Below, one piece after another: positions 1 through 64,000 of a stretch of 64,000 nt of DNA (position 1 is its first letter; every line of letters starts with the position of its first letter). The stretch is from assembly GCA_035944135.1 (NCBI GenBank), contig DASZBM010000001.1, positions 604,797-668,796 of the forward strand, written 5' to 3'. The position numbers and the translations under genes were made by a program. The notes beneath the pieces are model-generated. The model was not told where the DNA came from. It searched no databases and worked only from the letters and a program-made list of their open reading frames with translations. The stretch comes from Acidobacteriaceae bacterium. GTDB lineage: Bacteria; Acidobacteriota; Terriglobia; Terriglobales; Acidobacteriaceae.

Positions 1-1661
1 TCGAAACGAATAATCGGAAACAGCCGCGCCACGTGCAGGATGGCTTGAATCACCTGCTCCCGCACAAACGCCTTCGAGTAATCGATCTGCGCCGTATCGT
101 TCCACGCAAACGTCGTCCCATCGTTGCCGTGGTAAACGTACCGCGTCGTCCCATCATGATGATGCCGCAGCCGAAACACCACCGCCGCATCCGACTGATC
201 GTAGTAATGGTCCTCGATCTTAATCTCGACCCGCGAATCCGTTGACAGGTCCGGCCCATTGAAGCTGTAGCTTGGAAACGGGCTCTCCCACCGGTACAAA
301 AACCAGTCCGGATGCTCGATCACCCAATCCGAATCGATGCCCATGTGGTTCGGCACCATGTCGCTCGCCAGCCGCACCCCATACCGCGCCGCGCGATTCC
401 GCAAATTCTCGTACGCGTAGTTCCCGCCCAGATCTTCCGCGATGTCATACCGCTTCAGCGAGTACGCGCTCGCCACCGCATCATGATGTCCGCGCAGCCG
501 CTTGATCGTCCGCGACGCCACGCTGCGCTCCCACAACCCAATCAGCCACAGCGCCGTCATTCCTCGATCGGCCATGATCTGCAGCTCTTCATCCGGAATA
601 TGATCCAGGCGATGAATGTGCCGCCCGTACTTCTTCGATAGCTGTTCGAGCCACACATACGTGCTCTTCGCAACCATCACCACGTTCGGCATCCACGCCT
701 GGTCCGCCGAAAACGCCTCGTACTCGTTCAGCGGCGCCTGGTAGTCCGTCGCATATCGCCGCCTGCGCTTGCCCTCGGCGTCGATGTACCACTGGTCCTC
801 AAATCCGATGTACTCATCCCCGACAAATCCTTCGCCGCCACGCCCCGGGGCTCCATGCCTGTGCCAGTCCGGCCCCGGCGGATGAAACAACATCCAGATC
901 GCGAGCTCTTCCTCACGCACCGTGTCGATCGCCAGCAGCAGCTTCTTCAGGTCCGCGTCGAGATACGGCGTCCAGTGTGCGCGAATGAAATCCAGCTGCC
1001 CCGTCAGCGACTCCGGCGACGCCTTCATCGGCGCCTGCAGCGCATCCAGCAGACTCCCAACCTCCGGCGCCAGCTTCGGCCGTGTCTTGAAATACTCCGG
1101 CAGCGTCTCCGTCGCCTTGGCATAAACCGTCTTCTCACGCAGCGGCGCATCCGAGTACAGCTCACGAAAAGCCTTGAACGCCGGATTGATGTTCGCCAGC
1201 CACAACAGCAGCAGCTCCTCGACAGCCGCCTCGCGATTCGGCATCCCTTCCGTGGCCTTCGTCAGCCACTCCGCCGCGCTCAGCTTGCCGCTGTAAATCG
1301 CAGTGTTCGGAAATTTCTCCGTAAACGTCTGCAGCAGCTTCTCCACCTGCTCCGGGCTCGCATGCTGCGTCAGCCATTGAACGGCCGCGCTCAGCACCTC
1401 CGGGTCCTTCTCCTTGCGGAACCGCGCAATCAGCGCGTGGTTCAGCTCGTCGATCATCCCCATCGCATACAGCGCGCCCGCATGAATCGTCCGCTCCGGG
1501 TCAAGCTTCCCGCCCGCCTCGGCCTCCCGCACTTTGTTCAGAGCCTGCGCCATCTTCCGCGCCGCCGCCACATTGGCAAACACGACGTTCCCGGTGTAGC
1601 TGAACAGCACCTCGTCCAGCTCGAGCCGGTCGCGGATCTCGCGGCTGATGTGAAATTCCAT
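1..1661 (-). CDS. GH13 alpha-amylase-family protein, N-terminal part (runs off the left edge)
   Basis: An open frame of 553 codons starts at ATG 1661 and leaves the window without a stop, so the C-terminal part is missing. Residues 1-270 are mostly helical and hydrophilic, and I do not recognise them. From about residue 280 the sequence resembles the GH13 family: an aromatic-rich segment near 285-345, a stretch near 370-415 (LWLIGLWERS, then SAYSLKRYDIAEDLGG), and SDMVPNHMG near 434-441, which matches conserved region I of GH13 (D-x-x-x-N-H). The nucleophile and acid/base regions lie beyond the edge. It presumably acts on alpha-glucans. No signal peptide is visible, so a cytoplasmic location is inferred. 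The family call is fairly firm; substrate and reaction (hydrolase or transglycosylase) are unknown. Confidence 0.8.
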   Translation of the reverse strand, partial: MEFHISREIRDRLELDEVLFSYTGNVVFANVAAARKMAQALNKVREAEAGGKLDPERTIHAGALYAMGMIDELNHALIARFRKEKDPEVLSAAVQWLTQHASPEQVEKLLQTFTEKFPNTAIYSGKLSAAEWLTKATEGMPNREAAVEELLLLWLANINPAFKAFRELYSDAPLREKTVYAKATETLPEYFKTRPKLAPEVGSLLDALQAPMKASPESLTGQLDFIRAHWTPYLDADLKKLLLAIDTVREEELAIWMLFHPPGPDWHRHGAPGRGGEGFVGDEYIGFEDQWYIDAEGKRRRRYATDYQAPLNEYEAFSADQAWMPNVVMVAKSTYVWLEQLSKKYGRHIHRLDHIPDEELQIMADRGMTALWLIGLWERSVASRTIKRLRGHHDAVASAYSLKRYDIAEDLGGNYAYENLRNRAARYGVRLASDMVPNHMGIDSDWVIEHPDWFLYRWESPFPSYSFNGPDLSTDSRVEIKIEDHYYDQSDAAVVFRLRHHHDGTTRYVYHGNDGTTFAWNDTAQIDYSKAFVREQVIQAILHVARLFPIIRF

Positions 1662-1821
1662 GCAGAAGACTCTTTTTGTGGAGACGAAAAACGCACCAGT
1701 GCGCAACCGTGCGGCACTGAACTCTAAATCCTGTGAAGCAGACTCAGCCCGATTAGATGCCTTGCCGTTCAGTACTACACGCCTCTGGCGAACGCGCTAC
1801 AAACTTAAGCGACTGTTCTTA

Positions 1822-1913
1822 GGGTGCCCCATTCGTCGGCAGCTTCATGGCCGATGAGTGGGCTTCCGAATGCGGGTGCCCCATTCATCGGCGGCTACTT
1901 CGCCGATGAATGG
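1822..1913. repeat. Two tandem hairpin repeats beginning GGTGCCCCATTC
   Basis: Two related units lie between the GH13 gene and the response-regulator gene. The second has a perfect 13-bp stem (1881-1893 with 1901-1913, 7-nt loop). The first has a similar stem (1829-1840 with 1850-1861) using G-T pairs. Both begin GGGTGCCCCATTC or nearly so, and a related unit starts at 63366. They look like a dispersed REP-like family. Confidence 0.6.
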
Positions 1914-1939
1914 TTGAATGCCCCGGAACGCAGAAGAGC

Positions 1940-2488
1940 CTAACTCTTTTTGCGCCCTGCCAGCTTCTTCGTCGGCGTGCGTTTCGCCGGCTTTTTACTG
2001 GCGCCGCTCTTCTTCGCCGCAGCCTTCTTCGCTTCGGATTTCTTGGCCACAGCCTTTTTCGCCCCAGCCTTGCCATCGCCAGCGGGAGCCGCCGCTGCCT
2101 CGGAGATCTTCGCCAGCTTCGCCGCATGGCTCTCCAGGAGCTTCTCCAGTTGCCGGATCAGCACCGGCGTCTGCATCGGTTTCACCAGCATCCGGTCCGC
2201 GCCCATCTCCATCCAGTCGTCCTGCTCCACCGGGAATGCCGTCAGCAACGCCACCGCCGGATGGTACGGCGCGGTCCGCGCAGCCTGGATCACCTCGCGG
2301 CCGGCTGCATCCGACTCCATCCGCATGTCCGTGATCACCATCTGGTACTCGCGCGTCCGGATCTTCGTCCGCCCGTCGTGCGCGGAGGTCGCCGTATCCA
2401 CTTCGAAACCCGATATTTCGAGCACCGCCTTCATCGTCAGCAGCACAGCCACTTCGTCATCCACCAGCAACACACGGCGTTTCGCCAA
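1940..2488 (-). CDS. Response regulator receiver protein with lysine/alanine-rich histone-like C-terminal tail
   Basis: 182 residues. Residues 1 to about 120 form a CheY-like receiver: the acidic pair in LVDDE near residue 10, the phospho-acceptor Asp in VITDMRM, the Thr in LLTAF and the Lys in MLVKPM are all present. There is no ordinary DNA-binding domain. From about residue 140 to the end the protein is almost only Lys, Ala, Ser, Pro and Arg with repeated KKA/AKK units, like the tail of eukaryotic H1 or bacterial H1-like proteins. The tail could bind DNA or RNA non-specifically, so phosphorylation might control nucleoid binding; that is inference. No kinase gene is adjacent. The gene stands alone, divergent from infC. 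Confidence 0.85.
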   Translation of the reverse strand: MAKRRVLLVDDEVAVLLTMKAVLEISGFEVDTATSAHDGRTKIRTREYQMVITDMRMESDAAGREVIQAARTAPYHPAVALLTAFPVEQDDWMEMGADRMLVKPMQTPVLIRQLEKLLESHAAKLAKISEAAAAPAGDGKAGAKKAVAKKSEAKKAAAKKSGASKKPAKRTPTKKLAGRKKS

Positions 2489-2791
2489 GTCAATCCTCCT
2501 CGGGTCCCCGGTCAGCTTGCTGGGTCATCCCATGCTGTACTGCAGTCCGCAGCCGCACTTCTTCAGCACTCAAATCCAGGGTGCCTGTATCCGCCCCATA
2601 TTCTCAGCTTCGCCAGACGCACGCAAGCGCAAGGCCTCACAGCTCCCTGACTTGCACCGCCCGCGGCAGGCTGCCTGCCTCATTCAACTCTCGCCGATTT
2701 GCGGTCACGAATCTTTGGAACTGGTGGTTTCATCCGATGCGAAGGAGTTACATTCCTTTTACATCGCATCTCATGAGAGGGTGAGGTTGGA

Positions 2792-2800
2792 TGCTACACT
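2792..2800 (+). promoter_or_regulatory. Candidate extended -10 promoter element for infC
   Basis: TGCTACACT fits the extended -10 pattern TGnTAnnnT, about 90 bases before the infC start. I see no convincing -35 box at the usual distance. Weak evidence. Confidence 0.3.
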
Positions 2801-2878
2801 TAAACCCTCCCAGGACCCACGCGCCAGCTCTCGAAGGCGCATCCAACACCAATACAAAAGCCGCCTAGCCGGCGCGCT

Positions 2879-2884
2879 GGAGAA
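2879..2884 (+). promoter_or_regulatory. Ribosome binding site that fixes the ATC start of infC
   Basis: GGAGAA lies six bases before ATC 2891. This spacing supports initiation at the ATC, since no standard start codon is available upstream in frame. Confidence 0.6.
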
Positions 2885-2890
2885 CGCACT

Positions 2891-3496
2891 ATCCCGCCAC
2901 TCGATAAACGCTCGCAGAAGTCCTTCATTCGCACCAACGACCGTATCCGCGCCCGCGAAATTCGCGTTATCGATGAGAACGGCGAACAGCTCGGTGTTAT
3001 GGCGCCGTTTGACGCGCTCAAGATCGCTCGCGAGCGCTCCCTGGACCTCGTCGAGATCTCCCCCAACGCGACCCCTCCTGTCTGCAAGATCCAGGATTAC
3101 GGAAAGTTCCTCTACGAGAAGGACAAGAGTGACCGCGCCGCCCGCAAGAAGCAGAAGGTCATCGTCATCAAGGAAGTCAAGTTCTCCGTCACCGTCGACG
3201 AGCACGACTACCAGACAAAGAAGAACCAGGCCGTGCGCTTCCTCTCGGACGGCGACAAGGTCAAGGCAAGCCTCCGCTTCAAAGGTCGCCAGATGTCGCA
3301 TCGCGACCTTGGCTACAAGATCATCAACCGCCTCATCGGCGACATAGGCGAAGCCGGCATTGTTGAGTTCATGCCCCGCATGGAAGGCACCACGCTCCAC
3401 GCCATCCTCGCTCCGTCCAAGAAGGCGGAAGCCCAGCCGAAGCCGAAGCCCGCCGCTCCGCAGCCCCCGGCTGCCGCTTCCGGCGCAACGGCATAA
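2891..3496 (+). CDS. infC: Translation initiation factor IF-3 with non-canonical ATC start codon
   Basis: IF-3 binds the 30S subunit and controls start-codon and initiator-tRNA selection. The first ATG in frame (2999) would cut into the conserved N-terminal domain. Translating further upstream gives the expected IF-3 start (SFIRTNDRIRAREIRVIDE, then NGEQLGVMAP). Between the in-frame stop at 2801 and 2999 there is no ATG, GTG or TTG, but an ATC at 2891 has GGAGAA six bases before it. This gives 201 residues, a normal length plus a short Lys/Pro/Ala-rich tail. E. coli infC starts with AUU, which lets IF-3 repress its own translation, and the same control is likely here. The gene has its own terminator, and rpmI and rplT do not follow it. 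Confidence 0.92.
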   Translation: MPPLDKRSQKSFIRTNDRIRAREIRVIDENGEQLGVMAPFDALKIARERSLDLVEISPNATPPVCKIQDYGKFLYEKDKSDRAARKKQKVIVIKEVKFSVTVDEHDYQTKKNQAVRFLSDGDKVKASLRFKGRQMSHRDLGYKIINRLIGDIGEAGIVEFMPRMEGTTLHAILAPSKKAEAQPKPKPAAPQPPAAASGATA

Positions 3497-3524
3497 ACGC
3501 CCGCAGCGGCCTTGGAACCTGAAG

Positions 3525-3549
3525 AAAAGCCGCGCTCCGCGCGGCTTTT
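3525..3549 (+). terminator. Rho-independent terminator of infC
   Basis: Perfect 11-bp stem (3525-3535 with 3539-3549), 3-base loop, A-run on the left arm and T-run on the right. It starts 28 bases after the infC stop and could work from both sides. Confidence 0.85.
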
Positions 3550-3724
3550 CGCCCCTTAATGAGACCGTGGGGCGGTGAGAAAAAAAGTGCCCCCCACCCG
3601 CTAACTCGCGTGAATCGAAGAGTTTAGCCGTAAGTAACTGAATCCAGATACTTTGCCAAAAAGTCCAAGGGTAAACCACCTCTTTTGAAGACTTTGCGCA
3701 AAAGCGGGGGGGAGGGGGGCAGGT

Positions 3725-5182
3725 CTACCCCCAATCATCCAGCGCCGCTATCGCTGCATTGAACCCGCACATCCCATGTACGCCACCGCCTGGTGGCGTC
3801 GACGCGCTACAGAGATAAATTCTCCGGCTCGACGTCCGATACGCCTTCAGCGTGGGCCTGGCTAGAATCTGCGCGAACGTCATTGCGCCGCCCGAAATAT
3901 CCCCCGCCCGCAGATTCGGATTCATTCGCTCCAGCGCCGTCGCATTCCATGTTCTCCGCGCCAGGACACAATCCCGAAATCCTGGCGCAAACCGCTCCAA
4001 TTGCGCCTCGATCACCGCCGTCCGGTCCTCATCCGACCAGCTCGGAACGTGACAGTAGGCCCACGCCGTATGCTGCGCTCTGCCCTCTTCACAGGCCGGC
4101 GCCCGCGATGGATCGAACAAGCTCGGCTGCACGACCAGCACAAACGGCCTGTCGTTGTGCCGCCCATTGAACGCATCGTCTTCCGACGCCACGATCTCCT
4201 CGAGCGATCCTCCCAGGTGCACCGTTCCGGCTCTCCAGCACTCGATCGCACTCCACGGAATTGGCTCGCTCAGCGCATAGTCGATCTTGAAAACACCCGG
4301 TCCGCGCTTAAAGTGCCGCAGCTTCGCACGATAACCCGGTGACAGCGCCTCACCCGCAATCGCATCCAGCGCGGCGACTGAGGTATCGAACAGCGTCACA
4401 TCCGCCGAGCTCACCCGTCGCAACTCCTCAAGGCTGTTCACCTCAAAGTCGACGATGATCCTTCCACCCAGCGACCGCAGATAAGCGGCCAGCGCACCTG
4501 TGATCGACTGCGCTCCGCCCGCAGCGACTGGCCACCCGGTCGTATGGCCCGCCGTTCCCAGCACCATACCGGTCGCCGCACTCGCCAGTTCTGTCAGCGG
4601 AATTACCGCATGAGCCGCGAGCCCGCCAAACAGCGCTCGTGCCCGCTCTCCACTGAAGGCCGACCGAGCCAGCCACCGAGCCGGCAAGCCTGCAACAACC
4701 CCAAACATTGCTAGCGTCGCCGGATGCCGCGGCGCTCCAGCCAGCGGCTCCATGAACGCCTCAACCAGCCGGGGCCAGTCACGCACCGACGGCCCGAAGA
4801 GATTCCGCCAGGCTCTTGCATCGTGCTGCCCAAACTGCGCGGCTGTCTCATCCAGACCGTGCTCCAGCATTACGGCGGTCCCATCATCCAGCGGATGCGC
4901 GAGCGGCGCGGGCGGCTCGATCCACTCCAATCCAAAATCCTCAAGCGGAAGCGACTGGAACAAGGGCGAGGCTACGCCCATCGGGAAGCAGGACGACCCC
5001 ACATCGTTGCGAAACCCCGGTAGTGTCAGCTCCGCGGTCGAGCACGCTCCGCCAATGCTCTCGTTGCGCTCAAAGACAGTCACCGCAACGCCGGACAGCG
5101 CCAGCGTTACGGCAGCCGCCAGCCCATTCGGCCCCGACCCTACAATGTTCGCAGTTCTCATTGGCATGGTCGTTGGATGCAA
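3725..5182 (-). CDS. FAD-dependent phytoene dehydrogenase-like oxidoreductase
   Basis: 485 residues. The N-terminal dinucleotide-binding motif (NIVGSGPNGLAAA, with VFERNESIGGACS about 25 residues later) and the C-terminal GGGVHGMCGFNAA are typical of the phytoene dehydrogenase / CrtI-like NAD(P)/FAD oxidoreductases. Many members of this branch are not carotenoid enzymes and have unknown substrates. No carotenoid gene is nearby, so I do not assign a substrate. It follows the DUF1275 gene by about 50 bases on the same strand and may end the tyrS operon. Three Met codons near the N terminus (5182, 5167, 5161) are possible starts, none with a strong ribosome binding site. Confidence 0.85.
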   Translation of the reverse strand: MHPTTMPMRTANIVGSGPNGLAAAVTLALSGVAVTVFERNESIGGACSTAELTLPGFRNDVGSSCFPMGVASPLFQSLPLEDFGLEWIEPPAPLAHPLDDGTAVMLEHGLDETAAQFGQHDARAWRNLFGPSVRDWPRLVEAFMEPLAGAPRHPATLAMFGVVAGLPARWLARSAFSGERARALFGGLAAHAVIPLTELASAATGMVLGTAGHTTGWPVAAGGAQSITGALAAYLRSLGGRIIVDFEVNSLEELRRVSSADVTLFDTSVAALDAIAGEALSPGYRAKLRHFKRGPGVFKIDYALSEPIPWSAIECWRAGTVHLGGSLEEIVASEDDAFNGRHNDRPFVLVVQPSLFDPSRAPACEEGRAQHTAWAYCHVPSWSDEDRTAVIEAQLERFAPGFRDCVLARRTWNATALERMNPNLRAGDISGGAMTFAQILARPTLKAYRTSSRRIYLCSASTPPGGGVHGMCGFNAAIAALDDWG

Positions 5183-5233
5183 CGCGCCGAATCAGACTAC
5201 TCCGAAACGAAAAGCGTACCGGCTCGACGCCCG

Positions 5234-5962
5234 TCAGGCCCGGACCACCATCCTGTGGGCCTTCAGGTCCGAAAAAATCGGCAGCATGGTCGGTGCGGCC
5301 AGCAGTGCCGCCAACGGCAGCAGAAGCAGGAATCCCACACGCTGGAACGTCAGCGCACTCAAAATTCCACCTGCAAAAAACAGCAGAACCAGTGTCGACA
5401 GTTGCACCAGTCGCCGGCGATGCGCCAGCACCGGAACGTGCCCTGAGCTGCGATTCCAGTAGATCAGTTTGCCCAGTTCGATGCCAACATCGGTCACCAT
5501 GCCGGTCACGTGCGTCGTGCGAATCTCCTTATGCGAGATCTTCGTGATGATCGCGTTCTGCAGGCCCATGCAGAATCCCATCAGCATCAACGTCGCGAAC
5601 AGATGATTAACCCCGGCGAAAGTCGGAATCACCGCCAGCAGCACAGCCTCAAGGAACACGGGGACAGCAAACAGGCTCTCGCGATCACGCCTCCGCTCCC
5701 AGTTCACGAGTACGGCGCAGAAGGCCGCTCCCGCAATGAAGGATGCCAGGATCGCTGCTGGCCGCAGCAGCAGAATCGCGTACCCCTTTGTGCCGGCCTC
5801 CGCCGCGAGCGTCGCCACAATGCCCGACATATGCGACGTAAACTGCCGCAGCCCCAGATATCCGACCACATCCACCGCGCCTGCATTGAAGGCGAGCAGC
5901 GCCGCAAGCTGCCAGTTCGCGGCCTCCGTGCGTTCTCGCGCGGTCATGCGGCGCAGAGGCAT
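5234..5962 (-). CDS. DUF1275 (YoaK) family integral membrane protein
   Basis: 242 residues with about six hydrophobic segments. The pattern fits DUF1275: N-terminal AFNAGAVDVVGYLGL and FTSHMSGI, a central GFCMGLQNAI followed by TTHVTGMVTDVG, and two hydrophobic stretches at the C terminus. The molecular role of the family is not established; a transport role has been suggested. GGAG stands seven bases before ATG 5962. The start lies one base after the tyrS stop, so the two genes are almost certainly co-transcribed. Confidence 0.88.
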   Translation of the reverse strand: MPLRRMTARERTEAANWQLAALLAFNAGAVDVVGYLGLRQFTSHMSGIVATLAAEAGTKGYAILLLRPAAILASFIAGAAFCAVLVNWERRRDRESLFAVPVFLEAVLLAVIPTFAGVNHLFATLMLMGFCMGLQNAIITKISHKEIRTTHVTGMVTDVGIELGKLIYWNRSSGHVPVLAHRRRLVQLSTLVLLFFAGGILSALTFQRVGFLLLLPLAALLAAPTMLPIFSDLKAHRMVVRA

Positions 5963-5963
5963 G

Positions 5964-7253
5964 TCAGATCTCCCACTTCACCCGCACGGCCCGCTTACCA
6001 AGACGGAGTACTGGCGCGTCTCCCAGCGCCTCGCGCGAGATCGTGCGCTCAACAAACTTCTCTCCGTTTACCGAGACGGCGTTCTCCGCAAGCTTACGCT
6101 GCGCCTCGCCGGAGGACGCAGCCAATCCTGCGAGCACCAGAAGCTTCGGCAGCCGAACCATGCCGTCGGCGATGAGGCCCTCCGCGCTTTCCGCGATCGG
6201 TACCTCCGGTAGATCTTCGGCAACGCCGCGCTGCTGAAACTGCGTCGACCATCCCTGCGCAGCCTGCTCCGCTGTCTGAACACCATGGAATCCCGCAGTA
6301 ATCGTCAGCGCGAGCTGCTTCTTGACGTCCATGGGATGCAGCGCACCGTCCTTGACGCGCTGGCGCATCGTGTCAATCTCCGACTGCCGCACGTCCGTCA
6401 AGAACGTCCAGTACTTCCACATCAATTCATCGGAGATGGACATCAGCTTGCCGTACACCTCGGCCGGCGATTCCTGAATGCCGATCGCATTGTTGAGCGA
6501 CTTCGACATCTTCTGCACGCCGTCCAGGCCTTCCAGGATCGGCGTCATCAGGATGACCTGCGGCTTCTGGCCGAAGTGGCGCTGCAGATCGCGGCCGCGC
6601 ATCAGGTTGAACTTCTGGTCTGTTCCGCCCAGCTCGACATCGCATTCCAGCGCGACTGAGTCATAGCCCTGCGCGATCGGGTAAATCATCTCGTGCAACG
6701 AGATCGGCTGTTCCTCCTGGAAGCGCTTATGAAAGTCTTCGCGCTCGAGCATCTGCGAGACGGTGAACTGCGCCAGCAGCTTCACCATGTCGTAGTAGCC
6801 CAGCTTGTCCAGCCACTCGGAGTTGAAGCGTACTTCAGTCTTTACCGGGTCGAGGATCCTGAACACCTGCTCGGTATACGTCTGTGCATTCACAAGAATC
6901 TCTTCGCGCGTGAGCGGCTTGCGCGTGACGTTGCGTCCCGTCGGGTCGCCGATAAGCGCCGTCGAATCGCCAATGAGAAAGATCACTGTGTGCCCTAGCT
7001 GCTGGAAGTGGTGCAGTTTGCGCATCAGTACGGTGTGACCGAGGTGCAGGTCCGGTGCTGTCGGGTCGAAGCCTGCCTTGATCCGCAGCGGCTTCCCCGT
7101 TTTGCGCGATTCTTCAAGCCGCGTCCGCAGAGCATCGACAGCTGCGCTGCTCGTGGCAGGAATCAGCTCCGCCGCGCCCTTGGTAATCAGGTCAAGCTGT
7201 TCGTCGACAGACGCGAATACGTGGAGATGCGGTTTGGGGTTCTCGATAGACAT
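5964..7253 (-). CDS. tyrS: Tyrosine--tRNA ligase
   Basis: 429 residues. This cytoplasmic class I synthetase charges tRNA-Tyr with tyrosine. The HIGH signature appears as HLGH at residues 70-73, and KMSKS is intact near residue 250. The final 60 residues form an S4-type RNA-binding domain ([17 protein letters not shown], then VSVNGEKF). The length and the spacing between the signatures fit the TyrZ-like branch. It is the first gene of a minus operon with the DUF1275 gene. Confidence 0.96.
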
Positions 7254-7398
7254 GTTTCTTCAAAGTATATGAGCGGTGGGCGGGGAAAGGCTTTGACGCC
7301 AAGGCCGCGACGGTGCGCAAAGGGACGCCAAGGCAGGCGACGGTCCCGTTCAGTTTCCTGACATGCGGTGTCAGGAGGCACGACCTATACTCCTCCGC

Positions 7399-7812
7399 AT
7401 GGATGCCGAGCGAGCCCGAGCGTTTCTCCTCACGCTGCCGCACGTGGCCGAGACCCTGCAGTGGGGCGACAATCTTGTCTTCTGGGTGGGCGATAAATCC
7501 ATAGGCGGCAAGATGTTCGCGGTCCTTAATCTTGCCGCGGACGCGCATGGCGTCATCTCGTTCGCCTCAACACCGGAGCGCTTTGCGGAACTGGTAGAGC
7601 AGGAAGGATTGAAGCCTGCTCCCTACCTTGCGCGGGCGCACTGGGTGGCCGCGGACAACTGGACTTGCCTGCGGCCGGCCGTGTGGGAAGCAGAGCTCCG
7701 CGATGCGAACGCAGTCATCTTTGCGAGGCTGCCGAAGCGGACTCGCGACACACTCCTGAGCACGCCGGCAAAGAAATCGCAGAAGCCGCTGAAGAAGCGT
7801 CGCGCGCTCTGA
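7399..7812 (+). CDS. MmcQ/YjbR family protein
   Basis: 137 residues from ATG 7399; the frame is open back to 7363, but family members start near MDAERARAFLL. The order LTLPHVAET, WGDNLVFWVGDK, KMFAVLNL, FASTPERFAEL and ARAHWVAADNW is the usual YjbR pattern, with a CyaY-like fold and probable DNA-binding role. The last 20 residues are lysine-rich. No SD sequence is clear at either start. It abuts the convergent membrane gene at 7813. Confidence 0.8.
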   Translation: MDAERARAFLLTLPHVAETLQWGDNLVFWVGDKSIGGKMFAVLNLAADAHGVISFASTPERFAELVEQEGLKPAPYLARAHWVAADNWTCLRPAVWEAELRDANAVIFARLPKRTRDTLLSTPAKKSQKPLKKRRAL

Positions 7813-8211
7813 TTAAAGCGTCGGCGTCGCCTTCGTGGTCCACACACTAGCGAACGATCCGCGATACGCGTACAGCAGCACAATTTCGAGGATGGTGACA
7901 ACGATCGGGGCGATGATCATTGACGGAGCAACAGCGTGGAACAGGATATGGAACAGAAGAATGTTCACCGTAATCGGGCAGAGGATGCAAAGCCCGAACG
8001 GCGCCGTTCCGCCGAACAACACCAGCAGACCGCCGATCACCTGTAGCGCGGCCACAACCTGCGACCAGCCGACCTCGTGGAAGATGTTTACGAGATCGCC
8101 CAGCGGTGTGCCGCGCGGCGGCAGGGTCGGATGCATGAACAGCCCCATGCAACCAAAGAAGACGAAAACCAGGCCCAGCAAGATGCGGCAGACAAGTACG
8201 AGCACTTTCAT
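7813..8211 (-). CDS. Small DoxX-like integral membrane protein
   Basis: 132 residues from ATG 8211 with four predicted membrane helices: VCRILLGLVFVFFGCMGLF, VVAALQVIGGLLVLFGG, LCPITVNILLFHILFH and a final valine/isoleucine-rich helix. It is a clear paralogue of the next upstream gene, and aligning the two favours this start rather than ATG 8247. The helix pattern resembles DoxX/DUF417-like quinone-associated proteins. The function is unknown. Confidence 0.7.
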   Translation of the reverse strand: MKVLVLVCRILLGLVFVFFGCMGLFMHPTLPPRGTPLGDLVNIFHEVGWSQVVAALQVIGGLLVLFGGTAPFGLCILCPITVNILLFHILFHAVAPSMIIAPIVVTILEIVLLYAYRGSFASVWTTKATPTL

Positions 8212-8280
8212 CTGTTCACAACGCTCCTGTTCGAGATCTGACAGCATGGCCCGGGACTCTGCTGAGATGCGCGGCCGGCG

Positions 8281-8685
8281 CTAAAGTTGAGGCGCCTTTG
8301 CTTCTGGATTCGGATGCAGCACTGACGCAAAGCTTCGCCAGTAGACCGCGAGGAGAAACAGCTCAAGTATCAGCGCCAGAATCCCGAGCGCGTACCCGTG
8401 CGGCCACAGCAGCGCGTGATAGAGCAGGATGTTGACGATCACTGGCGCCAGCAGCGTCAGGCCCAGCGGGACGAACCGGCCCACCAGCAGTAGAATCGCG
8501 CCGACCAACTGCACGACCGCGACGAAGTTCATCCAGTGATGCGTGGCCATGATGCCGAACCAGGTGAGCGCATCGCCGGTGGGCAGCGGTGGATTGTAGA
8601 AGTGCAGCAGACCATTGAGGCCGAAGATCAGGAAGATCAATCCCTCGAGGATGCGCGCGCCGAGAATGACATATCGCATCGGCAT
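8281..8685 (-). CDS. Small DoxX-like integral membrane protein, paralogue of the downstream gene
   Basis: 134 residues, four membrane helices. LGARILEGLIFLIFGLNGLL, VAVVQLVGAILLLVGRFVP and LLAPVIVNILLYHALLWP match the neighbouring paralogue position by position. The loop FYNPPLPTGDALTWFGIM corresponds to the proline-rich loop of the neighbour. The pair probably arose by tandem duplication and may form a hetero-oligomer. A DoxX-like fold is likely; the substrate is unknown. Confidence 0.72.
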   Translation of the reverse strand: MPMRYVILGARILEGLIFLIFGLNGLLHFYNPPLPTGDALTWFGIMATHHWMNFVAVVQLVGAILLLVGRFVPLGLTLLAPVIVNILLYHALLWPHGYALGILALILELFLLAVYWRSFASVLHPNPEAKAPQL

Positions 8686-8803
8686 CTCCTTCCGGCTGTG
8701 CTTTGTTGCTAGCCACTATAGCGAGATTCGTCGGCTATCGCACAAATATTGCAGCTGCGGCTTGTGGTTGCACGTGCGCGTGCAAACCGATAGTTTGGCC
8801 GAC

Positions 8804-9604
8804 ATGGGAACATCTGCATCGGGGCTCAATCTGTCGCTGACCGGGAAGGTTGCGCTGGTCACCGGCGGGTCGCGCGGTATCGGCGCGGCGACTGTGCGTT
8901 TGCTCAGGCAGGCCGGGGCGCGCGTGATCTTCAGCTACCGATCTGCTGAGGAACGTGCCCGCGCGCTCGTCGCGGAGTGCGGTGGCGAAGAATTCTGCCG
9001 GGCGATCCAGCAGGAGCTTGCCACGATCGAGGACGGGCAGGCACTCGTTCGTGCCTCGATTCCGGTTTTCGGCCGGCTGGACATCCTGGTGGTGAATCAT
9101 GGCGTGTGGCCCGCCCATGATCAGGCTATCGAGGCGATGACTGACGAACAGTGGTTGAGCACGCTCGGGATCAACCTCGACAGCGTCTTCGGGCTGGTGA
9201 AGTCGGCTACGGCGCAGATGCTCGGGCAGCAGGCTTTGAACGGGGTCCGGGGCCATATCATCCTGGTGGCCTCCACGGCCGCCCAGCGCGGCGAGGCCTT
9301 CCACGCCGACTATGCGTCCAGCAAGGGCGCGCTGCTTTCGCTGACAAAGAGCCTGTCGTCGGAGCTCGCACCCCGGGGGATTTTGTGCAACTGCATCGCG
9401 CCGGGCTGGGTGCGGACGGAGATGTCGGCTGGAACCCTCGGCGATCCAATCGCGTCCAAGAAAGCGCTGGATCTTATTCCGCTCGGGCGTGCGGCCGAAC
9501 CGGAGGAGATCGCCGGGCCCATCGTCTTTTTGTGTACGCGTTGGGCCGGCTTCATCTCCGGTGAGATCTGGAATATCAATGGTGGAGCAGTCCTAGTTGG
9601 ATAG
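8804..9604 (+). CDS. SDR family oxidoreductase (3-oxoacyl-ACP reductase-like)
   Basis: 266 residues from ATG 8804; the open frame upstream of it has no SDR similarity. Classical short-chain dehydrogenase features are present: cofactor loop VTGGSRGIGAA, NHGVW after strand 4, catalytic YASSKGALL (Tyr and Lys), and the C-terminal FLCTRWAGFISGE then NINGG. The Arg after the glycine loop suggests NADP(H), which is inference. The substrate cannot be told. Similarity to FabG is general, and the gene stands just before the fabZ-lpxA group. Confidence 0.88.
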   Translation: MGTSASGLNLSLTGKVALVTGGSRGIGAATVRLLRQAGARVIFSYRSAEERARALVAECGGEEFCRAIQQELATIEDGQALVRASIPVFGRLDILVVNHGVWPAHDQAIEAMTDEQWLSTLGINLDSVFGLVKSATAQMLGQQALNGVRGHIILVASTAAQRGEAFHADYASSKGALLSLTKSLSSELAPRGILCNCIAPGWVRTEMSAGTLGDPIASKKALDLIPLGRAAEPEEIAGPIVFLCTRWAGFISGEIWNINGGAVLVG

Positions 9605-9632
9605 AGCTGAGTAGTCCTGGTCGGATAAAACA

Positions 9633-10484
9633 ATGATGAATCGCAATCGCACGCTCGCTTTCTTCGTTCTCACACTTTGCTGGGTCGCATCGACACAGGC
9701 CCACGCGCAGGCCTCCGCGATCCCGAGCGCGCAGTCGTCACCGGACACGAGCGACCCGCAGGCCGGGCGCAAGCTGCTCGACAAGATGGTGGAGGCGCTG
9801 GGCGGGCAGGCGTGGCTGGACCGCACAGACTACTCGGCTACCGGCCAGACGGGTACCTTTTACAAGGGGAGCGCCAACCCGTATGTCACGCAGTTCGAGC
9901 GCTACGTGCGGCTGCAGCCGTTCGGCGAACGAACCATAATCGTGTCAAAGCAGGGCGTGTTCATCCCGACGACGAAGCGCGACGTGGCGGTCATCTGGAC
10001 CACCGACAAGGGCTACGAGGTCACGTACAAGGGCAAAAAAGAGCTGCCCGAAAAGGAGATCAACGAATTCTTTCTGTACGAGAACCACTCGCTGGATAAG
10101 GTGATGCTTGACTGGCTGAAGCAGCCGGGCGTGCTCATCACCTACGAAGGCACGGAGTTGATCGAACGCAAGGTGGCTGACAAGGTGTCGATTCTCACGA
10201 CGACGAACGACGGTGTCACGCTCGACCTGGACGAGTTCACGCACCTGCCGATCAGCCTGACGTTTCAGTGGCGCGACCCGACGTATAAGGACTTCAACAC
10301 CGAGGTCCAGCAGTACAACGACTATCATCCGATCGAAGGCGTGATGACGCCGCTGACGCTGACCCGCCTGCATAACGGAGACATGACAAGCGAGGTCTTT
10401 CTGAAGGAGGTGCACTATAACGTGCACTTCCCGCCGGATCTGCTGGACCCGGACCGGCCGCTTGCGAAGAGTGCGAAGAAGTAG
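9633..10484 (+). CDS. Exported protein of LolA-like type, unknown function
   Basis: 283 residues with a Sec signal peptide (about residues 1-26, cleavage after AHA). The mature part begins with a helix (AGRKLLDKMVEALGG) and continues as alternating beta strands, like the half-barrel folds of LolA and outer-membrane lipoprotein-sorting proteins. No lipobox is seen. It lies 45 bases before fabZ, so a link to outer-membrane lipid or lipoprotein handling is possible but only inferred. Confidence 0.65.
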   Translation: MMNRNRTLAFFVLTLCWVASTQAHAQASAIPSAQSSPDTSDPQAGRKLLDKMVEALGGQAWLDRTDYSATGQTGTFYKGSANPYVTQFERYVRLQPFGERTIIVSKQGVFIPTTKRDVAVIWTTDKGYEVTYKGKKELPEKEINEFFLYENHSLDKVMLDWLKQPGVLITYEGTELIERKVADKVSILTTTNDGVTLDLDEFTHLPISLTFQWRDPTYKDFNTEVQQYNDYHPIEGVMTPLTLTRLHNGDMTSEVFLKEVHYNVHFPPDLLDPDRPLAKSAKK

Positions 10485-10528
10485 CCTCGAAACCCCGCAG
10501 GCTGGAACTTGATATCCTGACCCTCGCC

Positions 10529-11062
10529 ATGAGTGATTCCCCCACACCAAACGAGGGCAAGCCCCAGCCAGCGCCTCACCACACGATGGACATCGTTGAG
10601 ATCATGTCCATCCTTCCGCATCGCTACCCGTTTCTGCTCATCGACCGTGTGATCGAGATGGAGCGCAAGACGCGGATCGTCGCGATCAAGAATGTCACGG
10701 CGAATGAGCCGCAGTTCACCGGGCACTTTCCCGACTACCCGATCATGCCTGGCGTGATGACCATCGAGGCCATGGCGCAGGCCGGCGGCGCGCTGCTGCT
10801 GACCGAGATCCCTGACCGCGAAGACAAGCTGATGGTCTTCACCGGCATCGACGAGGCGCGCTTCCGCAAGGCAATCGTGCCCGGCGACCAGCTCCGCATT
10901 GAGGTGACGGTCGTGAACTGGCGCTCGCGGGCCGTGAAGATGCAGGGCGTCTGCACGGTGGACGGGAAGGTCGCCGCCGAAGCGACGATCACCTGCCAGC
11001 TTGTGCCGCGACCGGGCAGGAAAAAGCACGCTGAGCCGGCGACGACGCAGGCGCCTCAATAA
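10529..11062 (+). CDS. fabZ: (3R)-hydroxyacyl-[acyl-carrier-protein] dehydratase FabZ
   Basis: 177 residues. FabZ dehydrates 3-hydroxyacyl-ACP in fatty acid synthesis and competes with lipid A synthesis for hydroxymyristoyl-ACP. The hot-dog fold signatures are clear: LPHRYPFLLIDRV and GHFPDYPIMPGVMTIEAMAQ, which carry the catalytic His and Glu. There is a short N-terminal extension of about 20 residues and a basic C-terminal tail. lpxA starts three bases after the stop, the usual fabZ-lpxA coupling. Confidence 0.95.
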   Translation: MSDSPTPNEGKPQPAPHHTMDIVEIMSILPHRYPFLLIDRVIEMERKTRIVAIKNVTANEPQFTGHFPDYPIMPGVMTIEAMAQAGGALLLTEIPDREDKLMVFTGIDEARFRKAIVPGDQLRIEVTVVNWRSRAVKMQGVCTVDGKVAAEATITCQLVPRPGRKKHAEPATTQAPQ

Positions 11063-11065
11063 CGC

Positions 11066-11851
11066 ATGGCCATCCATCTCAGCTCGATCATCGCGGAAGG
11101 CGCGGTCATTCCGGCGTCGTGCACCGTCGGCCCTTTCTGCACGATCGGGGCGAACGTCGTGCTCGGCGAAAACTGCGAGCTCATTTCACATGTCGTTCTC
11201 GATGGCCACACGAAGATTGGCGACCGCGTGCGCATCTTCTCCTTCGCATGTGTCGGCATTGCTCCCCAGGATCTGAAGTACAAGGGCGAGCCTACCGCGT
11301 GCGAGATCGGCGCGGATACCGTCATCCGCGAATCGGTGACTATTTCGCGGGGGACGGAAGGCGGCGGTGGCATAACGCGCGTCGGCTCCGGCTGCCTGAT
11401 CATGGCGTATACGCACATTGGCCACGACTCGCAGATTGGGAATCACTGCATTCTCGCGAACGGAACCACGCTTGCGGGGCATGTCACGATCGAAGACTAC
11501 GTCACCACCAGCGCCATGGGGCCGGTGCATCAGTACTGCACCATCGGGGCTTATGCGTATATCGGCGGCGGCACGACGATCACGCAGGACGTCCTGCCGT
11601 ACTCGCTTACCTCCATCGAGCGCAACAATCACGCGTACGGGATCAACAAGGTTGGGCTGGAGCGGAAAGGGTTCACGCGTGAGGAGCTCAAGCAGCTCCG
11701 CGCCGCCTACCGGATCCTGCAGCACTCGAAGCTGAATACCGGCGAGGCTCTCGCCGCCATCCAAGCGAAGATCACGTCCGGTGAGTTCGGCGAAAAGGTC
11801 GCCTACCTCGTCGATTTCATCGCGAAGAGCGAGCGGGGCGTCATCAAGTAA
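11066..11851 (+). CDS. lpxA: Acyl-ACP--UDP-N-acetylglucosamine O-acyltransferase
   Basis: 261 residues, the normal family length. LpxA does the first step of lipid A synthesis, moving a 3-hydroxyacyl chain from ACP to UDP-GlcNAc. The N-terminal two thirds is a left-handed beta-helix of hexapeptide repeats (GPFCTIGANVVLGENC and similar). AYTHIGHDSQIGNHC holds the catalytic His region, and the C-terminal part is helical (YRILQHSKLNTGEAL). lpxD and lpxB are not in the window. Confidence 0.95.
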   Translation: MAIHLSSIIAEGAVIPASCTVGPFCTIGANVVLGENCELISHVVLDGHTKIGDRVRIFSFACVGIAPQDLKYKGEPTACEIGADTVIRESVTISRGTEGGGGITRVGSGCLIMAYTHIGHDSQIGNHCILANGTTLAGHVTIEDYVTTSAMGPVHQYCTIGAYAYIGGGTTITQDVLPYSLTSIERNNHAYGINKVGLERKGFTREELKQLRAAYRILQHSKLNTGEALAAIQAKITSGEFGEKVAYLVDFIAKSERGVIK

Positions 11852-11862
11852 GCTGGAGGGCC

Positions 11863-12939
11863 ATGAGAAAACGTCTGGCTCTTCTGATCTTCGCGACGAG
11901 CGCTCTCTTCGCTGCGCATCTTCCAGCGCAGGTTCAAACCGAGGTCCCCGCGGTTGTGCCCGGCGCGAAACCCGTGACAGTCGAGCACATCAAGGTTCAC
12001 GGCGCTTCACTTGAAGGCAATCTCGAAGGAGACGCGGTCGATCGCGACGTGTTCGTCTTCCTTCCACCCAGCTACGCGAAGGACAAGCACCGCCGGTATC
12101 CGGTCGTCTATGCCCTGCACGGGTACTCGATCGGCGCCGAGCAGTGGACGCACGAGATCCACGTTCCGCAGACGATTGAAGGCGCCTTTGCGCAGGGCGC
12201 GCGGGAGATGATCGTCGTTCAGCCCGACTGCAAGACTGTGCACAACGGCTGCATGTACTCGAGCTCGATCACGACCGGCGACTTCGAACGATTCATCTCG
12301 CACGACCTGGTCGCCTACATTGACGGGCACTACCGGACGATTCCTGACCGCATGAGTCGCGGCCTCGTCGGTCACTCGATGGGCGGATATGGCGCCACAC
12401 GCATTGGCATGAAGCACCCTGACGTGTTCGGCAGCCTCTACATCATGAGCCCCTGCTGCCTCTCGGCACGCCCCGCGCACGCCGATGCCGTACTGGAGAA
12501 AACTCTCGCGGCGGTTAAAACGCCAGAGGACTCTGCGAAGCTCCCCTTCTTCGCTCGCGCCCAGCTTGCCAGCGCCGCAGCGTGGTCACCTGACCCGAAG
12601 AACCCGCCGCTGTACCTCGATCTGCCGGTGAAGGACGGCGTGGTCCAGGATGACGTTGTAGCCAAGTGGGCCGCGAATGCACCACTCGTCTTTATCGATC
12701 AGTACATCGACAACCTGAAGCGGTACCGCGCGATTGCGATCGACGTAGGCGACCAGGACAATCTGCGCACGGACACAGCGAAACTGCATGACGTCCTCTA
12801 TACCTACGGCATCACGCACAGCTTCGAGCTGTACCACGGCACGCATACCAGCGCTGTCGCGGATCGATTCCAAAATCACGTCATGCCCTTCTTCAGCCAG
12901 AACCTGTGCTTTGAAGCGGGATGCACCGACAAACCATGA
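11863..12939 (+). CDS. Exported esterase of the esterase D / CE1-like family
   Basis: 358 residues with a signal peptide (residues 1-21, ending LPAQ). The alpha/beta hydrolase fold is shown by YPVVYALHGY, the nucleophile elbow GLVGHSMGGYGATRIG and the C-terminal ELYHGTHTS with the catalytic His. This is the pattern of PF00756, which includes feruloyl and acetylxylan esterases and S-formylglutathione hydrolases. The signal peptide favours a polysaccharide-side-chain or other extracellular substrate. GGAGG precedes the ATG, 12 bases after the lpxA stop. The exact substrate is unknown. Confidence 0.85.
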   Translation: MRKRLALLIFATSALFAAHLPAQVQTEVPAVVPGAKPVTVEHIKVHGASLEGNLEGDAVDRDVFVFLPPSYAKDKHRRYPVVYALHGYSIGAEQWTHEIHVPQTIEGAFAQGAREMIVVQPDCKTVHNGCMYSSSITTGDFERFISHDLVAYIDGHYRTIPDRMSRGLVGHSMGGYGATRIGMKHPDVFGSLYIMSPCCLSARPAHADAVLEKTLAAVKTPEDSAKLPFFARAQLASAAAWSPDPKNPPLYLDLPVKDGVVQDDVVAKWAANAPLVFIDQYIDNLKRYRAIAIDVGDQDNLRTDTAKLHDVLYTYGITHSFELYHGTHTSAVADRFQNHVMPFFSQNLCFEAGCTDKP

Positions 12940-12983
12940 GGCGTGCGCGAGCCACTCCCATCAACCCCTCCAGGACCCTGCGA

Positions 12984-14108
12984 ATGATCTCGATCCGTGT
13001 GCTCCTCGCTCTTGCGCTTCTGCCTGTGTTCAGCGCCTCTGCCCAGACAGCGCCTATCCGTGTTGCCATCGTCGGCCTTGTCCACGGACACGTCGACGGC
13101 TTCCTGCATGACCTGCCATCGCATTTCAACATCACGCTTGTCGGCGTGTCGGAGCCGGATGCCGCCCTTCGCGAGCGATACATCCAGCGCACGCATCTTC
13201 CCGCGAGCCTGTTCTTTTCGTCGGAGGCCGCGATGCTCCGGGCCACGCATCCGCAGGCCATCCTGGTCTACACCTCGACTGCCGGACATCTCGCCGCCAT
13301 CCAACAGGCCGCGCCGCTGCACATCGCCGCGATGGTCGAGAAGCCGCTCGCCACCACCTATGCCGACGCGCTTGTCATCCAGCAACTCTCGGAGCGCTAT
13401 CAAGTGCCCGTCCTCACCAATTACGAGACCACCTGGTACGCTTCCGATACCGCCGCGTACAACACGCTCGCGAGCGGCCAGATCGGCGACCTTCGCAAGC
13501 TCGTCATCCGCGATGGCCACAACGGCCCGAAAGAAATTGGCGTTCAACCCGAATTCCTCAACTGGCTCACCGACCCGCAACAGAACGGCGCCGGCGCACT
13601 CTTCGACTTCGGCTGCTACGGTGTCGATCTCGCCACATGGTTCATGCATGGTCAACTTCCGCTCACCGTCACGGCCATCACGCTTCACATCAAGCCTGAC
13701 ATGTATCCACGCGTCGACGATGACAGCACTATCCTGCTCACCTATCCGCACGCGCAGGCCATCATTCAGGGCTCATGGAACTGGCCGTTCAACGTCAAGG
13801 ACATGCAGGTCTACGGCGCAAAGGGCTACGTCGACACTGTCTACCTGGACAAAGATCACGGGAACACCATCCGCCTTCGCCTGGAACACGACGCTACCGA
13901 TCACACCGCGACTGCACCGCCGCTGGCCGCGCCGTTGGACAACTCGCTCGATTACCTCGCTGCCGTTCTCAATGGCACATTGCAGCCGCACAGCGACCTC
14001 ACCTCGCTCGACACCAATGTCACGGTCGTGCGCATCCTCGACGCGGCACGCCAGTCGGCGCAGACAGGCCGTACCATCCGCCTTGCACACGAAACCCGCG
14101 CTCACTGA
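12984..14108 (+). CDS. Exported Gfo/Idh/MocA family oxidoreductase with a Sec-like signal
   Basis: 374 residues from ATG 12984, which has AGGA eight bases upstream and a clean signal peptide (about 20 residues ending FSASAQ). An earlier ATG (12921) would overlap the esterase gene and bury the signal. The Rossmann start is IRVAIVGLVHGHVDGF, and the family motif EKP occurs as VEKPLA. A C-terminal alpha/beta domain follows (FGCYGVDLATW). These NAD(P)-dependent enzymes act on sugars or glycosides, and exported ones usually carry a Tat signal. No twin-arginine motif is seen here, which is odd for a cofactor-loaded protein. It sits between an exported esterase and an exported GH5 gene. Confidence 0.85.
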   Translation: MISIRVLLALALLPVFSASAQTAPIRVAIVGLVHGHVDGFLHDLPSHFNITLVGVSEPDAALRERYIQRTHLPASLFFSSEAAMLRATHPQAILVYTSTAGHLAAIQQAAPLHIAAMVEKPLATTYADALVIQQLSERYQVPVLTNYETTWYASDTAAYNTLASGQIGDLRKLVIRDGHNGPKEIGVQPEFLNWLTDPQQNGAGALFDFGCYGVDLATWFMHGQLPLTVTAITLHIKPDMYPRVDDDSTILLTYPHAQAIIQGSWNWPFNVKDMQVYGAKGYVDTVYLDKDHGNTIRLRLEHDATDHTATAPPLAAPLDNSLDYLAAVLNGTLQPHSDLTSLDTNVTVVRILDAARQSAQTGRTIRLAHETRAH

Positions 14109-14147
14109 ACATGCCTCAACCATGACCTCTACGGAGTTTCCGCTAAA

Positions 14148-15281
14148 GTGACCCTGCTATCGAAGCTCGCCTTTGTCGTCGCAGCCCTGCTCGCCTCAAC
14201 TCCCTGTGTCTTCGCACAGACAAGCATCACGCCGCCGCTCCACACCAGCGGCACGCAGATCCTCGACAGCCGCAATCGTCCCGTCCAACTGCGCTCCGTC
14301 AACTGGTATGGATTCGACGAGAAGGAGTTTGTTGCCGGAGGCCTCGACCACGCGTCACTAAACAGCCTTGCGGACCTCGTGGCGCAGATGGGCTTCAACT
14401 CCGTGCGCCTTCCGTGGGCCAATGAAACCATCGAGCGCAATCCCATCGTCGCGGACTCGGCGGTCTCGGCGAATCCGCAGCTCCGCGGCAAACACAGTCT
14501 CGACATCCTGGACGCTGTCATCGCCGCGCTCACTCGCCGTCACATCATGGTCATCCTCGATGACCACATGAGCGACGCGGACTGGTGCTGCAGCGAGACC
14601 GACGATAATGGCCTCTGGTACAACGCTCGCTACCCTGAATCCGCCTGGCTAGCCGACTGGAAGTTGATGGCGCAGCGCTACAAGCAGAACCCATGGGTCA
14701 TCGGCGCAGACCTCCGCAACGAGCTCCGTGCCGGCGCCGCCTGGGGTGGTCCCGATCCAAAGCTGGACTGGCACGCCGCCGCAGAGCGCGGAGGCGACGC
14801 CGTTCTCTCGGCAAATCCCAAACTGCTTATCTTCATCGAAGGCCCGCACTACTCCACGCGCTTCGACGCCTTCCCCAACCTGCCGGTCAACCTTGGCCTT
14901 CCAGACCGCGTCGTCATCTCACCGCACGCCTACTCCATTGGCCACACTTACAAGAGCTACGACGAAGCCGCGGCTGCCCTCGACCGCGAGTTCTCTCCGC
15001 TTCTAAGAGCCGAGCATCCTCTGCCCATCTGGGTCGGCGAGTTCGGCCACTGCACCATGAGCGCCTGCCAGGCCTACGGCAGCGAATGGCTCAAATGGTT
15101 CGCGCGCTGGGCCAACGAGCATCACATCGCCAACACAAGCTGGTGGGCCCTCAACGCTACTGAGTCCTCCGGCCGGAGCCGCACGCTCGGCGAGCCTGAA
15201 ACGTACGGCCTCCTCACACTCGACTGGAAGCACGTCCGCTCGCCCGAAACGATCACCCTTATCCAGTCCATCCGTCCTTAG
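14148..15281 (+). CDS. Exported GH5 family glycoside hydrolase (cellulase-like)
   Basis: 377 residues from GTG 14148, with a signal peptide (about 23 residues ending VFAQ). Typical GH5 clan A pattern: RSVNWYGFD, GFNSVRLPW, the acid/base Glu in DLRNELR, the His in ISPHAYSIGH and the nucleophile Glu in IWVGEFGH, then NTSWWALN. Family members cut beta-1,4-glucans, mannans and related polymers; the exact specificity is not visible. It follows the exported oxidoreductase by about 40 bases and is probably co-transcribed. Confidence 0.88.
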   Translation: MTLLSKLAFVVAALLASTPCVFAQTSITPPLHTSGTQILDSRNRPVQLRSVNWYGFDEKEFVAGGLDHASLNSLADLVAQMGFNSVRLPWANETIERNPIVADSAVSANPQLRGKHSLDILDAVIAALTRRHIMVILDDHMSDADWCCSETDDNGLWYNARYPESAWLADWKLMAQRYKQNPWVIGADLRNELRAGAAWGGPDPKLDWHAAAERGGDAVLSANPKLLIFIEGPHYSTRFDAFPNLPVNLGLPDRVVISPHAYSIGHTYKSYDEAAAALDREFSPLLRAEHPLPIWVGEFGHCTMSACQAYGSEWLKWFARWANEHHIANTSWWALNATESSGRSRTLGEPETYGLLTLDWKHVRSPETITLIQSIRP

Positions 15282-15300
15282 CGAGTCGTCATCTCATCAA

Positions 15301-16374
15301 CTAATTCGGCAGATGCGCGAGGAAAAAGTTGGCCATGATGTGGTTCGCCTCGATCGACTCCGGTAGTTCGGGGTGGTACCAGAAGGCATGCGGGAGCGCG
15401 TCGAAGACCGCCAGCCGTGCATCGACGCCTGCCCGCAGATAGGCTCGATGCAGGTTCGTCGTGCTGCTCAGCAAGGCATCGCGACCGCTTGTAATGAAGA
15501 GCGTCGGCGGCAGCCCGTGCAGGTCGGCGTAGATCGGTGACAGCACCGGGTCCTTCAGATCGGTAGAGCCGACGTAATACGGATCGTGTGGAACGCGTTC
15601 AGGCGGCACGAGGTGTCCCGCCAATCCGGTCAGCGTGTACATCGCATAGGAGTCGCCCAAGTCCGAAAAATCGCTTACTGTGCTGAAGATTCCAAGCGCC
15701 GCTGGCATGGGCAACGCAAGCTGCCTCAGTTTCACCGCGACCTCGGCGGTCAGCGTCGCCCCGGCAGAAGTGCCATAGACGACGATGCGATCCGGCTTGT
15801 AGGTCTTCAGCAGATCCTTGTACACGGCGATCGCGTCGTCCACTCCCGCGGGAAACGGATGCTCCGGAGCGAGCCGGTACAGCACCGCGACCACCTTGAT
15901 GCCGGTATAGCTCGCGATCGGAATCGACTCCGTATACGAGCCGGAGTCGCCATTGAAGCCGCCGCCGTGCAGGTTGATCAGTACTTTGTCGCGATTGCTC
16001 GCAGGCATGTTCTCGGGGGTCACTACATGGACCGGAACTCCGGCAATCCTCGTTTCCTCAATCTGGTTCGGACAGATTTTGCTCCACTCCGCGCGCGAGC
16101 GGACCTCCCAGGCATCCAGTCCCTTTCGGCGCTCGGCGAGGGGCCGCTCCGGAGCATTATCCGGAAGCTGATGGCTGATGAACGCCCGTGCCTGCGGGCT
16201 CAGGTCCTGCGGCACGGGAATCACGCGCGTGATGTGCGCCGTTCCGTTGGCATCGATGTAGCTGGAGTCGCGGCTGGCAGCCTCTGCTGCGGTGGTCGGT
16301 TGCCCTGTGGGCTGCTGCGCCAAGGCGACCGAAGATAGCAGATAAACACAGGCGAGACACGCAACGCGCAGCAT
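15301..16374 (-). CDS. Exported alpha/beta hydrolase (HSL-type esterase)
   Basis: 357 residues from ATG 16374, chosen because GGAGG lies seven bases before it and a signal peptide follows (about 20 residues ending SVALAQ). The frame is open back to 16440. The hormone-sensitive-lipase branch is shown by the oxyanion-hole motif HGGGF, the nucleophile elbow YGTSAGATL, and the C-terminal ITSGRDALLSST (Asp) and ALPHAFW (His). It probably hydrolyses short-chain esters outside the cytoplasm. It is convergent with the GH5 gene. Confidence 0.86.
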   Translation of the reverse strand: MLRVACLACVYLLSSVALAQQPTGQPTTAAEAASRDSSYIDANGTAHITRVIPVPQDLSPQARAFISHQLPDNAPERPLAERRKGLDAWEVRSRAEWSKICPNQIEETRIAGVPVHVVTPENMPASNRDKVLINLHGGGFNGDSGSYTESIPIASYTGIKVVAVLYRLAPEHPFPAGVDDAIAVYKDLLKTYKPDRIVVYGTSAGATLTAEVAVKLRQLALPMPAALGIFSTVSDFSDLGDSYAMYTLTGLAGHLVPPERVPHDPYYVGSTDLKDPVLSPIYADLHGLPPTLFITSGRDALLSSTTNLHRAYLRAGVDARLAVFDALPHAFWYHPELPESIEANHIMANFFLAHLPN

Positions 16375-16462
16375 CAGCAAACCTCCATCGTCGGAAGCGT
16401 CCACCATACCAGAGCACCTCGCTGCTGCCGATGAGTTCACGATGCTTTAGAGTGAGGAACGG

Positions 16463-17341
16463 ATGGACACCCTCGGCCTCATCGCCGGCAACGGCCGCTT
16501 CCCGTTCTTGCTCCTCGACGCCGCACGGGCACACAATCTCCGCGTGGTCGTCGCCGCCATCAAGGAAGAGACGTCGTCCGAGATGAACGACCGCGCCGCT
16601 GCGGACGCGAATATCACGGTCCACTGGCTCTCGCTGGGCGAGCTTTCCCGGCTGATCGAAACCTTTCAGCGCGAGGGCGTCACGCGCGCCGTGATGGCGG
16701 GTCAGGTGAAGCACAAGCAAATCTTCTCGTCGATCCGGCCCGACTGGCGGCTGGCCAAGCTGCTGCTCAACCTGCGCACGCGCAATACGGACATGCTGCT
16801 CGGCGCGGTCGCGAAAGTGCTCGACGACGAAGGCATTCACCTTATCTCGTCCACTGCATTTTTGGAGCCGCTGCTCGCGCCCGTCGGCATTCTGACCTCG
16901 CGTGCACCTGATGAGAACGAGCGCGCGGACATTGACTATGGGCTTTCCGTGGCGCGCGGCATCGCCGGCTTTGACCTCGGACAGACCGTCGTCATCGCGG
17001 CGCGGGCGTGCGTCGCCGTGGAAGCAATGGAGGGCACGGACGCGGCGATCCTGCGCGCGGGCGAACTCATGCGGACGCTTCACGCCGATGACGATCCTAC
17101 TGACCCCGAGACAACGCTCGCGCGGCGCCTCACCGTGGTCAAGGTCGCGAAGCCTGACCAGGATCTTCGCTTCGATGTGCCCGTCGTTGGCGTTCCTACG
17201 ATCGAGACGATGCACCGCGCCGGCGCAACCTGCCTGTGCGTGGAAGCGGGGCGCACCTTGCTCTTCGACCGCGAGGCAATGATTGCGGCCGCGACAGCAG
17301 CTGGAATCGCAGTCGTCGCTGAAGAAATTCCGGCGCGGTGA
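16463..17341 (+). CDS. lpxI: UDP-2,3-diacylglucosamine diphosphatase LpxI
   Basis: 292 residues. LpxI (DUF1009 family) converts UDP-2,3-diacylglucosamine to lipid X and UMP, replacing LpxH in many bacteria. The family pattern is clear: LGLIAGNGRFPFLLLDAA, MAGQVKHKQIFS, the central FDLGQTVVIAARACVAVEAMEG with TDAAILRAG, VVKVAKPDQDLRFDVP and the C-terminal VEAGRTLLFDRE. It is separated from fabZ-lpxA by the exported hydrolase genes, so the lipid A genes are interrupted. Confidence 0.95.
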   Translation: MDTLGLIAGNGRFPFLLLDAARAHNLRVVVAAIKEETSSEMNDRAAADANITVHWLSLGELSRLIETFQREGVTRAVMAGQVKHKQIFSSIRPDWRLAKLLLNLRTRNTDMLLGAVAKVLDDEGIHLISSTAFLEPLLAPVGILTSRAPDENERADIDYGLSVARGIAGFDLGQTVVIAARACVAVEAMEGTDAAILRAGELMRTLHADDDPTDPETTLARRLTVVKVAKPDQDLRFDVPVVGVPTIETMHRAGATCLCVEAGRTLLFDREAMIAAATAAGIAVVAEEIPAR

Positions 17342-17448
17342 GCTGCGCGGTCGTTACATATGCATGACAATTTCGCTCGCATCAACGGCGTAAGATGTTC
17401 TGCACGGGTGCCCGGCCCCTCATCTACGCGCCCACAGGAGACCGCCTC

Positions 17449-18000
17449 ATGCTCGCACCGAGATTCCGCACGGCCGCACTCACCCTCGCCGCCTGCCTGC
17501 TTCCGATCGCGCCCGCCTTCGCCGCCGACCTCGCCCCGGTCGGCTCCAGCGCACCAAACTTCACCCTGCCAAACCAGGAGAACCAGCCGATTTCGCTCGC
17601 CGATTACAAGGGCAAGTGGGTCGTCCTCTACTTCTATCCCAAGGACCAGACCTCGGGCTGCTCGATGGAAGCTCACAACTTCCAGCGCGACCTGCCCAAG
17701 TATGAGGCTCTCAACGCCGTCGTACTCGGCGTCTCGATGGACACGGTGGAGAGCCATAAGACCTGGTGCACCAAGGACGGCTTCTCGTTCAAGATGCTCG
17801 CCGACCCCGAGCACAAGGTCGTCGATCAGTACGGCGTGCCGGTGAAGACGGTCACCACACCCGCCGGGCCTATGACCATCGCCCTGCGCGACACCTTCCT
17901 CATCTCTCCGGACGGCAAGATCGTCAAGGAGTGGGAGGTCAAGGACATCCCCAACCACTCCGCAGAGGTCCTCGCTGCCATCCAGGCGGGTGGCAAGTAG
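17449..18000 (+). CDS. Exported peroxiredoxin (AhpC/TSA, BCP-like)
   Basis: 183 residues from ATG 17449, with AGGAG eight bases upstream and a signal peptide of about 25 residues ending AFAA. The thioredoxin-like peroxiredoxin core follows: APNFTLPNQ, VVLYFYPKDQTSGCSMEA with the peroxidatic Cys, and a second Cys in TWCTKDGFSFKMLAD that may resolve it. FLISPDGKIVKEW is typical of the BCP branch. It should reduce peroxides in the periplasm. Most BCP proteins are cytoplasmic, so the signal peptide is notable. Confidence 0.88.
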   Translation: MLAPRFRTAALTLAACLLPIAPAFAADLAPVGSSAPNFTLPNQENQPISLADYKGKWVVLYFYPKDQTSGCSMEAHNFQRDLPKYEALNAVVLGVSMDTVESHKTWCTKDGFSFKMLADPEHKVVDQYGVPVKTVTTPAGPMTIALRDTFLISPDGKIVKEWEVKDIPNHSAEVLAAIQAGGK

Positions 18001-18038
18001 CCCACCGCCTTTCTTCACTATTGATTGTCTATAGACGC

Positions 18039-18077
18039 AAAAACGCCCGGCTCTCGCGAGAGCTGCCGGGCGCTTTT
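18039..18077. terminator. Rho-independent terminator between convergent genes
   Basis: GC-rich hairpin (CGCCCGGC...GCCGGGCG type) flanked by an A-run and a T-run, between the peroxiredoxin stop and the histone-like gene stop. It can serve both directions. Confidence 0.8.
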
Positions 18078-18096
18078 GCTTGCCTGTTAGGTTGAG

Positions 18097-18771
18097 TTAC
18101 TTCTTCTTGGCGGCCTTCTTAGTCGCCTTCTTTGCGGACTTCTTCGCCGCTTTCTTTGCAGGAGCCTTCTTGGTTGCCTTCTTTGCTGCTTTCTTAGTTG
18201 CCAAGGTTTTACCTCTCATAGATTGGTTTTTGTTGCGCGTGCCCCTGTTGCCTGCTGCCTTTTTAGGGGCAGCCTTCCCGCCGCGCCGGGCACCCTTCGA
18301 CTTCTTCGCGGCAGAACCTGAAACCTTCTTACCCGCAGCCTTCTTGGCGGGTGCTTTCTTCGCAGCCTTCTTGGGCGCGGCTTTCTTGGCGGCCTTCTTC
18401 GGCGCAGCCTTCTTCGCAGCTTTCTTGGGAGCCGCTTTCTTGGCGGCCTTCTTCGGGGTAGCTTTCTTCGCGGGCGCCGCAGAACTCGCCGACGGGGCAG
18501 CCTTGGGCTGGGCCGAACGCCGCTGCGCTGGCTGATAAGGCTCTACCGGCGTGGACGGCGCGGCAAACATATCGGCTTCTTCCGCATGCGTGCTGGTCCG
18601 GGCAGGCGCCTCGTAGTCGGCATCCTCCAGCGTCAGATCGTCGCTGTCGCTGAACGACTCCTCTTCCTCTTCTTCGTCCTCGACGTACTGCGAATCCTCG
18701 GCATCGAGGTCGCGATCGTCGTTGTCTTGCGCAGCCGCATACAGCTTGAAGGTCACGTCGTCCTCAAACAT
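18097..18771 (-). CDS. Histone H1-like protein with acidic N-terminal domain
   Basis: 224 residues in two opposite halves. Residues 1-70 are very acidic (DAEDSQYVEDEEEEEESF, then SDSDDLTLEDADYE). Residues from about 95 to the end are Lys/Ala/Pro only, with an 8-residue repeat KKAAPKKA present about five times and a last block of AKKA units after an Arg/Gly-rich spacer. The DNA carries the matching 24-bp repeat. The tail resembles H1-like nucleoid proteins such as HctB or AlgP and probably binds nucleic acid. The acidic head could mask the tail or recruit a partner. No enzymatic domain is present. The gene is single, after a 220-bp leader. Coding is sure; function is inferred. Confidence 0.82.
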   Translation of the reverse strand: MFEDDVTFKLYAAAQDNDDRDLDAEDSQYVEDEEEEEESFSDSDDLTLEDADYEAPARTSTHAEEADMFAAPSTPVEPYQPAQRRSAQPKAAPSASSAAPAKKATPKKAAKKAAPKKAAKKAAPKKAAKKAAPKKAAKKAPAKKAAGKKVSGSAAKKSKGARRGGKAAPKKAAGNRGTRNKNQSMRGKTLATKKAAKKATKKAPAKKAAKKSAKKATKKAAKKK

Positions 18772-18964
18772 CGTCGTTCTCCCTGACCGCTCTTTCTGCC
18801 ACTGTCTTCTTTCGCGCTGTCATTGTCATGCACAAAAAGAAACGCACGCAGCTCTCGCGCGAATAGTAGCAACAGGATTACGCTCTGCGCAACGAAATAG
18901 CAAGCACCTTTTTTGGTGCATGCCTTCTTTCACCTTTGCGTGAGATGCTTTCTGACCCGTTTCA

Positions 18965-18987
18965 GTACTTCTTCATTACAGAAGTAC
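18965..18987 (-). terminator. Possible terminator of the lytic transglycosylase gene
   Basis: Perfect 8-bp stem (18965-18972 with 18980-18987) and a 7-base loop, 10 bases past the stop. There is no T-run after it on the minus strand, so it is weak. Confidence 0.35.
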
Positions 18988-18997
18988 CTCGTTCAGC

Positions 18998-20824
18998 TCA
19001 GCGGCCCTTGCTGGAATGCTTGTGCGTTGATGCCGTCGTCTTGTGCGATACGGCGGGTGTTGTGTGAGCATGCGATGCCTCATGCGTCTTGTGGCCATGC
19101 GCCACAGCCGTGCGTTCGTGCGACGCTGTCTTGCGTGCCGTGGGCGCCAGTCGCACCGGCTCGGCTACATAAAGCGTGCGGCCCGGCTCCAGCCTGTTAG
19201 ACGAGAGATGGTTCCAGGCGCGCAGGTCTTCCACCGAAACGCCGAAGCGGTCGGCCACCGTGACCAGCGTGTCGCCGCGCCGCGTCCTGTAGCGCTGCTG
19301 CCCCGTGCTCGTCGTTTCAGGAATCACGAGTTCATCACCCGGCTTGGGCGGATCGCCCTGGGGAATCTCATTCACCGTCGCGATCTCAGACGGGCGCGCG
19401 TGCATCTCCGTCGCAATCTCGTCCAGCGTCTCTCCGTTCTTGACCACATGGAAGCGCCAGCTTGCGCGGTTCGCCTCCGGGATGTCCTTCACCCTGTCCA
19501 GGTACATCTGCTTCGATCCGGCCGGCAGATGCAGGTCGTAAGGAATGTCGCGCGGGGTCGAAAGCCGCAGCAGCGCCGGGTTCAGCGCCACAATCTCCTG
19601 CACCGAGGAGTTCGTCACATCCGCCACCAGCGGCAGGCTGATCGAATACTCCGTCGTCACCATGTCCGACTTCACCGGAGCATCCGCCACCACGTCCGTC
19701 AGTCCATACTGCTTCGGGTTCTTGGCCATGATGACCGCCGCGAGAATACCCGGAACATAATTCTTCGTTTCGCCCGGCAATGCATTATGCCGGTAGAGCT
19801 GCCAGAAGTCCGCGTAGCCGGTCCTAGCAACGGCGCGCTGCACATTGCCCGCGCCCCAGTCGTACGCCGCCATGGCGAGATACCAGTCGCCGAACTGCTC
19901 GTACAGGTACTTCATGTACTTCGCATACGCTATGGTCGACTTCTCCGGATCGAACCGCTCGTCAAAGTAGCCGTTGCGTTCCAGGCCATACGCTCCGGCA
20001 AAGGGCATGAACTGCCACATGCCACCCGCACCCGAACGCCGGTTCAGCGCCTGCGGCTGGAAGCCCGACTCCGCGACTGCCTGGTAGATCAAATCCTGCG
20101 GAACGCCGTACTGCTTGAGCGTCTTCAGGATCATCTCCTTGTACTTGCCCGCGCGCTCCAGCGACGCCCGCAGATGGGCGTGCCCGGCCGGAGAGTTCGA
20201 AAAGTAATTGATGAAGCCGGCGACATAGTCGTTCACGACCAGCGGCAGATCCGACTTGGTCGTCTGCAACTCCGCGCTGATGCGGCCCAACAGCTCCGGG
20301 TCCGGCGGGAACGTCACCTCGTTCATCGCCTCGTCCAGCGGAGCCGGCTCGACCTTCGGCGAAAATCCATTGCCTTGCTTCAGCGCGACGAGTTCGAGCG
20401 AGTTGATGCGGTCTACCAGGTGCTCGAATTCATCCGAGAGCTGCGGATCGCTCTTCAGATCCAGCCCACTGGAAAGCATCGCGTCCACGGCGCTGTCGAA
20501 GTCCGCTCGCGCCGCGTCCAGCCGATTCGCGTTGTAATTCGCCACGCCTGAGTTGTAGCTGTTCTCCGCCCGCCCGATCAGCGCCTGTATCTTCTGCGAG
20601 CGCGCCATCGCGTCGGCCTGTTGCTGCGGAGTGAGGCCGGTCTGGGGCGCCGGAGCCGCAGCCTGCTGCGATTCGGCAACAGCCGGAGTAACCTGGTTCG
20701 GTTGTTCTCTATGCTGCGCGGCGGCCACACCCACGCCCGCGCAGACCACCCCCGGCACCAGCGCCGCGCTCAGCGCAACTCGCACTCTCCGGCGAAGCTG
20801 CCGTGCCTTACTGATCGAAATCAT
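18998..20824 (-). CDS. mltD: Membrane-bound lytic murein transglycosylase D with LysM domains
   Basis: 608 residues from ATG 20824, where a signal peptide starts (basic stretch, hydrophobic core, AAAQ). The middle part is a family-23 SLT domain: AVAESGFQPQALNRR with the catalytic Glu, SGAGGMWQFMPFAG, and YLAMAAYDWGAGNVQRAV. Two LysM peptidoglycan-binding repeats follow (VVKNGETLDEIATEM and TRRGDTLVTVADRFG), and the end is His/Thr/Lys-rich. The enzyme cleaves murein glycan with 1,6-anhydro ends. A start at ATG 20878 is possible but lacks sense before the signal peptide. Confidence 0.92.
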   Translation of the reverse strand: MISISKARQLRRRVRVALSAALVPGVVCAGVGVAAAQHREQPNQVTPAVAESQQAAAPAPQTGLTPQQQADAMARSQKIQALIGRAENSYNSGVANYNANRLDAARADFDSAVDAMLSSGLDLKSDPQLSDEFEHLVDRINSLELVALKQGNGFSPKVEPAPLDEAMNEVTFPPDPELLGRISAELQTTKSDLPLVVNDYVAGFINYFSNSPAGHAHLRASLERAGKYKEMILKTLKQYGVPQDLIYQAVAESGFQPQALNRRSGAGGMWQFMPFAGAYGLERNGYFDERFDPEKSTIAYAKYMKYLYEQFGDWYLAMAAYDWGAGNVQRAVARTGYADFWQLYRHNALPGETKNYVPGILAAVIMAKNPKQYGLTDVVADAPVKSDMVTTEYSISLPLVADVTNSSVQEIVALNPALLRLSTPRDIPYDLHLPAGSKQMYLDRVKDIPEANRASWRFHVVKNGETLDEIATEMHARPSEIATVNEIPQGDPPKPGDELVIPETTSTGQQRYRTRRGDTLVTVADRFGVSVEDLRAWNHLSSNRLEPGRTLYVAEPVRLAPTARKTASHERTAVAHGHKTHEASHAHTTPAVSHKTTASTHKHSSKGR

Positions 20825-20937
20825 CAACCTCTTTATTGTACGGAAATCGCCCGAAAGAAATGCCCCGCACGCGCGCAAACGACCCTAAATGGTCAGGGGA
20901 GACGCGCCTGACAGCCCCACCGCTACAATCTCCCTTG

Positions 20938-21999
20938 ATGTCCACGCGCGTTCGCTCCTTCTGCAAGATCAATCTCGGCCTCGCGATCGGCCCCGCGCGG
21001 CCTGACGGCTTTCACGCGCTCGCGACGCTCTACCAGACCCTTGCGCTCCATGACGTCGTTACTATTAGCGCCCGTGCCGCCGCCGAGACCTCCATTACCC
21101 TGACCGCCGACCACCGCGGCGTCCCGCGCACGGAGGCCGGCAACGCCGAGCGCAACACCGCCTTCCGCATCGTTGAACTGGCGCTGGGTCAACTCGGTGT
21201 CTCCGCCGAGGTCACGATTGACATCGAGAAGCACCTTCCCGTCCAGGGCGGCCTCGGAGCCGGATCGGCCAACGCAGCCGCAGCATTAATAGGAGTGGAG
21301 CGTGAGCTCAACCTGACCCTGCCCGGCGCGGACCGTCTCGCGCTCGCCGCCCAGATCGGCTCCGACGTCCCACTGTTCGTCCTGGGTGGTTCGGTCCTTG
21401 GCCTCTCCCGCGGCGAAGAGGTCTATCCCCTTCCAGATCTGCCAGTTACGCCATGCGTGGTGGCGGTTCCTTCGCTCGGCGTGTCAACCGCCGCGGCGTT
21501 CCGGGCCTTGGACGCCCGCAAACTCCCGGAACAGACTGCCGAATCGTTGACCTCAGCCGCAAATCCAAGTAAACTGGAACAGTTGAGCCGTGCTCTGTCT
21601 GCCGCCTGGTCACCCAGCGGCGCCGATCTTGGAACCAGTTCCCAGATATCTGAGCCGAGCCCTTCCGGTATCACCCGCTTAGCGAGTGATCGGGCTGAGA
21701 ATCCTCTTCTCACGCTTGTCCGCACCGGGATCGAAAACGACTTTGAAGAGGTCGTCTTTCAAGAGCATCCCTCCTTGCGTTCAACCAAGCGTGATTTAGT
21801 GGGAGACTCCACCGTCCCGGAAGACAGCCGTGCGATTTATGCGGCACTCTCGGGCTCTGGTTCGGCGCTGTTTGGACTTTACCGGTCCACGGCAGACGCT
21901 CGCGCCGCTCAACAGCGTGTCCAGGCTTCCGGCACGCAGGCTCTCCTGACCGAGACCCTGCCCCGCGCGGATTACTGGAACACGATGCTGGAGATTTAG
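20938..21999 (+). CDS. ispE: 4-(cytidine 5'-diphospho)-2-C-methyl-D-erythritol kinase
   Basis: 353 residues from ATG 20938. IspE phosphorylates CDP-ME in the MEP isoprenoid pathway. GHMP-kinase motifs: SFCKINLGLAIG, HLPVQGGLGAGSANAAAAL (ATP-binding loop) and ALSGSGSALFGLY. It is longer than the usual 280-300 residues because of a Ser/Pro-rich insert between about residues 195 and 255, which probably forms a surface loop. It is followed by tRNA-Gln and prs, a common ispE-prs-rplY-pth order. Confidence 0.93.
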   Translation: MSTRVRSFCKINLGLAIGPARPDGFHALATLYQTLALHDVVTISARAAAETSITLTADHRGVPRTEAGNAERNTAFRIVELALGQLGVSAEVTIDIEKHLPVQGGLGAGSANAAAALIGVERELNLTLPGADRLALAAQIGSDVPLFVLGGSVLGLSRGEEVYPLPDLPVTPCVVAVPSLGVSTAAAFRALDARKLPEQTAESLTSAANPSKLEQLSRALSAAWSPSGADLGTSSQISEPSPSGITRLASDRAENPLLTLVRTGIENDFEEVVFQEHPSLRSTKRDLVGDSTVPEDSRAIYAALSGSGSALFGLYRSTADARAAQQRVQASGTQALLTETLPRADYWNTMLEI

Positions 22000-22086
22000 C
22001 GCGGCCGTATGGGCGGAATGGCTCTGCGGATGGCGCAAAAAGTTCGCTGAAGTTGCTCCTGCCACGCGACAATGGCAGCAGGAGAC

Positions 22087-22160
22087 TGGGCGATCGACTA
22101 ACGGTAGGTCAAGTGCCTTTGACGCACTCAGTCCAGGTTCGAATCCTGGTCGCCCAACCA
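22087..22160 (+). tRNA. tRNA-Gln (anticodon TTG)
   Basis: Acceptor stem TGGGCGA pairs with TCGCCCA (22150-22156). The D-arm has the AACGG loop, and the anticodon stem AGTGC/GCACT holds the loop CTTTGAC, giving anticodon TTG (Gln, CAA). The T-arm CCAGG-TTCGAAT-CCTGG follows, then a discriminator A and encoded CCA (22158-22160). No integrated element is seen at its 3' end. Confidence 0.95.
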
Positions 22161-22466
22161 AAGTCGTTCGCCACTACCGAGGCCCCGGCAGAACAAGGGA
22201 AGCTTTGAGTCTTTCGCGGCACAACCGCCGCCAGGATTTTTGTAAGACCCGTCGCGCAGAACTTGAATCGCGCGGGTGACAGTACAGAAGAAGTTTCTGG
22301 GCGCGCAGCGATTTTGAACCACCTTCGCGGCGTCCACAATGAGACCGAGGCACTGTTCAGACAGGAATCAGCTCCGCGAGAAACAGCGCAGGGCCCTTTA
22401 AGAGCAGTACCTGGGAATGCAGCACGAAACATCAATAGGTCAACCAGCCTGGAGGAGTTTCTCAAC
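22161..22466. other. 306-bp region between tRNA-Gln and prs
   Basis: The prs frame stays open back to a TTG at 22263, but the translation upstream of 22467 has no similarity to PRPP synthetase and a good GGAGGAG site stands before the GTG. The region is therefore probably a leader or promoter. I see no clear promoter boxes. Confidence 0.5.
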
Positions 22467-23573
22467 GTGAGCGAACAAGACACGACTGCGGTCTCAATCC
22501 CGAATTCACCATCTGGCACCGAGAACGGTTCCGCCGCAACATCCGTTGCAACAGCGGAGCCGTCTCGCGTCTCTCCGGACGGCGCTTCCCCAAAGGCCGC
22601 CTCCGCACCGCGAAAGCCATCCAAACTCTCCGAAGACAAGCGCTTCAAGATCTTCTCGGGCTCGGCCAACCGCGCGCTCACCGACGAGATCTGCAAATTC
22701 CTCGGCGTTCCGCTCGGCGAAGCCAAGTTTCAGCGCTTCTCTGACGGCGAAATTCATTTCCAGCTTCTCGAGAACGTGCGCGGCGCCGACGTCTTCCTCG
22801 TGCAGCCCACCTGCTTCCCCACCAACGAGCACCTGATCGAGCTGCTCATTATGGAGGACGCGCTTCGCCGCGCCTCCGCCGGCCGCATCACCGCAGTCGT
22901 TCCCTATTACGGCTATGCTCGCCAGGACCGCAAGGACCGGCCGCGCGTCGCGATCACCTCCAAGCTCGTGGCTGACCTGCTCGTCACCGCCGGCGCCAAT
23001 CGTGCACTGTTCGTCGACCTGCATGCAGCGCAGATCCAGGGCTTCTTCAACATACCGGTCGATCATCTGTTCGCTTCGCCGGTCCTCGTCAGCTACTTTT
23101 CGAATCTCGACCTGCCGAACCTCACCGTCGTCAGCCCGGATGCCGGCGGCGTGGAGCGTGCGCGCTTCTTCGCCAAGAAGCTTGAGGTGCCGCTGGCCAT
23201 CGTCGACAAGCGCCGCACCGACATCAACGTCACCGAAGTGATGAACGTCATCGGCGACGTGCGCGGACGCACCTGCCTCATCCTCGACGATATCGTCGAC
23301 ACCGCCGGCACGCTGGTTAAAACCGCCGAAGCTCTCATCGAGCAGGGCGCCGAAAAGGTTTACGCCTGCGCTTCACACGCCGTGCTCTCGGGTCCGGCGG
23401 TCGAGCGCATCGCCAACTCCCCGCTCGAAGAGCTGGTGGTCACCAACACGATTCCTCTGCGCGAAGACGCGCAGAAGGTCGCCAAGATCAAGGTCCTCTC
23501 CATCGCCGGCCTTCTGGGCCGCGCCATTGAGAGCATTCACATGGAGACGTCGGTTTCGACGCTCTTCAACTAA
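22467..23573 (+). CDS. prs: Ribose-phosphate pyrophosphokinase with N-terminal extension
   Basis: 368 residues from GTG 22467; GGAGGAG (22451-22457) lies nine bases upstream. It makes PRPP from ribose 5-phosphate and ATP for nucleotide, His and Trp synthesis. The core starts near residue 53 (RFKIFSGSANRAL) and has FSDGEIHFQLLENVRGAD, YYGYARQDRKDRPR (flexible loop), DLHAAQIQGFF and the PRPP-binding loop LILDDIVDTAGTL. The first 50 residues are Ser/Ala/Pro-rich, unlike the roughly 315-residue standard enzyme, and are probably disordered. A longer product from TTG 22263 cannot be fully excluded. Confidence 0.94.
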   Translation: MSEQDTTAVSIPNSPSGTENGSAATSVATAEPSRVSPDGASPKAASAPRKPSKLSEDKRFKIFSGSANRALTDEICKFLGVPLGEAKFQRFSDGEIHFQLLENVRGADVFLVQPTCFPTNEHLIELLIMEDALRRASAGRITAVVPYYGYARQDRKDRPRVAITSKLVADLLVTAGANRALFVDLHAAQIQGFFNIPVDHLFASPVLVSYFSNLDLPNLTVVSPDAGGVERARFFAKKLEVPLAIVDKRRTDINVTEVMNVIGDVRGRTCLILDDIVDTAGTLVKTAEALIEQGAEKVYACASHAVLSGPAVERIANSPLEELVVTNTIPLREDAQKVAKIKVLSIAGLLGRAIESIHMETSVSTLFN

Positions 23574-23629
23574 CACGCGGCTTCAGCCGCAAAGGGAGCG
23601 AGGCTCAACCTCGTGCCCGAAAGGAAAAC

Positions 23630-24316
23630 ATGGCAAACAACACCACCATTTCGACCGTCACCGCCAAGCCGCGCACCGGCAAGTTCAACAAGAACCACGC
23701 CCGCCGCGTTCGCCGCGAAGGCCTCATCCCCGCCGTCATCTACGGTGCGGGCGAGCCCTCGGTTGCGGTTGCGGTCGATCCCAAGATCATCACCCGCATT
23801 CTGCACTCCGATGCCGGCCATAATTCCATCTTCGATCTTTCGATCGAGGGCGGCGCCACCGGCAAGGCGATGATCGTCGACTGGCAGAACGAACCCATCA
23901 AGGGCCACCTGCTCCACATCGACCTCAAGCGCATCGCGATGGACAAGAAGATGCGCGTGTCGGTTCCTGTCCAGCTTGTCGGCACGGCTGCTGGCGTCAA
24001 GAACTCGGGCGGCATCCTCTTACACGCTCTGCACGAGGTCGAAATCGAGTGCCTGCCCGGTGACATCCCGTCGCACATCGACCTCGACGTCTCGAACCTT
24101 GAGATGAACCAGTCGCTCCACATCTCGGACCTTCCGCACTCGGACAAGATCGAGTACCTGGGCGAAGAGGACGCAGTCGTCGCGAGCGTCACCTACGTCA
24201 AGGCCGAGGCGGAGCCGGAAGCCGCAACCACCGAGACGCCGGCCGAGCCCGAAGTCGCCAAGAAGGGCAAGCAGGAGACTGCTGAGGGCGAAGCGAAGCC
24301 GGAGGCAAAGAAGTAA
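23630..24316 (+). CDS. rplY: 50S ribosomal protein L25/general stress protein Ctc
   Basis: 228 residues, the long (Ctc, two-domain) form. L25 binds 5S rRNA through the N-terminal domain (FNKNHARRVRREGLIPAVIYG). The C-terminal TL5-like beta domain follows (VSVPVQLVGTAAGVKNSGG, then HEVEIECLPGDIPSHIDLD). The end is an Ala/Glu/Lys-rich tail of about 40 residues. GAAAGGAAAAC precedes the ATG. The gene lies between prs and pth, the usual order. Confidence 0.95.
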   Translation: MANNTTISTVTAKPRTGKFNKNHARRVRREGLIPAVIYGAGEPSVAVAVDPKIITRILHSDAGHNSIFDLSIEGGATGKAMIVDWQNEPIKGHLLHIDLKRIAMDKKMRVSVPVQLVGTAAGVKNSGGILLHALHEVEIECLPGDIPSHIDLDVSNLEMNQSLHISDLPHSDKIEYLGEEDAVVASVTYVKAEAEPEAATTETPAEPEVAKKGKQETAEGEAKPEAKK

Positions 24317-24324
24317 GGCAGTAG

Positions 24325-24390
24325 TTAGTCGGAAGTGGTTAGTGGTTAGTCAAAACTCACTAACCACTAACTACTAACCACTAACCACTC
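24325..24390. repeat. Inverted array of TTAGTGG/TTAGTAG heptads between rplY and pth
   Basis: The left part reads AGTGGTTAGTGGTTAGT and the right part ACTAACCACTAACTACTAACC, forming a long near-perfect stem with a short AAAACTC loop. A related unit follows pth. It could act as a terminator or be a dispersed repeat. Confidence 0.7.
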
Positions 24391-24394
24391 GCCT

Positions 24395-24985
24395 ATGAAG
24401 CTCATCGTCGGTCTCGGAAATCCTGGCATGGAGTACCTGCTTACGCCGCACAACGCAGGCTTCATGGCGATCGATCGCATCGCAGGCATCTGCGATGTGC
24501 AGGTAACGAATCGGCGGGGCAAGGCCCAGACCGCTCGCGCAAGGCTGGCAGGACACGATGTCCTGCTCGCCAAGCCCGAGACCTTCATGAACCTGAGCGG
24601 GCTTTCGGTCGTTGCCCTGCTCGACGAGTTGGAGCTCGAAGACAAGGACATGATTGTCCTGTACGACGAGCTGGCATTCCCGCTGGGCACGATTCGGCTC
24701 GCCGAACGCGGCTCAGCAAACGGGCACAACGGAGCGAAGTCCGTCTCCGGTGCGCTTGGAAGTGAAGAGTGGATGCGCGTCCGCATCGGAGTAGGCAAAG
24801 GGCCAACCGAGAACGGACGCGAGGTAAATGCAGGCGGCACTGATTATCTGCTCGCGCCGATGCGCAAAGCAGACCTGGTGACGCTGGAAGATGGTCTCGA
24901 CCTCGCCGTACGCGCTGTCGAGAAGTGGCTGACAGCAGGAGCGTCAGCCGCTATGAATGAGTTCAACCGGAAGGACGTGAAGTAG
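24395..24985 (+). CDS. pth: Aminoacyl-tRNA hydrolase (peptidyl-tRNA hydrolase)
   Basis: 196 residues. Pth recycles peptidyl-tRNA by cutting the ester bond. Signatures: LIVGLGNPGMEYLLTPHNAGF with the catalytic His, LAKPETFMNLSG, VLYDELAFPLGTIRL, and SANGHNGAKSVSGALGSEEWMRVRIGVG split by normal spacing. It is flanked on both sides by TTAGTGG-type repeats, so it may be transcribed apart from rplY and rpsF. Confidence 0.95.
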   Translation: MKLIVGLGNPGMEYLLTPHNAGFMAIDRIAGICDVQVTNRRGKAQTARARLAGHDVLLAKPETFMNLSGLSVVALLDELELEDKDMIVLYDELAFPLGTIRLAERGSANGHNGAKSVSGALGSEEWMRVRIGVGKGPTENGREVNAGGTDYLLAPMRKADLVTLEDGLDLAVRAVEKWLTAGASAAMNEFNRKDVK

Positions 24986-25064
24986 TTGGTGTTCAGTAGT
25001 TAGCCTTAGTGAAAAACATCACTGCCTTTACTACTGACTAACCACTAACTACTAACCACCTGCC
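24986..25064. repeat. Second TTAGTGG/TTAGTAG heptad inverted array, after pth
   Basis: GTTCAGTAGTTAG on the left and CTGACTAACCACTAACTACT, then AACCACC, on the right, related to the array before pth. The stem is less regular. Confidence 0.6.
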
Positions 25065-25132
25065 TTCCCACAACAGCCAAACTCACCCAATCCATCGGGG
25101 AGTGCGGGCAGAACCCGCAGAAAGAAGTATTC

Positions 25133-25573
25133 ATGAATCGCAGCTACGAAATCATGTTCATCGTCCGGCCCGACATTGAAGAGGCCGAGATCGATAAGAT
25201 CGTCGAGACCTTCTCGGGGTACGTCACGCAGGGTGGCGGCGCCGTGAAGCAGGTCGAGAAGATGGGCCGCCGCCGGCTCGCCTACACGGTCCGCAAGTTC
25301 AACGACGGCTTCTACGTCCTGCTCATCGTCGACTCTCCGGCATCGCTGATCCACGAGATCGAGCGCCGTCTCCGCGTCTCCGAACAGGTGATCAAGTTCA
25401 TCACCGTGCGCACGGATGAGGAAGAGAAGCGCGTTGCCAAAATCAAGAAGCACCGCGATGCTCACGTGAAGCGCAGCGCACAGCCGCAGCCCGGCGCTGA
25501 AGTCGAGCAGCCCGAGGCCACCGAGGCTCCTGCTGCCGAAGCCACGCCCGAGCCCGCCGCCACCGAGGCGTAA
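25133..25573 (+). CDS. rpsF: 30S ribosomal protein S6
   Basis: 146 residues. S6 pairs with S18 in the platform of the 30S subunit. The family core is intact: YEIMFIVRPDIEEAEIDKIV, GRRRLAYTVRKFNDGFYVL and EQVIKFITVRTDEEE. The last 45 residues are a Glu/Ala/Pro-rich tail not found in the shortest homologues. It leads the conserved rpsF-rpsR-rplI operon; no ssb gene lies inside it. Confidence 0.95.
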   Translation: MNRSYEIMFIVRPDIEEAEIDKIVETFSGYVTQGGGAVKQVEKMGRRRLAYTVRKFNDGFYVLLIVDSPASLIHEIERRLRVSEQVIKFITVRTDEEEKRVAKIKKHRDAHVKRSAQPQPGAEVEQPEATEAPAAEATPEPAATEA

Positions 25574-25706
25574 GGGTCAGCACTTTTTAGAGGACATCGA
25601 TCAACGCGGCTTCATCGCTTCCGAATAATCCAAAGGCTCCAATGCGAGTCTGGAGCGAGAGCAGCCCGAACCGGCTCCCATTTGAGGAGCGACAAAGGAA
25701 ACCAAC

Positions 25707-26129
25707 ATGGCTGACGAGAATCAGAATCAACCAGCATCTACTCCCGCGCCTGCAGGCGATCGTCCGCAGAGCGACCGTCCGCAGAGTGACCGTCCGCAAG
25801 GTGAGCGCTCGCAAGGTGGTCCAGGCGGCGACCGTGGTCCCCGTCCTGGCGGACCGCGTGGTCCCCGTCCCGGCGGTGGTCCCGGCGGCCCGGGTGGTCC
25901 TGGCGGACGCAAGTTCTTCCGCCGCAAGAAGGTCTGCAAGTTCACGGTGGAGAAGATCGACTCGATCTCCTATCGCGACGTGCGCCTGCTGCAGCAGTTC
26001 GTCTCGGACCGCGGCAAGATCATTCCGCGCCGCCTCACCGGCACCTCGGCTCCCTTCCAGCGCAAGCTGACGAAGGCGATCAAACAGGCCCGCGCCATCG
26101 CGCTGCTGCCCTACGCCGCCAAGTACTAA
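25707..26129 (+). CDS. rpsR: 30S ribosomal protein S18 with long Gly/Pro/Arg-rich N-terminal extension
   Basis: 140 residues, against 75-90 for most S18. The core begins near residue 68: [54 protein letters not shown]. The first 67 residues are low-complexity: three DRPQS-like repeats, then Pro/Gly/Arg blocks ([13 protein letters not shown]). ATG 25707 has a GGAAACC site close upstream, and the frame to the core is unbroken, so the extension is probably translated. It is likely disordered and perhaps RNA-binding. Confidence 0.93.
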
Positions 26130-26159
26130 AGCTGGCGCTCACAAGATCGGAGAAGATCA

Positions 26160-26663
26160 ATGGAAGTCATTCTGAAAGAAGATGTGCAGAAGCTCGGCCA
26201 CCGCGGCGACGTGGTTAAGGTCGCCGACGGCTACGGGCGCAACTACCTGCTGCCGGAGAAGCTGGCGATCGAGGCGACCTCAGCGAACAAGGCAGTCATC
26301 GAGCAGATGAAGGCCTCGGCGCTGCGCAAGTCAGCGAAGGAGAAGGCCGGCGCGGAGGAGCTCTCAACCCGGCTCAACGAGGTGGTCCTTAACTTCGAGC
26401 GCAAAGCCGGCGAGCACGAGCAGCTGTTCGGCTCGGTCACCGCGGCGGATATCGCCAAGGAGCTGGAGGCCAAGGGCTACGAGGTTGACCGTCGCAAGAT
26501 CCACCTGGACGAGCCGCTGAAGACTGTCGGCGAGTTCCACGTGCCGATCCGTCTGCATCGCGAGGTCACCGCGCACGTGCAGGTGAACATCAAGTCCGAC
26601 AAGCCGGAAGCTCCGGCCGCGGCGGTCGAGACTGCTAACGAGGAGACCGAGGTCGAGGCGTAA
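26160..26663 (+). CDS. rplI: 50S ribosomal protein L9
   Basis: 167 residues. L9 bridges 50S domains with two globular parts joined by a long helix. The N-terminal domain is clear (MEVILKEDVQKLGHRGDVV, then ADGYGRNYLLP), followed by the connecting helix and the C-terminal domain (FGSVTAADIAKEL, HVPIRLHREVTAHVQV). It has a short acidic tail. It is the last gene of the rpsF-rpsR-rplI operon and is followed by a strong terminator. Confidence 0.95.
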   Translation: MEVILKEDVQKLGHRGDVVKVADGYGRNYLLPEKLAIEATSANKAVIEQMKASALRKSAKEKAGAEELSTRLNEVVLNFERKAGEHEQLFGSVTAADIAKELEAKGYEVDRRKIHLDEPLKTVGEFHVPIRLHREVTAHVQVNIKSDKPEAPAAAVETANEETEVEA

Positions 26664-26680
26664 GCTCGGCTCGGATTCTG

Positions 26681-26720
26681 AAAGCAGAACGGCGCTCCGC
26701 GAGGAGCGCCGTTCTGCTTT
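26681..26720 (+). terminator. Rho-independent terminator of the rpsF-rpsR-rplI operon
   Basis: Perfect 18-bp stem (AAAGCAGAACGGCGCTCC with its complement) and a 4-base GCGA loop, with a T-run. A run of 12 C follows at 26729-26740. Confidence 0.9.
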
Positions 26721-26870
26721 TCGGGGTACCCCCCCCCCCCGTACTTCTTTGCGCAAAATCTTCATCCCATTGAGGTTAGGGGTGGACCTTGGCGCAGTCT
26801 TCGTCGCCCGTGCGTGCTCGGTTTGTGCAACATCGCGTGGCTGGAGCTGCGGCTTGTCAAGCCTTTGAGC

Positions 26871-28133
26871 TTACTCGTACTTGAGGGTGGTGACGGGGTC
26901 GAGGCGGGCGGCGCGCTGGGCCGGGAGGGTGCCGAAGGCGACGCCGACCAGCACCGAGGTGACGAGCGCGATGACGGCGCTCCAGGGCGAGACCGGGATC
27001 TTGACGGGGCTGAACAGACGAAGGCTGAGCGGGAGTGCGAGGCCAATGATCGTTCCGACCAGGCCTCCCGAAAGCGACATGAAGATCGATTCAGTGAGGA
27101 ACTGCATGAGAATCTCGCGCCTGGTGGCGCCGAGAGCCTTGCGGATGCCGATTTCCTTGATGCGGGCCTGCACATTGGCCAACATGGAATTCATGATGCC
27201 GACGCCGGAGACGATGAGGGTGATGGCGGAGGCCAGCGTAAGCACGACGGTGAGCATCGTAGCGATCTGACTCATGACACGCAGCACAGCCGTCAGGGTG
27301 AAGGCGTTATAGACGCTCGAGGGCCGGTGGCGCGAGCGGATTATTTCCAGGATGTGCTCGGCGGCGGGTTCAACCTGCTGCGGATTGTCGACGGCGAAGA
27401 AGATCTGCTTTACGGTGTTCGTTCCGGTGAAGTACCGCGCGACCGGATAGGGGATGAGGATGGTCTGGTCGTTGACCTCGCTCTGGCCGAAGGTCTCGAC
27501 GCTTTCTTTGAAGACGCCGATGATGGTGAACGGAATGCCTTTGACGGAGATGCTCTGGTCGATGGCGTTGGCGTAGCTGCCGTAAAGTGCTTCGGCGAGG
27601 GGCGCGATGAGGACGGCGACCTTGGCGTGGGTATTGGCGTCCTGGTCGTCAAAGAAGCGGCCGGCCAATACCTTGAGATTGCGGACGTCTTTGTACTGCG
27701 GGCTGACGCCGAGGAACATGGCGTCCTTGGTGACGCCGCTGCCCATGCCGATGCGGTCGTGGTACTCAAGCATGGGCGAGCTGTAGCGGATACCCGGGAC
27801 CTGATCGACGACGGTGTTCATGTCCTCGATGGTCATGGAGTCCGGCGTGGTTGTGTTGTCCGGGCCGGTGACGTTGCCGCCGACGTACTGCATCTCGATC
27901 ATGTTGGGCCCGATGGACGCGATCATATTGAGCGCATACTGGCGGCCGGTGAGGCCAAGGGTGGCCACGAGAATGATGGAGGCCGAACCGATGACCATGC
28001 CGAGCATGGTGAGGAGGAAGCGGGCCTTGCTGGCGCAAAAGCTGTCAATCGCGAGACTTACGGTCTCGCGAAAGGCGACCGTGGTGCGCGCGCTGGCCAG
28101 CGTACTGTGAAAGGCCTCAGTTGTGGTTGCCAA
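26871..28133 (-). CDS. FtsX/MacB-like ABC transporter permease
   Basis: 420 residues. A first membrane helix near 40-60 (FLLTMLGMVIGSASIILVAT) is followed by a periplasmic MacB_PCD region of about 220 residues and three C-terminal helices of the FtsX domain, with the conserved EIGIRKALGATRREILMQFL and the final PAQRAARLDPVTTL. Such permeases drive macrolide, lipoprotein or peptide export in complex with an ATPase and a membrane fusion protein. Neither partner is next to it here, so it is an orphan permease or uses partners elsewhere. Confidence 0.88.
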   Translation of the reverse strand: MATTTEAFHSTLASARTTVAFRETVSLAIDSFCASKARFLLTMLGMVIGSASIILVATLGLTGRQYALNMIASIGPNMIEMQYVGGNVTGPDNTTTPDSMTIEDMNTVVDQVPGIRYSSPMLEYHDRIGMGSGVTKDAMFLGVSPQYKDVRNLKVLAGRFFDDQDANTHAKVAVLIAPLAEALYGSYANAIDQSISVKGIPFTIIGVFKESVETFGQSEVNDQTILIPYPVARYFTGTNTVKQIFFAVDNPQQVEPAAEHILEIIRSRHRPSSVYNAFTLTAVLRVMSQIATMLTVVLTLASAITLIVSGVGIMNSMLANVQARIKEIGIRKALGATRREILMQFLTESIFMSLSGGLVGTIIGLALPLSLRLFSPVKIPVSPWSAVIALVTSVLVGVAFGTLPAQRAARLDPVTTLKYE

Positions 28134-28513
28134 AAGAAACGCTCCTCCCGAGCAATTCGGGATCCTATTGCAGCAGTGTATTCCTCTGCCGAGGGTGAAT
28201 CTGTCTGTGAATTCGACGAGGTTTGGAGGGTGGGGGATTCCTAAACATTGCGGACGTGAAGGGCCCTCAGCGGCTAAAGCCCCCTTTCCCTATGGGCGCG
28301 ATCTGCGGCACGGCTAAAGCCATGCCCTTAACGGACCTGACTGGATTCTGAGAATGCTTAGATCCTGCGAACCCAGAATCAAGACGCGGGGCACCCTGCG
28401 AAAGCCGAAGATGGGGTACCCGAAGGCTGCCTGGGTTGTGCCTCGGTGGCCGGAGTTGGCTTGGGGCGTGTAGAGTTTTGGTGGGTTTAGTTTCGACTTT
28501 GGAGAATGTCCGA
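28134..28513. other. 380-bp intergenic region with repeats
   Basis: It separates the permease gene from the divergent Gfo/Idh/MocA gene. It holds two CTAAAGCC repeat units (28265-28283 and 28311-28327), then a block GGGGCACCC...GGGGTACCC near 28388-28420. GGAGAA precedes the downstream start. No gene is supported. Confidence 0.6.
28265..28327. repeat. Two CTAAAGCC-type interspersed repeat units
   Basis: CCTCAGCGGCTAAAGCCCC at 28265-28283 and CGGCTAAAGCCATGCCC at 28311-28327. A closely related unit is found at 30372-30390. Confidence 0.6.
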
Positions 28514-29839
28514 ATGAGTGAGATCTCGCGTCGTACGTTTCTGGACGGTTTGGCCGTCACGGTTGCCGGAACAGCGCTGGCCGCGCCGGCGCGCAGCTAT
28601 GCACAGATTGTGGGTGCGAACGATCGCGTGAACTTCGCGACCGCGGGACTGAATGGCCGCGGGCAAGCTCATCTTTCAGCGATTGCAAACAACAGCAAGA
28701 ACGCGCGCATGACGCACTGCTGCGACGTGGACAAGAATGTGCTGGCGAAGTTTGGGCCGAAGGCGGAGAAGACGCTGGGCTATGCGCCGACGGCCAACCA
28801 GGATTTTCGCAAGGCATTGGAGTCCAAGGATGTCGACGCAATCACGATTGCGACGCCCGATCACTGGCATGCGCCGATGGCGGTGTTGGGGCTGCGCGCG
28901 GGCAAGCATGTGTATGTAGAGAAACCGAGCAGCCACAATCCGCGCGAGGGCGAGTTGTTGATCGAGGCGCGAAACAAGCATGGGAAGCTGGTGCAGGTGG
29001 GCGACCAGCAGCGGTCGTCAGACCACACGATCAAGATCATCAACGACCTTCGCAACGGGCGGATCGGGACACCGTACTATGCGAAGGCCTGGTATGTGAA
29101 CACGCGGAAGTCGATGGGGATTGGCAAGCCGGTGCCTGTGCCGGAGAACCTGGACTGGGATCTGTGGCAGGGGCCGGCGCCGCGCAGCGAGTACAAGGAC
29201 AACATTCATCCGTACAACTGGCACTGGCTGACGCGCTACGGCACGGGCGAGACGCTGAACAACGGAACGCACGAGGTGGATGTGGCACGCTGGGCGCTGG
29301 GGCTGGAATGGCCGGAGCGGGTGAACATTTCGGGCGGCCGGTACGCGTACAGGGATGACTGGCAGTTCCCGGACACGATTGTGACGAACTTTGAGTATCC
29401 GGAGCACATGATCAGCTGGGAATGCCGGTGCTCGAATGGGATGAAGGTTTACGGGCGCGACCGTGGCGTGACGGTGCATGGAACGACTGGAAGCATATTG
29501 GTAGACCGCCAGGGATATGAGGTTTACAACCTGGATGGAAAGAAGACGGACGAGTATGTGGCGTCGAAGGACAGGTTTGTGAGCACGGACGTGATTGGGC
29601 GCGACTCGATGACGGATGCGCACTTTGCGAACTTCATTGCGGGTATTCAGAAGGGCGAGCCGCTGCATTCGCCGATCGAGATCGCGAATGTCAGCGTGAC
29701 GATGCTGCAGGTGTCGAATATTGCGTGGAACTTGAAGCGTGAGCTGACGCTGGATACGGCCAACGGACACATCAAGGACGCAGAGGCGATGAAGCAGTGG
29801 GATCGCAAGTATGAGCCGGGGTGGGAGGTTAAGGTTTAG
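28514..29839 (+). CDS. Tat-exported Gfo/Idh/MocA family oxidoreductase
   Basis: 441 residues from ATG 28514 (GGAGAA upstream). The N terminus is a twin-arginine signal (SRRTFLDGLAVTVAGTALA), so the enzyme folds with NAD(P) in the cytoplasm and is exported. The core has a Rossmann domain (NFATAGLNGRGQAHL), the family EKP motif (VYVEKPSSHN), HWHAPM, and a C-terminal substrate domain (NNGTHEVDVARWALG). The pattern is that of the large acidobacterial and planctomycete set of exported glycoside or inositol dehydrogenase-like enzymes. Its substrate is unknown. The gene is monocistronic or linked to the EamA gene 85 bases later. Confidence 0.9.
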   Translation: MSEISRRTFLDGLAVTVAGTALAAPARSYAQIVGANDRVNFATAGLNGRGQAHLSAIANNSKNARMTHCCDVDKNVLAKFGPKAEKTLGYAPTANQDFRKALESKDVDAITIATPDHWHAPMAVLGLRAGKHVYVEKPSSHNPREGELLIEARNKHGKLVQVGDQQRSSDHTIKIINDLRNGRIGTPYYAKAWYVNTRKSMGIGKPVPVPENLDWDLWQGPAPRSEYKDNIHPYNWHWLTRYGTGETLNNGTHEVDVARWALGLEWPERVNISGGRYAYRDDWQFPDTIVTNFEYPEHMISWECRCSNGMKVYGRDRGVTVHGTTGSILVDRQGYEVYNLDGKKTDEYVASKDRFVSTDVIGRDSMTDAHFANFIAGIQKGEPLHSPIEIANVSVTMLQVSNIAWNLKRELTLDTANGHIKDAEAMKQWDRKYEPGWEVKV

Positions 29840-29924
29840 GCCCACTCGAACTTGTGAGTTGTTCAGGCCACGCTCCGCATCGAAGATGAGAACGAGATTC
29901 TCTCTTTGGTGTGGAGCGTGAACT

Positions 29925-30344
29925 GTGTCGTGGCTCTTCTGGGCGGTTCTTTCGGCGGTGTTTGCGGCGGCGACGGCGCTGCTGGCGAAGGCGGGTGTGT
30001 CGCATGTGGACCCGAATTTAGCGACAGCGATTCGAACGACTGTCGTTGTGGTGTTCGCGTGGTTGATTGCGATTGCGCTCGGCGGACATCATGAGATCGC
30101 GACGGTGGACAGGCGGAGCTGGATGCTGCTGTCGCTGAGCGGGCTGGCGACAGGGATGTCGTGGATCTGCTACTTCAGGGCGTTGTCGCTGGGCCAGGCG
30201 TCGAAGGTTGCTCCGATCGATAAGCTGAGCGTGGTGCTGGTGATTTTGCTGGCGTGGCCGATTTTGGGCGAGAGGCTGACGCCGGCAAAGATCGCGGGCG
30301 GGTTGTTGATTACGGCGGGCGCGGTGGTACTGGCGTTGTTTTAG
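29925..30344 (+). CDS. EamA-family small membrane transporter-like protein
   Basis: 139 residues from GTG 29925. Four to five hydrophobic segments, the first LFWAVLSAVFAAATALLAKAG and the last GGLLITAGAVVLALF, form one EamA domain: LGQASKVAPIDKLSVVLVIL with LAWPILGERLTPAKIAG is diagnostic. Full-size EamA proteins have two such domains (about 300 residues), so this single-domain form probably works as a dimer. The substrate is unknown. Confidence 0.85.
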   Translation: MSWLFWAVLSAVFAAATALLAKAGVSHVDPNLATAIRTTVVVVFAWLIAIALGGHHEIATVDRRSWMLLSLSGLATGMSWICYFRALSLGQASKVAPIDKLSVVLVILLAWPILGERLTPAKIAGGLLITAGAVVLALF

Positions 30345-30503
30345 ATTTGTTGGCGAGGACAGGAGAGCATACCTCAGGCGCTAAAGCCCCATTTCTGTAA
30401 GCGTCGTAAGAGACCCGAGCCTGGAGGCTCGGGGTACCTGGAGACCGGTCGCGGCTGACGGGGCGGGGTGCCTGGAAGCCGGGGCCTCTCGCATCTTCGA
30501 AGC
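30345..30503. repeat. Repeat-rich spacer with a CTAAAGCCCC unit
   Basis: CCTCAGGCGCTAAAGCCCC at 30372-30390 matches the 28265 unit except for two bases. After it come GAGCCTGGAGGCTCGGGGTACC and GGGGTGCCTGG motifs, like fragments of the same repeat family. No gene is supported. Confidence 0.55.
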
Positions 30504-31964
30504 TCAGGTTGCGGGCGGAAGAGTGAAGTAGAAGGTTGCGCCTTTTTCGATAGCGCCTTCGGCCCAGATTTCGCCGCCGTGGCGGGCGAGGATGCGTTGC
30601 ACCGTGGCGAGACCGACGCCGGTGCCGGCGAACTGGGCCTTGCTATGCAGGCGATGGAAGGGTTCGAAGAGTTCAGTGGTGCGCGCGGGGTCGAAGCCGG
30701 CGCCGTCGTCTCGAACGAAATAGACAGTACGGCCATCGATAGTCTTTGCACCGAATTCGATGCAGGCGCGGGGGTGGTGCGAGGTGTACTTCCAGGCGTT
30801 GCGCAGAAGGTTGTCCAACGCAATGCGGACGAGACCGGCATCGGCTTCGACGGGCGGAAGAGTGGCGATCTGGAGGTCGACCTGGCGCGTGGGGTCGTTA
30901 CGCTGAAGGTCGGCGACGATCTTGTGCGCCATCTCGCTGAGGTCGACGCGATCACGTTTGACGGGCGTTGTAGAGGCGCGCGCGAAGTTGAGGAGATCAT
31001 CGATCAGCGCCGCCATGTTGCGCGTTGACTCCTGCAGGCGCTGCACCATCTCACGGCTGTTTTGATCGAGCTGCGCGGGGCCGCCGGAGAGCAGATAGCC
31101 GATGCCGGCGATGGAATCGAGCGGACCACGGAGGTCGTGCGCGACGGTGTAGGAAAAGGCTTCGAGCTCGCGGTTGGCAGCGCTGAGCTCGGCGGTGCGC
31201 TCTTCGACGCGCTGCTCGAGTTCGTCGCGCGATTGACGGAGTGCGGCTTCGCTCTGCTGAATCTGCTGCAGCATGTCATTGAATGCATGCGTGAGGACGG
31301 ACATTTCAATGCTATCGGCGGACTCCGTGGCGCGCACGGAGTAGTCGTGCTCGCGCGAGATGGAGCGGGCGGTCTCTGCAAGCGAAGCAATGGGTTGAGC
31401 GATGAGCCGGCGAGATAAGGCGCTGATGAGCAACGCGGCAAGCATGCAGAGAACCAGGATGAGGCCGGCGATAACCAGATAGTGGCGGGCACGCTGGCCG
31501 ATCTCGGTCAAGCTGGCGGAGATGTAGACGACGCCTTGCGGCGATCCCTCGAAGATGATGCGGTGAGCGACGAGCAGACGCCGTCCGTTGAGCCAGTGGT
31601 GCTCGTTCTCGTTGTCAGCAAGTGCGTGCCGGGCGGTGAGATTGGTTTCGTTGGGCGGGCCGTAGGTCGCAAAGACAGAACCATCCTGTTTGGTGAGCAC
31701 GGCGGAGATGACGTCGGGAGAGCGGTTGAGGCCTTGCAGCGTGGAGGCGGCGCTGGCGGGGTCGTCGAACATTAGCGCAGAGACGCTGTTGGCGCCAATG
31801 ATCTGTGCCTCAGAGCGGAGATTGTTGATGAGGCTCTGGCGGAAGGAGAGCATGTCATAGGAAAAGAACGCCAGCACAGCGAGAATCAGCACAGAGCCGC
31901 TGACGAGCAGGTTCATGCGTGTGATTCTGCCGGAGATGCTGGGGGCGCGATGCTGGGGTTTCAC
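30504..31964 (-). CDS. CHASE8/HAMP-type membrane sensor histidine kinase
   Basis: 486 residues. Topology: helix near 18-38, a periplasmic domain of about 120 residues like CHASE8 (QSLINNLRSEAQIIGANSVSALMF, then HRIIFEGSPQGVVYISASL), a second helix near 165-185, HAMP, a coiled coil (EERTAELSAANRELEAFSY), HisKA with the phospho-His in YTVAHDLRGPLDS, and HATPase_c with N box DNLLRNAWKY, DDGAGFD and GTGVGLATV. The same periplasmic type senses YfiR in the diguanylate cyclase YfiN. Its start overlaps the YfiR-like gene by four bases, and the receiver gene of the operon is the likely partner. Confidence 0.88.
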   Translation of the reverse strand: MKPQHRAPSISGRITRMNLLVSGSVLILAVLAFFSYDMLSFRQSLINNLRSEAQIIGANSVSALMFDDPASAASTLQGLNRSPDVISAVLTKQDGSVFATYGPPNETNLTARHALADNENEHHWLNGRRLLVAHRIIFEGSPQGVVYISASLTEIGQRARHYLVIAGLILVLCMLAALLISALSRRLIAQPIASLAETARSISREHDYSVRATESADSIEMSVLTHAFNDMLQQIQQSEAALRQSRDELEQRVEERTAELSAANRELEAFSYTVAHDLRGPLDSIAGIGYLLSGGPAQLDQNSREMVQRLQESTRNMAALIDDLLNFARASTTPVKRDRVDLSEMAHKIVADLQRNDPTRQVDLQIATLPPVEADAGLVRIALDNLLRNAWKYTSHHPRACIEFGAKTIDGRTVYFVRDDGAGFDPARTTELFEPFHRLHSKAQFAGTGVGLATVQRILARHGGEIWAEGAIEKGATFYFTLPPAT

Positions 31965-32551
31965 TCTGCGCCTCCTTCCGGCATCTTTCCTTTGACGCTG
32001 AGCGCCACCTTGAGCAGCTCGGAGCTCATGCCGAGATGCGCACGGTTGACCGCATTCAGGTTGATGGAAAATCGCACACGCTTTTCGACGAGCTGAAACT
32101 GGATCATGCCGCCGTGGCTGAGGAAGTCCGGCGTGTCGCTGACGGTGAGAGTGGGTCTGGTGGCGACCGCCTGGAGGAGTTCGTCGAGGTGGGCGTGCTC
32201 CGTGGCTTCAATGAAGAGGATGGCGCAGCCCGCCTCATCGCCAGGGTGCATCAGGAGACGAACGTCGAGTGGACGGCTACCGATGGTCTCGTTGGATACA
32301 GTCTTGCGGAGCGCGGCGGCAAAGGCGTCAGTGCCCGCGATACAGATCCGGAGAGGGCCCTGATCAGCGCCAGCGGGCCAGCGGACAAATTTGCCAAAGT
32401 CGAACAGGTAAACCGCTTCGACATCTGACTGCGAGGGCTGGCCAGCGGCAGCGAAGGTGTCCCGCGCGGACGCGAGAATCGTTGAGCAAAGAAGCAGAAC
32501 CGCGGAGAGCGGACGGATGCGACGAACGAGATGAGATCGCGTGGTGCGCAT
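31961..32551 (-). CDS. YfiR family (DUF4154) periplasmic protein
   Basis: 196 residues with a signal peptide (about 30 residues ending TFAA). DUF4154/YfiR pattern: VEAVYLFDFGKFVRWPAGAD, RICIAGTDAFAAALR, GCAILFIEA, LTVSDTPDFLSHGGMIQFQL and VRFSINLNAVNRAHLGMSSELLKVA. In Pseudomonas, YfiR is a soluble periplasmic inhibitor that binds the CHASE8 domain of YfiN and is released by the outer-membrane protein YfiB. Here it lies directly between a TonB receptor gene (no gap) and a CHASE8 kinase gene (4-base overlap), so it probably couples the two. Confidence 0.85.
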   Translation of the reverse strand: MRTTRSHLVRRIRPLSAVLLLCSTILASARDTFAAAGQPSQSDVEAVYLFDFGKFVRWPAGADQGPLRICIAGTDAFAAALRKTVSNETIGSRPLDVRLLMHPGDEAGCAILFIEATEHAHLDELLQAVATRPTLTVSDTPDFLSHGGMIQFQLVEKRVRFSINLNAVNRAHLGMSSELLKVALSVKGKMPEGGAE

Positions 32552-34582
32552 TTACCACGTCCAGTCGACGGAACCGAAGAAGTTGCGCCGGATCCCGACG
32601 GCGTTTCCGTTGTTGCCGGTGAACTCCTGATGATGGGGCTGGAGAATGTTGCGGCCGTTCGCCGAAAGCGTGACGTGCTCCCTGAGGTGATACGCGAGGT
32701 TGAAATCAGCGGTCTGATAGCGTGGCACCTGCAGTGCGGTAAGTGCGCTGACGAAGCGGTAGTCAGTGGTGAGCTCGACATCATGCGGGAACGAGAGGAT
32801 GGCCTGGACAGAGGCCTGATGCTCGGGACTGGAGCCCTCGTAGGTGGTGGCGTAGCTGGCCTGGCTGAATCCGGGTTTGGAGTGCAGGTTGATGCTGAGG
32901 TGAGAGTAGTTACCGCGCAGATCGAGCCAATGGACGGGCTTCCAGTCGGGCGCGACTTCGACACCGTTCGAGACACCGCGAAGTCCGTTATCGAACGGCT
33001 CGACCAGGAGATAGTGAGTATATGGCGTCGTGGGAGAGCTTAGACGAGCCGTCCCGTAGCTTTCGATGTTGTCGTGCTGATTGTGGAAAGCTGCGATGTC
33101 GACGAAGAACCGCTTAGCGAGGAGCTGCCGGTAGCCGTATTCCCAACCGATGAGGACCTCAGGTTTGAAGTTCGGATTGCCGGCGATCTCGGCAAAGAGC
33201 GGCGGATTATATCCGGGGAAGTAGCCAATGACGGTGACGTCGCGGTCGACTCGTCCCGGCGTGCGCAGAGCGCGTGAGACCGCGCCCCATAACGTAACGT
33301 GCTGCTTTGGCGTCCACAGGAGGCGAGCCGTGGGCTGCCATCCCCAGCCGCTGTAATTGTTGTTCTCGAGCTTCGTGCCCGCTGTGAAGGTGAGCTTATT
33401 GGGGACAAGCTGGATCGCGTCCTGAGCGAAGAGGCTGTAGACGTAGTTGTTGATCTGGTGCGGCTGGAAGTCCACCGTGGGAACGACCTGCGTGATGTTG
33501 CTGGGGCTTTCGCGCAGGCCACCGCCGACGATGATGTTGTTCCTCTTTACAGTGGCGAGGTTGTAGATGAAGTCGGCGTCGAAGGTATTGCGGGTCTCCG
33601 TGAACTGCGAGGTCGCGCGATCGGTGCGGTCGAAGTAGCCCTGGACGAAGAAGCTGGAGCCGCCGGCGAGCTGACGGTCCCAACGCAGCATGAGATCTCC
33701 GCCGGTGACCATCTGTTGGCCATCGACGCTGAGCTGCGCGGGAGGAGTGTACTGCCCGATTGCGACCTGGTTGCCGGTGGCGCCGCCGTAGGCCATGAAC
33801 TGCGCGCTGAAGCTATCTTTTGTGCTGGGCTGCCAATCGAGGCGGAGGCCGCCACGGGCCTGGTGCCAGCGGTCGTATGGGTCGCCACCGGGGTTGGACT
33901 CGGGGCCGCGATTGAATCCCTTGGCGAAGAGGCGGAACTGCAGATTGGCCAGCGGACTAGCGCCCCAGCGAACCTGGCCGATGAAGCGATCCACGGAGCC
34001 ACCGGCGGCGACATCTACAAATCCGCCCTGGGTATCGCGAGCCTTCCTGGTGATGATGTTGATGACGCCGTTCACGGCGTTGGCTCCCCAGACTGTGCCG
34101 CCTGGCCCGCGGATGACTTCAATGCGATCGATGTCCGCGAGCACGAGATCCTGCACGTCCCAGTAGACGCCTTCAAACAGCGGCGTGTAGACGCTGCGGC
34201 CATCGATGAGAACGAGGAGACCCTTGGAGAACTGGCTGTTGAAGCCGCGAACCGCGACTGCCCACTGATCGCTCTGCTCACGCGCGACGTTGACACCGGG
34301 AATAAGCCGCAGAAGCTCAGGGATGCTGGTTGCGCCGGAGTGGCGAATGTCGTCCTGGGTGATGACGGCGATGGCAGCCGGCGTCTGCCAGACCTCTTCA
34401 GGCTCCTTTGAGACCGTCGTGACTTCGACGTCTCCAAGCTGTGCGAGCGAGAGTTGTTTGAGCTGCTGCTCGGCCGCGGGCTGATATGGCGCCGCGAAGG
34501 CCGTGCGCCAAACGAGTGCAAGCGCAATCAGAGTGGCTGCTCCGCGGAGCGTCAACCGATTGTGTTCTCCTCTGTGCGTCAC
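32552..34582 (-). CDS. TonB-dependent receptor
   Basis: 676 residues with a signal peptide (residues 1-30). A TonB-box-like stretch GDVEVTTVSKEPEEV is followed by the plug domain (AIAVITQDDIRHSGATSIPELLRLIPGV, split; VLIDGRSVYTPLFEGVYW; RIEVIRGPGGTVWGANAVNG) and a beta-barrel ending in an aromatic residue (FFGSVDWTW). The family moves ligands such as iron chelates, vitamins or glycans into the periplasm with TonB energy; the ligand cannot be told. The barrel contains no N-terminal STN signalling domain, so signalling would pass through the YfiR-like protein coded directly after it. Confidence 0.93.
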   Translation of the reverse strand: MTHRGEHNRLTLRGAATLIALALVWRTAFAAPYQPAAEQQLKQLSLAQLGDVEVTTVSKEPEEVWQTPAAIAVITQDDIRHSGATSIPELLRLIPGVNVAREQSDQWAVAVRGFNSQFSKGLLVLIDGRSVYTPLFEGVYWDVQDLVLADIDRIEVIRGPGGTVWGANAVNGVINIITRKARDTQGGFVDVAAGGSVDRFIGQVRWGASPLANLQFRLFAKGFNRGPESNPGGDPYDRWHQARGGLRLDWQPSTKDSFSAQFMAYGGATGNQVAIGQYTPPAQLSVDGQQMVTGGDLMLRWDRQLAGGSSFFVQGYFDRTDRATSQFTETRNTFDADFIYNLATVKRNNIIVGGGLRESPSNITQVVPTVDFQPHQINNYVYSLFAQDAIQLVPNKLTFTAGTKLENNNYSGWGWQPTARLLWTPKQHVTLWGAVSRALRTPGRVDRDVTVIGYFPGYNPPLFAEIAGNPNFKPEVLIGWEYGYRQLLAKRFFVDIAAFHNQHDNIESYGTARLSSPTTPYTHYLLVEPFDNGLRGVSNGVEVAPDWKPVHWLDLRGNYSHLSINLHSKPGFSQASYATTYEGSSPEHQASVQAILSFPHDVELTTDYRFVSALTALQVPRYQTADFNLAYHLREHVTLSANGRNILQPHHQEFTGNNGNAVGIRRNFFGSVDWTW

Positions 34583-34602
34583 GTATTTTCCCTTCGCAGT
34601 AG

Positions 34603-34974
34603 CTACTGCGATCCATTAGCAGCGCCATTTAGCCTTTGTGACACGGTCTCGACGAGCCGCGCAGGATCACCCTTGCGGATGAAGCCGTCGACAAAGGGGG
34701 CAATATCGTCCGGCATCATAAGAGCGTCCGAGAGGACGAAAATCGGGGCGTTCGGATACCTCTCGCGCAGTTGCAGAGCGATTTCGGTTGCCGTCCCTCT
34801 GGCGTTGAGATGGTAGTCGAGAAGAACGAGATCGATTTGCGTTTCAGGCAGATCGAGCGTATCCAGGCTCACGAGAGCGGGGCATGACTCGAAGCCTGCG
34901 GACTGCATAATCCACCCGTAGATGCGCAGGTGCGACGGATCATCATCAATGATCAGGACGGCTGGTTTCTTCAT
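34603..34974 (-). CDS. Single-domain response regulator (receiver only)
   Basis: 123 residues with only a CheY-like receiver: IIDDDPSH with the acidic pocket, LVLLDYHL with the phospho-acceptor Asp, a Ser in VLSDA and the conserved Lys in IRKGDP. There is no output domain. It stands 20 bases before the receptor gene and is the first gene of the receptor/YfiR/kinase operon, so it is the probable phosphate acceptor of that kinase. It may act through protein contact or pass phosphate on. Confidence 0.88.
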   Translation of the reverse strand: MKKPAVLIIDDDPSHLRIYGWIMQSAGFESCPALVSLDTLDLPETQIDLVLLDYHLNARGTATEIALQLRERYPNAPIFVLSDALMMPDDIAPFVDGFIRKGDPARLVETVSQRLNGAANGSQ

Positions 34975-35152
34975 AGATTCTGATCCGGTTTAGGCTGGAG
35001 ATGCAGCACCAACGGACCCTCCAAATATAAAGGCAATCAGAAGAGATATCGCATGCTGCAAGGAAATTTCGGCGATGCAAATTTGAGTGAGCAGGTTGCC
35101 TGAGACAAAGTTTCAACGGTGTGGCGCATATGAATTCGCGAGGTGAACAGCG

Positions 35153-36736
35153 ATGCAGGAAATGGTGTTTTCGATCATCGAGGGCGCTCCGGAAACCGGC
35201 GATGGAGTCCGCTTTCGTGCAGTCGACCCCTCAACGGGAGGAGAGATCGAGCCCGAGTTCGTGTCGGCGAGTTTGGATGAAGTAGCGCGCGCGGCAGAGG
35301 TGGCGTCTGCGGCGGCGCCTGTGTTTGCTGCGATCAGCGCACGGGAGCGCGCGCAGTTTCTGCGTGCGATTGCGGAGGAGTTGACGGCGGATGGTGCGGC
35401 GATCATCGCACGCGCGCAGCAGGAGACAGGATTGCCGCGGCCGCGACTGGAGGGCGAACTCGCGCGCACCACGGGACAGCTTCGGTTGTTTGCGGATGTG
35501 GTGGAGGAGGGCTCGTGGGTGGACGCGCGGATTGATGAGGCGATGCCTGAGCGCAAACCGCTGCCGCGTCCGGATGTGCGCTCGATGCTGCGGCCGATGG
35601 GGCCAGTGGCGGTGTTTGGAGCGAGCAACTTTCCGCTGGCGTTTTCGGTTGCGGGAGGAGATACGGCCTCGGCGCTGGCGGCAGGCAATCCGGTGATCGT
35701 GAAAGCGCACCCGGCGCATCCGGGGACAAGCGAGCTTGCGGGGCGAGCGGTTGTGCGTGCGATAGAGAAGAGCAAGCTGCCGGCCGGAGTGTTTGCGCTG
35801 CTGTTCGATAGCGGCATTGAAGTTGGTACGGCGCTGGTGAAACATCCTGCGGTGCAGGCGGTGGCGTTTACGGGCTCGGCGAGCGGCGGACAGGCGCTGA
35901 TGAAACTTGCTGCGACGAGGCCGCAACCGATTCCCTGCTATGCAGAGATGGGCAGCACGAATCCGCTGTTTGTGCTGCCGGGCGCGCTGCGGGAGCGCGG
36001 AGCAGAGCTGGCGAAGGGGTTGCAGACGTCGTTCACGCTGGGCTCCGGGCAGTTCTGCACGAAGCCGGGGCTGGTGTTTGTGCCGCAGCGGGATGCAGAT
36101 GAATTTTTGGGCACGTTGCGCGGCGGTGTTGATGCACTGGGCGCGCATGGGATGCTGACGCCGTCGATTGCGGAGCGCTATAACTCCGCGATAACGCGGC
36201 GGCGTAGCGCAGGACAGGCGGAATGGGTTGCGGGCTTCGAAGGCGAAGCGGCCGGCGATGGAGCGGCGCGAGGAGCGGCGGTGTTCAGTGTGCCACTCGC
36301 GAAGTTTGCGGCGAGTCAGGAGCTCGAGGAAGAGATCTTCGGGCCGACGACACTGCTGGTTCACTACGACCAGACGAGCGATCTCGTCGACGTTGCGAAG
36401 CGATTGCACGGACATCTAACCGCGACGATTCACGGTACGGAAGACGATCTGCGCGAGGCGTCGGAGCTGGTGCGCGTCCTGGAGACGAAGGTGGGACGGA
36501 TACTCTTCAACGGCTATCCGACGGGCGTGGAAGTCTGTCACGCGATGGTGCATGGGGGACCGTTCCCAGCGACTTCGGACAGCCGCACGACATCCGTCGG
36601 CACGCGCGCGATCACGCGATTTGCGCGGCCGGTATGCTACCAGGACTTTCCTGATACGGCACTGCCGATGGAGTTGCGACGGGGCAATTCGCTGGGGATT
36701 CAGCGCATGGTGAACGGGAAGTCGATACGCGAGTAA
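35153..36736 (+). CDS. 2,5-dioxovalerate (2-oxoglutarate semialdehyde) dehydrogenase
   Basis: 527 residues. This aldehyde dehydrogenase family member oxidises 2-oxoglutarate semialdehyde to 2-oxoglutarate, the last step of the Weimberg pathway. Features: FRAVDPSTGGEIEPEF, GPVAVFGASNFPLAFSVAGGD, AFTGSASGGQALM, CYAEMGSTNP with the general-base Glu, and the nucleophile Cys in LGSGQFCTKPGLV. GAGGTG lies six bases before the ATG. It faces the FAH-fold gene across 15 bases and shares its pathway. Confidence 0.9.
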   Translation: MQEMVFSIIEGAPETGDGVRFRAVDPSTGGEIEPEFVSASLDEVARAAEVASAAAPVFAAISARERAQFLRAIAEELTADGAAIIARAQQETGLPRPRLEGELARTTGQLRLFADVVEEGSWVDARIDEAMPERKPLPRPDVRSMLRPMGPVAVFGASNFPLAFSVAGGDTASALAAGNPVIVKAHPAHPGTSELAGRAVVRAIEKSKLPAGVFALLFDSGIEVGTALVKHPAVQAVAFTGSASGGQALMKLAATRPQPIPCYAEMGSTNPLFVLPGALRERGAELAKGLQTSFTLGSGQFCTKPGLVFVPQRDADEFLGTLRGGVDALGAHGMLTPSIAERYNSAITRRRSAGQAEWVAGFEGEAAGDGAARGAAVFSVPLAKFAASQELEEEIFGPTTLLVHYDQTSDLVDVAKRLHGHLTATIHGTEDDLREASELVRVLETKVGRILFNGYPTGVEVCHAMVHGGPFPATSDSRTTSVGTRAITRFARPVCYQDFPDTALPMELRRGNSLGIQRMVNGKSIRE

Positions 36737-36751
36737 AGCGCCGGAATTGCA

Positions 36752-37573
36752 TCAAGCAACGCGGTTTTCGAGCGTGCCGATGCCGTCGATGGAGATGCGA
36801 ATGAGATCTCCGTGCGCGAGCGTGAAGTCGTCGCCGGGAACGATGCCCGTACCGGTCATAAGGAATGCACCGTCGGGAAACGTGTTGTCGCGGAAGAGAT
36901 AATTCGCGAGCTCGGCGGGTTCGCGCTTGAGTTCGGCGAGTGTGGTTGTGCCGTCAAAGGCTGTGCTGCCGTTGCGAATGATTTCTATGCGGATGCTGGT
37001 GGATTTCGGCAAGGGCTCGCGGCTGAGCAGGACGCAGGGACCGATTGCGCAGCTTCCGTCATAGACCTTGGCTTGTGGCAAGTAGAGCGGGTTCTCGCCT
37101 TCGATGTCGCGCGAGCTCATGTCATTGCCGATGGTGTAGCCGATGATCTCGCCGCGGGGGTTGATGAGCAGCGTGAGCTCGGGTTCGGGAACGGACCAGT
37201 GGGCGTCGGAACGGATGCGAACGCTGGCGCCATGACCGACGACGCGGCGTGCGGTGGCTTTGAAAAAGAGCTCCGGACGAGCAGCGGAGTATACGCGATC
37301 GTAGAAGCTGCCACCGCCTGCGTCTTTCGACTCCTCCATGCGAGCGCTGCGGCTGCGGAAGTAGGTGACGCCAGCGGCCCAGACTTCCTGCGAGCCGATG
37401 GGCGCGAGGATCTCGCTGGCGTTTGGCGCTGCGACGGCAGGGGAGTTGAATGCGTTCTGCGCCAGAGAGAACGGATGACTGCTGCGTACCAGGTCATCGA
37501 AGCTCGCGTTGAGGGCATGAATGTTTCCGTGTTCTTCAACGAGAAGGCCATGCGTTGTTCTGTAAATCTTCAT
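36752..37573 (-). CDS. Fumarylacetoacetate hydrolase-fold protein, probable 2-keto-3-deoxy-pentonate dehydratase
   Basis: 273 residues. FAH-like core: [32 protein letters not shown], metal-binding acidic residues in [20 protein letters not shown] split over the usual spacing, [20 protein letters not shown] and [14 protein letters not shown]. This pattern fits the KdaD/XylX branch that dehydrates 2-keto-3-deoxy-D-arabinonate or -xylonate to 2-oxoglutarate semialdehyde. The start overlaps the dehydratase stop by four bases. Confidence 0.85.
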
Positions 37574-39558
37574 GACTGCTTTCCTTGCGAATTTTGTGCA
37601 CCGCGCGCGAGTCGGCCGACGATGGCGTCGGTGTCATAGATGCATCCTCCCCATACGCCGCCGCTGGCTTCCACGAGGGCGGCCCAGAGGCGTGTGTCGG
37701 CGGGCAGAGCCGGGTGTGGTGCGAGGTCGGGACGGGGTTCACGTGCAGCAAGCCGACGCACACCTTCATCGGCGGTAAATCTCTCGTCGCCTTCGCCGAT
37801 GAGATTGACACGTCCGTGCAGCGCGTTGCGATCGACGGCGATTTCGATCCAGTCGCCATCGCGCAAGCGGCCTATGGGGCCGCCGGCGAGCGCTTCGGGA
37901 GAGATGTGACCGATACAGGCGCCTGTGGAGACACCGCTGAAGCGAGCGTCGGTGAGCACGGCGACGTGCTTGCAGAATGGCAGTGCCTTGAGCGCGGAGG
38001 TGATCTGGTAGATCTCCTGCATTCCTGCGCCAAGCGGGCCGCTGCAGATGAGGACGAGGACGTCACCATGGGCAATCTCGCCGCGTTTGATGGCGGAGAT
38101 TGCGGCTGCCTCGGTGATGAAGACCTTCGCGGGGCCTTCGTGGCGGAATGAGTTGTCTGCGTCGATGAGCGATGGATCGATGGACGTGCTTTTGATGACG
38201 CTTCCTTCGGGCGCGAGATTCCCAACAGGAAAGCAGACGGTTGAGGTGAGGCCGCGCGAGCGTGCGCGGTCGGGCGAGAGGATCACGTCGTCGGCGTCGA
38301 CGCCGTCGATCTCGCGAAGGCGTTGCTTCATTGCGCGGCGGCGTTCGCTCTGCTCCCACCAGTCGAGCGAGTGCGCGAGCGTGTCGCCGCTTGCGGTGAG
38401 GACGCTGGTATCGAGCAGGCCGGCGCGCCGCAAGTGCAGCATGACCTCGGGAACTGCGCCCGCGAGAAAGACCTGCACGGTGGCGAAGTTGCGCGGGCCG
38501 TTCGGGAGTGCATCGACCAGGCGTGGGACCTCGCGATTGGCGGACTCCCAGTCGGCGCGTGTGGGACGGCGCAAGCTTGCAGCGTGTGCGATTGCAGGAA
38601 TGTGCAGCAGGAGATTCGTCGACCCGCCAAACGCTGCGTAGACGACCATGGCATTGCGGATTGCAGCGTCTGTCAGGATGTCGCGCGTGCCAAGTCCGAG
38701 TTGCGCGAGCCGCAGCAAGGCGCGCGCCGAGCGTGTCGCGGCCTCCTGCCAGATGGGTTGGCCCGATGGCGCGAGCGCAGTATGTGGAAGCGAGAAACCA
38801 AGCGCTTCACCGACGACCTGCGAGGTCGCCGCAGTGCCGAGAAACTGGCAGCCGCCGCCTGGGCTCGCGCAGGCGCGGCAACCCATCTCGGCGGCGTACT
38901 CCTCGGTGATCTCGCCTTGTGCGAAGCGCGCGCCGATGGTTTGCACGCGGCCGGCGTCTTCGCCTTCGTCGGGCAGCAGCGTGACGCCGCCGGGTACGAG
39001 CACACTGGGCAGTGCGCCGCCGGAAGCAATCGCCATCATCATCGCGGGAAGGCCCTTGTCGCAGGTGGCGATGCCGAGCACGCCACGGCGCTGCGGAAGC
39101 GAGCGCATGAGTCGGCGAAGAACCATCGCGGCATCATTGCGGTAGGGCAGCGAGTCGAGCATGCCCTCGGTGCCTTGGGTCCGGCCATCGCAGGGGTCCG
39201 TGCAGGCGCCGGCGAAGGGTATTGCGTGCAGTCGTCGAAACTCGCGCGCGGCTTCCGCGACTAGAAGACCGACCTCCCAGTGGCCGGTGTGAAAGCCGAG
39301 TGCGATGGGCGTTCCGTCAGCCGCGCGCACGCCACCGTGAGTGCTCAGGATGAGGAATTCCGGATCGAGCAGCCGCGCGGGCTCCCAGCCCATGCCAGCG
39401 TCCTGCGAGAGCCCGAAGAGATTGCCGGAGGGTTGCGTGAGAAGCATCTCCGGCGTGATGGGTAGGATGCCTTCGGGGCCTTTGGCGTGTGTGCGGACGT
39501 CGGCGAAAAGCGACGGGTCGTTTTCGAGCACGTCCCGCAGAGGCAGCGGCTCAGGCAT
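37570..39558 (-). CDS. yjhG: YjhG/YagF family D-xylonate dehydratase
   Basis: 662 residues, an IlvD/Edd family member with Fe-S cluster. It closely follows E. coli YjhG/Yag[69 protein letters not shown] (split), [14 protein letters not shown] with a cluster Cys, [19 protein letters not shown] with another, and [18 protein letters not shown]. It dehydrates D-xylonate (or a related pentonate) to the 2-keto-3-deoxy acid. Its start overlaps the transporter stop by eight bases. Confidence 0.9.
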
Positions 39559-40894
39559 TCGCGGCCTCCTTCAGCGGATTGACTTGCGGCGGCTTTGGAA
39601 GCCAGATGATGAGCAGCGCGGAGATCACCAGAAAGAGTGACATAACGAGATATCCCGGGCGCTCACTGCCGGTAAATGCTCGCAGCCAGCCAACGACGTA
39701 GACGCCTGCGAACGCTCCCAATCCTCCGGCGCTGTTGACCAATGCCATGACTTCGCCAACGCGATTCTGCGGAATACGCTCCGGCATGATGGCGAAGAAC
39801 GGACCATAGGGTGCGTACATTCCGCCACCTGCGATTAACAGACAGATATAGGCGCCGAGAAAGCCGTGGGGTTGCAGCAGGAATGATCCCAGCAATGCGA
39901 TGCCGGAGATCAACAGAGGTGGCCAGACGAAGCGCCGCCTGTGCAGCGAGCGATCCGAGAATTGCGCGACGATGAGCATCAGCGTAATCGCAACGAGATA
40001 GGGTGCGGCGGACACCAGGCCGGTGCGTCCCATGGTGAGCGAGGCTCCCTCGCGCACAATCGTTGGTAGCCAGAGGACAAAGCCGTATACGCCGAGGCTC
40101 CAACAGAAGTATTGAATCGAGAGCACGATGACATCTTTGCGCAGAAGAGCTGTGCGGAGTGTCTGGGTCGTGGCATGCGCGGAGGCAGGAAGCTCGCGCT
40201 GCTCGGTTGCGAGCTGCGCTGTGAGTCGCTCCGCCTCGTCTGCCGGAAGCCAGCGAGCGTCCGTGGGATGCTCCCGAACGAAGAGCATCCAGATGAGGGC
40301 CCAAAGAATTGAAGGCACGCCCTCGAAGATGAAGGTACGCTGCCACCCGAAGCGTTGTATGAGAAAGCCGGTGATGGCGGACATCCAGAGCACTGTGACG
40401 GGATTGCCAAGCATCAGCAGCGTATTGACGCGGGAGCGGTCTGCGCGTGTGAACCAGCGTGTGAGGATGAGCAGGAGCGCGGGAAAGATGATGCTCTCGG
40501 CGACGCCGAGGAGAAAGCGATCGATCGCCAGCATCCAGAAGATGCGGAGCACGCCAGTCAGTGCAGCAAGTGCTCCCCAGAGAACAAGTGAGAAACCGAC
40601 GAGCCGTGTGCAACTGAATCGGCGCGCGGCGACGATCCCGGGAACCTGGAAGAAGAAATAGCCCAGGAAAAAGAGCGCGCCGAGGAGAGAGTTCTTGCCG
40701 CCGGTGATGTGCAGTGTCTCTGCCATACCTGCGGCAGCGCCGAAGCCATAGTTGGCGCGGTCGAGATAAGCGAGGCTGTAGGTGATAAACACGGCGACCA
40801 ACAGCCAGCGACGGCGTCCCCAGCGCGTGGGCTCAGCGGCAGGCGCTGCCGCGTGGATTACTGGAACATCGCGAGTTCGCAGGACGGCACACAC
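39551..40894 (-). CDS. MFS transporter, probable aldonate/hexuronate (ACS family) permease
   Basis: About 447 residues from GTG 40894. Twelve hydrophobic segments; the ACS-family pattern [15 protein letters not shown] after helix 1, the [14 protein letters not shown] loop and [11 protein letters not shown] near helix 8-9. It probably imports pentonates or uronates for the dehydratases that follow in the same operon. The frame is open to ATG 41005, but that stretch (40900-41000) is AT-rich and has no transporter similarity, so the true start is uncertain. Confidence 0.86.
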
Positions 40895-41062
40895 GCACAG
40901 GAAGTATACGCAGCCGGATCGAGAGCAGACGCGGTGTACATTTCTTCGCCGCGCAGTGTGAATTTGGGTAGTGTATTGAGTGCAACCTGACATTCTTCGC
41001 GGCAATGTTTGAGCGGCGGCTCCGCGTTTACGCGAGCTGGATGCGAAAGGAAAGCGCCTTCG

Positions 41063-42690
41063 ATGAGCGTGACGAGACGGGATTTTCTCCTGAGGGTTGG
41101 CGCTGCTGGTGGCTATAGCGCGACGTTCCTTGCGATGCAGGGACTGGGGCTTATGCAGCCAAGCCGAGCAGTTGCCGTTCCGCTTGCCGCGCCAGGCTCG
41201 GGCAAAGGTGTGCGTGTCGTGGTGCTCGGCGGTGGGATCGCAGGGCTTGTCGCGGCCTATGAATTGCGTGCGCTGGGCTATGACTGCACACTGCTGGAGG
41301 CGCGCGGGCGCCCAGGTGGACGGAACTGGACTGTGCGCAGCGGTGATGTGGTCGAGTTAACCGATGGATCGAAGCAGCGCTGCGAGTGGGACGCGGGCAA
41401 TTACCAGAACTTTGGTCCAGCCCGACTGCCGTCGATTCATCCGACGATGCTCGGCTACTGCAAAAAGCTTGGCGTCGAGATGCAGGTCGAGGTGAACATG
41501 AGCCGCTCCGCGATGTTGCAGAACGACAACGCCAACGGCGGCAAGCCCGTTGTCATGCGGCAGGCGGAGAATGACACGCGCGGCTTTGTGAGCGAGTTGC
41601 TTGCCAAATGTGTTGCGAGAGGCGCGCTCGATCAGGAGCTCTCGAGCGATGACCGCGATCGCATGCTGTCGTTCCTGCGCATCTACGGCCCGCTGGACGA
41701 TGCAGGCAAGTACACGGGCAGCGATCGCGCGGGGTATCTGCGCACACCGGCCGTTGAGGATTCGGGTGTGCTGAGTCAACCTATCGACTTACACACGCTG
41801 CTGCTTGAGGACTTCTGGCAGGGCATCCTGTTTGACGAAGTATTCGACATGCAGGCGACAATGTTTCAGCCCGTCGGCGGCATGGATCGGATTCCGTATG
41901 CGTTTGCGAAGTCGCTCGGATCGATTGTGCGTTACAACTCGCCTGTGACCGAGCTGCGCAAGACGAGCAACGGTGTGCGCGTCGGCTATTTGCGTGATGG
42001 TGCGCCTGCAAGCATCGAAGCAGACTACTGCGTGTGCACGATCCCGCTCACAATCCTTCGCAAGATTCCGAACGGTTTGAGCGTGCCTTACAAGAAGGTG
42101 ATCGACGAATGCACGTACGCCGCCGCGTTCAAAATTGCGTGGGAGAGCCGGCGCTTCTGGGAGCAGGACTACAACATCTATGGCGGGCTGGAGTTCTGCA
42201 ACATTGGGCTGAGCCCTGTGTGGCTGCCTTCGGCGGGCATGTTCTCGGATCGCGGCGTGCTGGTCAGCGGATACGGCTTCGACACCCCGCCGGAGTTCGG
42301 CGCTCTGAGCTTTCAGCAAAAGCTGGCAGAGAGCCGCAAGTCCGTTGAGCGGCTGCATCCGGGGCACGGCAAGGAGCTAACAAAGCCGCTGTACGTGAAC
42401 TGGGGTTCGTTCCGTGCAACGAGGGCGCGTGGATTAGCAGCTATGGACCGATGCAGGATGAGTGGATCAATGACGAGCCAGCGCGACAAGACGGCGCTGC
42501 ACGCGCAAATGTGGCCGGCTATCAGACTCTGCTGCAGCCCGATGGAGCCATCTACTTCGCGGGCGACCACGTGAGCCACATCGTGGGATGGCAGGAGGGT
42601 GCAGCACTGAGCGGCCTGCGTGCGGTGCGCGAGATCTCGGAGCGCACAAAGGCTGCTCGCCTGGCGTCGCGGTCCCCTGCTGCCGGTTGA
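41063..42690 (+). pseudogene. Tat-exported flavin monoamine/amino-acid oxidase, frameshifted
   Basis: From ATG 41063 the protein begins with a Tat signal (SVTRRDFLLRVGAAGGY) and FAD-binding VRVVVLGGGIAGLVAAYEL, with GRPGGRN, and follows the L-amino-acid/monoamine oxidase pattern to VNWGS near 42403-42409. There the reading frame leaves this family. The family sequence resumes one frame back (VPCNEGAWISSYGPMQ, later GAIYFAGDHVSHIVGWQEGAALSG) and runs to 42690. One base appears missing near 42404-42411. It may be a real inactivation or a sequencing error. The intact enzyme would oxidise amines or amino acids outside the cytoplasm, making peroxide and ammonia. It meets a Tat-exported aminotransferase at its end. 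Confidence 0.85.
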
Positions 42691-42696
42691 TCGGCG

Positions 42697-43953
42697 TTAC
42701 GAAGATTGCCGATATCGCACGCCGTCACGGTGCAGACGGAGCGGTTCTGCAGTGGCGCTCTCAACCGGCGGCGCGTCCATCACCTGTTTGAACGCAGTAC
42801 GGAACTTCGCCATCTCCTCGGGTGTGCCGACGGTGATGCGCACGGCATTTGGCCACACTGGCCACGTGCGGCCGATGTAGACATTCTTTGCACGCATCGC
42901 GTCCATCACACCGCGGCCGTTGCGGCCGGTGTCGATCATGAAGCAGTTCGAGATTGGATCGCCGATGACCTTGTAGCCGTGCAGCTTTAGCCACGCTAGC
43001 GTTTCATTGCGGTTATCGGTGAGGATTTTCTTGCGCGCAGCGACGAGGTTCGCATCAAGCAAAGACGCGTTTGCAGCGCCGGAACCCGTGACGGGCATCG
43101 GATTCTCGCCATACAGCGAAAGTTTGTCAAGCAGATCAGGACGCGCGAGGGCAAATCCGCAGCGCAGCCCTGCCATGCCGTAGATCTTCGAGAAGGTGCG
43201 GAGCACGACGATATCCTTGCCTGCGATGACCTGATCGATGACGTCGGGCGCATCGGCAAAGTGAATGTACGCTTCGTCGACTAGCAGCACTGACCCCTTC
43301 GGTTTGTTCTCGAGCGCCCACAGGATGTCCTTCTTGCTCGTGAGCGTACCCGTAGGGTTGTTTGGATTGCAGATGTAGATCACACCGGCGTTCGGATCGG
43401 CGGCGACCATTGCCTTGATGTCATGCGCATAGTCCGCCGTGAGAGGAACCTTGTGAATCTTTGCGCCGGAATAATTTGCGGCGGCCATCGGCGCTTCATA
43501 CGAGGGGTCGGCGATGACGAGGCTGCGCGTAGGTGAGGTGAAGGCCAGCACGGTGTAATGCAGCGGCTCTGACGAGCCCGCATAGACCGCGATGGAATCC
43601 TCGCTGAGGTTGTGCTGCGAAGCGAAGGTCTTCACCAGCTTGTCGGTCTCGCCATAAAAATCGTACCTGCCGCCGGTGGGAACAAGCTGGGCGATCGCTT
43701 CGCGTGCCGCCTGGCAGGGGCCAAGCGGGTTCTCGTTCGCGTTGATCAGAACGGCGTCGGGAGGTGGATTGAGGAAGAAGTCGTGGCGGCCTCCTGCCGG
43801 GGCAGCTTTGGCAATTGCCTGCTGCGCTGCGCGGGCGAAGTGCGCTTCGGTGAGGATGGGCGTCGCTGCGGCGATTGCGGCATAGCGGAGAAAGCTGCGG
43901 CGGCTCGGCGCCGAGATGGTGGAGATTGCAGAATCCTCGGAGTGCTGTCTCAT
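42697..43953 (-). CDS. Tat-exported PLP-dependent aminotransferase (HisC-like)
   Basis: 418 residues from ATG 43953, with GAGGAG six bases upstream. Twin-arginine signal SRRSFLRYAAIAAATPIL, then a class I/II aminotransferase core: LINANENPLGPCQAAREAI, GGRYDFYGETDKLV, ICNPNNPTGTLTSK, VDEAYIHF, and LRTFSKIYGMAGLRCGF with the PLP Lys. It resembles histidinol-phosphate aminotransferase, but HisC is cytoplasmic; the signal means a folded, PLP-loaded enzyme is exported. The substrate is probably a free amino acid outside the cytoplasm (inference). Convergent with the Tat-exported oxidase. Confidence 0.88.
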   Translation of the reverse strand: MRQHSEDSAISTISAPSRRSFLRYAAIAAATPILTEAHFARAAQQAIAKAAPAGGRHDFFLNPPPDAVLINANENPLGPCQAAREAIAQLVPTGGRYDFYGETDKLVKTFASQHNLSEDSIAVYAGSSEPLHYTVLAFTSPTRSLVIADPSYEAPMAAANYSGAKIHKVPLTADYAHDIKAMVAADPNAGVIYICNPNNPTGTLTSKKDILWALENKPKGSVLLVDEAYIHFADAPDVIDQVIAGKDIVVLRTFSKIYGMAGLRCGFALARPDLLDKLSLYGENPMPVTGSGAANASLLDANLVAARKKILTDNRNETLAWLKLHGYKVIGDPISNCFMIDTGRNGRGVMDAMRAKNVYIGRTWPVWPNAVRITVGTPEEMAKFRTAFKQVMDAPPVESATAEPLRLHRDGVRYRQSS

Positions 43954-44148
43954 GAGAAGCTCCTCTCTTGGGGACGTGCCAAGGTCAACCGCGTAAAACG
44001 ATGGCGAGGGGAAATCGTGAGTTGACTCTATCCCAAAATCTGCCCGGCGTGCAGATTTTACGCCCGGCAGTCGATTCGAGGCTCCAACAAAGAAGTGCCG
44101 CCGTTGTGGCAGCACCTTTCGTCGGAAGCTTTGGATTTCAAGCCAATT

Positions 44149-44847
44149 TTAGCGGCCAGCCTCGTCGGCTGCTGCAGCGGCGGCGGCATTCGCAGCAAAA
44201 TGGTGCCGGACGTCCGCTCCGCTGACCCAGAAGATCACGTCTTCGGCAATGTTCGTGGCATGATCGCCGACGCGCTCCAGGTTACGGGAGATCACAAGAG
44301 CGTTGAGCGCCTCCGGCGTGCGCTCCGGGTGCTGCTGAATGAGCGCGCCGAGCGTACTGAAAGCATCCCTGTTCAGCTCGTCGACCTGATCGTCCAGCAG
44401 AAGGACGCTCTGAGCCATTTCCGTGTCTGCTTCGATAAACGATTGCAGCGCCTTGCGAATCATCGCTGTAGAAAGCTGGGCGAGCTTGGGAATGTCAACC
44501 GGAAGCTCCTGCGCAGAGAGCCCGCTGAGGTCCTTGCATCGGTTGGCGATGTTCACGGCCTGATCGCCCACTCGCTCGAGGTCCGCATTGATGCGAATGA
44601 CGGCGAGGATGAAGCGCAGGTCGACGGCCATGGGCTGCTCCATGGCGAGCAGGTCGAGCGCGAGCTGATCAATCTCATGCTCCATGCGATTGATCGCCGG
44701 CTCGGAGAGCGAAACCAGCTCGCACAGATCCATGTCGCGGGAGGAGTACGCCTCGGTCGCGCGCTGGATGGCCTGCTCTACAAGGCCGGCCATGACGAGC
44801 AGGCGTTCCTTCAATTCATCGAGTTTCTGCTGGAATTTGATGCGCAT
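44149..44847 (-). CDS. phoU: Phosphate signalling protein PhoU
   Basis: 232 residues, two repeats of a three-helix bundle. The metal-binding E-x-x-x-D-type helices are visible (NADLERVGDQAVNIANR and RNLERVGDHATNIAEDV). PhoU links the PstSCAB transporter to PhoR and lowers Pho activation when phosphate is plentiful. Its start overlaps the pstB stop by one base, so it is translationally coupled. An alanine-rich tail follows. Confidence 0.95.
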   Translation of the reverse strand: MRIKFQQKLDELKERLLVMAGLVEQAIQRATEAYSSRDMDLCELVSLSEPAINRMEHEIDQLALDLLAMEQPMAVDLRFILAVIRINADLERVGDQAVNIANRCKDLSGLSAQELPVDIPKLAQLSTAMIRKALQSFIEADTEMAQSVLLLDDQVDELNRDAFSTLGALIQQHPERTPEALNALVISRNLERVGDHATNIAEDVIFWVSGADVRHHFAANAAAAAAADEAGR

Positions 44848-45605
44848 CAGCCAAACCTCCCCGTGATGTAATCCTCCGTCCGCTTGTCGGAAGGGTTGGT
44901 AAAGAGCTTATCCGTTGCATCGAACTCCACCAGACGGCCCATAAGGAAGAATCCAGTCCGTTCTGCCACGCGCGCTGCCTGCTGCATGTTGTGCGTGACG
45001 ATGACGATCGTGTACTGGCTCTTCAGCTCAAAGATCAGGTCTTCAATTTTAGCCGTAGAAACGGGGTCAAGCGCGCTCGCCGGCTCATCCATCAAGAGCA
45101 CCTCGGGGTCGACCGCGAGAGCGCGCGCGATGCAGAGGCGCTGCTGCTGTCCGCCGGAGAGGCTCGCGCCGGACTTCTTCTTCAGGTCGTCCTTCACCTC
45201 GTCCCACAAGGCGGCCTGCTTCAGCGAGCGCTCAACGACCTCATCGAGCACGCGCTTTTTGCGGTAGCCATTCAGCTTCAGTCCGCTCGCAACGTTGTCG
45301 TAGATGGTCATCGACGGAAACGGGTTCGGCCGCTGGAAGACCATGCCGACGCGGCGGCGGATCTCGACCGGCGTGGCGTCCTGATAGATGTCGACTTCTC
45401 CCATACGCACGGAGCCTTCGGCGCGAGCGATGGGGTTCGTCTCATGCATGCGGTTCAGGCAGCGCACGAAGGTAGACTTGCCACAGCCCGATGGCCCGAT
45501 CAGCGCGGTGCACTGGTTGGCCCGGATGTGCAGGGTCACGTCTTTGAGCGTGTGCACCTGCCCGTACCAGGCGTTGAGATTTTCGACGCGAATGTCGACA
45601 CCCAC
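44847..45605 (-). CDS. pstB: Phosphate ABC transporter ATP-binding protein PstB
   Basis: 252 residues. Walker [10 protein letters not shown], the Q-loop, signature LSGGQQQRL, Walker [15 protein letters not shown] and the H-loop [11 protein letters not shown] are all intact. The PstB-specific stretch [19 protein letters not shown] is present. It powers uptake through PstC and PstA in the inner membrane. It lies one base after pstA and overlaps phoU by one base. Confidence 0.97.
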
Positions 45606-45606
45606 C

Positions 45607-46494
45607 CTAATGTCCTCCCTTGATTGTGCCGCGATTCGCGTAGAGACGCACGAGCGTCACTGAAGCCATGATGAGAGCGATCAGCACCAGCGCACCAGCC
45701 CACGCAAGGCGGTGCCACTCATCGTATGGCGAGAGCGCGTAGACGTAAATCTGCAGCGGCAACGCAGCGATCGGCTGCGTCAGGCTGAAGCTCCAGAAAT
45801 TGTTGCCGAATGCCGTAAAGAGCAGCGGCGCGGTCTCTCCGGCAACACGAGCGAACGCGAGCATGCAACCGGTGATGATGCCTGGCATTGCGGTGCGCAA
45901 ACTCACGGACAAAATCGTGCGCCACTTGGGGATGCCGAGGCCGAGCGCGGCTTCACGCAGCATGTGCGGCACGGTTGCGAGCATCTCCTCGGTCGTCCGC
46001 GTGATCGTGGGCACCATCATGATGGCGAGCGCCACGCCGCCGGCGAGCGCCGAGAACTTGAAGTGCACAACGATGAGCCCATAGGCGGCGATGCCCATGA
46101 CAATCGACGGAACGCCGTTCAGCACATCGGCGGTGAAGCGGATGAGGTTGCCCAGAAGACCGCCGCGGCCGTATTCCGCGAGGTACACACCGCCGGCAAT
46201 TCCGAGAGGAATGCCGATCGCGCTCGCCACAGCGAGAATGATGCCGGACCCGACGATGGCATTCGCCATGCCGCCGCCTGTCTCGCCAACAGGCGCGGGA
46301 ACCTTGGTGAAGAAATTCAGGTTCAGTGAGCTTGCGCCCTTGTAGATGAGATACCCGAGGATTGCGACAAGCGGGACAAGCACAATCACGGTGCTAATGA
46401 TCGCCAGTCCTGTCACCAGGTGATTGGTCAGCGTGCGGCGAACGCGTATGATGCGCTCAATCTGCGAGGAACGCTCTGGAAGTGCGCTGATCAT
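45607..46494 (-). CDS. pstA: Phosphate ABC transporter permease PstA
   Basis: 295 residues with six predicted membrane helices. The binding-protein-dependent transport domain (EAA loop [28 protein letters not shown]) is intact. It forms the phosphate channel together with PstC. The start overlaps the pstC stop by four bases. Confidence 0.96.
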
Positions 46495-47546
46495 GCGGTC
46501 CTCGTTGACTCGCCGCGCGTGACCGCCCAGACGAGAAGCCGCGCGATCGCGTTCACCACAATCGTGACCAGGAAGAGCGCCAGGCCAATCTCAATGAGCG
46601 CGCTGATGTAGAGATCGCCAGTGGCCTCGGTGAACTCATTCGCAATGACGCTGGCGAGCGTATACGCCGGATTGAAGAGATTTTTGGCGATGTCAGGATG
46701 GTTGCCGATGACCATCGTGACTGCGATCGTTTCGCCCAGTGCGCGGCCGAGGCCAAGGATGACGGCGCCGACGATACCAAGCCTGGCATTGCGCAGTACC
46801 GCGATTCGCAGCATCTCCCACCGCGTGGCGCCCAGCGCCAGAGCAGCTTCGCGCTGGTGAATCGGCACTGCTTTCATCACGTCGCGGCTGATCGAGCAGA
46901 TGATCGGAAAGATCATGATGGCGAGGACGACGCTCGCGGTAAACATGCCCACGCCGAAGTTCGGTTCCGCGAAGAGTCCGGTCCAGCCGAACCACTTCTC
47001 GAGCAGCGGACCCGCCTGATCGCGCATGATCGGCACAAGGACTACCAAGGCCCACAGTCCGTAGACGACGCTCGGGATGGCGGCCAGAAGCTCTGTGAGA
47101 TACGAGATTGGGCCGCGCAGCGCCGGGGGGCAGATGTCGATCACGAAAATCGCAACGCACAGCGACAGCGGAACCGCCATCAGCAATGCGAGCAGCGACG
47201 AGACCAGCGTTCCGAAGATGAACGGAAGCGCGCCGAAGCTGCCGTTGACCGGATCCCAGTTCGAGGTCTTGAAGAACTTCCAGCCAAAAGCGTGAATAGA
47301 GAGCTGCGAATCGTGAATCAGTACCCAGAGGATCAGCGCGACGATGACAAAGATACTCAGCGCAGAAACGAGCATCAGCCCGCCAAAGCTGTTGTCGGCT
47401 ATGCGGCCGGAGCTACGTTCCTGAAGAAATCTGCGGATTTCAGAGGGCTGAATGCGTTTCGGCTCGTCCGGCGGCATCTGCTCGGGAGTCTTCCCTGCAG
47501 GCTCAACAATCGGCGTCCGCAGGGTGACTGGGTTGGGCTGAGTCAT
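46491..47546 (-). CDS. pstC: Phosphate ABC transporter permease PstC
   Basis: 351 residues, longer at the N terminus than usual (Pro/Glu-rich, about 50 residues) before the first of six helices. The EAA loop is SISRDVMKAVPIHQREAAL then ALGATRWEM. It pairs with PstA in the inner membrane. A terminator-like hairpin and a Pho-box-like repeat lie in the 99-base gap after pstS, so pstC may have its own phosphate-controlled promoter. Confidence 0.96.
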   Translation of the reverse strand: MTQPNPVTLRTPIVEPAGKTPEQMPPDEPKRIQPSEIRRFLQERSSGRIADNSFGGLMLVSALSIFVIVALILWVLIHDSQLSIHAFGWKFFKTSNWDPVNGSFGALPFIFGTLVSSLLALLMAVPLSLCVAIFVIDICPPALRGPISYLTELLAAIPSVVYGLWALVVLVPIMRDQAGPLLEKWFGWTGLFAEPNFGVGMFTASVVLAIMIFPIICSISRDVMKAVPIHQREAALALGATRWEMLRIAVLRNARLGIVGAVILGLGRALGETIAVTMVIGNHPDIAKNLFNPAYTLASVIANEFTEATGDLYISALIEIGLALFLVTIVVNAIARLLVWAVTRGESTRTA

Positions 47547-47575
47547 AGGGTGCCGTTTAGAGCGTAGGGGCGAAG

Positions 47576-47593
47576 TGTGAAAGGACTGTAAAT
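47576..47593 (-). promoter_or_regulatory. Candidate Pho box before pstC
   Basis: On the minus strand this reads ATTTACA-GTCC-TTTCACA: two 7-base repeats with a 4-base spacer (11-bp period). It lies 30 bases before the pstC ATG. A similar 7-4-7 pair occurs before the porin gene. Confidence 0.45.
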
Positions 47594-47604
47594 TGAGGCA
47601 GGAA

Positions 47605-47638
47605 ATAAGCCGCCGGATAGCGGTATCCGGCGGCTTAT
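47605..47638 (-). terminator. Strong hairpin between pstS and pstC
   Basis: Perfect 15-bp stem (47605-47619 with 47624-47638) and 4-base loop, directly after the pstS stop. It is followed on the minus strand by a TTATTTCC stretch. It may lower transcription from pstS into pstCAB or protect the pstS mRNA end. Confidence 0.75.
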
Positions 47639-47645
47639 CTGTAAG

Positions 47646-48662
47646 TTAGTGGATCTGCTTGATCGTGACACGGACCTTGTCCGCCACGACCTTTGGCAGC
47701 GGAGCGTAGTCCAGGGCAGATACCTCAGACTCACCGTGATCGAGCATCCAGTTCAGGAAATCGACCATGACCTTGCCCTTGGCTTGGTCCGGCCATTGCT
47801 GCGGAATGAGCAGCCAGGTAAACGAGGAGATCGGATAAGCATCCGCGCCGGGAGCATTGGTGATGGAGACGCGGTAATCGGCCGGCATATTCTTCGCCGC
47901 ACCGGACGCCGCTGCGGTCACGCCGTCCACGGTGGCCTTCACGTACTTGAACGATGCGTTGCGAACCAAGCCGAAGGACATGTGGTTCTGCAGCGCATAA
48001 ATGAGCTCGACATACCCGAAAGCACCCGTCGTGCTGCGCACCATGCCCGCAACGCCTTCATTGCCCTTCTGCCCGATGCCGGTCGGCCATTTGACCGACG
48101 TTCCCTTGCCGATCTGCTGCTGGAAAGCCGGTACGACCTTGGAAAGAAAGTCCGTCCAGATGTAGTTCGTGCCGGATCCGTCGGAGCGATAGACAGGCAG
48201 GATGCGCGTGTGTGGGAGCTTCACGCCCGGGTTGTCGTGCTGCAGATTCCCGTCATCCCACATCGTGATCTTGCCGAGATAGATGCCGGCAATGACCTCC
48301 GGCGCGAAATGCAGGTCCTGCGTTACGCCCGGGACGTTATATACCGGTACCACCGCACCCAGCACGGTGGGGATATGGATGATGTTCACGCCGTGGTTTC
48401 TCGCTTCGGCGAGCTGCTGGTCATTCATCGGTCCATCCGACGCACCGAAGTCCACCGTTTTCTGCGTCACCTGCTGGATGCCCGCGCCCGAGCCCACCGA
48501 CTGATAGTTGATGTGCACGTTCGGGTGCTGCTGTGCGTACTCGGCAAACCAGCGCGAATAAATCGGATTGGGGAAAGTGGCGCCCGCACCATTCAGGTTT
48601 TGGGCCCATGCGCCGGTCGCCATCATGGCAATCACAGCGGCGGAAAGAAGTTTCAGTCTCAC
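47646..48662 (-). CDS. pstS: Phosphate ABC transporter substrate-binding protein PstS
   Basis: 338 residues from GTG 48662, with GGAGG seven bases upstream and a signal peptide of 21 residues ending WAQ. The periplasmic phosphate-binding fold is shown by LNGAGATFPNPIYSRWFAEY, NYQSVGSGAGIQQVTQKTVDFGASDGPM (split), YRSDGSGTNYIWTDFLSKV and FGYVELIYALQN. It binds phosphate and delivers it to PstCA. It follows the porin gene by 130 bases. Confidence 0.96.
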   Translation of the reverse strand: MRLKLLSAAVIAMMATGAWAQNLNGAGATFPNPIYSRWFAEYAQQHPNVHINYQSVGSGAGIQQVTQKTVDFGASDGPMNDQQLAEARNHGVNIIHIPTVLGAVVPVYNVPGVTQDLHFAPEVIAGIYLGKITMWDDGNLQHDNPGVKLPHTRILPVYRSDGSGTNYIWTDFLSKVVPAFQQQIGKGTSVKWPTGIGQKGNEGVAGMVRSTTGAFGYVELIYALQNHMSFGLVRNASFKYVKATVDGVTAAASGAAKNMPADYRVSITNAPGADAYPISSFTWLLIPQQWPDQAKGKVMVDFLNWMLDHGESEVSALDYAPLPKVVADKVRVTIKQIH

Positions 48663-48755
48663 GTTGGATCCTCCGGGTTAGTGCGGCTCATGTTGCACCG
48701 CATTGAGTTCAAACTCCTGGCCCTGCGCCTCGACCTGCCTACGTAGGACGCCGCC

Positions 48756-48783
48756 ACGCGGCGAGACGTCAGCCTCGCCGCGC
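48756..48783 (-). terminator. Possible terminator or attenuator after the porin gene
   Basis: 8-bp perfect stem (48758-48765 with 48774-48781) ten bases past the porin stop; no T-run. Confidence 0.4.
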
Positions 48784-48793
48784 AAGCCCACGT

Positions 48794-50749
48794 TTACGGG
48801 ATGTAATAGCGCATCTGGAAGTGCAGCATCGAATCGCTGACCTGGGGCGCTGCCGGAGTGGTCGAGCTTCCGACCCCCGACCAGAGTCCGCGCTTCAGAT
48901 AGCTGTAGGTTGCCGAGTACTGCAGCTTGCCATACTTCGAGTCGTTGATCGGCCGCCACTGGAAGCCGAACATCGGCTCCTGGATATACCGGGTCGGCGA
49001 CCCGCAGGTGGACGCGCTGAGATTGCCGGTAAAGCCGCCGTTGCCGATGGTGCTGGAAGGCGCTGCCGGCGCGTTGTCGCAGCCGCCGTCGTTCAGGTTC
49101 GTCGGGCCGTAGCCCACGAGCGTACCCACAGGGCTGGTGTAGACCGTACGCTGCGCATACTCGCCACCGTAATAGGCGAAGATGTCGAACTTCTTGGACT
49201 CGTGCGTCTCGATGCTGAGCAGGCCGTGATAGTTGCGAATCGGCTCAAGCGTCTCGTCCGGACGGAGAGTAACGTCCGCCAGCTGCGCGGATCCATAGCG
49301 CCCGACACCCTGGCCGGCCATCGCCTGCACGGCAACCTCGGCGAACTTGCCGAAGTAGCCACGCGCGCTGCCAAACACACCACCCGCATCAGCCGTGTGC
49401 TTCGAATAGGTCTGCGTATAGGTGAATGTCGGCGTCGAACCTGTGATTCCCCAGGTCACCGGGTAGTAGTAGTCGCGGAACCAGCGAGCGAGACCACCGA
49501 TTTCAGCGTGGAACTTCGGCGCATCGAACGCCGCCTTGATGATCAGGTCCGGAGCCACGTTATTGGCGTAGGTCGCGATGTTGCTGGTGGTCGCCGTCAC
49601 CGAGGTCACGCAGGTTGACGTCGAGGTCGGCGTCGAGCAGGTAGTGGTCGTGGTCGTCGCACCGGCCGAGCTGGCGGCAGCATTGTAGAGACCACCGTTC
49701 TGTCCGAGGCCGCCGAAGAAATACTGGTTCGGGTTCGTGCCGTTCGCCGTGAAGCTCGTGATCTGCGCCTGCTCCAGCGAGAGGGCCGCCGTGAGACCAT
49801 GCGTCTCACTCGAGCCAAAGTGCTGCTGCAGGCGAATGCCCGGCTGCCGCTCCCAGCTATAACCGACGAGGTACTGCGCATCGATCGTCTGCGGCTGAAT
49901 CTCGGTGCGAGCATCCGTTCCGCGACGGTCCTCCGTTACCAGCGACCAGGTCTGGCCGCCAGTTACAGCGAAGCCATTCTGGAAGGCTGCGCGGCCCCAG
50001 ATCTGGCGCTGACGCAAAACATAACTGTTGGACTGGTTGTTGTTGGAGGTGGTGCCCGCCCCCAGGAAGTCCATCTCGGCGTAGCCCGTCAACTTCATGC
50101 TGCTGGTGGGCTGGCCCTCAAACAGAACACCGAGCCGGCTCTGGCGTCCCGAGAAATTCAACTCGGTCGCCGGAAACTGGTTCGCACTCGGAAACGGAAT
50201 GCTATTCAGCGGCGTGTTGACGTCCGAATTCAGCGTGTGCTGACGCCACACACCTTCAAACGCGAAGAACGCGACCGGCGTAATGGTCAGGCCCTTGTAG
50301 TGCAGCGCCACCGGGTTCTCGATCTCACTCTTGATCGCCGCCTGATTGTTGACGACGGTCTCCTGCAGACCGGTATTCGTGGTCTTCATGTCAGCCACAG
50401 TGCTCTCGAGCGCCTGTTGCTTGGTGCTCGTTTCGGCCGCCGTCTGCTGCGCCTGATTCGCAGCCGTGGTCGCCGTCTCCGCCTGGGTTTGTGCCGCGGT
50501 TACAGCCTGCTGCGCCTGGCTCACCTGCTGGTCGCGTGTCGAAAGCTGCGACTTCAGAGCGTCAATCTCGTCCTGCTGCGCCTTCATCTGTTCACGAAGC
50601 TCACGTAGCTCAATCTCTGTGGCGCTCTCTTTCTTCGCCCTCGTTTTTTTCGTCGTATGCGTAGTTGCCTGGGAGAAAGTTTGAGCTGGGGCGTACCCCG
50701 AAACGAGCGTTGCCGCGAGCAACACCGTCCACAATCTGGCTGATTTCAT
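48794..50749 (-). CDS. Outer-membrane porin, probably phosphate-related
   Basis: 651 residues from ATG 50749 (GGGGATT just upstream, signal peptide of about 22 residues). After the signal comes a coiled-coil region of about 100 residues (LRELREQMKAQQDEIDALKSQ, split), then a beta-rich domain with FEGQPTSSMKLTGYAEMDFL and a C-terminal aromatic strand (LHFQMRYYIP). The coiled coil is like the trimer stalk of some outer-membrane porins. Its position between phoR and pstS, and the Pho-box-like repeat in front, suggest phosphate uptake across the outer membrane. That role is inferred from context. Confidence 0.8.
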   Translation of the reverse strand: MKSARLWTVLLAATLVSGYAPAQTFSQATTHTTKKTRAKKESATEIELRELREQMKAQQDEIDALKSQLSTRDQQVSQAQQAVTAAQTQAETATTAANQAQQTAAETSTKQQALESTVADMKTTNTGLQETVVNNQAAIKSEIENPVALHYKGLTITPVAFFAFEGVWRQHTLNSDVNTPLNSIPFPSANQFPATELNFSGRQSRLGVLFEGQPTSSMKLTGYAEMDFLGAGTTSNNNQSNSYVLRQRQIWGRAAFQNGFAVTGGQTWSLVTEDRRGTDARTEIQPQTIDAQYLVGYSWERQPGIRLQQHFGSSETHGLTAALSLEQAQITSFTANGTNPNQYFFGGLGQNGGLYNAAASSAGATTTTTTCSTPTSTSTCVTSVTATTSNIATYANNVAPDLIIKAAFDAPKFHAEIGGLARWFRDYYYPVTWGITGSTPTFTYTQTYSKHTADAGGVFGSARGYFGKFAEVAVQAMAGQGVGRYGSAQLADVTLRPDETLEPIRNYHGLLSIETHESKKFDIFAYYGGEYAQRTVYTSPVGTLVGYGPTNLNDGGCDNAPAAPSSTIGNGGFTGNLSASTCGSPTRYIQEPMFGFQWRPINDSKYGKLQYSATYSYLKRGLWSGVGSSTTPAAPQVSDSMLHFQMRYYIP

Positions 50750-50858
50750 GAATCCCCTACGGATATGGCTAAGGTGCGCGCGCAGGACAATGCCGCTCGG
50801 CGGCGAAGCCGGCGCTTCCTTGCTCAACATGTCCGTTGTCCTCATACTCGCAACTCGA

Positions 50859-50898
50859 TGTAAATGAACCGAGAAGGGAACGTAAACGGGATGTAAAA
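50859..50898 (-). promoter_or_regulatory. Candidate Pho box region before the porin gene
   Basis: On the minus strand: TTTTACA-TCCC-GTTTACG (50898 to 50881), then a third ATTTACA at 50865-50859. The 7-4-7 form matches the site before pstC. Confidence 0.45.
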
Positions 50899-50958
50899 AC
50901 AGGCGGATCCGCAGGTTTTTCAGCACGCTGCGTGAACCCGAATCCTGTGGAGTTGCGT

Positions 50959-52359
50959 CTATCGCTGGTTCGCCACGGGCAGCGAAGAGATTTCGGAGGG
51001 AGGGGCAGGGATGCCGCTAGCCTGCGTCGGCAACGTGAAAAAGAAGCTGCTGCCGTGGCCCAGCTCGCTCTCCACCCAGATGCGTCCACGCTGCGATTCG
51101 ACGAGGTGCTTGGCGATCGCCAGCCCCAGTCCGGTGCCGCCCGACTCCCGCGACCTCGCCTTGTCCACGCGATAGAACCGCTCGAATATTCGGCTCAGAT
51201 GTTCCCAGGCGATGCCGCCGCCGAAGTCCCGGACGCGGAAACGAACCTCGGGATGGCCGACTGGTCTGTCCACGCTGAGCTGCACCCGCGCACCCTTCGG
51301 TCCGCGGCCGTAGTTCAACGCATTCTCGATGAGGTTGCTGAGAATCTGCACGACTGCGTCGCTGTCCGCGACAACCTCGCCCTCGGCCGCAACGTTGACC
51401 TCCAGCGTGCCGCCCTTCTCCTTCACAACACCTGCGACCGCTGCCTCGGTCTCGCGCACAAGAGCTGCAATCGCAACGGCTCTCGGCTCCAGCTTCTGCT
51501 CGCCCGATTCCACGCGCGCCAACGCCAGAAGATCGTCGGTTAGCCGCGCCATCCGCCGTGCGCTCTTCAGGATTGCCTGCAGGAACTCATGCTCTGAAGC
51601 AGCCGGCAGCGGATGCTCGTCTGCTTCCAGCAGCATCTCGACGTATCCCTGGATGCTGGTCAGCGGTGTGCGCAGCTCGTGCGAAACATTGGCGACGAAC
51701 TCCGTCTGCGCGCGCTCCACCTGCTCGATGCGTGTCACATCGCGCAACACCACCACGGCGCCGCCCTCCGGCATCGGCGATGCACTTACGGCAAACACTC
51801 TGCCGGGAACCAGGGACACGAGGTTCCGCTCCGAGTATTCGCGCGTCTCGAGCGCAACATGCACGCAGTCCAGCACCTCAGGCGCGCGAATCGTCTGCAC
51901 CAGGGAGTGGCCCGCGCGCACCGAGCCGAAGGAGTCCACGACCAGCCGCTGCATCGCCTTATTGGCCCAGATGATTCGGCCTGAGGAGTCGATCGACGTC
52001 ACCGCGTCCTGCATCGAGTCCAGCAGCGCTTCCAGCTTCTCGCGCCGCTCCGCGCTTACCGCGAAGCTGCGTTGCAGCTCCTCTGCTGCCGTGCGGATCG
52101 TCACTGTCAGGCGGTCGTGCTCGCTGAATGTGGGCTTTAGTTCAATCTCGCGACCCTCGCCGAGCGCGACGATCGCGTTTTCAACCGATGCGTCGTCCTG
52201 CCGGCAAAGCCGCACGATATTTGCGGCCAGGGCCACCGAAAGCGCCAGGCCCAACACAACCGCCACCCAGGCATCGCGGACCAGAAGCGTCGCGGCGCAC
52301 AACAGTGCACACACAACAGCGACTCGAATCACGATCTGAAGGAAGAGGCTTCGTTTCAT
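50959..52359 (-). CDS. phoR: PhoR-like phosphate regulon sensor histidine kinase
   Basis: 466 residues. Two N-terminal membrane helices with almost no loop (residues 5-48), a PAS domain (LLDSMQDAVTSIDSSGRIIW), HisKA with the phospho-His in FVANVSHELRTPLTSIQGY, and HATPase_c with NLIENALNYGRGPKG, RDFGGGI and GGTGLGLAIAKHLVE. This domain order is that of PhoR, which has no large sensor loop and reads the PstSCAB-PhoU state. It heads the porin-pst-phoU cluster. No phoB is next to it in this window. Confidence 0.88.
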   Translation of the reverse strand: MKRSLFLQIVIRVAVVCALLCAATLLVRDAWVAVVLGLALSVALAANIVRLCRQDDASVENAIVALGEGREIELKPTFSEHDRLTVTIRTAAEELQRSFAVSAERREKLEALLDSMQDAVTSIDSSGRIIWANKAMQRLVVDSFGSVRAGHSLVQTIRAPEVLDCVHVALETREYSERNLVSLVPGRVFAVSASPMPEGGAVVVLRDVTRIEQVERAQTEFVANVSHELRTPLTSIQGYVEMLLEADEHPLPAASEHEFLQAILKSARRMARLTDDLLALARVESGEQKLEPRAVAIAALVRETEAAVAGVVKEKGGTLEVNVAAEGEVVADSDAVVQILSNLIENALNYGRGPKGARVQLSVDRPVGHPEVRFRVRDFGGGIAWEHLSRIFERFYRVDKARSRESGGTGLGLAIAKHLVESQRGRIWVESELGHGSSFFFTLPTQASGIPAPPSEISSLPVANQR

Positions 52360-52574
52360 AATGTCCTGTGGGCCGAAGTTCCAGGGGCGGTCCTGACGCA
52401 GGTGTTCTTACCACCATTAAATGCCCTCGACGAACCTCACGTAAAAATGCCCCGTAGATAGTGCCATCTTGTGCACTGACCCTGGAGCACACCTTCCCCT
52501 AAAATCAGCGCTCAGCCCCCGCGATTTGCCATCCCTGCCATCCGTGTCGCATAGTGTGGCGCGGTGGCAATCGC

Positions 52575-53273
52575 ATGAACAAGCTCTATCCCAGCGCCGA
52601 CGCGGCGCTCGCAGGCCTCGCACGCGACGGGATGCTCCTCGCCGTCGGCGGCTTCGGTCTCTGTGGCATCCCTGAAGCTCTGATCGCTGCCCTCAAAGCC
52701 ACCGGCGTGCGCAACCTAACGGTCGCCTCCAACAACGCCGGCGTCGATGGCTGGGGACTCGGCGTGCTGCTCGAGTCCCGCCAGATCCGCAAGATGATCT
52801 CCAGCTACGTCGGCGAGAACGCCGAGTTCGAGCGGCAGTTCCTTGCCGGCGAGCTCGAGGTCGAGTTTGCCCCGCAGGGCACGCTCGCCGAACGCATGCG
52901 GGCCGGAGGAGCCGGCATCCCCGGCTTCTACACCCGCACCGGCATCGGCACAGACGTCGCCAAAGGCAAGGAGGTCCGCGAGTTCGATGGCCATCAATAC
53001 CTGCTCGAACGCGCCATCAACGCCGACCTGGCGCTCGTGAAAGCCTGGAAGGCCGACACTCACGGCAACCTCGTCTATCGGCGCACGGCGCGCAACTTCA
53101 ATCCCAACGTTGCCACCTGTGGCCGGATCACCATCGCGGAGGCCGAGATCATCGTCCAGCCCGGCGAGCTCGACCCAGACGAGATCCACACTCCCGGCAT
53201 CTTTGTCCAGAGGCTCGTCCACAATCCCCACCCTGAGAAGCGCATCGAGCGCCGCACAACCAGAAAGGAATAG
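52575..53273 (+). CDS. scoA: CoA-transferase subunit A (succinyl-CoA:3-ketoacid type)
   Basis: 232 residues from ATG 52575. Family I CoA transferase alpha subunit: LLAVGGFGLCGIPEALI, LTVASNNAGVDGWGLG, GGAGIPGFYTRTGIGT and HGNLVYRRTARNFNP. Together with subunit B it moves CoA between succinyl-CoA and acetoacetate for ketone-body or related acid use. It has no good SD sequence; a start seven codons upstream (52554) is possible. Subunit B follows after three bases. Confidence 0.9.
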   Translation: MNKLYPSADAALAGLARDGMLLAVGGFGLCGIPEALIAALKATGVRNLTVASNNAGVDGWGLGVLLESRQIRKMISSYVGENAEFERQFLAGELEVEFAPQGTLAERMRAGGAGIPGFYTRTGIGTDVAKGKEVREFDGHQYLLERAINADLALVKAWKADTHGNLVYRRTARNFNPNVATCGRITIAEAEIIVQPGELDPDEIHTPGIFVQRLVHNPHPEKRIERRTTRKE

Positions 53274-53276
53274 CCG

Positions 53277-53915
53277 ATGCCCTGGACACGACAGCAAATG
53301 GCGCAACGCGCCGCCGAGGAACTGAGAGACGGCTTCTACGTGAACCTGGGCATCGGCATTCCCACGCTCTGCGCCGGCTGTATTCCCGCCGGCATTACCG
53401 TCGTCTTCCAGTCCGAGAACGGCCTGCTGGGACTCGGTCCGTACCCGCTCGAATCCGAGGTCGACCCTGACCTCATCAACGCTGGCAAGGAGACCGTCAC
53501 CTTCCTTCCCGGCGCCTCCACCTTCTCCTCGGCCGACTCCTTCGCGATGATTCGCGGTGGCCACATCGATCTCGCGATCCTGGGCGGCATGCAGGTCTCT
53601 GAATGTGGCGATCTCGCCAACTGGGTGATTCCCGGCAAACGCGTGAAGGGTATGGGCGGGGCCATGGACCTGGTGAACGGCGTCCGTTATGTGGTCGTCG
53701 TGATGGAGCACACCGCGCCGGATGGCAGCCCCAAGCTGCTACCCGCCTGCACCTTGCCGCTCACCGGAACCTGCGTGGTCCACCGTGTCATCACGGACCT
53801 CGGCGTCATCGACATCACGCCTGAGGGCTTCGTCTGTGCCGAGCTCGCCCCCGAGGTCACCTTCGAGCAACTCGCCTCGAAGACCGGAGCGCCTGTTCGT
53901 AGAACGAGCGCCTAA
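53277..53915 (+). CDS. scoB: CoA-transferase subunit B (succinyl-CoA:3-ketoacid type)
   Basis: 212 residues, normal for the beta subunit. The catalytic Glu is in [45 protein letters not shown] and [23 protein letters not shown] complete the pattern. It forms the active enzyme with the subunit coded just before. Its stop overlaps the convergent SDR gene by four bases. Confidence 0.93.
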
Positions 53916-54838
53916 CCCAGAACCGGGTACACCACCCCGGTCAGCTCCTCGCTGACGGCCCACAGTCTGCCGCCCGCCTGCTCGTCCAAGGCCTGGGGTC
54001 TCGGCTGAACCACCTTCGGGTAGCCGCCCATCTCACCGAAGCCGCCCGGTCCGATGTACTCGCCGCCCTGCACCTCAGGCACTACCGCGGCGTACAGCGT
54101 AGGCAGGGCGCCTTTCGCGTCGTCCTGAAACATCAGGCTGCCAAACATCTTCATGAAGCGGCTCTTAAAGTCCGTCCCGTACTGCGCAATGCTTGTGACC
54201 GAAATTCCGGGATGCACCGCGACGCTCACCAGCCTGGTGCCCGTCTCACGCGCGCGCCGATCGAGCTCCCGCGCGAACAGAATATTCGCGAGCTTCGACA
54301 TGTTGTACGCGTCCCACGGCGTGTAGCTCTTCTCGCCCTGCAGGTTGTCCCACTCCATCTTGCCGTTGCGGTGCGCCAGCGAGGCCACGGTGACCACGCG
54401 CGGCGCTGGCGCCGCGAGCAGCGACGGCATCAGCAGCCCGGTCAGCGCAAAATGCCCCAGGTGGTTCGTTCCGAATTGTCGCTCAAAGCCATCGGGCGTC
54501 TGCTCCCGCTTCGGCAGCGCCATAACGCCGGCATTGTTCACCAGCACATCCAGCCGGGCGCCACTTGCCGTGAACTCTCCGGCGAAGCCGCGGATCGAGG
54601 CCAGCGAAGCCATGTCGAGCGGCACGAGCTCCACCTGCGCCTGCGGCACCTCAGTAACGATCCGCGTGCGCGCGGCCTCACCCTTGCCGCGGTCCCGCAC
54701 GCCCATCAGCACGTGGGCTCCATGCCGGGCCAGCTCCCGCGCCGCCTGGAAGCCGATCCCACTGTTGGCCCCGGTGATCAGGACCGTCTTGCCCGCCTGC
54801 GGCGTCATCGCCGCGGCCGTCCACCTTGCATTCGCCAT
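53912..54838 (-). CDS. SDR family oxidoreductase (retinol dehydrogenase-like)
   Basis: 308 residues. [22 protein letters not shown] cofactor loop (here [13 protein letters not shown]), [19 protein letters not shown], and the catalytic Tyr/Lys in [18 protein letters not shown]. This branch of short-chain dehydrogenases includes retinol dehydrogenase-like and protochlorophyllide-reductase-like enzymes. The substrate is unknown. Confidence 0.88.
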
Positions 54839-55105
54839 CGTTCTGCCTCTCCTGAGCTGGCCGCTGAGCCCTCTGCCTCCATGCTAACAACCGATTTTTT
54901 GCCCCTCTCAGCCGCCCTCCAGCACACCTTCTTTGCTTCATCCCCCATCGAACATCGAGGACGTACCCGGAAAGCCCCGCATGGCTGTAAGATGAGGCTT
55001 TGCGTCGTGGGTTACAATCGGACGGCAAGGCCACCAAGCTGGAAGCTCACCGAGCGCGCCTTGGCGACGCGAAGAGCAAGATTTGTTGAAGGGGAAGGTT
55101 CTCTC
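54839..55105. other. 267-bp divergent intergenic region
   Basis: It lies between the SDR gene and the TPR lipoprotein gene. GGGGAAGG stands just before the lipoprotein start. No gene is supported, although the lipoprotein frame stays open through it. Confidence 0.5.
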
Positions 55106-55933
55106 ATGAAATTTAGCGCACGAATGATTGCAGGTTTTGCGCTGCTACTTGTGCTCGGAAGCACCGTCGGTTGCAACAAGCTGCGCGCTCGTGACCAGCT
55201 GGTCAAAGGCATCCAGGCCTTCAAGGCCGGCCAGTATGAGCAGGCGATCGATCACTTTCAAAATTCCGTCGCCCTGGATCCGAACGATCCAACGACGCGG
55301 CTCTATCTGGCGACCGCTTACAGTTACCAGGTTGTGCCGAACCTCGATACCCCTGACAACCTGAAGATCGCTCAGAAGGCGATGGCCGGCTTCAATGACG
55401 TTCTGGCCAAGAACCCGAATGATGTCGACGCGCTGAAGCAGATCGCCTCCATTCAACGCAATATCAAGCAGTACGACCAGGCGAAGGCTACCTACGAGAA
55501 GATCCTCACGATCAATCCGAAGGATGCCGAAGCGCACTACACGATCGCCTGGATCGACTGGAACCTGGCCTACAAGAACGCTGTCCAGATCCTCGGCGAG
55601 CAGAACCTGCAGGATGACGGCAACGGCAACGTGAAGATGAACAAGGCCACCTGCGCGAAGATGAAGGCCGCCAACACCGACCTGGTGAACGAGGCGATGG
55701 CACAACTTCAGCAGGCCGTCGACAGCCGTTCGAACTACGACGATGCCATGCAGTATCTGAACCTCACCTACCGCCGCAAGGCCGACCTCGACTGCCCGAA
55801 CGACGCCGCCCGTAAGGCCGACCTCGCGCAGGCAGACGAGTGGGTCCAAAAGGCCATGGGCGCCCGCAAGGCGAATGAAGCAGAAAAGGAAAAGAAAGAA
55901 GGCGGCGGCATCACCATGCAGAACAACCAGTAG
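55106..55933 (+). CDS. Tetratricopeptide-repeat lipoprotein
   Basis: 275 residues from ATG 55106, which has GGGGAAGG eight bases upstream and a lipoprotein signal with lipobox near residue 23 (LLVLGSTVGC). The frame is open far upstream, but that part is antisense to the SDR gene. At least three TPR units follow (AFKAGQYEQAIDHFQNSVALDP, split; DQAKATYEKILTINPKDAEA, split; and a C-terminal one). Such proteins usually scaffold envelope complexes. A Lys/Glu-rich tail ends it. Function unknown. Confidence 0.85.
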   Translation: MKFSARMIAGFALLLVLGSTVGCNKLRARDQLVKGIQAFKAGQYEQAIDHFQNSVALDPNDPTTRLYLATAYSYQVVPNLDTPDNLKIAQKAMAGFNDVLAKNPNDVDALKQIASIQRNIKQYDQAKATYEKILTINPKDAEAHYTIAWIDWNLAYKNAVQILGEQNLQDDGNGNVKMNKATCAKMKAANTDLVNEAMAQLQQAVDSRSNYDDAMQYLNLTYRRKADLDCPNDAARKADLAQADEWVQKAMGARKANEAEKEKKEGGGITMQNNQ

Positions 55934-55955
55934 TTCTCCGCCAACCCCCGACACA

Positions 55956-55987
55956 GAAGAGGCCTCCCCGCGATGGGAGGCCTTCTT
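55956..55987 (+). terminator. Rho-independent terminator of the TPR lipoprotein gene
   Basis: Stem AGGCCTCCC with GGGAGGCCT, loop of 6 bases, followed by TCTTCGTTT. It begins about 25 bases after the stop. Confidence 0.75.
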
Positions 55988-56046
55988 CGTTTCAAAGTCC
56001 TGAAGAAATCTTTGAAAATATGACGCAGCGGCAAATCTGGCTTCAT

Positions 56047-56328
56047 TCAGTCATCCGAGCCAAAGCTCAACGACGAAGTCGCCTCACCGCCAGCCGCAAT
56101 CCGCTCCCCGACACTTTCGCCGCTACCGCGAATCGACAGACCAAACCCAATCCGCGTCGCATAAAGGAACCGCTGCGGCTCGCTCTCGTCCGGCCGTGGC
56201 AGATATCGGATCTCCGAAAAGCGCAGGTCCCAGCGCTGATGCTCGTCCGGTTCCTGCGTCAGCCGCCACACCTCGTTGAGAGGAGCGCGCAAAAGGATCT
56301 CAACATAGATACCGCGCTGCCGGGGCAC
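56047..56328 (-). pseudogene. Truncated SRPBCC-family protein gene
   Basis: 93 codons. The product begins like the N terminus of a larger SRPBCC/polyketide-cyclase-like protein (GIYVEILLRAPLNEVWRL, RWDLRFSEIRYLPRPDESEP, YATRIGFGLSIRGSGESVG) but stops just after LSFGSDD, where the rest of the fold should follow. I therefore call it a 3'-truncated remnant rather than an intact gene. It stands 24 bases after the 2H phosphoesterase gene. Confidence 0.6.
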
Positions 56329-56351
56329 CCGATGAGCCTAGCAGACCTCTA

Positions 56352-56897
56352 TTAGCTGTCCAGCGCAAACCGCGCCCTGACCACATACTTCGACCCACCC
56401 GGCGAGAGCTGGCTCTCATACAGCAGAAACTCCACGGCCTCCCAACGCTCCCGCAGCCGTTGCTGTTCAACCGCACGGCGCAACCGCTCAATCGTCTTCC
56501 GCCCATCGCGATTCCTGCTTCGCCCCAGCGTAATGTGCGCCCGGTATGGCCGGTCCTCGACCTCCAGGCCAACGCGCCGCACCGCGCCCGCAACCTCCTC
56601 ATACAGCCGCAGCAGCGGCGGCGTGACCTCCACCTCCGCATAAAGGATTCCCGCGCGCTCAAACACGCCCAGCCGTTCCATCTGCAGCGCGAGACGTGGG
56701 TGCCGCACACGCGCAAGGTCCTCAAGCAGCCGCGCGCGCCTCTCGTCGTCCACCTCGCCCAGGAACACAAGCGTCACATGCCATTGGTCAGGCGTCGACC
56801 ACCGCAGCCCATCATCCTTCGCCCGCAGGCGCAGCGTGAGCCGCTCCAGAGCCACTCGGACGCCCTCGCTGACCGCCAGCCCGATAAACAATCGCAT
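56352..56897 (-). CDS. thpR: RNA 2',3'-cyclic phosphodiesterase (2H family)
   Basis: 181 residues. Both HxTx motifs of the 2H family are present: HVTLVFLGEVDD near residue 40 and HITLGRSRNRDG near residue 125. FIGLAVSEGVRVALERL at the N terminus is typical of ThpR/LigT. The enzyme opens 2',3'-cyclic phosphates in RNA. It follows the exbD genes on the same strand. Confidence 0.9.
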   Translation of the reverse strand: MRLFIGLAVSEGVRVALERLTLRLRAKDDGLRWSTPDQWHVTLVFLGEVDDERRARLLEDLARVRHPRLALQMERLGVFERAGILYAEVEVTPPLLRLYEEVAGAVRRVGLEVEDRPYRAHITLGRSRNRDGRKTIERLRRAVEQQRLRERWEAVEFLLYESQLSPGGSKYVVRARFALDS

Positions 56898-56927
56898 GCG
56901 CTCAGGCTACGCTTCCCCCCAGCACCC

Positions 56928-57344
56928 TCACAGCCTGCCAAGCGCCACGGTCGTCGCTCCCGCGGCCTTTGCCGCTCCTACCGCCATCGCGACCTCGCGA
57001 TAGCTGACCTGCGAGCTCGCGCTCACATAAACCGCCCGCTCCGCTCGAGCACTTAGCGCCGCGAGCAGCACCGCGGTCAGATCCGCTCCGTCGACAGTCA
57101 TCCCATCAACCTCGAACCTGGTTTTGCTTCCGGCGTTACCCGCCTCGTCCCCGAGCACACGCAGGCTCACCGGCGCCTGCATCCGCTGCGGAGACTTTGA
57201 CTGGTCCGGGACGCGGCTCTCGAGCCCGCGCGGCATCACCGGCACGATAACCATGAAGATGATCAGCAACACCAGAAGCACATCAATTAGCGGCGTTACG
57301 TTGATCTCAGCCTGCTGCGAAGAATTCGAACCAGAGAAGGACAT
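56928..57344 (-). CDS. exbD: ExbD/TolR family biopolymer transport protein (third copy)
   Basis: 138 residues. One N-terminal membrane helix with the proton-pathway Asp (INVTPLIDVLLVLLIIFMV) and a periplasmic domain (RVPDQSKSPQ, VSLRVLG, YVSASSQVSYREVAMAVGAAK). It is separated from the second copy by 218 bases holding a strong terminator, so it may be transcribed apart. It has the most divergent periplasmic part of the three. Confidence 0.88.
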   Translation of the reverse strand: MSFSGSNSSQQAEINVTPLIDVLLVLLIIFMVIVPVMPRGLESRVPDQSKSPQRMQAPVSLRVLGDEAGNAGSKTRFEVDGMTVDGADLTAVLLAALSARAERAVYVSASSQVSYREVAMAVGAAKAAGATTVALGRL

Positions 57345-57510
57345 CTCGGCACCTCACACCCAAAGATAAGCAGCGCGGCGAGCACTCTTTCTCTACGTCA
57401 CTACGAAAAACCACGGCTCGGCGAGAGCCTCTTTCTGCAGTCACTTCCCTGACTTAGACACCGCCGGGCCTCACAGGTTCCATGACAGCAGCGGCCTTCT
57501 CAAACGAAAA

Positions 57511-57536
57511 CAGCGATGGCCCGAAGGCCATCGCTG
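57511..57536 (-). terminator. Rho-independent terminator after the second exbD
   Basis: Perfect 11-bp stem (57511-57521 with 57526-57536) and a TTCG tetraloop on the minus strand, followed by TTTTCG, 27 bases after the exbD stop. Confidence 0.85.
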
Positions 57537-57562
57537 CGTTGTTGTCCCGCCAGTAGCTCGGT

Positions 57563-57997
57563 TTAGTGTCCTGCCTCAACCTGCGGAGTGATGATGCCGA
57601 TGTTCGTCACGTCAGCCTGGTGGCCGAAGCCGATCACCTGGGCGATGGTCCCGAAGTTCAGGTCCTTATCGCCCTTCACGAACATCACCTTCTCTGACCG
57701 CGTCGAGAAGATCTTCTGCAGCTCCGGCGCGAGATCTCCGCGTGCAAAGGTCTGGTCGTTGATCTTGTACGTCGGCACCGCCGCTCCGTTCGAAAGCACC
57801 TGCACCACAATCGTGCGATCGTTGGGCTGGTCCTGCTGCGGATTCTTCGGCGGCTGGGGAACCAGCGCCTCAAGTCCCTTCGGCGTGACCGGCACAATCA
57901 CCATGAAGATGATCAGCAACACCAGCAGCACGTCGATCAGCGGTGTTACGTTGATGTCGGAGGATAGTCCGCCTCCGCCGCCTCCACCCATTCCCAT
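57563..57997 (-). CDS. exbD: ExbD/TolR family biopolymer transport protein (second copy)
   Basis: 144 residues. Glycine-rich N terminus (MGMGGGGGGGLSSD), one helix with the conserved Asp (INVTPLIDVLLVLLIIFMV), and a periplasmic domain ending FGTIAQVIGFGHQADVTN with IGIITPQ. It works with ExbB to energise TonB. It lies 49 bases after the first copy. Confidence 0.92.
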   Translation of the reverse strand: MGMGGGGGGGLSSDINVTPLIDVLLVLLIIFMVIVPVTPKGLEALVPQPPKNPQQDQPNDRTIVVQVLSNGAAVPTYKINDQTFARGDLAPELQKIFSTRSEKVMFVKGDKDLNFGTIAQVIGFGHQADVTNIGIITPQVEAGH

Positions 57998-58046
57998 AGT
58001 TCATTCCTTTCTGCGACAAACCGGCGTTTGAACCGGGCCGCCGCCG

Positions 58047-58487
58047 CTACGATGCCTGCGATTGATTATCGGTCAGCAAGTTCAGTTGGCTGACGCCGGC
58101 CGTACGCAGAGCGTCGATCGTGTCCATCACCTTGCCGTAATTTGCGCGCTCGTCTGCACGCAGATAGACCGACTTGTCGGCCGCCGGATCCGTCTTCTTC
58201 GCCTCAAGATCCGCCACCTTCTGGCCGAGATCGCCCAGCGCGACCGGATCGCCGCCAAGGAAGACGTGGCCATCGCGAGTCACCGCTACGGTAATGGCGT
58301 CCTCTTTATTCGCGGCATCCATCATCGTCGCCGCGGTCACGACCGGCAGCGTGACGTTCACTTTGTTGTTCAACATCGGGGTGATGACCATGAAGATGAT
58401 CAGGAGCACCAGCATCACGTCCACCATCGGCGTGACATTGATGTTCGAGTTGACCTTCTTGCCCTCGTCCCGCTTCGCGATTGACAT
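58047..58487 (-). CDS. exbD: ExbD/TolR family biopolymer transport protein (first copy)
   Basis: 146 residues from ATG 58487 (GGGAG nine bases upstream; the frame runs open to 58601 but that part has no family similarity). One helix with the conserved Asp (INVTPMVDVMLVLLIIFMV), then a longer periplasmic part with YLRADERANYGKVMDTIDAL and GVSQLNLLT. It is the first exbD after exbB. Confidence 0.92.
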   Translation of the reverse strand: MSIAKRDEGKKVNSNINVTPMVDVMLVLLIIFMVITPMLNNKVNVTLPVVTAATMMDAANKEDAITVAVTRDGHVFLGGDPVALGDLGQKVADLEAKKTDPAADKSVYLRADERANYGKVMDTIDALRTAGVSQLNLLTDNQSQAS

Positions 58488-58660
58488 AGCTCTTAACTCC
58501 CGCCGGCCACTTCCGTCCGGCTGCTGGCTATCCTGCGAGCCCTTTATAAGGTTTGCGGCTGTATGTACTCCGGCTGCCTTTTCTTTGGCAGCCGGAGCCA
58601 CAATCCGTGTACTCGCAGGCGGGGTTCAACCTCAGGGGTGCGCTCAGGCACCCCGCGGGC

Positions 58661-59398
58661 TTAGCGGTGCGACTGCTTGATGAAGTAGTCCACCAGCTCC
58701 GACGAGCTGTTGTCCATCTCCACGTCAAACGCCTCAACTTTGTTGGTGAAGTAGTTGAAGCACATAACGGCAGGGATGGCGACGAGCAGACCGAACGCCG
58801 TCGTAACCAGGGCTTCCGAAATACCGCCGGCCACAGCGCCGATACCTGAGGTCTTCTGCACCGCGATCTGTTGGAAGGCGTTCAGAATGCCCATAACCGT
58901 GCCGAGCAGGCCGATGAACGGAGCCGTCGATCCGATGGTCGCGAGACCGCCCAGGCCCTTCTTGAGCTTGGCGTGAACGATGCCTTCCGACCGCTCGAGA
59001 GCGCGCTTGGAGCTCTCAACCTGCTCCTCAGTGATCGCACCACCCGAACCGAACGAACGGAACTCAGTGAGGCCGGCAGTGACTACCTCGGCAAGGTGGG
59101 ACTTCTTGGAGCGATCGGCAACCTTGATCGCCTCATCCAGACGGCCTTCCTTCAGGGCGCCGGCAACCCGCGGAGCGAACTCACGCGACTGCTTGCGTGC
59201 GGCCGAGAAATACAGCGCGCGGTCGATGATCACAGCCAGCGACCAGATCGACATGATGAAGAGAATAATGACGATCGCCTTGGCGAAGTAGCCCATGTGG
59301 CCCCAAAGCTCCATGGGGCTGAAGCCAACGGACTGCTGCTGGTCCTGCAGGAACAGGGCGAGAGATGCGGGAGTGTTTGCGAGATGAGCGAGAATCAC
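58661..59398 (-). CDS. exbB: ExbB/TolQ/MotA family proton channel protein
   Basis: 245 residues from GTG 59398, with AGGAGGAA upstream. Three membrane helices: FAKAIVIILFIMSIWSLAVI near 35-55, then a large cytoplasmic part, and two more near 155 and 195 (FIGLLGTVMGILNAFQQIA and SEALVTTAFGLLVAIPAVM). It is the proton channel that drives TonB with ExbD. Confidence 0.94.
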   Translation of the reverse strand: MILAHLANTPASLALFLQDQQQSVGFSPMELWGHMGYFAKAIVIILFIMSIWSLAVIIDRALYFSAARKQSREFAPRVAGALKEGRLDEAIKVADRSKKSHLAEVVTAGLTEFRSFGSGGAITEEQVESSKRALERSEGIVHAKLKKGLGGLATIGSTAPFIGLLGTVMGILNAFQQIAVQKTSGIGAVAGGISEALVTTAFGLLVAIPAVMCFNYFTNKVEAFDVEMDNSSSELVDYFIKQSHR

Positions 59399-59550
59399 GG
59401 AATTCGTTCCTCCTGGGGAGACATGCGGGATATCAGCATCCAGAATCCAACTGGGGTCTCGGATGCAATGAAGCTTGAAAGGTCCGGAGGGGGCCCGGAG
59501 CTTAAGTCTTTAGGTGAGACGCAAAAGTTGCGCCAAGGGGAGGGTGAATA

Positions 59551-59573
59551 GCGGTGTCAGTCATTGACACCGC
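59551..59573. repeat. Perfect 9-bp hairpin between exbB and tonB
   Basis: GCGGTGTCA pairs with TGACACCGC across a 5-base loop. It may be an mRNA processing site or operator between tonB and exbB. Confidence 0.4.
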
Positions 59574-59605
59574 CTACGTTACCGGCCGGGCGGGTCATCG
59601 GCAAT

Positions 59606-59642
59606 GCCGCTCAGGTAGCAGATCGACCGCCACCTGAGCGGC
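59606..59642 (-). terminator. Hairpin directly after tonB
   Basis: Perfect 11-bp stem (59606-59616 with 59632-59642) about 8 bases after the tonB stop. There is no T-run, so it may be an attenuator rather than a full terminator. Confidence 0.5.
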
Positions 59643-59649
59643 ACACTTT

Positions 59650-60390
59650 TTAGCCGCCATTGAGATTGAAGTTAACCGTAATGGTCGTATCCACCTCGGT
59701 GGGTTCGCCATTCAGAAGATAGGGTTTATACCTCCATTGCCGCACGGCATCGGTCGCGGCTCCCACCAGCATCGGCGGGCCGCTGATGACGCTCAGGTTC
59801 TCAATTGCTCCGCTCTTGCCGATGATGGCATGCAGCACCACCGTTCCGCCAACGTGCGCGGCGCGGGCAATCGGAGGATAGACCGGCGTGGTCTTCGTAA
59901 TAATCTGGCCGGCCATGACACCACCCGAGATCCGGGTCGGTCCCTTCGGCTTGGGCGGCTCAACATTGATCTTCGGACCTGTACCAGCGCCTCCGGGCAT
60001 GCCGCCCAGAATGCCACCGGCAGCTCCACCCGACATCCCGCTCATACCCGCGACACCACCGGTCGAGGGCGGCGGAGGCGCCTCTTCCTTGATCATCTTG
60101 ATGTCCTTCGGGATCTTCGTTGGCGCGTGCAGGCCCTGGTCGATCTCCGACACAATCTTGATCGGCTTAATCGCCGCTGGTGGCGGCGGAGGCGGTGGTG
60201 GAGGCGGCGGAGGGGGCGGGGCCGTCAGCGACGCTGTCAACGCACCATGCGGCAGCGCCTCAGGATATAGAAGAGGAATCAAGATCATCGTCGCTAGAAT
60301 GGCGGCATTGATTCCAAACGTAAGGATCATCCACCATTTGGATTTGGTCTTGATCCTCCCGCCGGATTCCATCATTGCATCTTCAAACAT
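59650..60390 (-). CDS. tonB: Energy transducer TonB
   Basis: 246 residues from ATG 60390 (GGAGG five bases upstream). A membrane anchor near residues 20-38 is followed by a run of about 14 prolines, a Gly/Pro-rich spacer (GGVAGMSGMSGGAAGGILGG, split) and the C-terminal TonB domain (TPVYPPIARAAHVGGTVVLH, then GAATDAVRQWRYKPYLLNGEP). It spans the periplasm and drives TonB receptors such as the one at 32552-34582, using ExbB and ExbD. Confidence 0.93.
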   Translation of the reverse strand: MFEDAMMESGGRIKTKSKWWMILTFGINAAILATMILIPLLYPEALPHGALTASLTAPPPPPPPPPPPPPPAAIKPIKIVSEIDQGLHAPTKIPKDIKMIKEEAPPPPSTGGVAGMSGMSGGAAGGILGGMPGGAGTGPKINVEPPKPKGPTRISGGVMAGQIITKTTPVYPPIARAAHVGGTVVLHAIIGKSGAIENLSVISGPPMLVGAATDAVRQWRYKPYLLNGEPTEVDTTITVNFNLNGG

Positions 60391-60642
60391 AGGGACCTCC
60401 TCCCACGCGGGAGAGCTACCGGCGTTAGACACCGCAGCAGGCTGAATTGTTCCCGAATCGGACAGGGCCGCAAATTATTGCTCGATCCGGCCCACATCCT
60501 GTGCGTGGTGTCGAAGAGCATAGCAGGATTTTCACAGGTCCGGCTACTGTCAGACAGCCCGTCAATCCCTCTTCCCCGCCATGTGTCGTATCCCCAACAA
60601 AATCTGCTCCAACTCAGTGCACTCTGCTGTCCCAAAGAGCAA

Positions 60643-60666
60643 GGGCGCCGCAAACCGCCGGCGCCC
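60643..60666 (-). terminator. Possible terminator of the yajC-secD-secF operon
   Basis: 8-bp GC stem (60643-60650 with 60659-60666) 30 bases after the secF stop; followed by TTGCTCTTT on the minus strand. Confidence 0.5.
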
Positions 60667-60695
60667 CAAAAACTCCCAATTCTCGGTTCCCTGTC

Positions 60696-61691
60696 CTAGC
60701 GCCGTACTCCCTTGGCCGCCGGCAACGTCGCCTTCCTGGTCACGGTCTTCCCGCTCTTCGATCTCCAGTCCTGGTAGGCCACCAGCATCGGCGCCGCCAC
60801 GGCAATCGATGAGTACGTTCCGATCAAAATGCCGACCACCAGTGCAAACGAGAATCCGTGCAACACCTCGCCGCCGAACAGGAACAGGCTCAACACTGTC
60901 AGGAATGTCAGTCCCGAGGTCAGCACCGTCCGGCTCAGCGTCTGGTTGATCGAGCGGTTCACCACGTCCGCCAGCTTCTCGCGGCGGTTCATCGCCAGGT
61001 TTTCGCGGATACGGTCGAACACAACGATCGTGTCATTCATCGAGTAACCGATCAGCGTCAGGATCGCTGCGATCACTGTCAGCGAGATCTCCTGGTTCGT
61101 CAGCGAGAACGCGCCCACCGTAATCAGCGTGTCGTGGAGACACGCAACCACCGCCGCGACACCATAGATCAGCTCAAACCGGAACCACAGGTAAACGAGC
61201 ATCCCCAGCAGCGAGTAAAGCGTCGCCAGCCACGCCTGATGCTGCAGCTGCTTGCCCGCCGTCGGCCCGATGATGTCCACCTGCTGAATGGTGAAGCCGG
61301 AGTCGTGATAGTTCGCGGCCAGCGCGTTCTCGACTTCGCTGCGGCCCTGATCATGCGCCGCGTCCATTGCCGAGGTCAGCGGCAGCTTCACGATCACATC
61401 GTTCGTGCTGTGCCCTGCACCCGAGATGCGCTGAATCGCTGCATCGTGTATCCCCGCCTTGTCCATCGCCGCGCGAATATGGTCTTCGTTCGGCGTCGAA
61501 TCAAAGCGCACACCGATCTGTGTGCCGCCCGTGAAGTCCACGCTCAGCGGCAGATGGTGCCAGAACGCCAGGCTCAGAACGCCCGCCACTGAAAAGATCA
61601 GCGAGAAGCCCAGGAAGTACCACTTCTTCCCCAGCCAGTCCATATTTACATCATGAAAAAATTCCACGTCGCTCTTATCCTTGCGCGGCAT
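60696..61691 (-). CDS. secF: Protein translocase subunit SecF
   Basis: 331 residues. Six membrane helices; the first near residues 25-45 after the short cytoplasmic part MDWLGKKWYFLGFSLIFS. SecD/SecF signatures: LSVDFTGGTQIGVRF, ILTLIGYSMNDTIVVFDRIREN and RTVLTSGLTFLTVLSLFLFGG. It helps export proteins and re-insert membrane proteins using the proton force. It follows secD by 43 bases. Confidence 0.96.
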   Translation of the reverse strand: MPRKDKSDVEFFHDVNMDWLGKKWYFLGFSLIFSVAGVLSLAFWHHLPLSVDFTGGTQIGVRFDSTPNEDHIRAAMDKAGIHDAAIQRISGAGHSTNDVIVKLPLTSAMDAAHDQGRSEVENALAANYHDSGFTIQQVDIIGPTAGKQLQHQAWLATLYSLLGMLVYLWFRFELIYGVAAVVACLHDTLITVGAFSLTNQEISLTVIAAILTLIGYSMNDTIVVFDRIRENLAMNRREKLADVVNRSINQTLSRTVLTSGLTFLTVLSLFLFGGEVLHGFSFALVVGILIGTYSSIAVAAPMLVAYQDWRSKSGKTVTRKATLPAAKGVRR

Positions 61692-61734
61692 TAACTCGCC
61701 GCAGATCTAATCTCTAATTTCTGATCTCTGCTCT

Positions 61735-63324
61735 CTAAATCGACAACACGGCCGCGCGGCCGCGCTTCTCCAACAGCGCATCGAAGATCACGCGCGAGAC
61801 AAACACAGCCGTAAACAGGTTCGCCAGCAGACCGAAGGTGAGCGTCACCGCAAATCCCTTCACTGGCCCGGTGCCGAAGATAAACAGAATCGCCGCCGAA
61901 ACAATCGTCGTGATGTGCGTATCCAGAATCGTGATCCATGCATGGCCAAAACCGTCATGGACCGCCGCGGCAGACGTCTTGCCCGCGCGCAGCTCTTCAC
62001 GAATCCTCTCGAAGATCAGTACGTTCGAGTCCACGCCCATACCGATGGTCAGAATCACACCCGCAATTCCCGGCAGCGTCAGCGTCGCGTGACTGAAGCC
62101 CATAAACCCTAGAAGGATCACGAGGTTCAGAATCAGCGCCAGGTCCGCGTTGATGCCCGCGCCCCGGTAATAAATCAGCATGAAGATCAGCACTGCGGCC
62201 ATGCCCGCAATTGCCGACACCACACCCTGGTGAATACTCTGCTTGCCCAGCGACGGCCCAACCGTATTTGTGTCCAGGTAAGAGATCGAAGCCGGCAGCG
62301 ACCCGGTGCGCAACATCAGGCTCAGATCATTCGCCTGCTGCTGCGAGAATCCGCCATGGATCTCGCCGCTGTCACGAATCGCGCTTTCGATGTTCGCAAC
62401 CTCTTTGACCTTGTTCTCGAGCACGATCGCCATGCCCGTATTCACGTTCGCCGAGGTGTACTTGTAGAACCGGTCGCCGGCCTCGGTTGTCAGCGTAAAC
62501 GTAATATCCGGCTGACCGTTCTGGTCGGTCGAAGGCTGCGCCCCGCGGAAATCCGTTCCTTCCACGATCGACGCTCGCTTCAGCAGATACCACTGGTCCG
62601 GTCCGCCCGCGCCATTGTTGCCCTGCACCAGTTCCTCATCCGGAGGCACCGTTCCACCCAGCGCCGCCAGCGCCTGTTGCTGATCCGGCCACGGCCCCTG
62701 CCCCGGAACCACTGCATGAATCTCCAGCTTCGCCGTCGACTGGATAATGTTCTCGACGCGCGACAGGTCCGTCACACCCGGCAGCTCCACCAGGATCTCG
62801 TTGTCGCCCAATCCGTATTGCTCGATCACGGGCTCCGACACACCCAGCGAATCGACACGTTCGCGGATGGTTTCGATCGAGGTCTGCAACGTGCGCGCCT
62901 CGAGATCGCGAATCGCCGCCTCCTTCATCGTCAGTACATAGCTGCCGTTCGCCCCGCTCGAGATGTCATAGGCCGCGTACTCGGTGCCCGTCAGCACATC
63001 ATGAATCGCCGACTGCTGCGCAGGCGTTCCACCCGTAACCGTGATGACCTCAGGATGCGCCAGGTCCGTCTTCGCCGCCTGTGCGCCCAGTGGCTGCAGC
63101 GCGGTATTCAGCGCCTGCATGTCGCGGTCCGTCGCCGAGTTCACCGCCTCCTCGACGTGCACCTTCAACACCAGGTGCGTTCCGCCTTGCAGGTCTAATC
63201 CCAGGTGAATGCGGTTCAGCAGCGCGTCTTTAACGCCATGCGTTGGGATCCCGAAGATCCCGTAAACAAAGATCACCAGCACTGCGATGATGAATACTGT
63301 CTTGCCCTTCAGATTCTTTCCCAT
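61735..63324 (-). CDS. secD: Protein translocase subunit SecD
   Basis: 529 residues. One N-terminal helix, a large periplasmic part with the P1 domain (IHLGLDLQGGTHLVLKV; LGVSEPVIEQYGLGDNEILVELPGV, split), then five helices with ALILNLVILLGFMGF and LTIGMGVDSNVLIFERIREEL. It works with SecF and YajC. It starts 86 bases after the yajC stop. Confidence 0.96.
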   Translation of the reverse strand: MGKNLKGKTVFIIAVLVIFVYGIFGIPTHGVKDALLNRIHLGLDLQGGTHLVLKVHVEEAVNSATDRDMQALNTALQPLGAQAAKTDLAHPEVITVTGGTPAQQSAIHDVLTGTEYAAYDISSGANGSYVLTMKEAAIRDLEARTLQTSIETIRERVDSLGVSEPVIEQYGLGDNEILVELPGVTDLSRVENIIQSTAKLEIHAVVPGQGPWPDQQQALAALGGTVPPDEELVQGNNGAGGPDQWYLLKRASIVEGTDFRGAQPSTDQNGQPDITFTLTTEAGDRFYKYTSANVNTGMAIVLENKVKEVANIESAIRDSGEIHGGFSQQQANDLSLMLRTGSLPASISYLDTNTVGPSLGKQSIHQGVVSAIAGMAAVLIFMLIYYRGAGINADLALILNLVILLGFMGFSHATLTLPGIAGVILTIGMGVDSNVLIFERIREELRAGKTSAAAVHDGFGHAWITILDTHITTIVSAAILFIFGTGPVKGFAVTLTFGLLANLFTAVFVSRVIFDALLEKRGRAAVLSI

Positions 63325-63365
63325 CGTCCGTCTCTAAACTCCGCTCGCCCTTAATTCCCTTTGCC

Positions 63366-63407
63366 GGGTGCCCCAATCACGCGCAGCTTGATCGCGCATG
63401 AGCGGGA
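63366..63407. repeat. Repeat unit beginning GGGTGCCCCA between yajC and secD
   Basis: GGGTGCCCCAATCACGCGC and GCGCATGAGCGGG form an imperfect hairpin like the units at 1822-1913. Confidence 0.45.
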
Positions 63408-63410
63408 GCT

Positions 63411-63710
63411 CTACGCCTTCGGCGTCTCGTCCGTCGTGACCGCCGCAATTGCGCTCTTCACCATCTCCAGCTTCACGTTGTCCGGCGCGCACTTCACAAC
63501 CAGCACGTCATCCTTCACGCTGACGATCGTTCCGCGGATCCCGCCGTTCGTCGTTACCTTATCGCCCGGCTTCAGGTTCGAAAGCATCTGCTGCCACTGC
63601 TTCTGCTTGCGCTGATTCGGCGCAATCAGCAGAAAATACATCGCCACAAACATCAAAATAAGCAGGGGAAAGCCGCCGAACGAGCCGAACCCTCCCGCTG
63701 CAGCCAACAT
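63411..63710 (-). CDS. yajC: Preprotein translocase subunit YajC
   Basis: 99 residues from ATG 63710. One membrane helix (FPLLILMFVAMYFLLIAP) and the conserved cytoplasmic part NQRKQKQWQQMLSNLKPGDK with VTTNGGIRGTIVSVKDD. It is the small partner of SecD and SecF. A GTG start at 63737 is possible; neither start has a good ribosome binding site. The frame is open farther but has no similarity there. Confidence 0.88.
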   Translation of the reverse strand: MLAAAGGFGSFGGFPLLILMFVAMYFLLIAPNQRKQKQWQQMLSNLKPGDKVTTNGGIRGTIVSVKDDVLVVKCAPDNVKLEMVKSAIAAVTTDETPKA

Positions 63711-64000
63711 CCCTAACGCCGATACACTTGAAATCACGCGGTTTTGCTCACTACGGCACGGAACGCGACATGCGCTCCCGCCTCGTCTCTCTGTGGAACT
63801 CTCAGGAGTTTTGCTGCGCTCGAAGAAAAATAACAAGGCAGCGTCAGACCGTCGCCAGGAATCCGATCGCACCCGATCGCTCAACCCAGGACACGTCGGC
63901 CTTCCCGAGGCAACGTACACCTAAGCCTTAAGCATCTCCGCTGCGCAACCCCCTGTCAAGAAATCCCTTTTCTGTCGCAGTATCAGGCACTTGATCTGCT
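63711..64000. other. 290-bp upstream region at the right edge
   Basis: On the minus strand, TTGACA (about 63949-63954) with a GATGCT 17 bases later is a possible promoter for yajC-secD-secF. No gene is supported on either strand. Confidence 0.4.

What the first reader, a model, noticed from the sequence alone, without database searches (positions are those of the whole stretch)
30504..34974. YfiR/CHASE8 sensory module rebuilt around a TonB receptor and a histidine kinase
Seen: four minus-strand genes packed with gaps of 20, 0 and -4 bases: a receiver-only regulator, a TonB-dependent receptor, a YfiR (DUF4154) periplasmic protein, and a histidine kinase with a CHASE8-like periplasmic domain plus HAMP. 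Known: in the YfiBNR system of Pseudomonas, YfiR binds the CHASE8 domain of YfiN, a diguanylate cyclase, and the outer-membrane protein YfiB releases it. Inference: here the cyclase is replaced by a kinase, and YfiB by a TonB receptor, giving a route from ligand or Ton energy at the outer membrane to a phosphorelay. The receiver would take the signal.
Basis: partly seen in the sequence, partly recalled or inferred. Interest (0 to 1): 0.78.

Follow-up and report, generated by a model that had tools for sequence, protein, structure and literature searches.

The report
Outer-membrane receptor wired to a kinase
Four neighbouring genes encode a receiver protein, an outer-membrane receptor, a periplasmic YfiR protein and a membrane kinase, which are predicted to carry a signal from outside the cell to the inside; the receptor-YfiR-kinase set recurs in several bacterial phyla, and we found no paper that describes it.

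Summary
YfiR and CHASE8 form the core: kinase F66 aligns with F70 of YfiN's proposed YfiR-binding patch and is Phe in 199 of 199 aligned proteins; YfiR distances follow CHASE8 (r 0.75), not the kinase core (r 0.19). A TBDR lies directly upstream of YfiR in 154 of 179 distinct loci; 43 of 49 strong members of this TBDR family lie near a YfiR. The output varies: kinase, hybrid kinase, GGDEF-EAL. New: in the window's own clade the TBDR is missing between receiver and YfiR in eight loci, one keeping a 25-codon TBDR tail, so the TBDR is an accessory input. NCBIfam already names the trio; our searches found no paper on it. TBDR-YfiR contact, sign of control, ligand and phosphotransfer are untested. 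Verdict: a real, divergent member of a widespread, little-described sensor class.

The parts
34603..34974 (-). Single-domain receiver (REC), first gene of the operon; predicted phospho-acceptor D53 at 34816-34818
   Evidence: Response_reg 29.7 bits; D10-12, D53, S82, K101; relatives at 46-58% identity head the same operon in nearby Acidobacteriaceae loci
32552..34582 (-). TonB-dependent receptor, NF053590-like (TOL_0244 family); plug at residues 66-173, no N-terminal signalling (STN) domain matched
   Evidence: Plug and barrel; NF053590 581 bits, below cut-off 645
34403..34471 (-). TBDR N-terminal stretch (residues 38-60) before the plug: candidate TonB box or YfiR contact (inferred)
   Evidence: Commonest residue in 136 aligned TBDRs: L49 97%, V54 91%, K59 85%, L41 83%, S45 82%
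31961..32551 (-). YfiR-like periplasmic protein (DUF4154, TOL_0243 family); C70 and C109 kept, second YfiR cysteine pair absent
   Evidence: model matches solved YfiR chains, TM-score up to 0.79 on the target
32069..32071 (-). YfiR F161, aligned with E. coli YfiR F144 and Pseudomonas YfiR F162 (proposed YfiN-binding face)
   Evidence: Phe in 178 of 199; Pseudomonas position by the alignment; F162 from passages of PMC3375315
30504..31964 (-). Sensor histidine kinase: TM - CHASE8 - TM - HAMP - HisKA (H276) - HATPase
   Evidence: (hydropathy)
31611..31841 (-). CHASE8 periplasmic domain match (residues 42-118)
   Evidence: 51.3 bits against cut-off 27; model of residues 1-245 has mean pLDDT 92 and resembles the WalK and CitA sensor domains
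31767..31769 (-). Kinase F66, aligned with E. coli DgcN F70 in the AAVVF patch
   Evidence: Phe in 199 of 199 aligned rows with a residue there (200 rows); patch from passages of PMC3375315
31254..31412 (-). HAMP domain (residues 185-237)
   Evidence: 33.4 bits against cut-off 25
31137..31139 (-). Kinase phospho-acceptor H276 (predicted)
   Evidence: HDLRGP at 276, inside the HisKA match

Best explanation
This four-gene operon is predicted to be an outer-membrane-to-phosphorelay sensor in which YfiR likely sits on the conserved phenylalanine (F66) of the kinase's CHASE8 domain and holds the kinase in check until the TonB-dependent receptor, when occupied or energised, likely draws YfiR away, after which the kinase would phosphorylate the receiver encoded at the head of the operon. 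Shown by sequence: gene order, domains, kept residues at the proposed contact on both the YfiR and CHASE8 sides, evolutionary distances of YfiR that follow CHASE8 but not the kinase core, and exchange of the output domain among relatives. Inferred: binding itself, its inhibitory sign, capture of YfiR by the receptor, and phosphotransfer to D53. The receptor is an accessory input: relatives without it keep receiver, YfiR and kinase, so there YfiR would answer to another receptor or to a signal of its own.
For: CHASE8 in 71 of 71 sampled kinase N-parts (the window's and 70 of 195). F66 = DgcN F70, Phe in 199 of 199; YfiR F161 = F162 of Pseudomonas, Phe in 178 of 199 (roles proposed in PMC3375315, passages). 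Distance correlations over 136 loci: YfiR-CHASE8 0.75, YfiR-TBDR barrel 0.54, YfiR-kinase core 0.19. Reverse test in 151 genomes: 72 of 87 CHASE8 matches have a YfiR match within 3.5 kb and 75 of 80 YfiR matches have a CHASE8. TBDR directly upstream in 154 of 179; 43 of 49 strong members of this TBDR family lie near a YfiR. Some TBDR-YfiR pairs are followed by CHASE8-HAMP-GGDEF-EAL proteins instead (5 of 205 directly downstream; Pfam). Receiver relatives head the operon in the clade with or without the TBDR.
Against: No contact between TBDR and YfiR could be predicted or tested. The TBDR is not directly upstream in 25 of 179 loci (elsewhere in the locus in 4 of these) and is missing in the window's nearest relatives; under simple sequestration, loss of the only capture partner would leave the kinase shut. 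In Pseudomonas, YfiN-activating changes outside the patch also abolished YfiR binding, and V68A in the patch left some binding (passages), so the patch is a proposed site. Mean mutual information between YfiR and the kinase protein showed no preference for the periplasmic part over the kinase core (ratio to shuffles 1.37 for both; 1.07 against 1.12 with the tightest clusters). Direct-coupling analysis was too shallow to call contacts. C145-C152 of Pseudomonas YfiR, important for its stability, has no counterpart here. The receiver has no output domain, so the end of the pathway is unknown.
Confidence: 0.47

Rival explanations
1. Ligand relay: the TBDR imports a small molecule, YfiR binds it like a periplasmic binding protein and, when loaded, turns the CHASE8 kinase on or off; the TBDR never touches YfiR.
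For: The YfiR model also resembles binding-protein lobes (3lkv E 1.9e-5; 3lft, L-Trp-bound, E 2.9e-3). Pseudomonas YfiR binds vitamin B6 and L-Trp at the YfiB site, weakly (passages of PMC4887326). Loss of the TBDR with retention of YfiR and kinase fits if ligand can enter by another porter.
Against: Those affinities are 35 and 77 mM. None of the four sugar-acid genes beside the window's cassette has a counterpart in the other cassette loci compared, so no cargo is suggested.
Confidence: 0.27
2. YfiR and the kinase sense periplasmic redox or envelope state by themselves; the TBDR is a co-transcribed transporter or regulated target, not the sensor.
For: C70 and C109 match the pair C71-C110 of Pseudomonas YfiR, which opens in reducing conditions (passages of PMC4655355); C109 is Cys in 200 of 200 and C70 in 156 of 200. 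The TBDR is dispensable in the clade. YfiR distances follow TBDR distances less than CHASE8 distances.
Against: The TBDR family is close to dedicated to YfiR loci (43 of 49) and precedes YfiR in the same order in named loci of several phyla, more than a mere regulated gene would need.
Confidence: 0.2
3. Ordinary neighbours: a TBDR and a two-component pair that share an operon without a common signal path, YfiR being an unrelated periplasmic factor.
For: The cassette is patchy: 11 of 61 relatives have the YfiR family, and the flanking sugar-acid genes are not shared with other cassette loci.
Against: Two-way YfiR-CHASE8 linkage and kept contact residues, and change of the output domain behind a TBDR-YfiR pair.
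Confidence: 0.04

Closest known systems
YfiBNR (E. coli YfiR-DgcN-YfiB; AwsXRO and HmsCDE by recall)
   Same: YfiR fold and DUF4154 family, CHASE8-HAMP signalling stem, the patch with its phenylalanine, YfiR gene directly before the CHASE8 gene as in E. coli yfiR-dgcN
   Different: Output is a histidine kinase, not a diguanylate cyclase; the outer-membrane partner is a TonB-dependent receptor, not the OmpA-like lipoprotein YfiB; the second YfiR cysteine pair is absent; a receiver gene is added
NCBIfam trio NF053590 / NF053591 / NF053592 (TOL_0244 TBDR, TOL_0243 YfiR-like protein, YfiR-associated kinase)
   Same: Best match of TBDR and YfiR, second-best of the kinase (after the core match to LvrA), in contiguous genes
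   Different: The window TBDR (581 of 645 bits) and kinase (179 of 194) score below the curated cut-offs; the receiver-first layout and the TBDR-less sister operons are seen here, not in the model names
FecA/FpvA-type TonB-dependent transducers (recalled)
   Same: A TBDR placed to report to the inner membrane
   Different: No STN signalling domain matched in the TBDR and no sigma or anti-sigma gene among the seven flanking genes scanned; YfiR and CHASE8 would take that place
LvrA and bacteriophytochrome-type kinase cores
   Same: Kinase core (about residues 251-484) is among the closest to these in NCBIfam and PDB
   Different: Only the catalytic core is shared; the sensor half is CHASE8

Membership tests
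YfiBNR system | YfiR (DUF4154) periplasmic protein | tested here: met
   149.3 bits; PDB YfiR chains are the best fold matches
YfiBNR system | CHASE8-HAMP stem with the Phe of the proposed YfiR-binding patch | tested here: met
   CHASE8 51.3 bits; F66 = DgcN F70, 199 of 199
YfiBNR system | Diguanylate cyclase (GGDEF) output on the CHASE8 protein | tested here: not met
   HisKA and HATPase_c instead; GGDEF-EAL is seen in some relatives
YfiBNR system | YfiB, OmpA-like outer-membrane lipoprotein beside it | tested here: not met
   No OmpA domain in the four genes or the seven flanking genes scanned; the rest of the genome was not searched for it
YfiBNR system | Second YfiR cysteine pair (C145-C152) | tested here: not met
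   Window has L144 and Q151 at the positions of E. coli C127 and C134
NCBIfam TOL_0243/0244 trio | YfiR-like protein above cut-off of NF053591 | tested here: met
   140.2 against 125 bits
NCBIfam TOL_0243/0244 trio | TBDR above cut-off of NF053590 | tested here: not met
   581 against 645 bits
NCBIfam TOL_0243/0244 trio | Kinase above cut-off of NF053592 | tested here: not met
   179.1 and 181.8 against 194 bits
NCBIfam TOL_0243/0244 trio | Neighbouring genes (implied by the model name 'YfiR-like protein-associated') | tested here: met
   TBDR-YfiR-kinase contiguous
FecA-type transducer | N-terminal STN signalling domain and linked ECF sigma/anti-sigma (recalled) | tested here: not met
   Plug starts at residue 66, no STN match; no sigma-factor gene among seven flanking genes
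Two-component system | Phospho-acceptor His and Asp, ATP-binding boxes | tested here: met
   H276, N, G1, F, G2 boxes; receiver D53
Two-component system | Phosphotransfer from this kinase to this receiver | not testable with these tools
   Needs purified proteins

The most novel reading that the evidence does not exclude
YfiR-CHASE8 is a general plug-in coupling of the Gram-negative envelope: dedicated TonB-dependent receptors report ligand capture at the outer membrane through YfiR to interchangeable inner-membrane outputs (kinase, hybrid kinase, c-di-GMP enzyme), a third route of outer-membrane signalling beside FecA-type sigma control and YfiB-type stress sensing, in which the receptor can be dropped and the core re-used.
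Probability: 0.4. Interest if true: 0.8.

Novelty: new variant of a known kind. Interest (0 to 1): 0.55.

Why it matters
TonB-dependent receptors are mostly read as transporters; signalling through them is known mainly from FecA-type sigma systems (recalled). If a dedicated TBDR family signals through YfiR to CHASE8 proteins, then a large, named but apparently undescribed class (its YfiR is found in 114 of 299 sampled genomes of the window's class, 96 above the curated cut-off) links capture of something at the cell surface to phosphorelay or c-di-GMP. The conserved F66 gives a one-residue test, and the TBDR-bearing and TBDR-less sister operons give a natural comparison.

Tried and rejected
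Direct-coupling analysis on 200 YfiR-kinase pairs (effective number 175): couplings with z above 4 were more frequent for periplasmic columns (39 of 19,071) than kinase columns (12 of 23,309), but the top pairs are scattered and column variability is not controlled; not used as contact evidence. Mutual information with shuffles, free and within clusters, gave no preference for the periplasmic part; told as evidence against.

Natural fusions of YfiR or TBDR with another of the modelled domains: none among the ORFs searched.

A ligand from gene context: the sugar-acid genes next to the cassette (aldehyde dehydrogenase, FAA hydrolase, IlvD/Edd dehydratase, MFS) have no match at E 1e-15 in the other cassette loci held (stretches mostly 5-16 kb). 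Of 12 loci with the dehydrogenase gene in the genus, only the window's own shows TBDR and receiver beside it (1.5 kb either side). Rejected as a clue.

A REC-GGDEF target in the own genome: five GGDEF matches; four were scanned and none has a receiver domain; the fifth (892 aa) was not scanned.

Counting TBDR losses from the tree: the 'noTBDR' label there includes loci cut short upstream and at least one locus (L076) whose TBDR was missed by the labelling rule, so its 17-25 changes are inflated and not used. The 21-row clade was re-read gene by gene.

F66 in CHASE8 proteins without a YfiR neighbour: four such loci at hand (L341, L344, L359, L361); three keep Phe, one does not; too few.

Full report
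WHAT IS THERE. Four minus-strand genes, first to last: receiver 34603-34974, TonB-dependent receptor (TBDR) 32552-34582, YfiR 31961-32551, histidine kinase 30504-31964. The spacings of 20, 0 and -4 bases are exact. Pfam gives DUF4154 for YfiR, plug and barrel for the TBDR, and CHASE8, HAMP, HisKA and HATPase_c for the kinase. The receiver scores just below Pfam's cut-off but has D53, S82 and K101. The kinase has two hydrophobic stretches around the CHASE8 domain. The genome has one DUF4154 match and one CHASE8 match.

IT IS NOT A ONE-OFF. NCBIfam has three models for these proteins: TOL_0244 family TBDR, TOL_0243 family YfiR-like protein, and a 'YfiR-like protein-associated' kinase. The window's YfiR passes its cut-off; TBDR and kinase fall short. 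So curators had already noticed the neighbourhood. In the held open-access library no paper was found that treats it: YfiR with TonB-dependent receptor and histidine kinase (one paper, on another subject by its listing), DUF4154 with TonB (none), CHASE8 (seven listed; one passage of PMC8846402 seen), a six-term search (299 papers; none of the 20 listed is on this by title and start of abstract), DUF4154 (one, on Pseudomonas YfiR), YfiR-like with TonB-dependent (none), YfiN with YfiR, YfiB and periplasmic (15 of 22 listed), TBDR with periplasmic, histidine kinase and Acidobacteria (two), 'YfiR family' (two), TonB-dependent with YfiN (two). These were seen as listings unless stated. Most subscription journals are not in that library.

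SURVEY. A scan of named genomes with an alignment of 38 YfiR proteins gave 345 confirmed places, of which the best 80 were kept. All come from YfiR searches seeded by the window or by its NCBIfam family, so they lean to Acidobacteriota and to good scorers. With the window they hold 261 YfiR genes, 213 after removing those at least 97% identical. Of 179 with at least 2.6 kb upstream, 154 have a TBDR directly upstream on the same strand; 4 of the other 25 have one elsewhere in the locus. Of 205 with at least 1.5 kb downstream, 188 have a CHASE8 gene directly downstream: 72 CHASE8-kinase, 97 with receiver domains added (29 with one, 68 with two), 13 with only CHASE8 recognised, 5 CHASE8-GGDEF and 1 CHASE8-REC. 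Reading the other 17 by eye in the same output, 10 more carry a CHASE8 gene in the locus and 7 do not. These labels are from my own profiles; as a check, Pfam on 71 kinase N-parts (the window's and 70 of the 195 non-GGDEF pairs) found CHASE8 in 71 and HAMP in 66, and all 71 also match DgcN/YfiN. By record titles, loci with TBDR, YfiR and CHASE8 kinase include Acidobacteriota, Gammaproteobacteria, Thermodesulfobacteriota, Myxococcota, Nitrospirota, Armatimonadota, Verrucomicrobiota and Deferribacteres; nearly all are metagenome-assembled genomes, and one title (L025) is evidently wrong.

REVERSE TESTS. In 151 genomes of the class, 72 of 87 CHASE8 matches have a YfiR match within 3.5 kb, and 75 of 80 YfiR matches (some are two pieces of one gene) have a CHASE8. 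Of the top 49 matches to the TBDR family (341 bits or more), 43 have a YfiR within 3.5 kb; three of the six others start within 32 bases of a contig end. That search scored at most seven or so TBDR candidates per genome, so it may have missed some. So CHASE8 and YfiR go together, and this TBDR family is close to dedicated to them.

CONTACT RESIDUES. Malone and colleagues (PMC3375315, passages seen) found that YfiN-activating changes in the AAVVF patch (residues 66-70) abolish or weaken YfiR binding, and proposed that F70 protrudes and is covered by a hydrophobic face of YfiR around F162. Activating changes elsewhere in YfiN also abolished binding, so the patch is a proposed site, not a mapped one. 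Aligned with E. coli DgcN, whose patch reads AAVVF, the window's kinase has SALMF, and F66 falls on F70. It is Phe in 199 of 199 rows with a residue there (200 rows) and the only invariant column in the 71-row alignment. Outside the YfiR loci, three of four CHASE8 proteins keep it and one does not. On the YfiR side F161 falls on E. coli F144 and, by the alignment, on Pseudomonas F162; it is Phe in 178 of 199. This is the best evidence that YfiR docks on CHASE8 here as in YfiBNR. The cysteines differ: the pair matching C71-C110 is kept (C109 in 200 of 200, C70 in 156 of 200), the pair matching C145-C152 is absent in the window.

SHARED DISTANCES. Over 136 loci with long TBDR sequences (of 200 pairs; GGDEF outputs and loci without or with short TBDR left out), pairwise YfiR distances follow CHASE8 distances (r 0.75), TBDR barrel distances less (0.54) and kinase-core distances hardly (0.19), although CHASE8 and kinase core are one protein; plug against barrel is 0.91. 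Over 200 pairs the partial correlations are 0.70 for CHASE8 given kinase and 0.03 the other way. I read this as YfiR and CHASE8 travelling as a unit while the output end is exchanged. Against it, mean mutual information showed no regional preference, the kinase core even leading with the tightest clusters (1.12 against 1.07), and direct coupling was too shallow.

OUTPUT IS EXCHANGEABLE. Six TBDR-YfiR loci scanned with Pfam have CHASE8-HAMP-GGDEF-EAL proteins, in one case on the opposite strand, that is, YfiN-like c-di-GMP enzymes beside a TBDR. Of 136 loci with a non-GGDEF CHASE8 gene and at least 1.2 kb beyond it, 30 have a single-domain receiver next and 32 have a REC-GGDEF gene within 1.3 kb; 60 have none of the modelled domains next (on an earlier set of 175 distinct loci). 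So in part of the class the YfiN layout is split into a CHASE8 kinase and a soluble REC-GGDEF. The window has neither; of the own genome's five GGDEF proteins four were scanned and none has a receiver domain.

THE WINDOW'S CLADE LOST THE RECEPTOR. In a quick tree of YfiR plus kinase N-part the window falls in a 21-row clade (SH-aLRT 100), Acidobacteriaceae by title or kinship. Relatives of the window's receiver (46-58% identical; in L287 over 76 residues only) head the operon in 14 of the 21, window included; in four others with enough sequence (L019, L277, L291, L310) none was seen, and three are cut short upstream. Outside the clade such receivers also occur on the opposite strand upstream (L301, L305, L309) or after the kinase (L022). 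Six are receiver-TBDR-YfiR-kinase (window, L023, L287, L288, L294, L296); eight are receiver-YfiR-kinase with no TBDR between (L016, L017, L018, L020, L021, L314, L321, L332). L325 cannot be judged for lack of upstream sequence. L294 and L314 are sisters (100) with and without the TBDR. L020 has 25 codons left, just before YfiR, that match the C-terminal end of TBDRs (71% over 24 residues with L023, 64% over 25 with L287, 48% over 25 with the window). That footprint shows loss, not late gain, in L020; the other TBDR-less loci searched gave no clear remnant. Receiver, YfiR and kinase stay, so the core must have an input without a TBDR of its own operon.

STRUCTURE. The YfiR model (mean pLDDT 87) matches solved YfiR chains best and binding-protein lobes next. 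The kinase N-part model (mean pLDDT 92) resembles WalK (E 1.4e-4 to a crystal structure) and CitA (E 1.7e-3) sensor domains. No complex was predicted.

MECHANISM. Best: a clamp. YfiR holds CHASE8; the TBDR draws YfiR off; the kinase then phosphorylates the receiver. The first part rests on aligned residues and linkage; the second on gene order and analogy with YfiB; the third on gene order and catalytic residues. The main rival is a relay in which YfiR carries a ligand that the TBDR imports; loss of the TBDR and the weak ligand binding of Pseudomonas YfiR bear on it from opposite sides.

NOVELTY. A new variant of a known kind: members of NCBIfam families for which we found no described function, tied here at residue level to YfiBNR, with exchangeable outputs and documented receptor loss.

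Noticed in passing
window 35153-41005: Sugar-acid type gene cluster (aldehyde dehydrogenase, FAA hydrolase, IlvD/Edd dehydratase, MFS transporter) next to the operon, the dehydrogenase divergent from it. Same-genus locus L374 has dehydrogenase, hydrolase and dehydratase without the cassette in view.
   Followed up: partly
L170 and L171: TBDR-YfiR pairs with no CHASE8 gene in the stretch; the large genes scanned nearby are unrelated (a glucodextranase-domain protein and FtsK). Orphan pairs or trans partners.
   Followed up: no
L161: A TBDR-YfiR pair followed by a MASE1-PAS kinase and a REC-GGDEF gene instead of a CHASE8 kinase: possible change of the YfiR docking domain.
   Followed up: no
L178: Tandem TBDR-YfiR-TBDR-YfiR before one CHASE8 hybrid kinase and a REC-GGDEF gene: two receptors may feed one kinase.
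   Followed up: no
L064 and L186: Order YfiR-TBDR-kinase, with the TBDR between YfiR and the kinase.
   Followed up: no
TBDR residues 38-60 (window 34403-34471): Conserved pre-plug stretch, consensus near LSLEDLMNVEVTSVSK in 136 TBDRs; function unknown, candidate TonB box plus extra contact.
   Followed up: partly
   Followed up: partly
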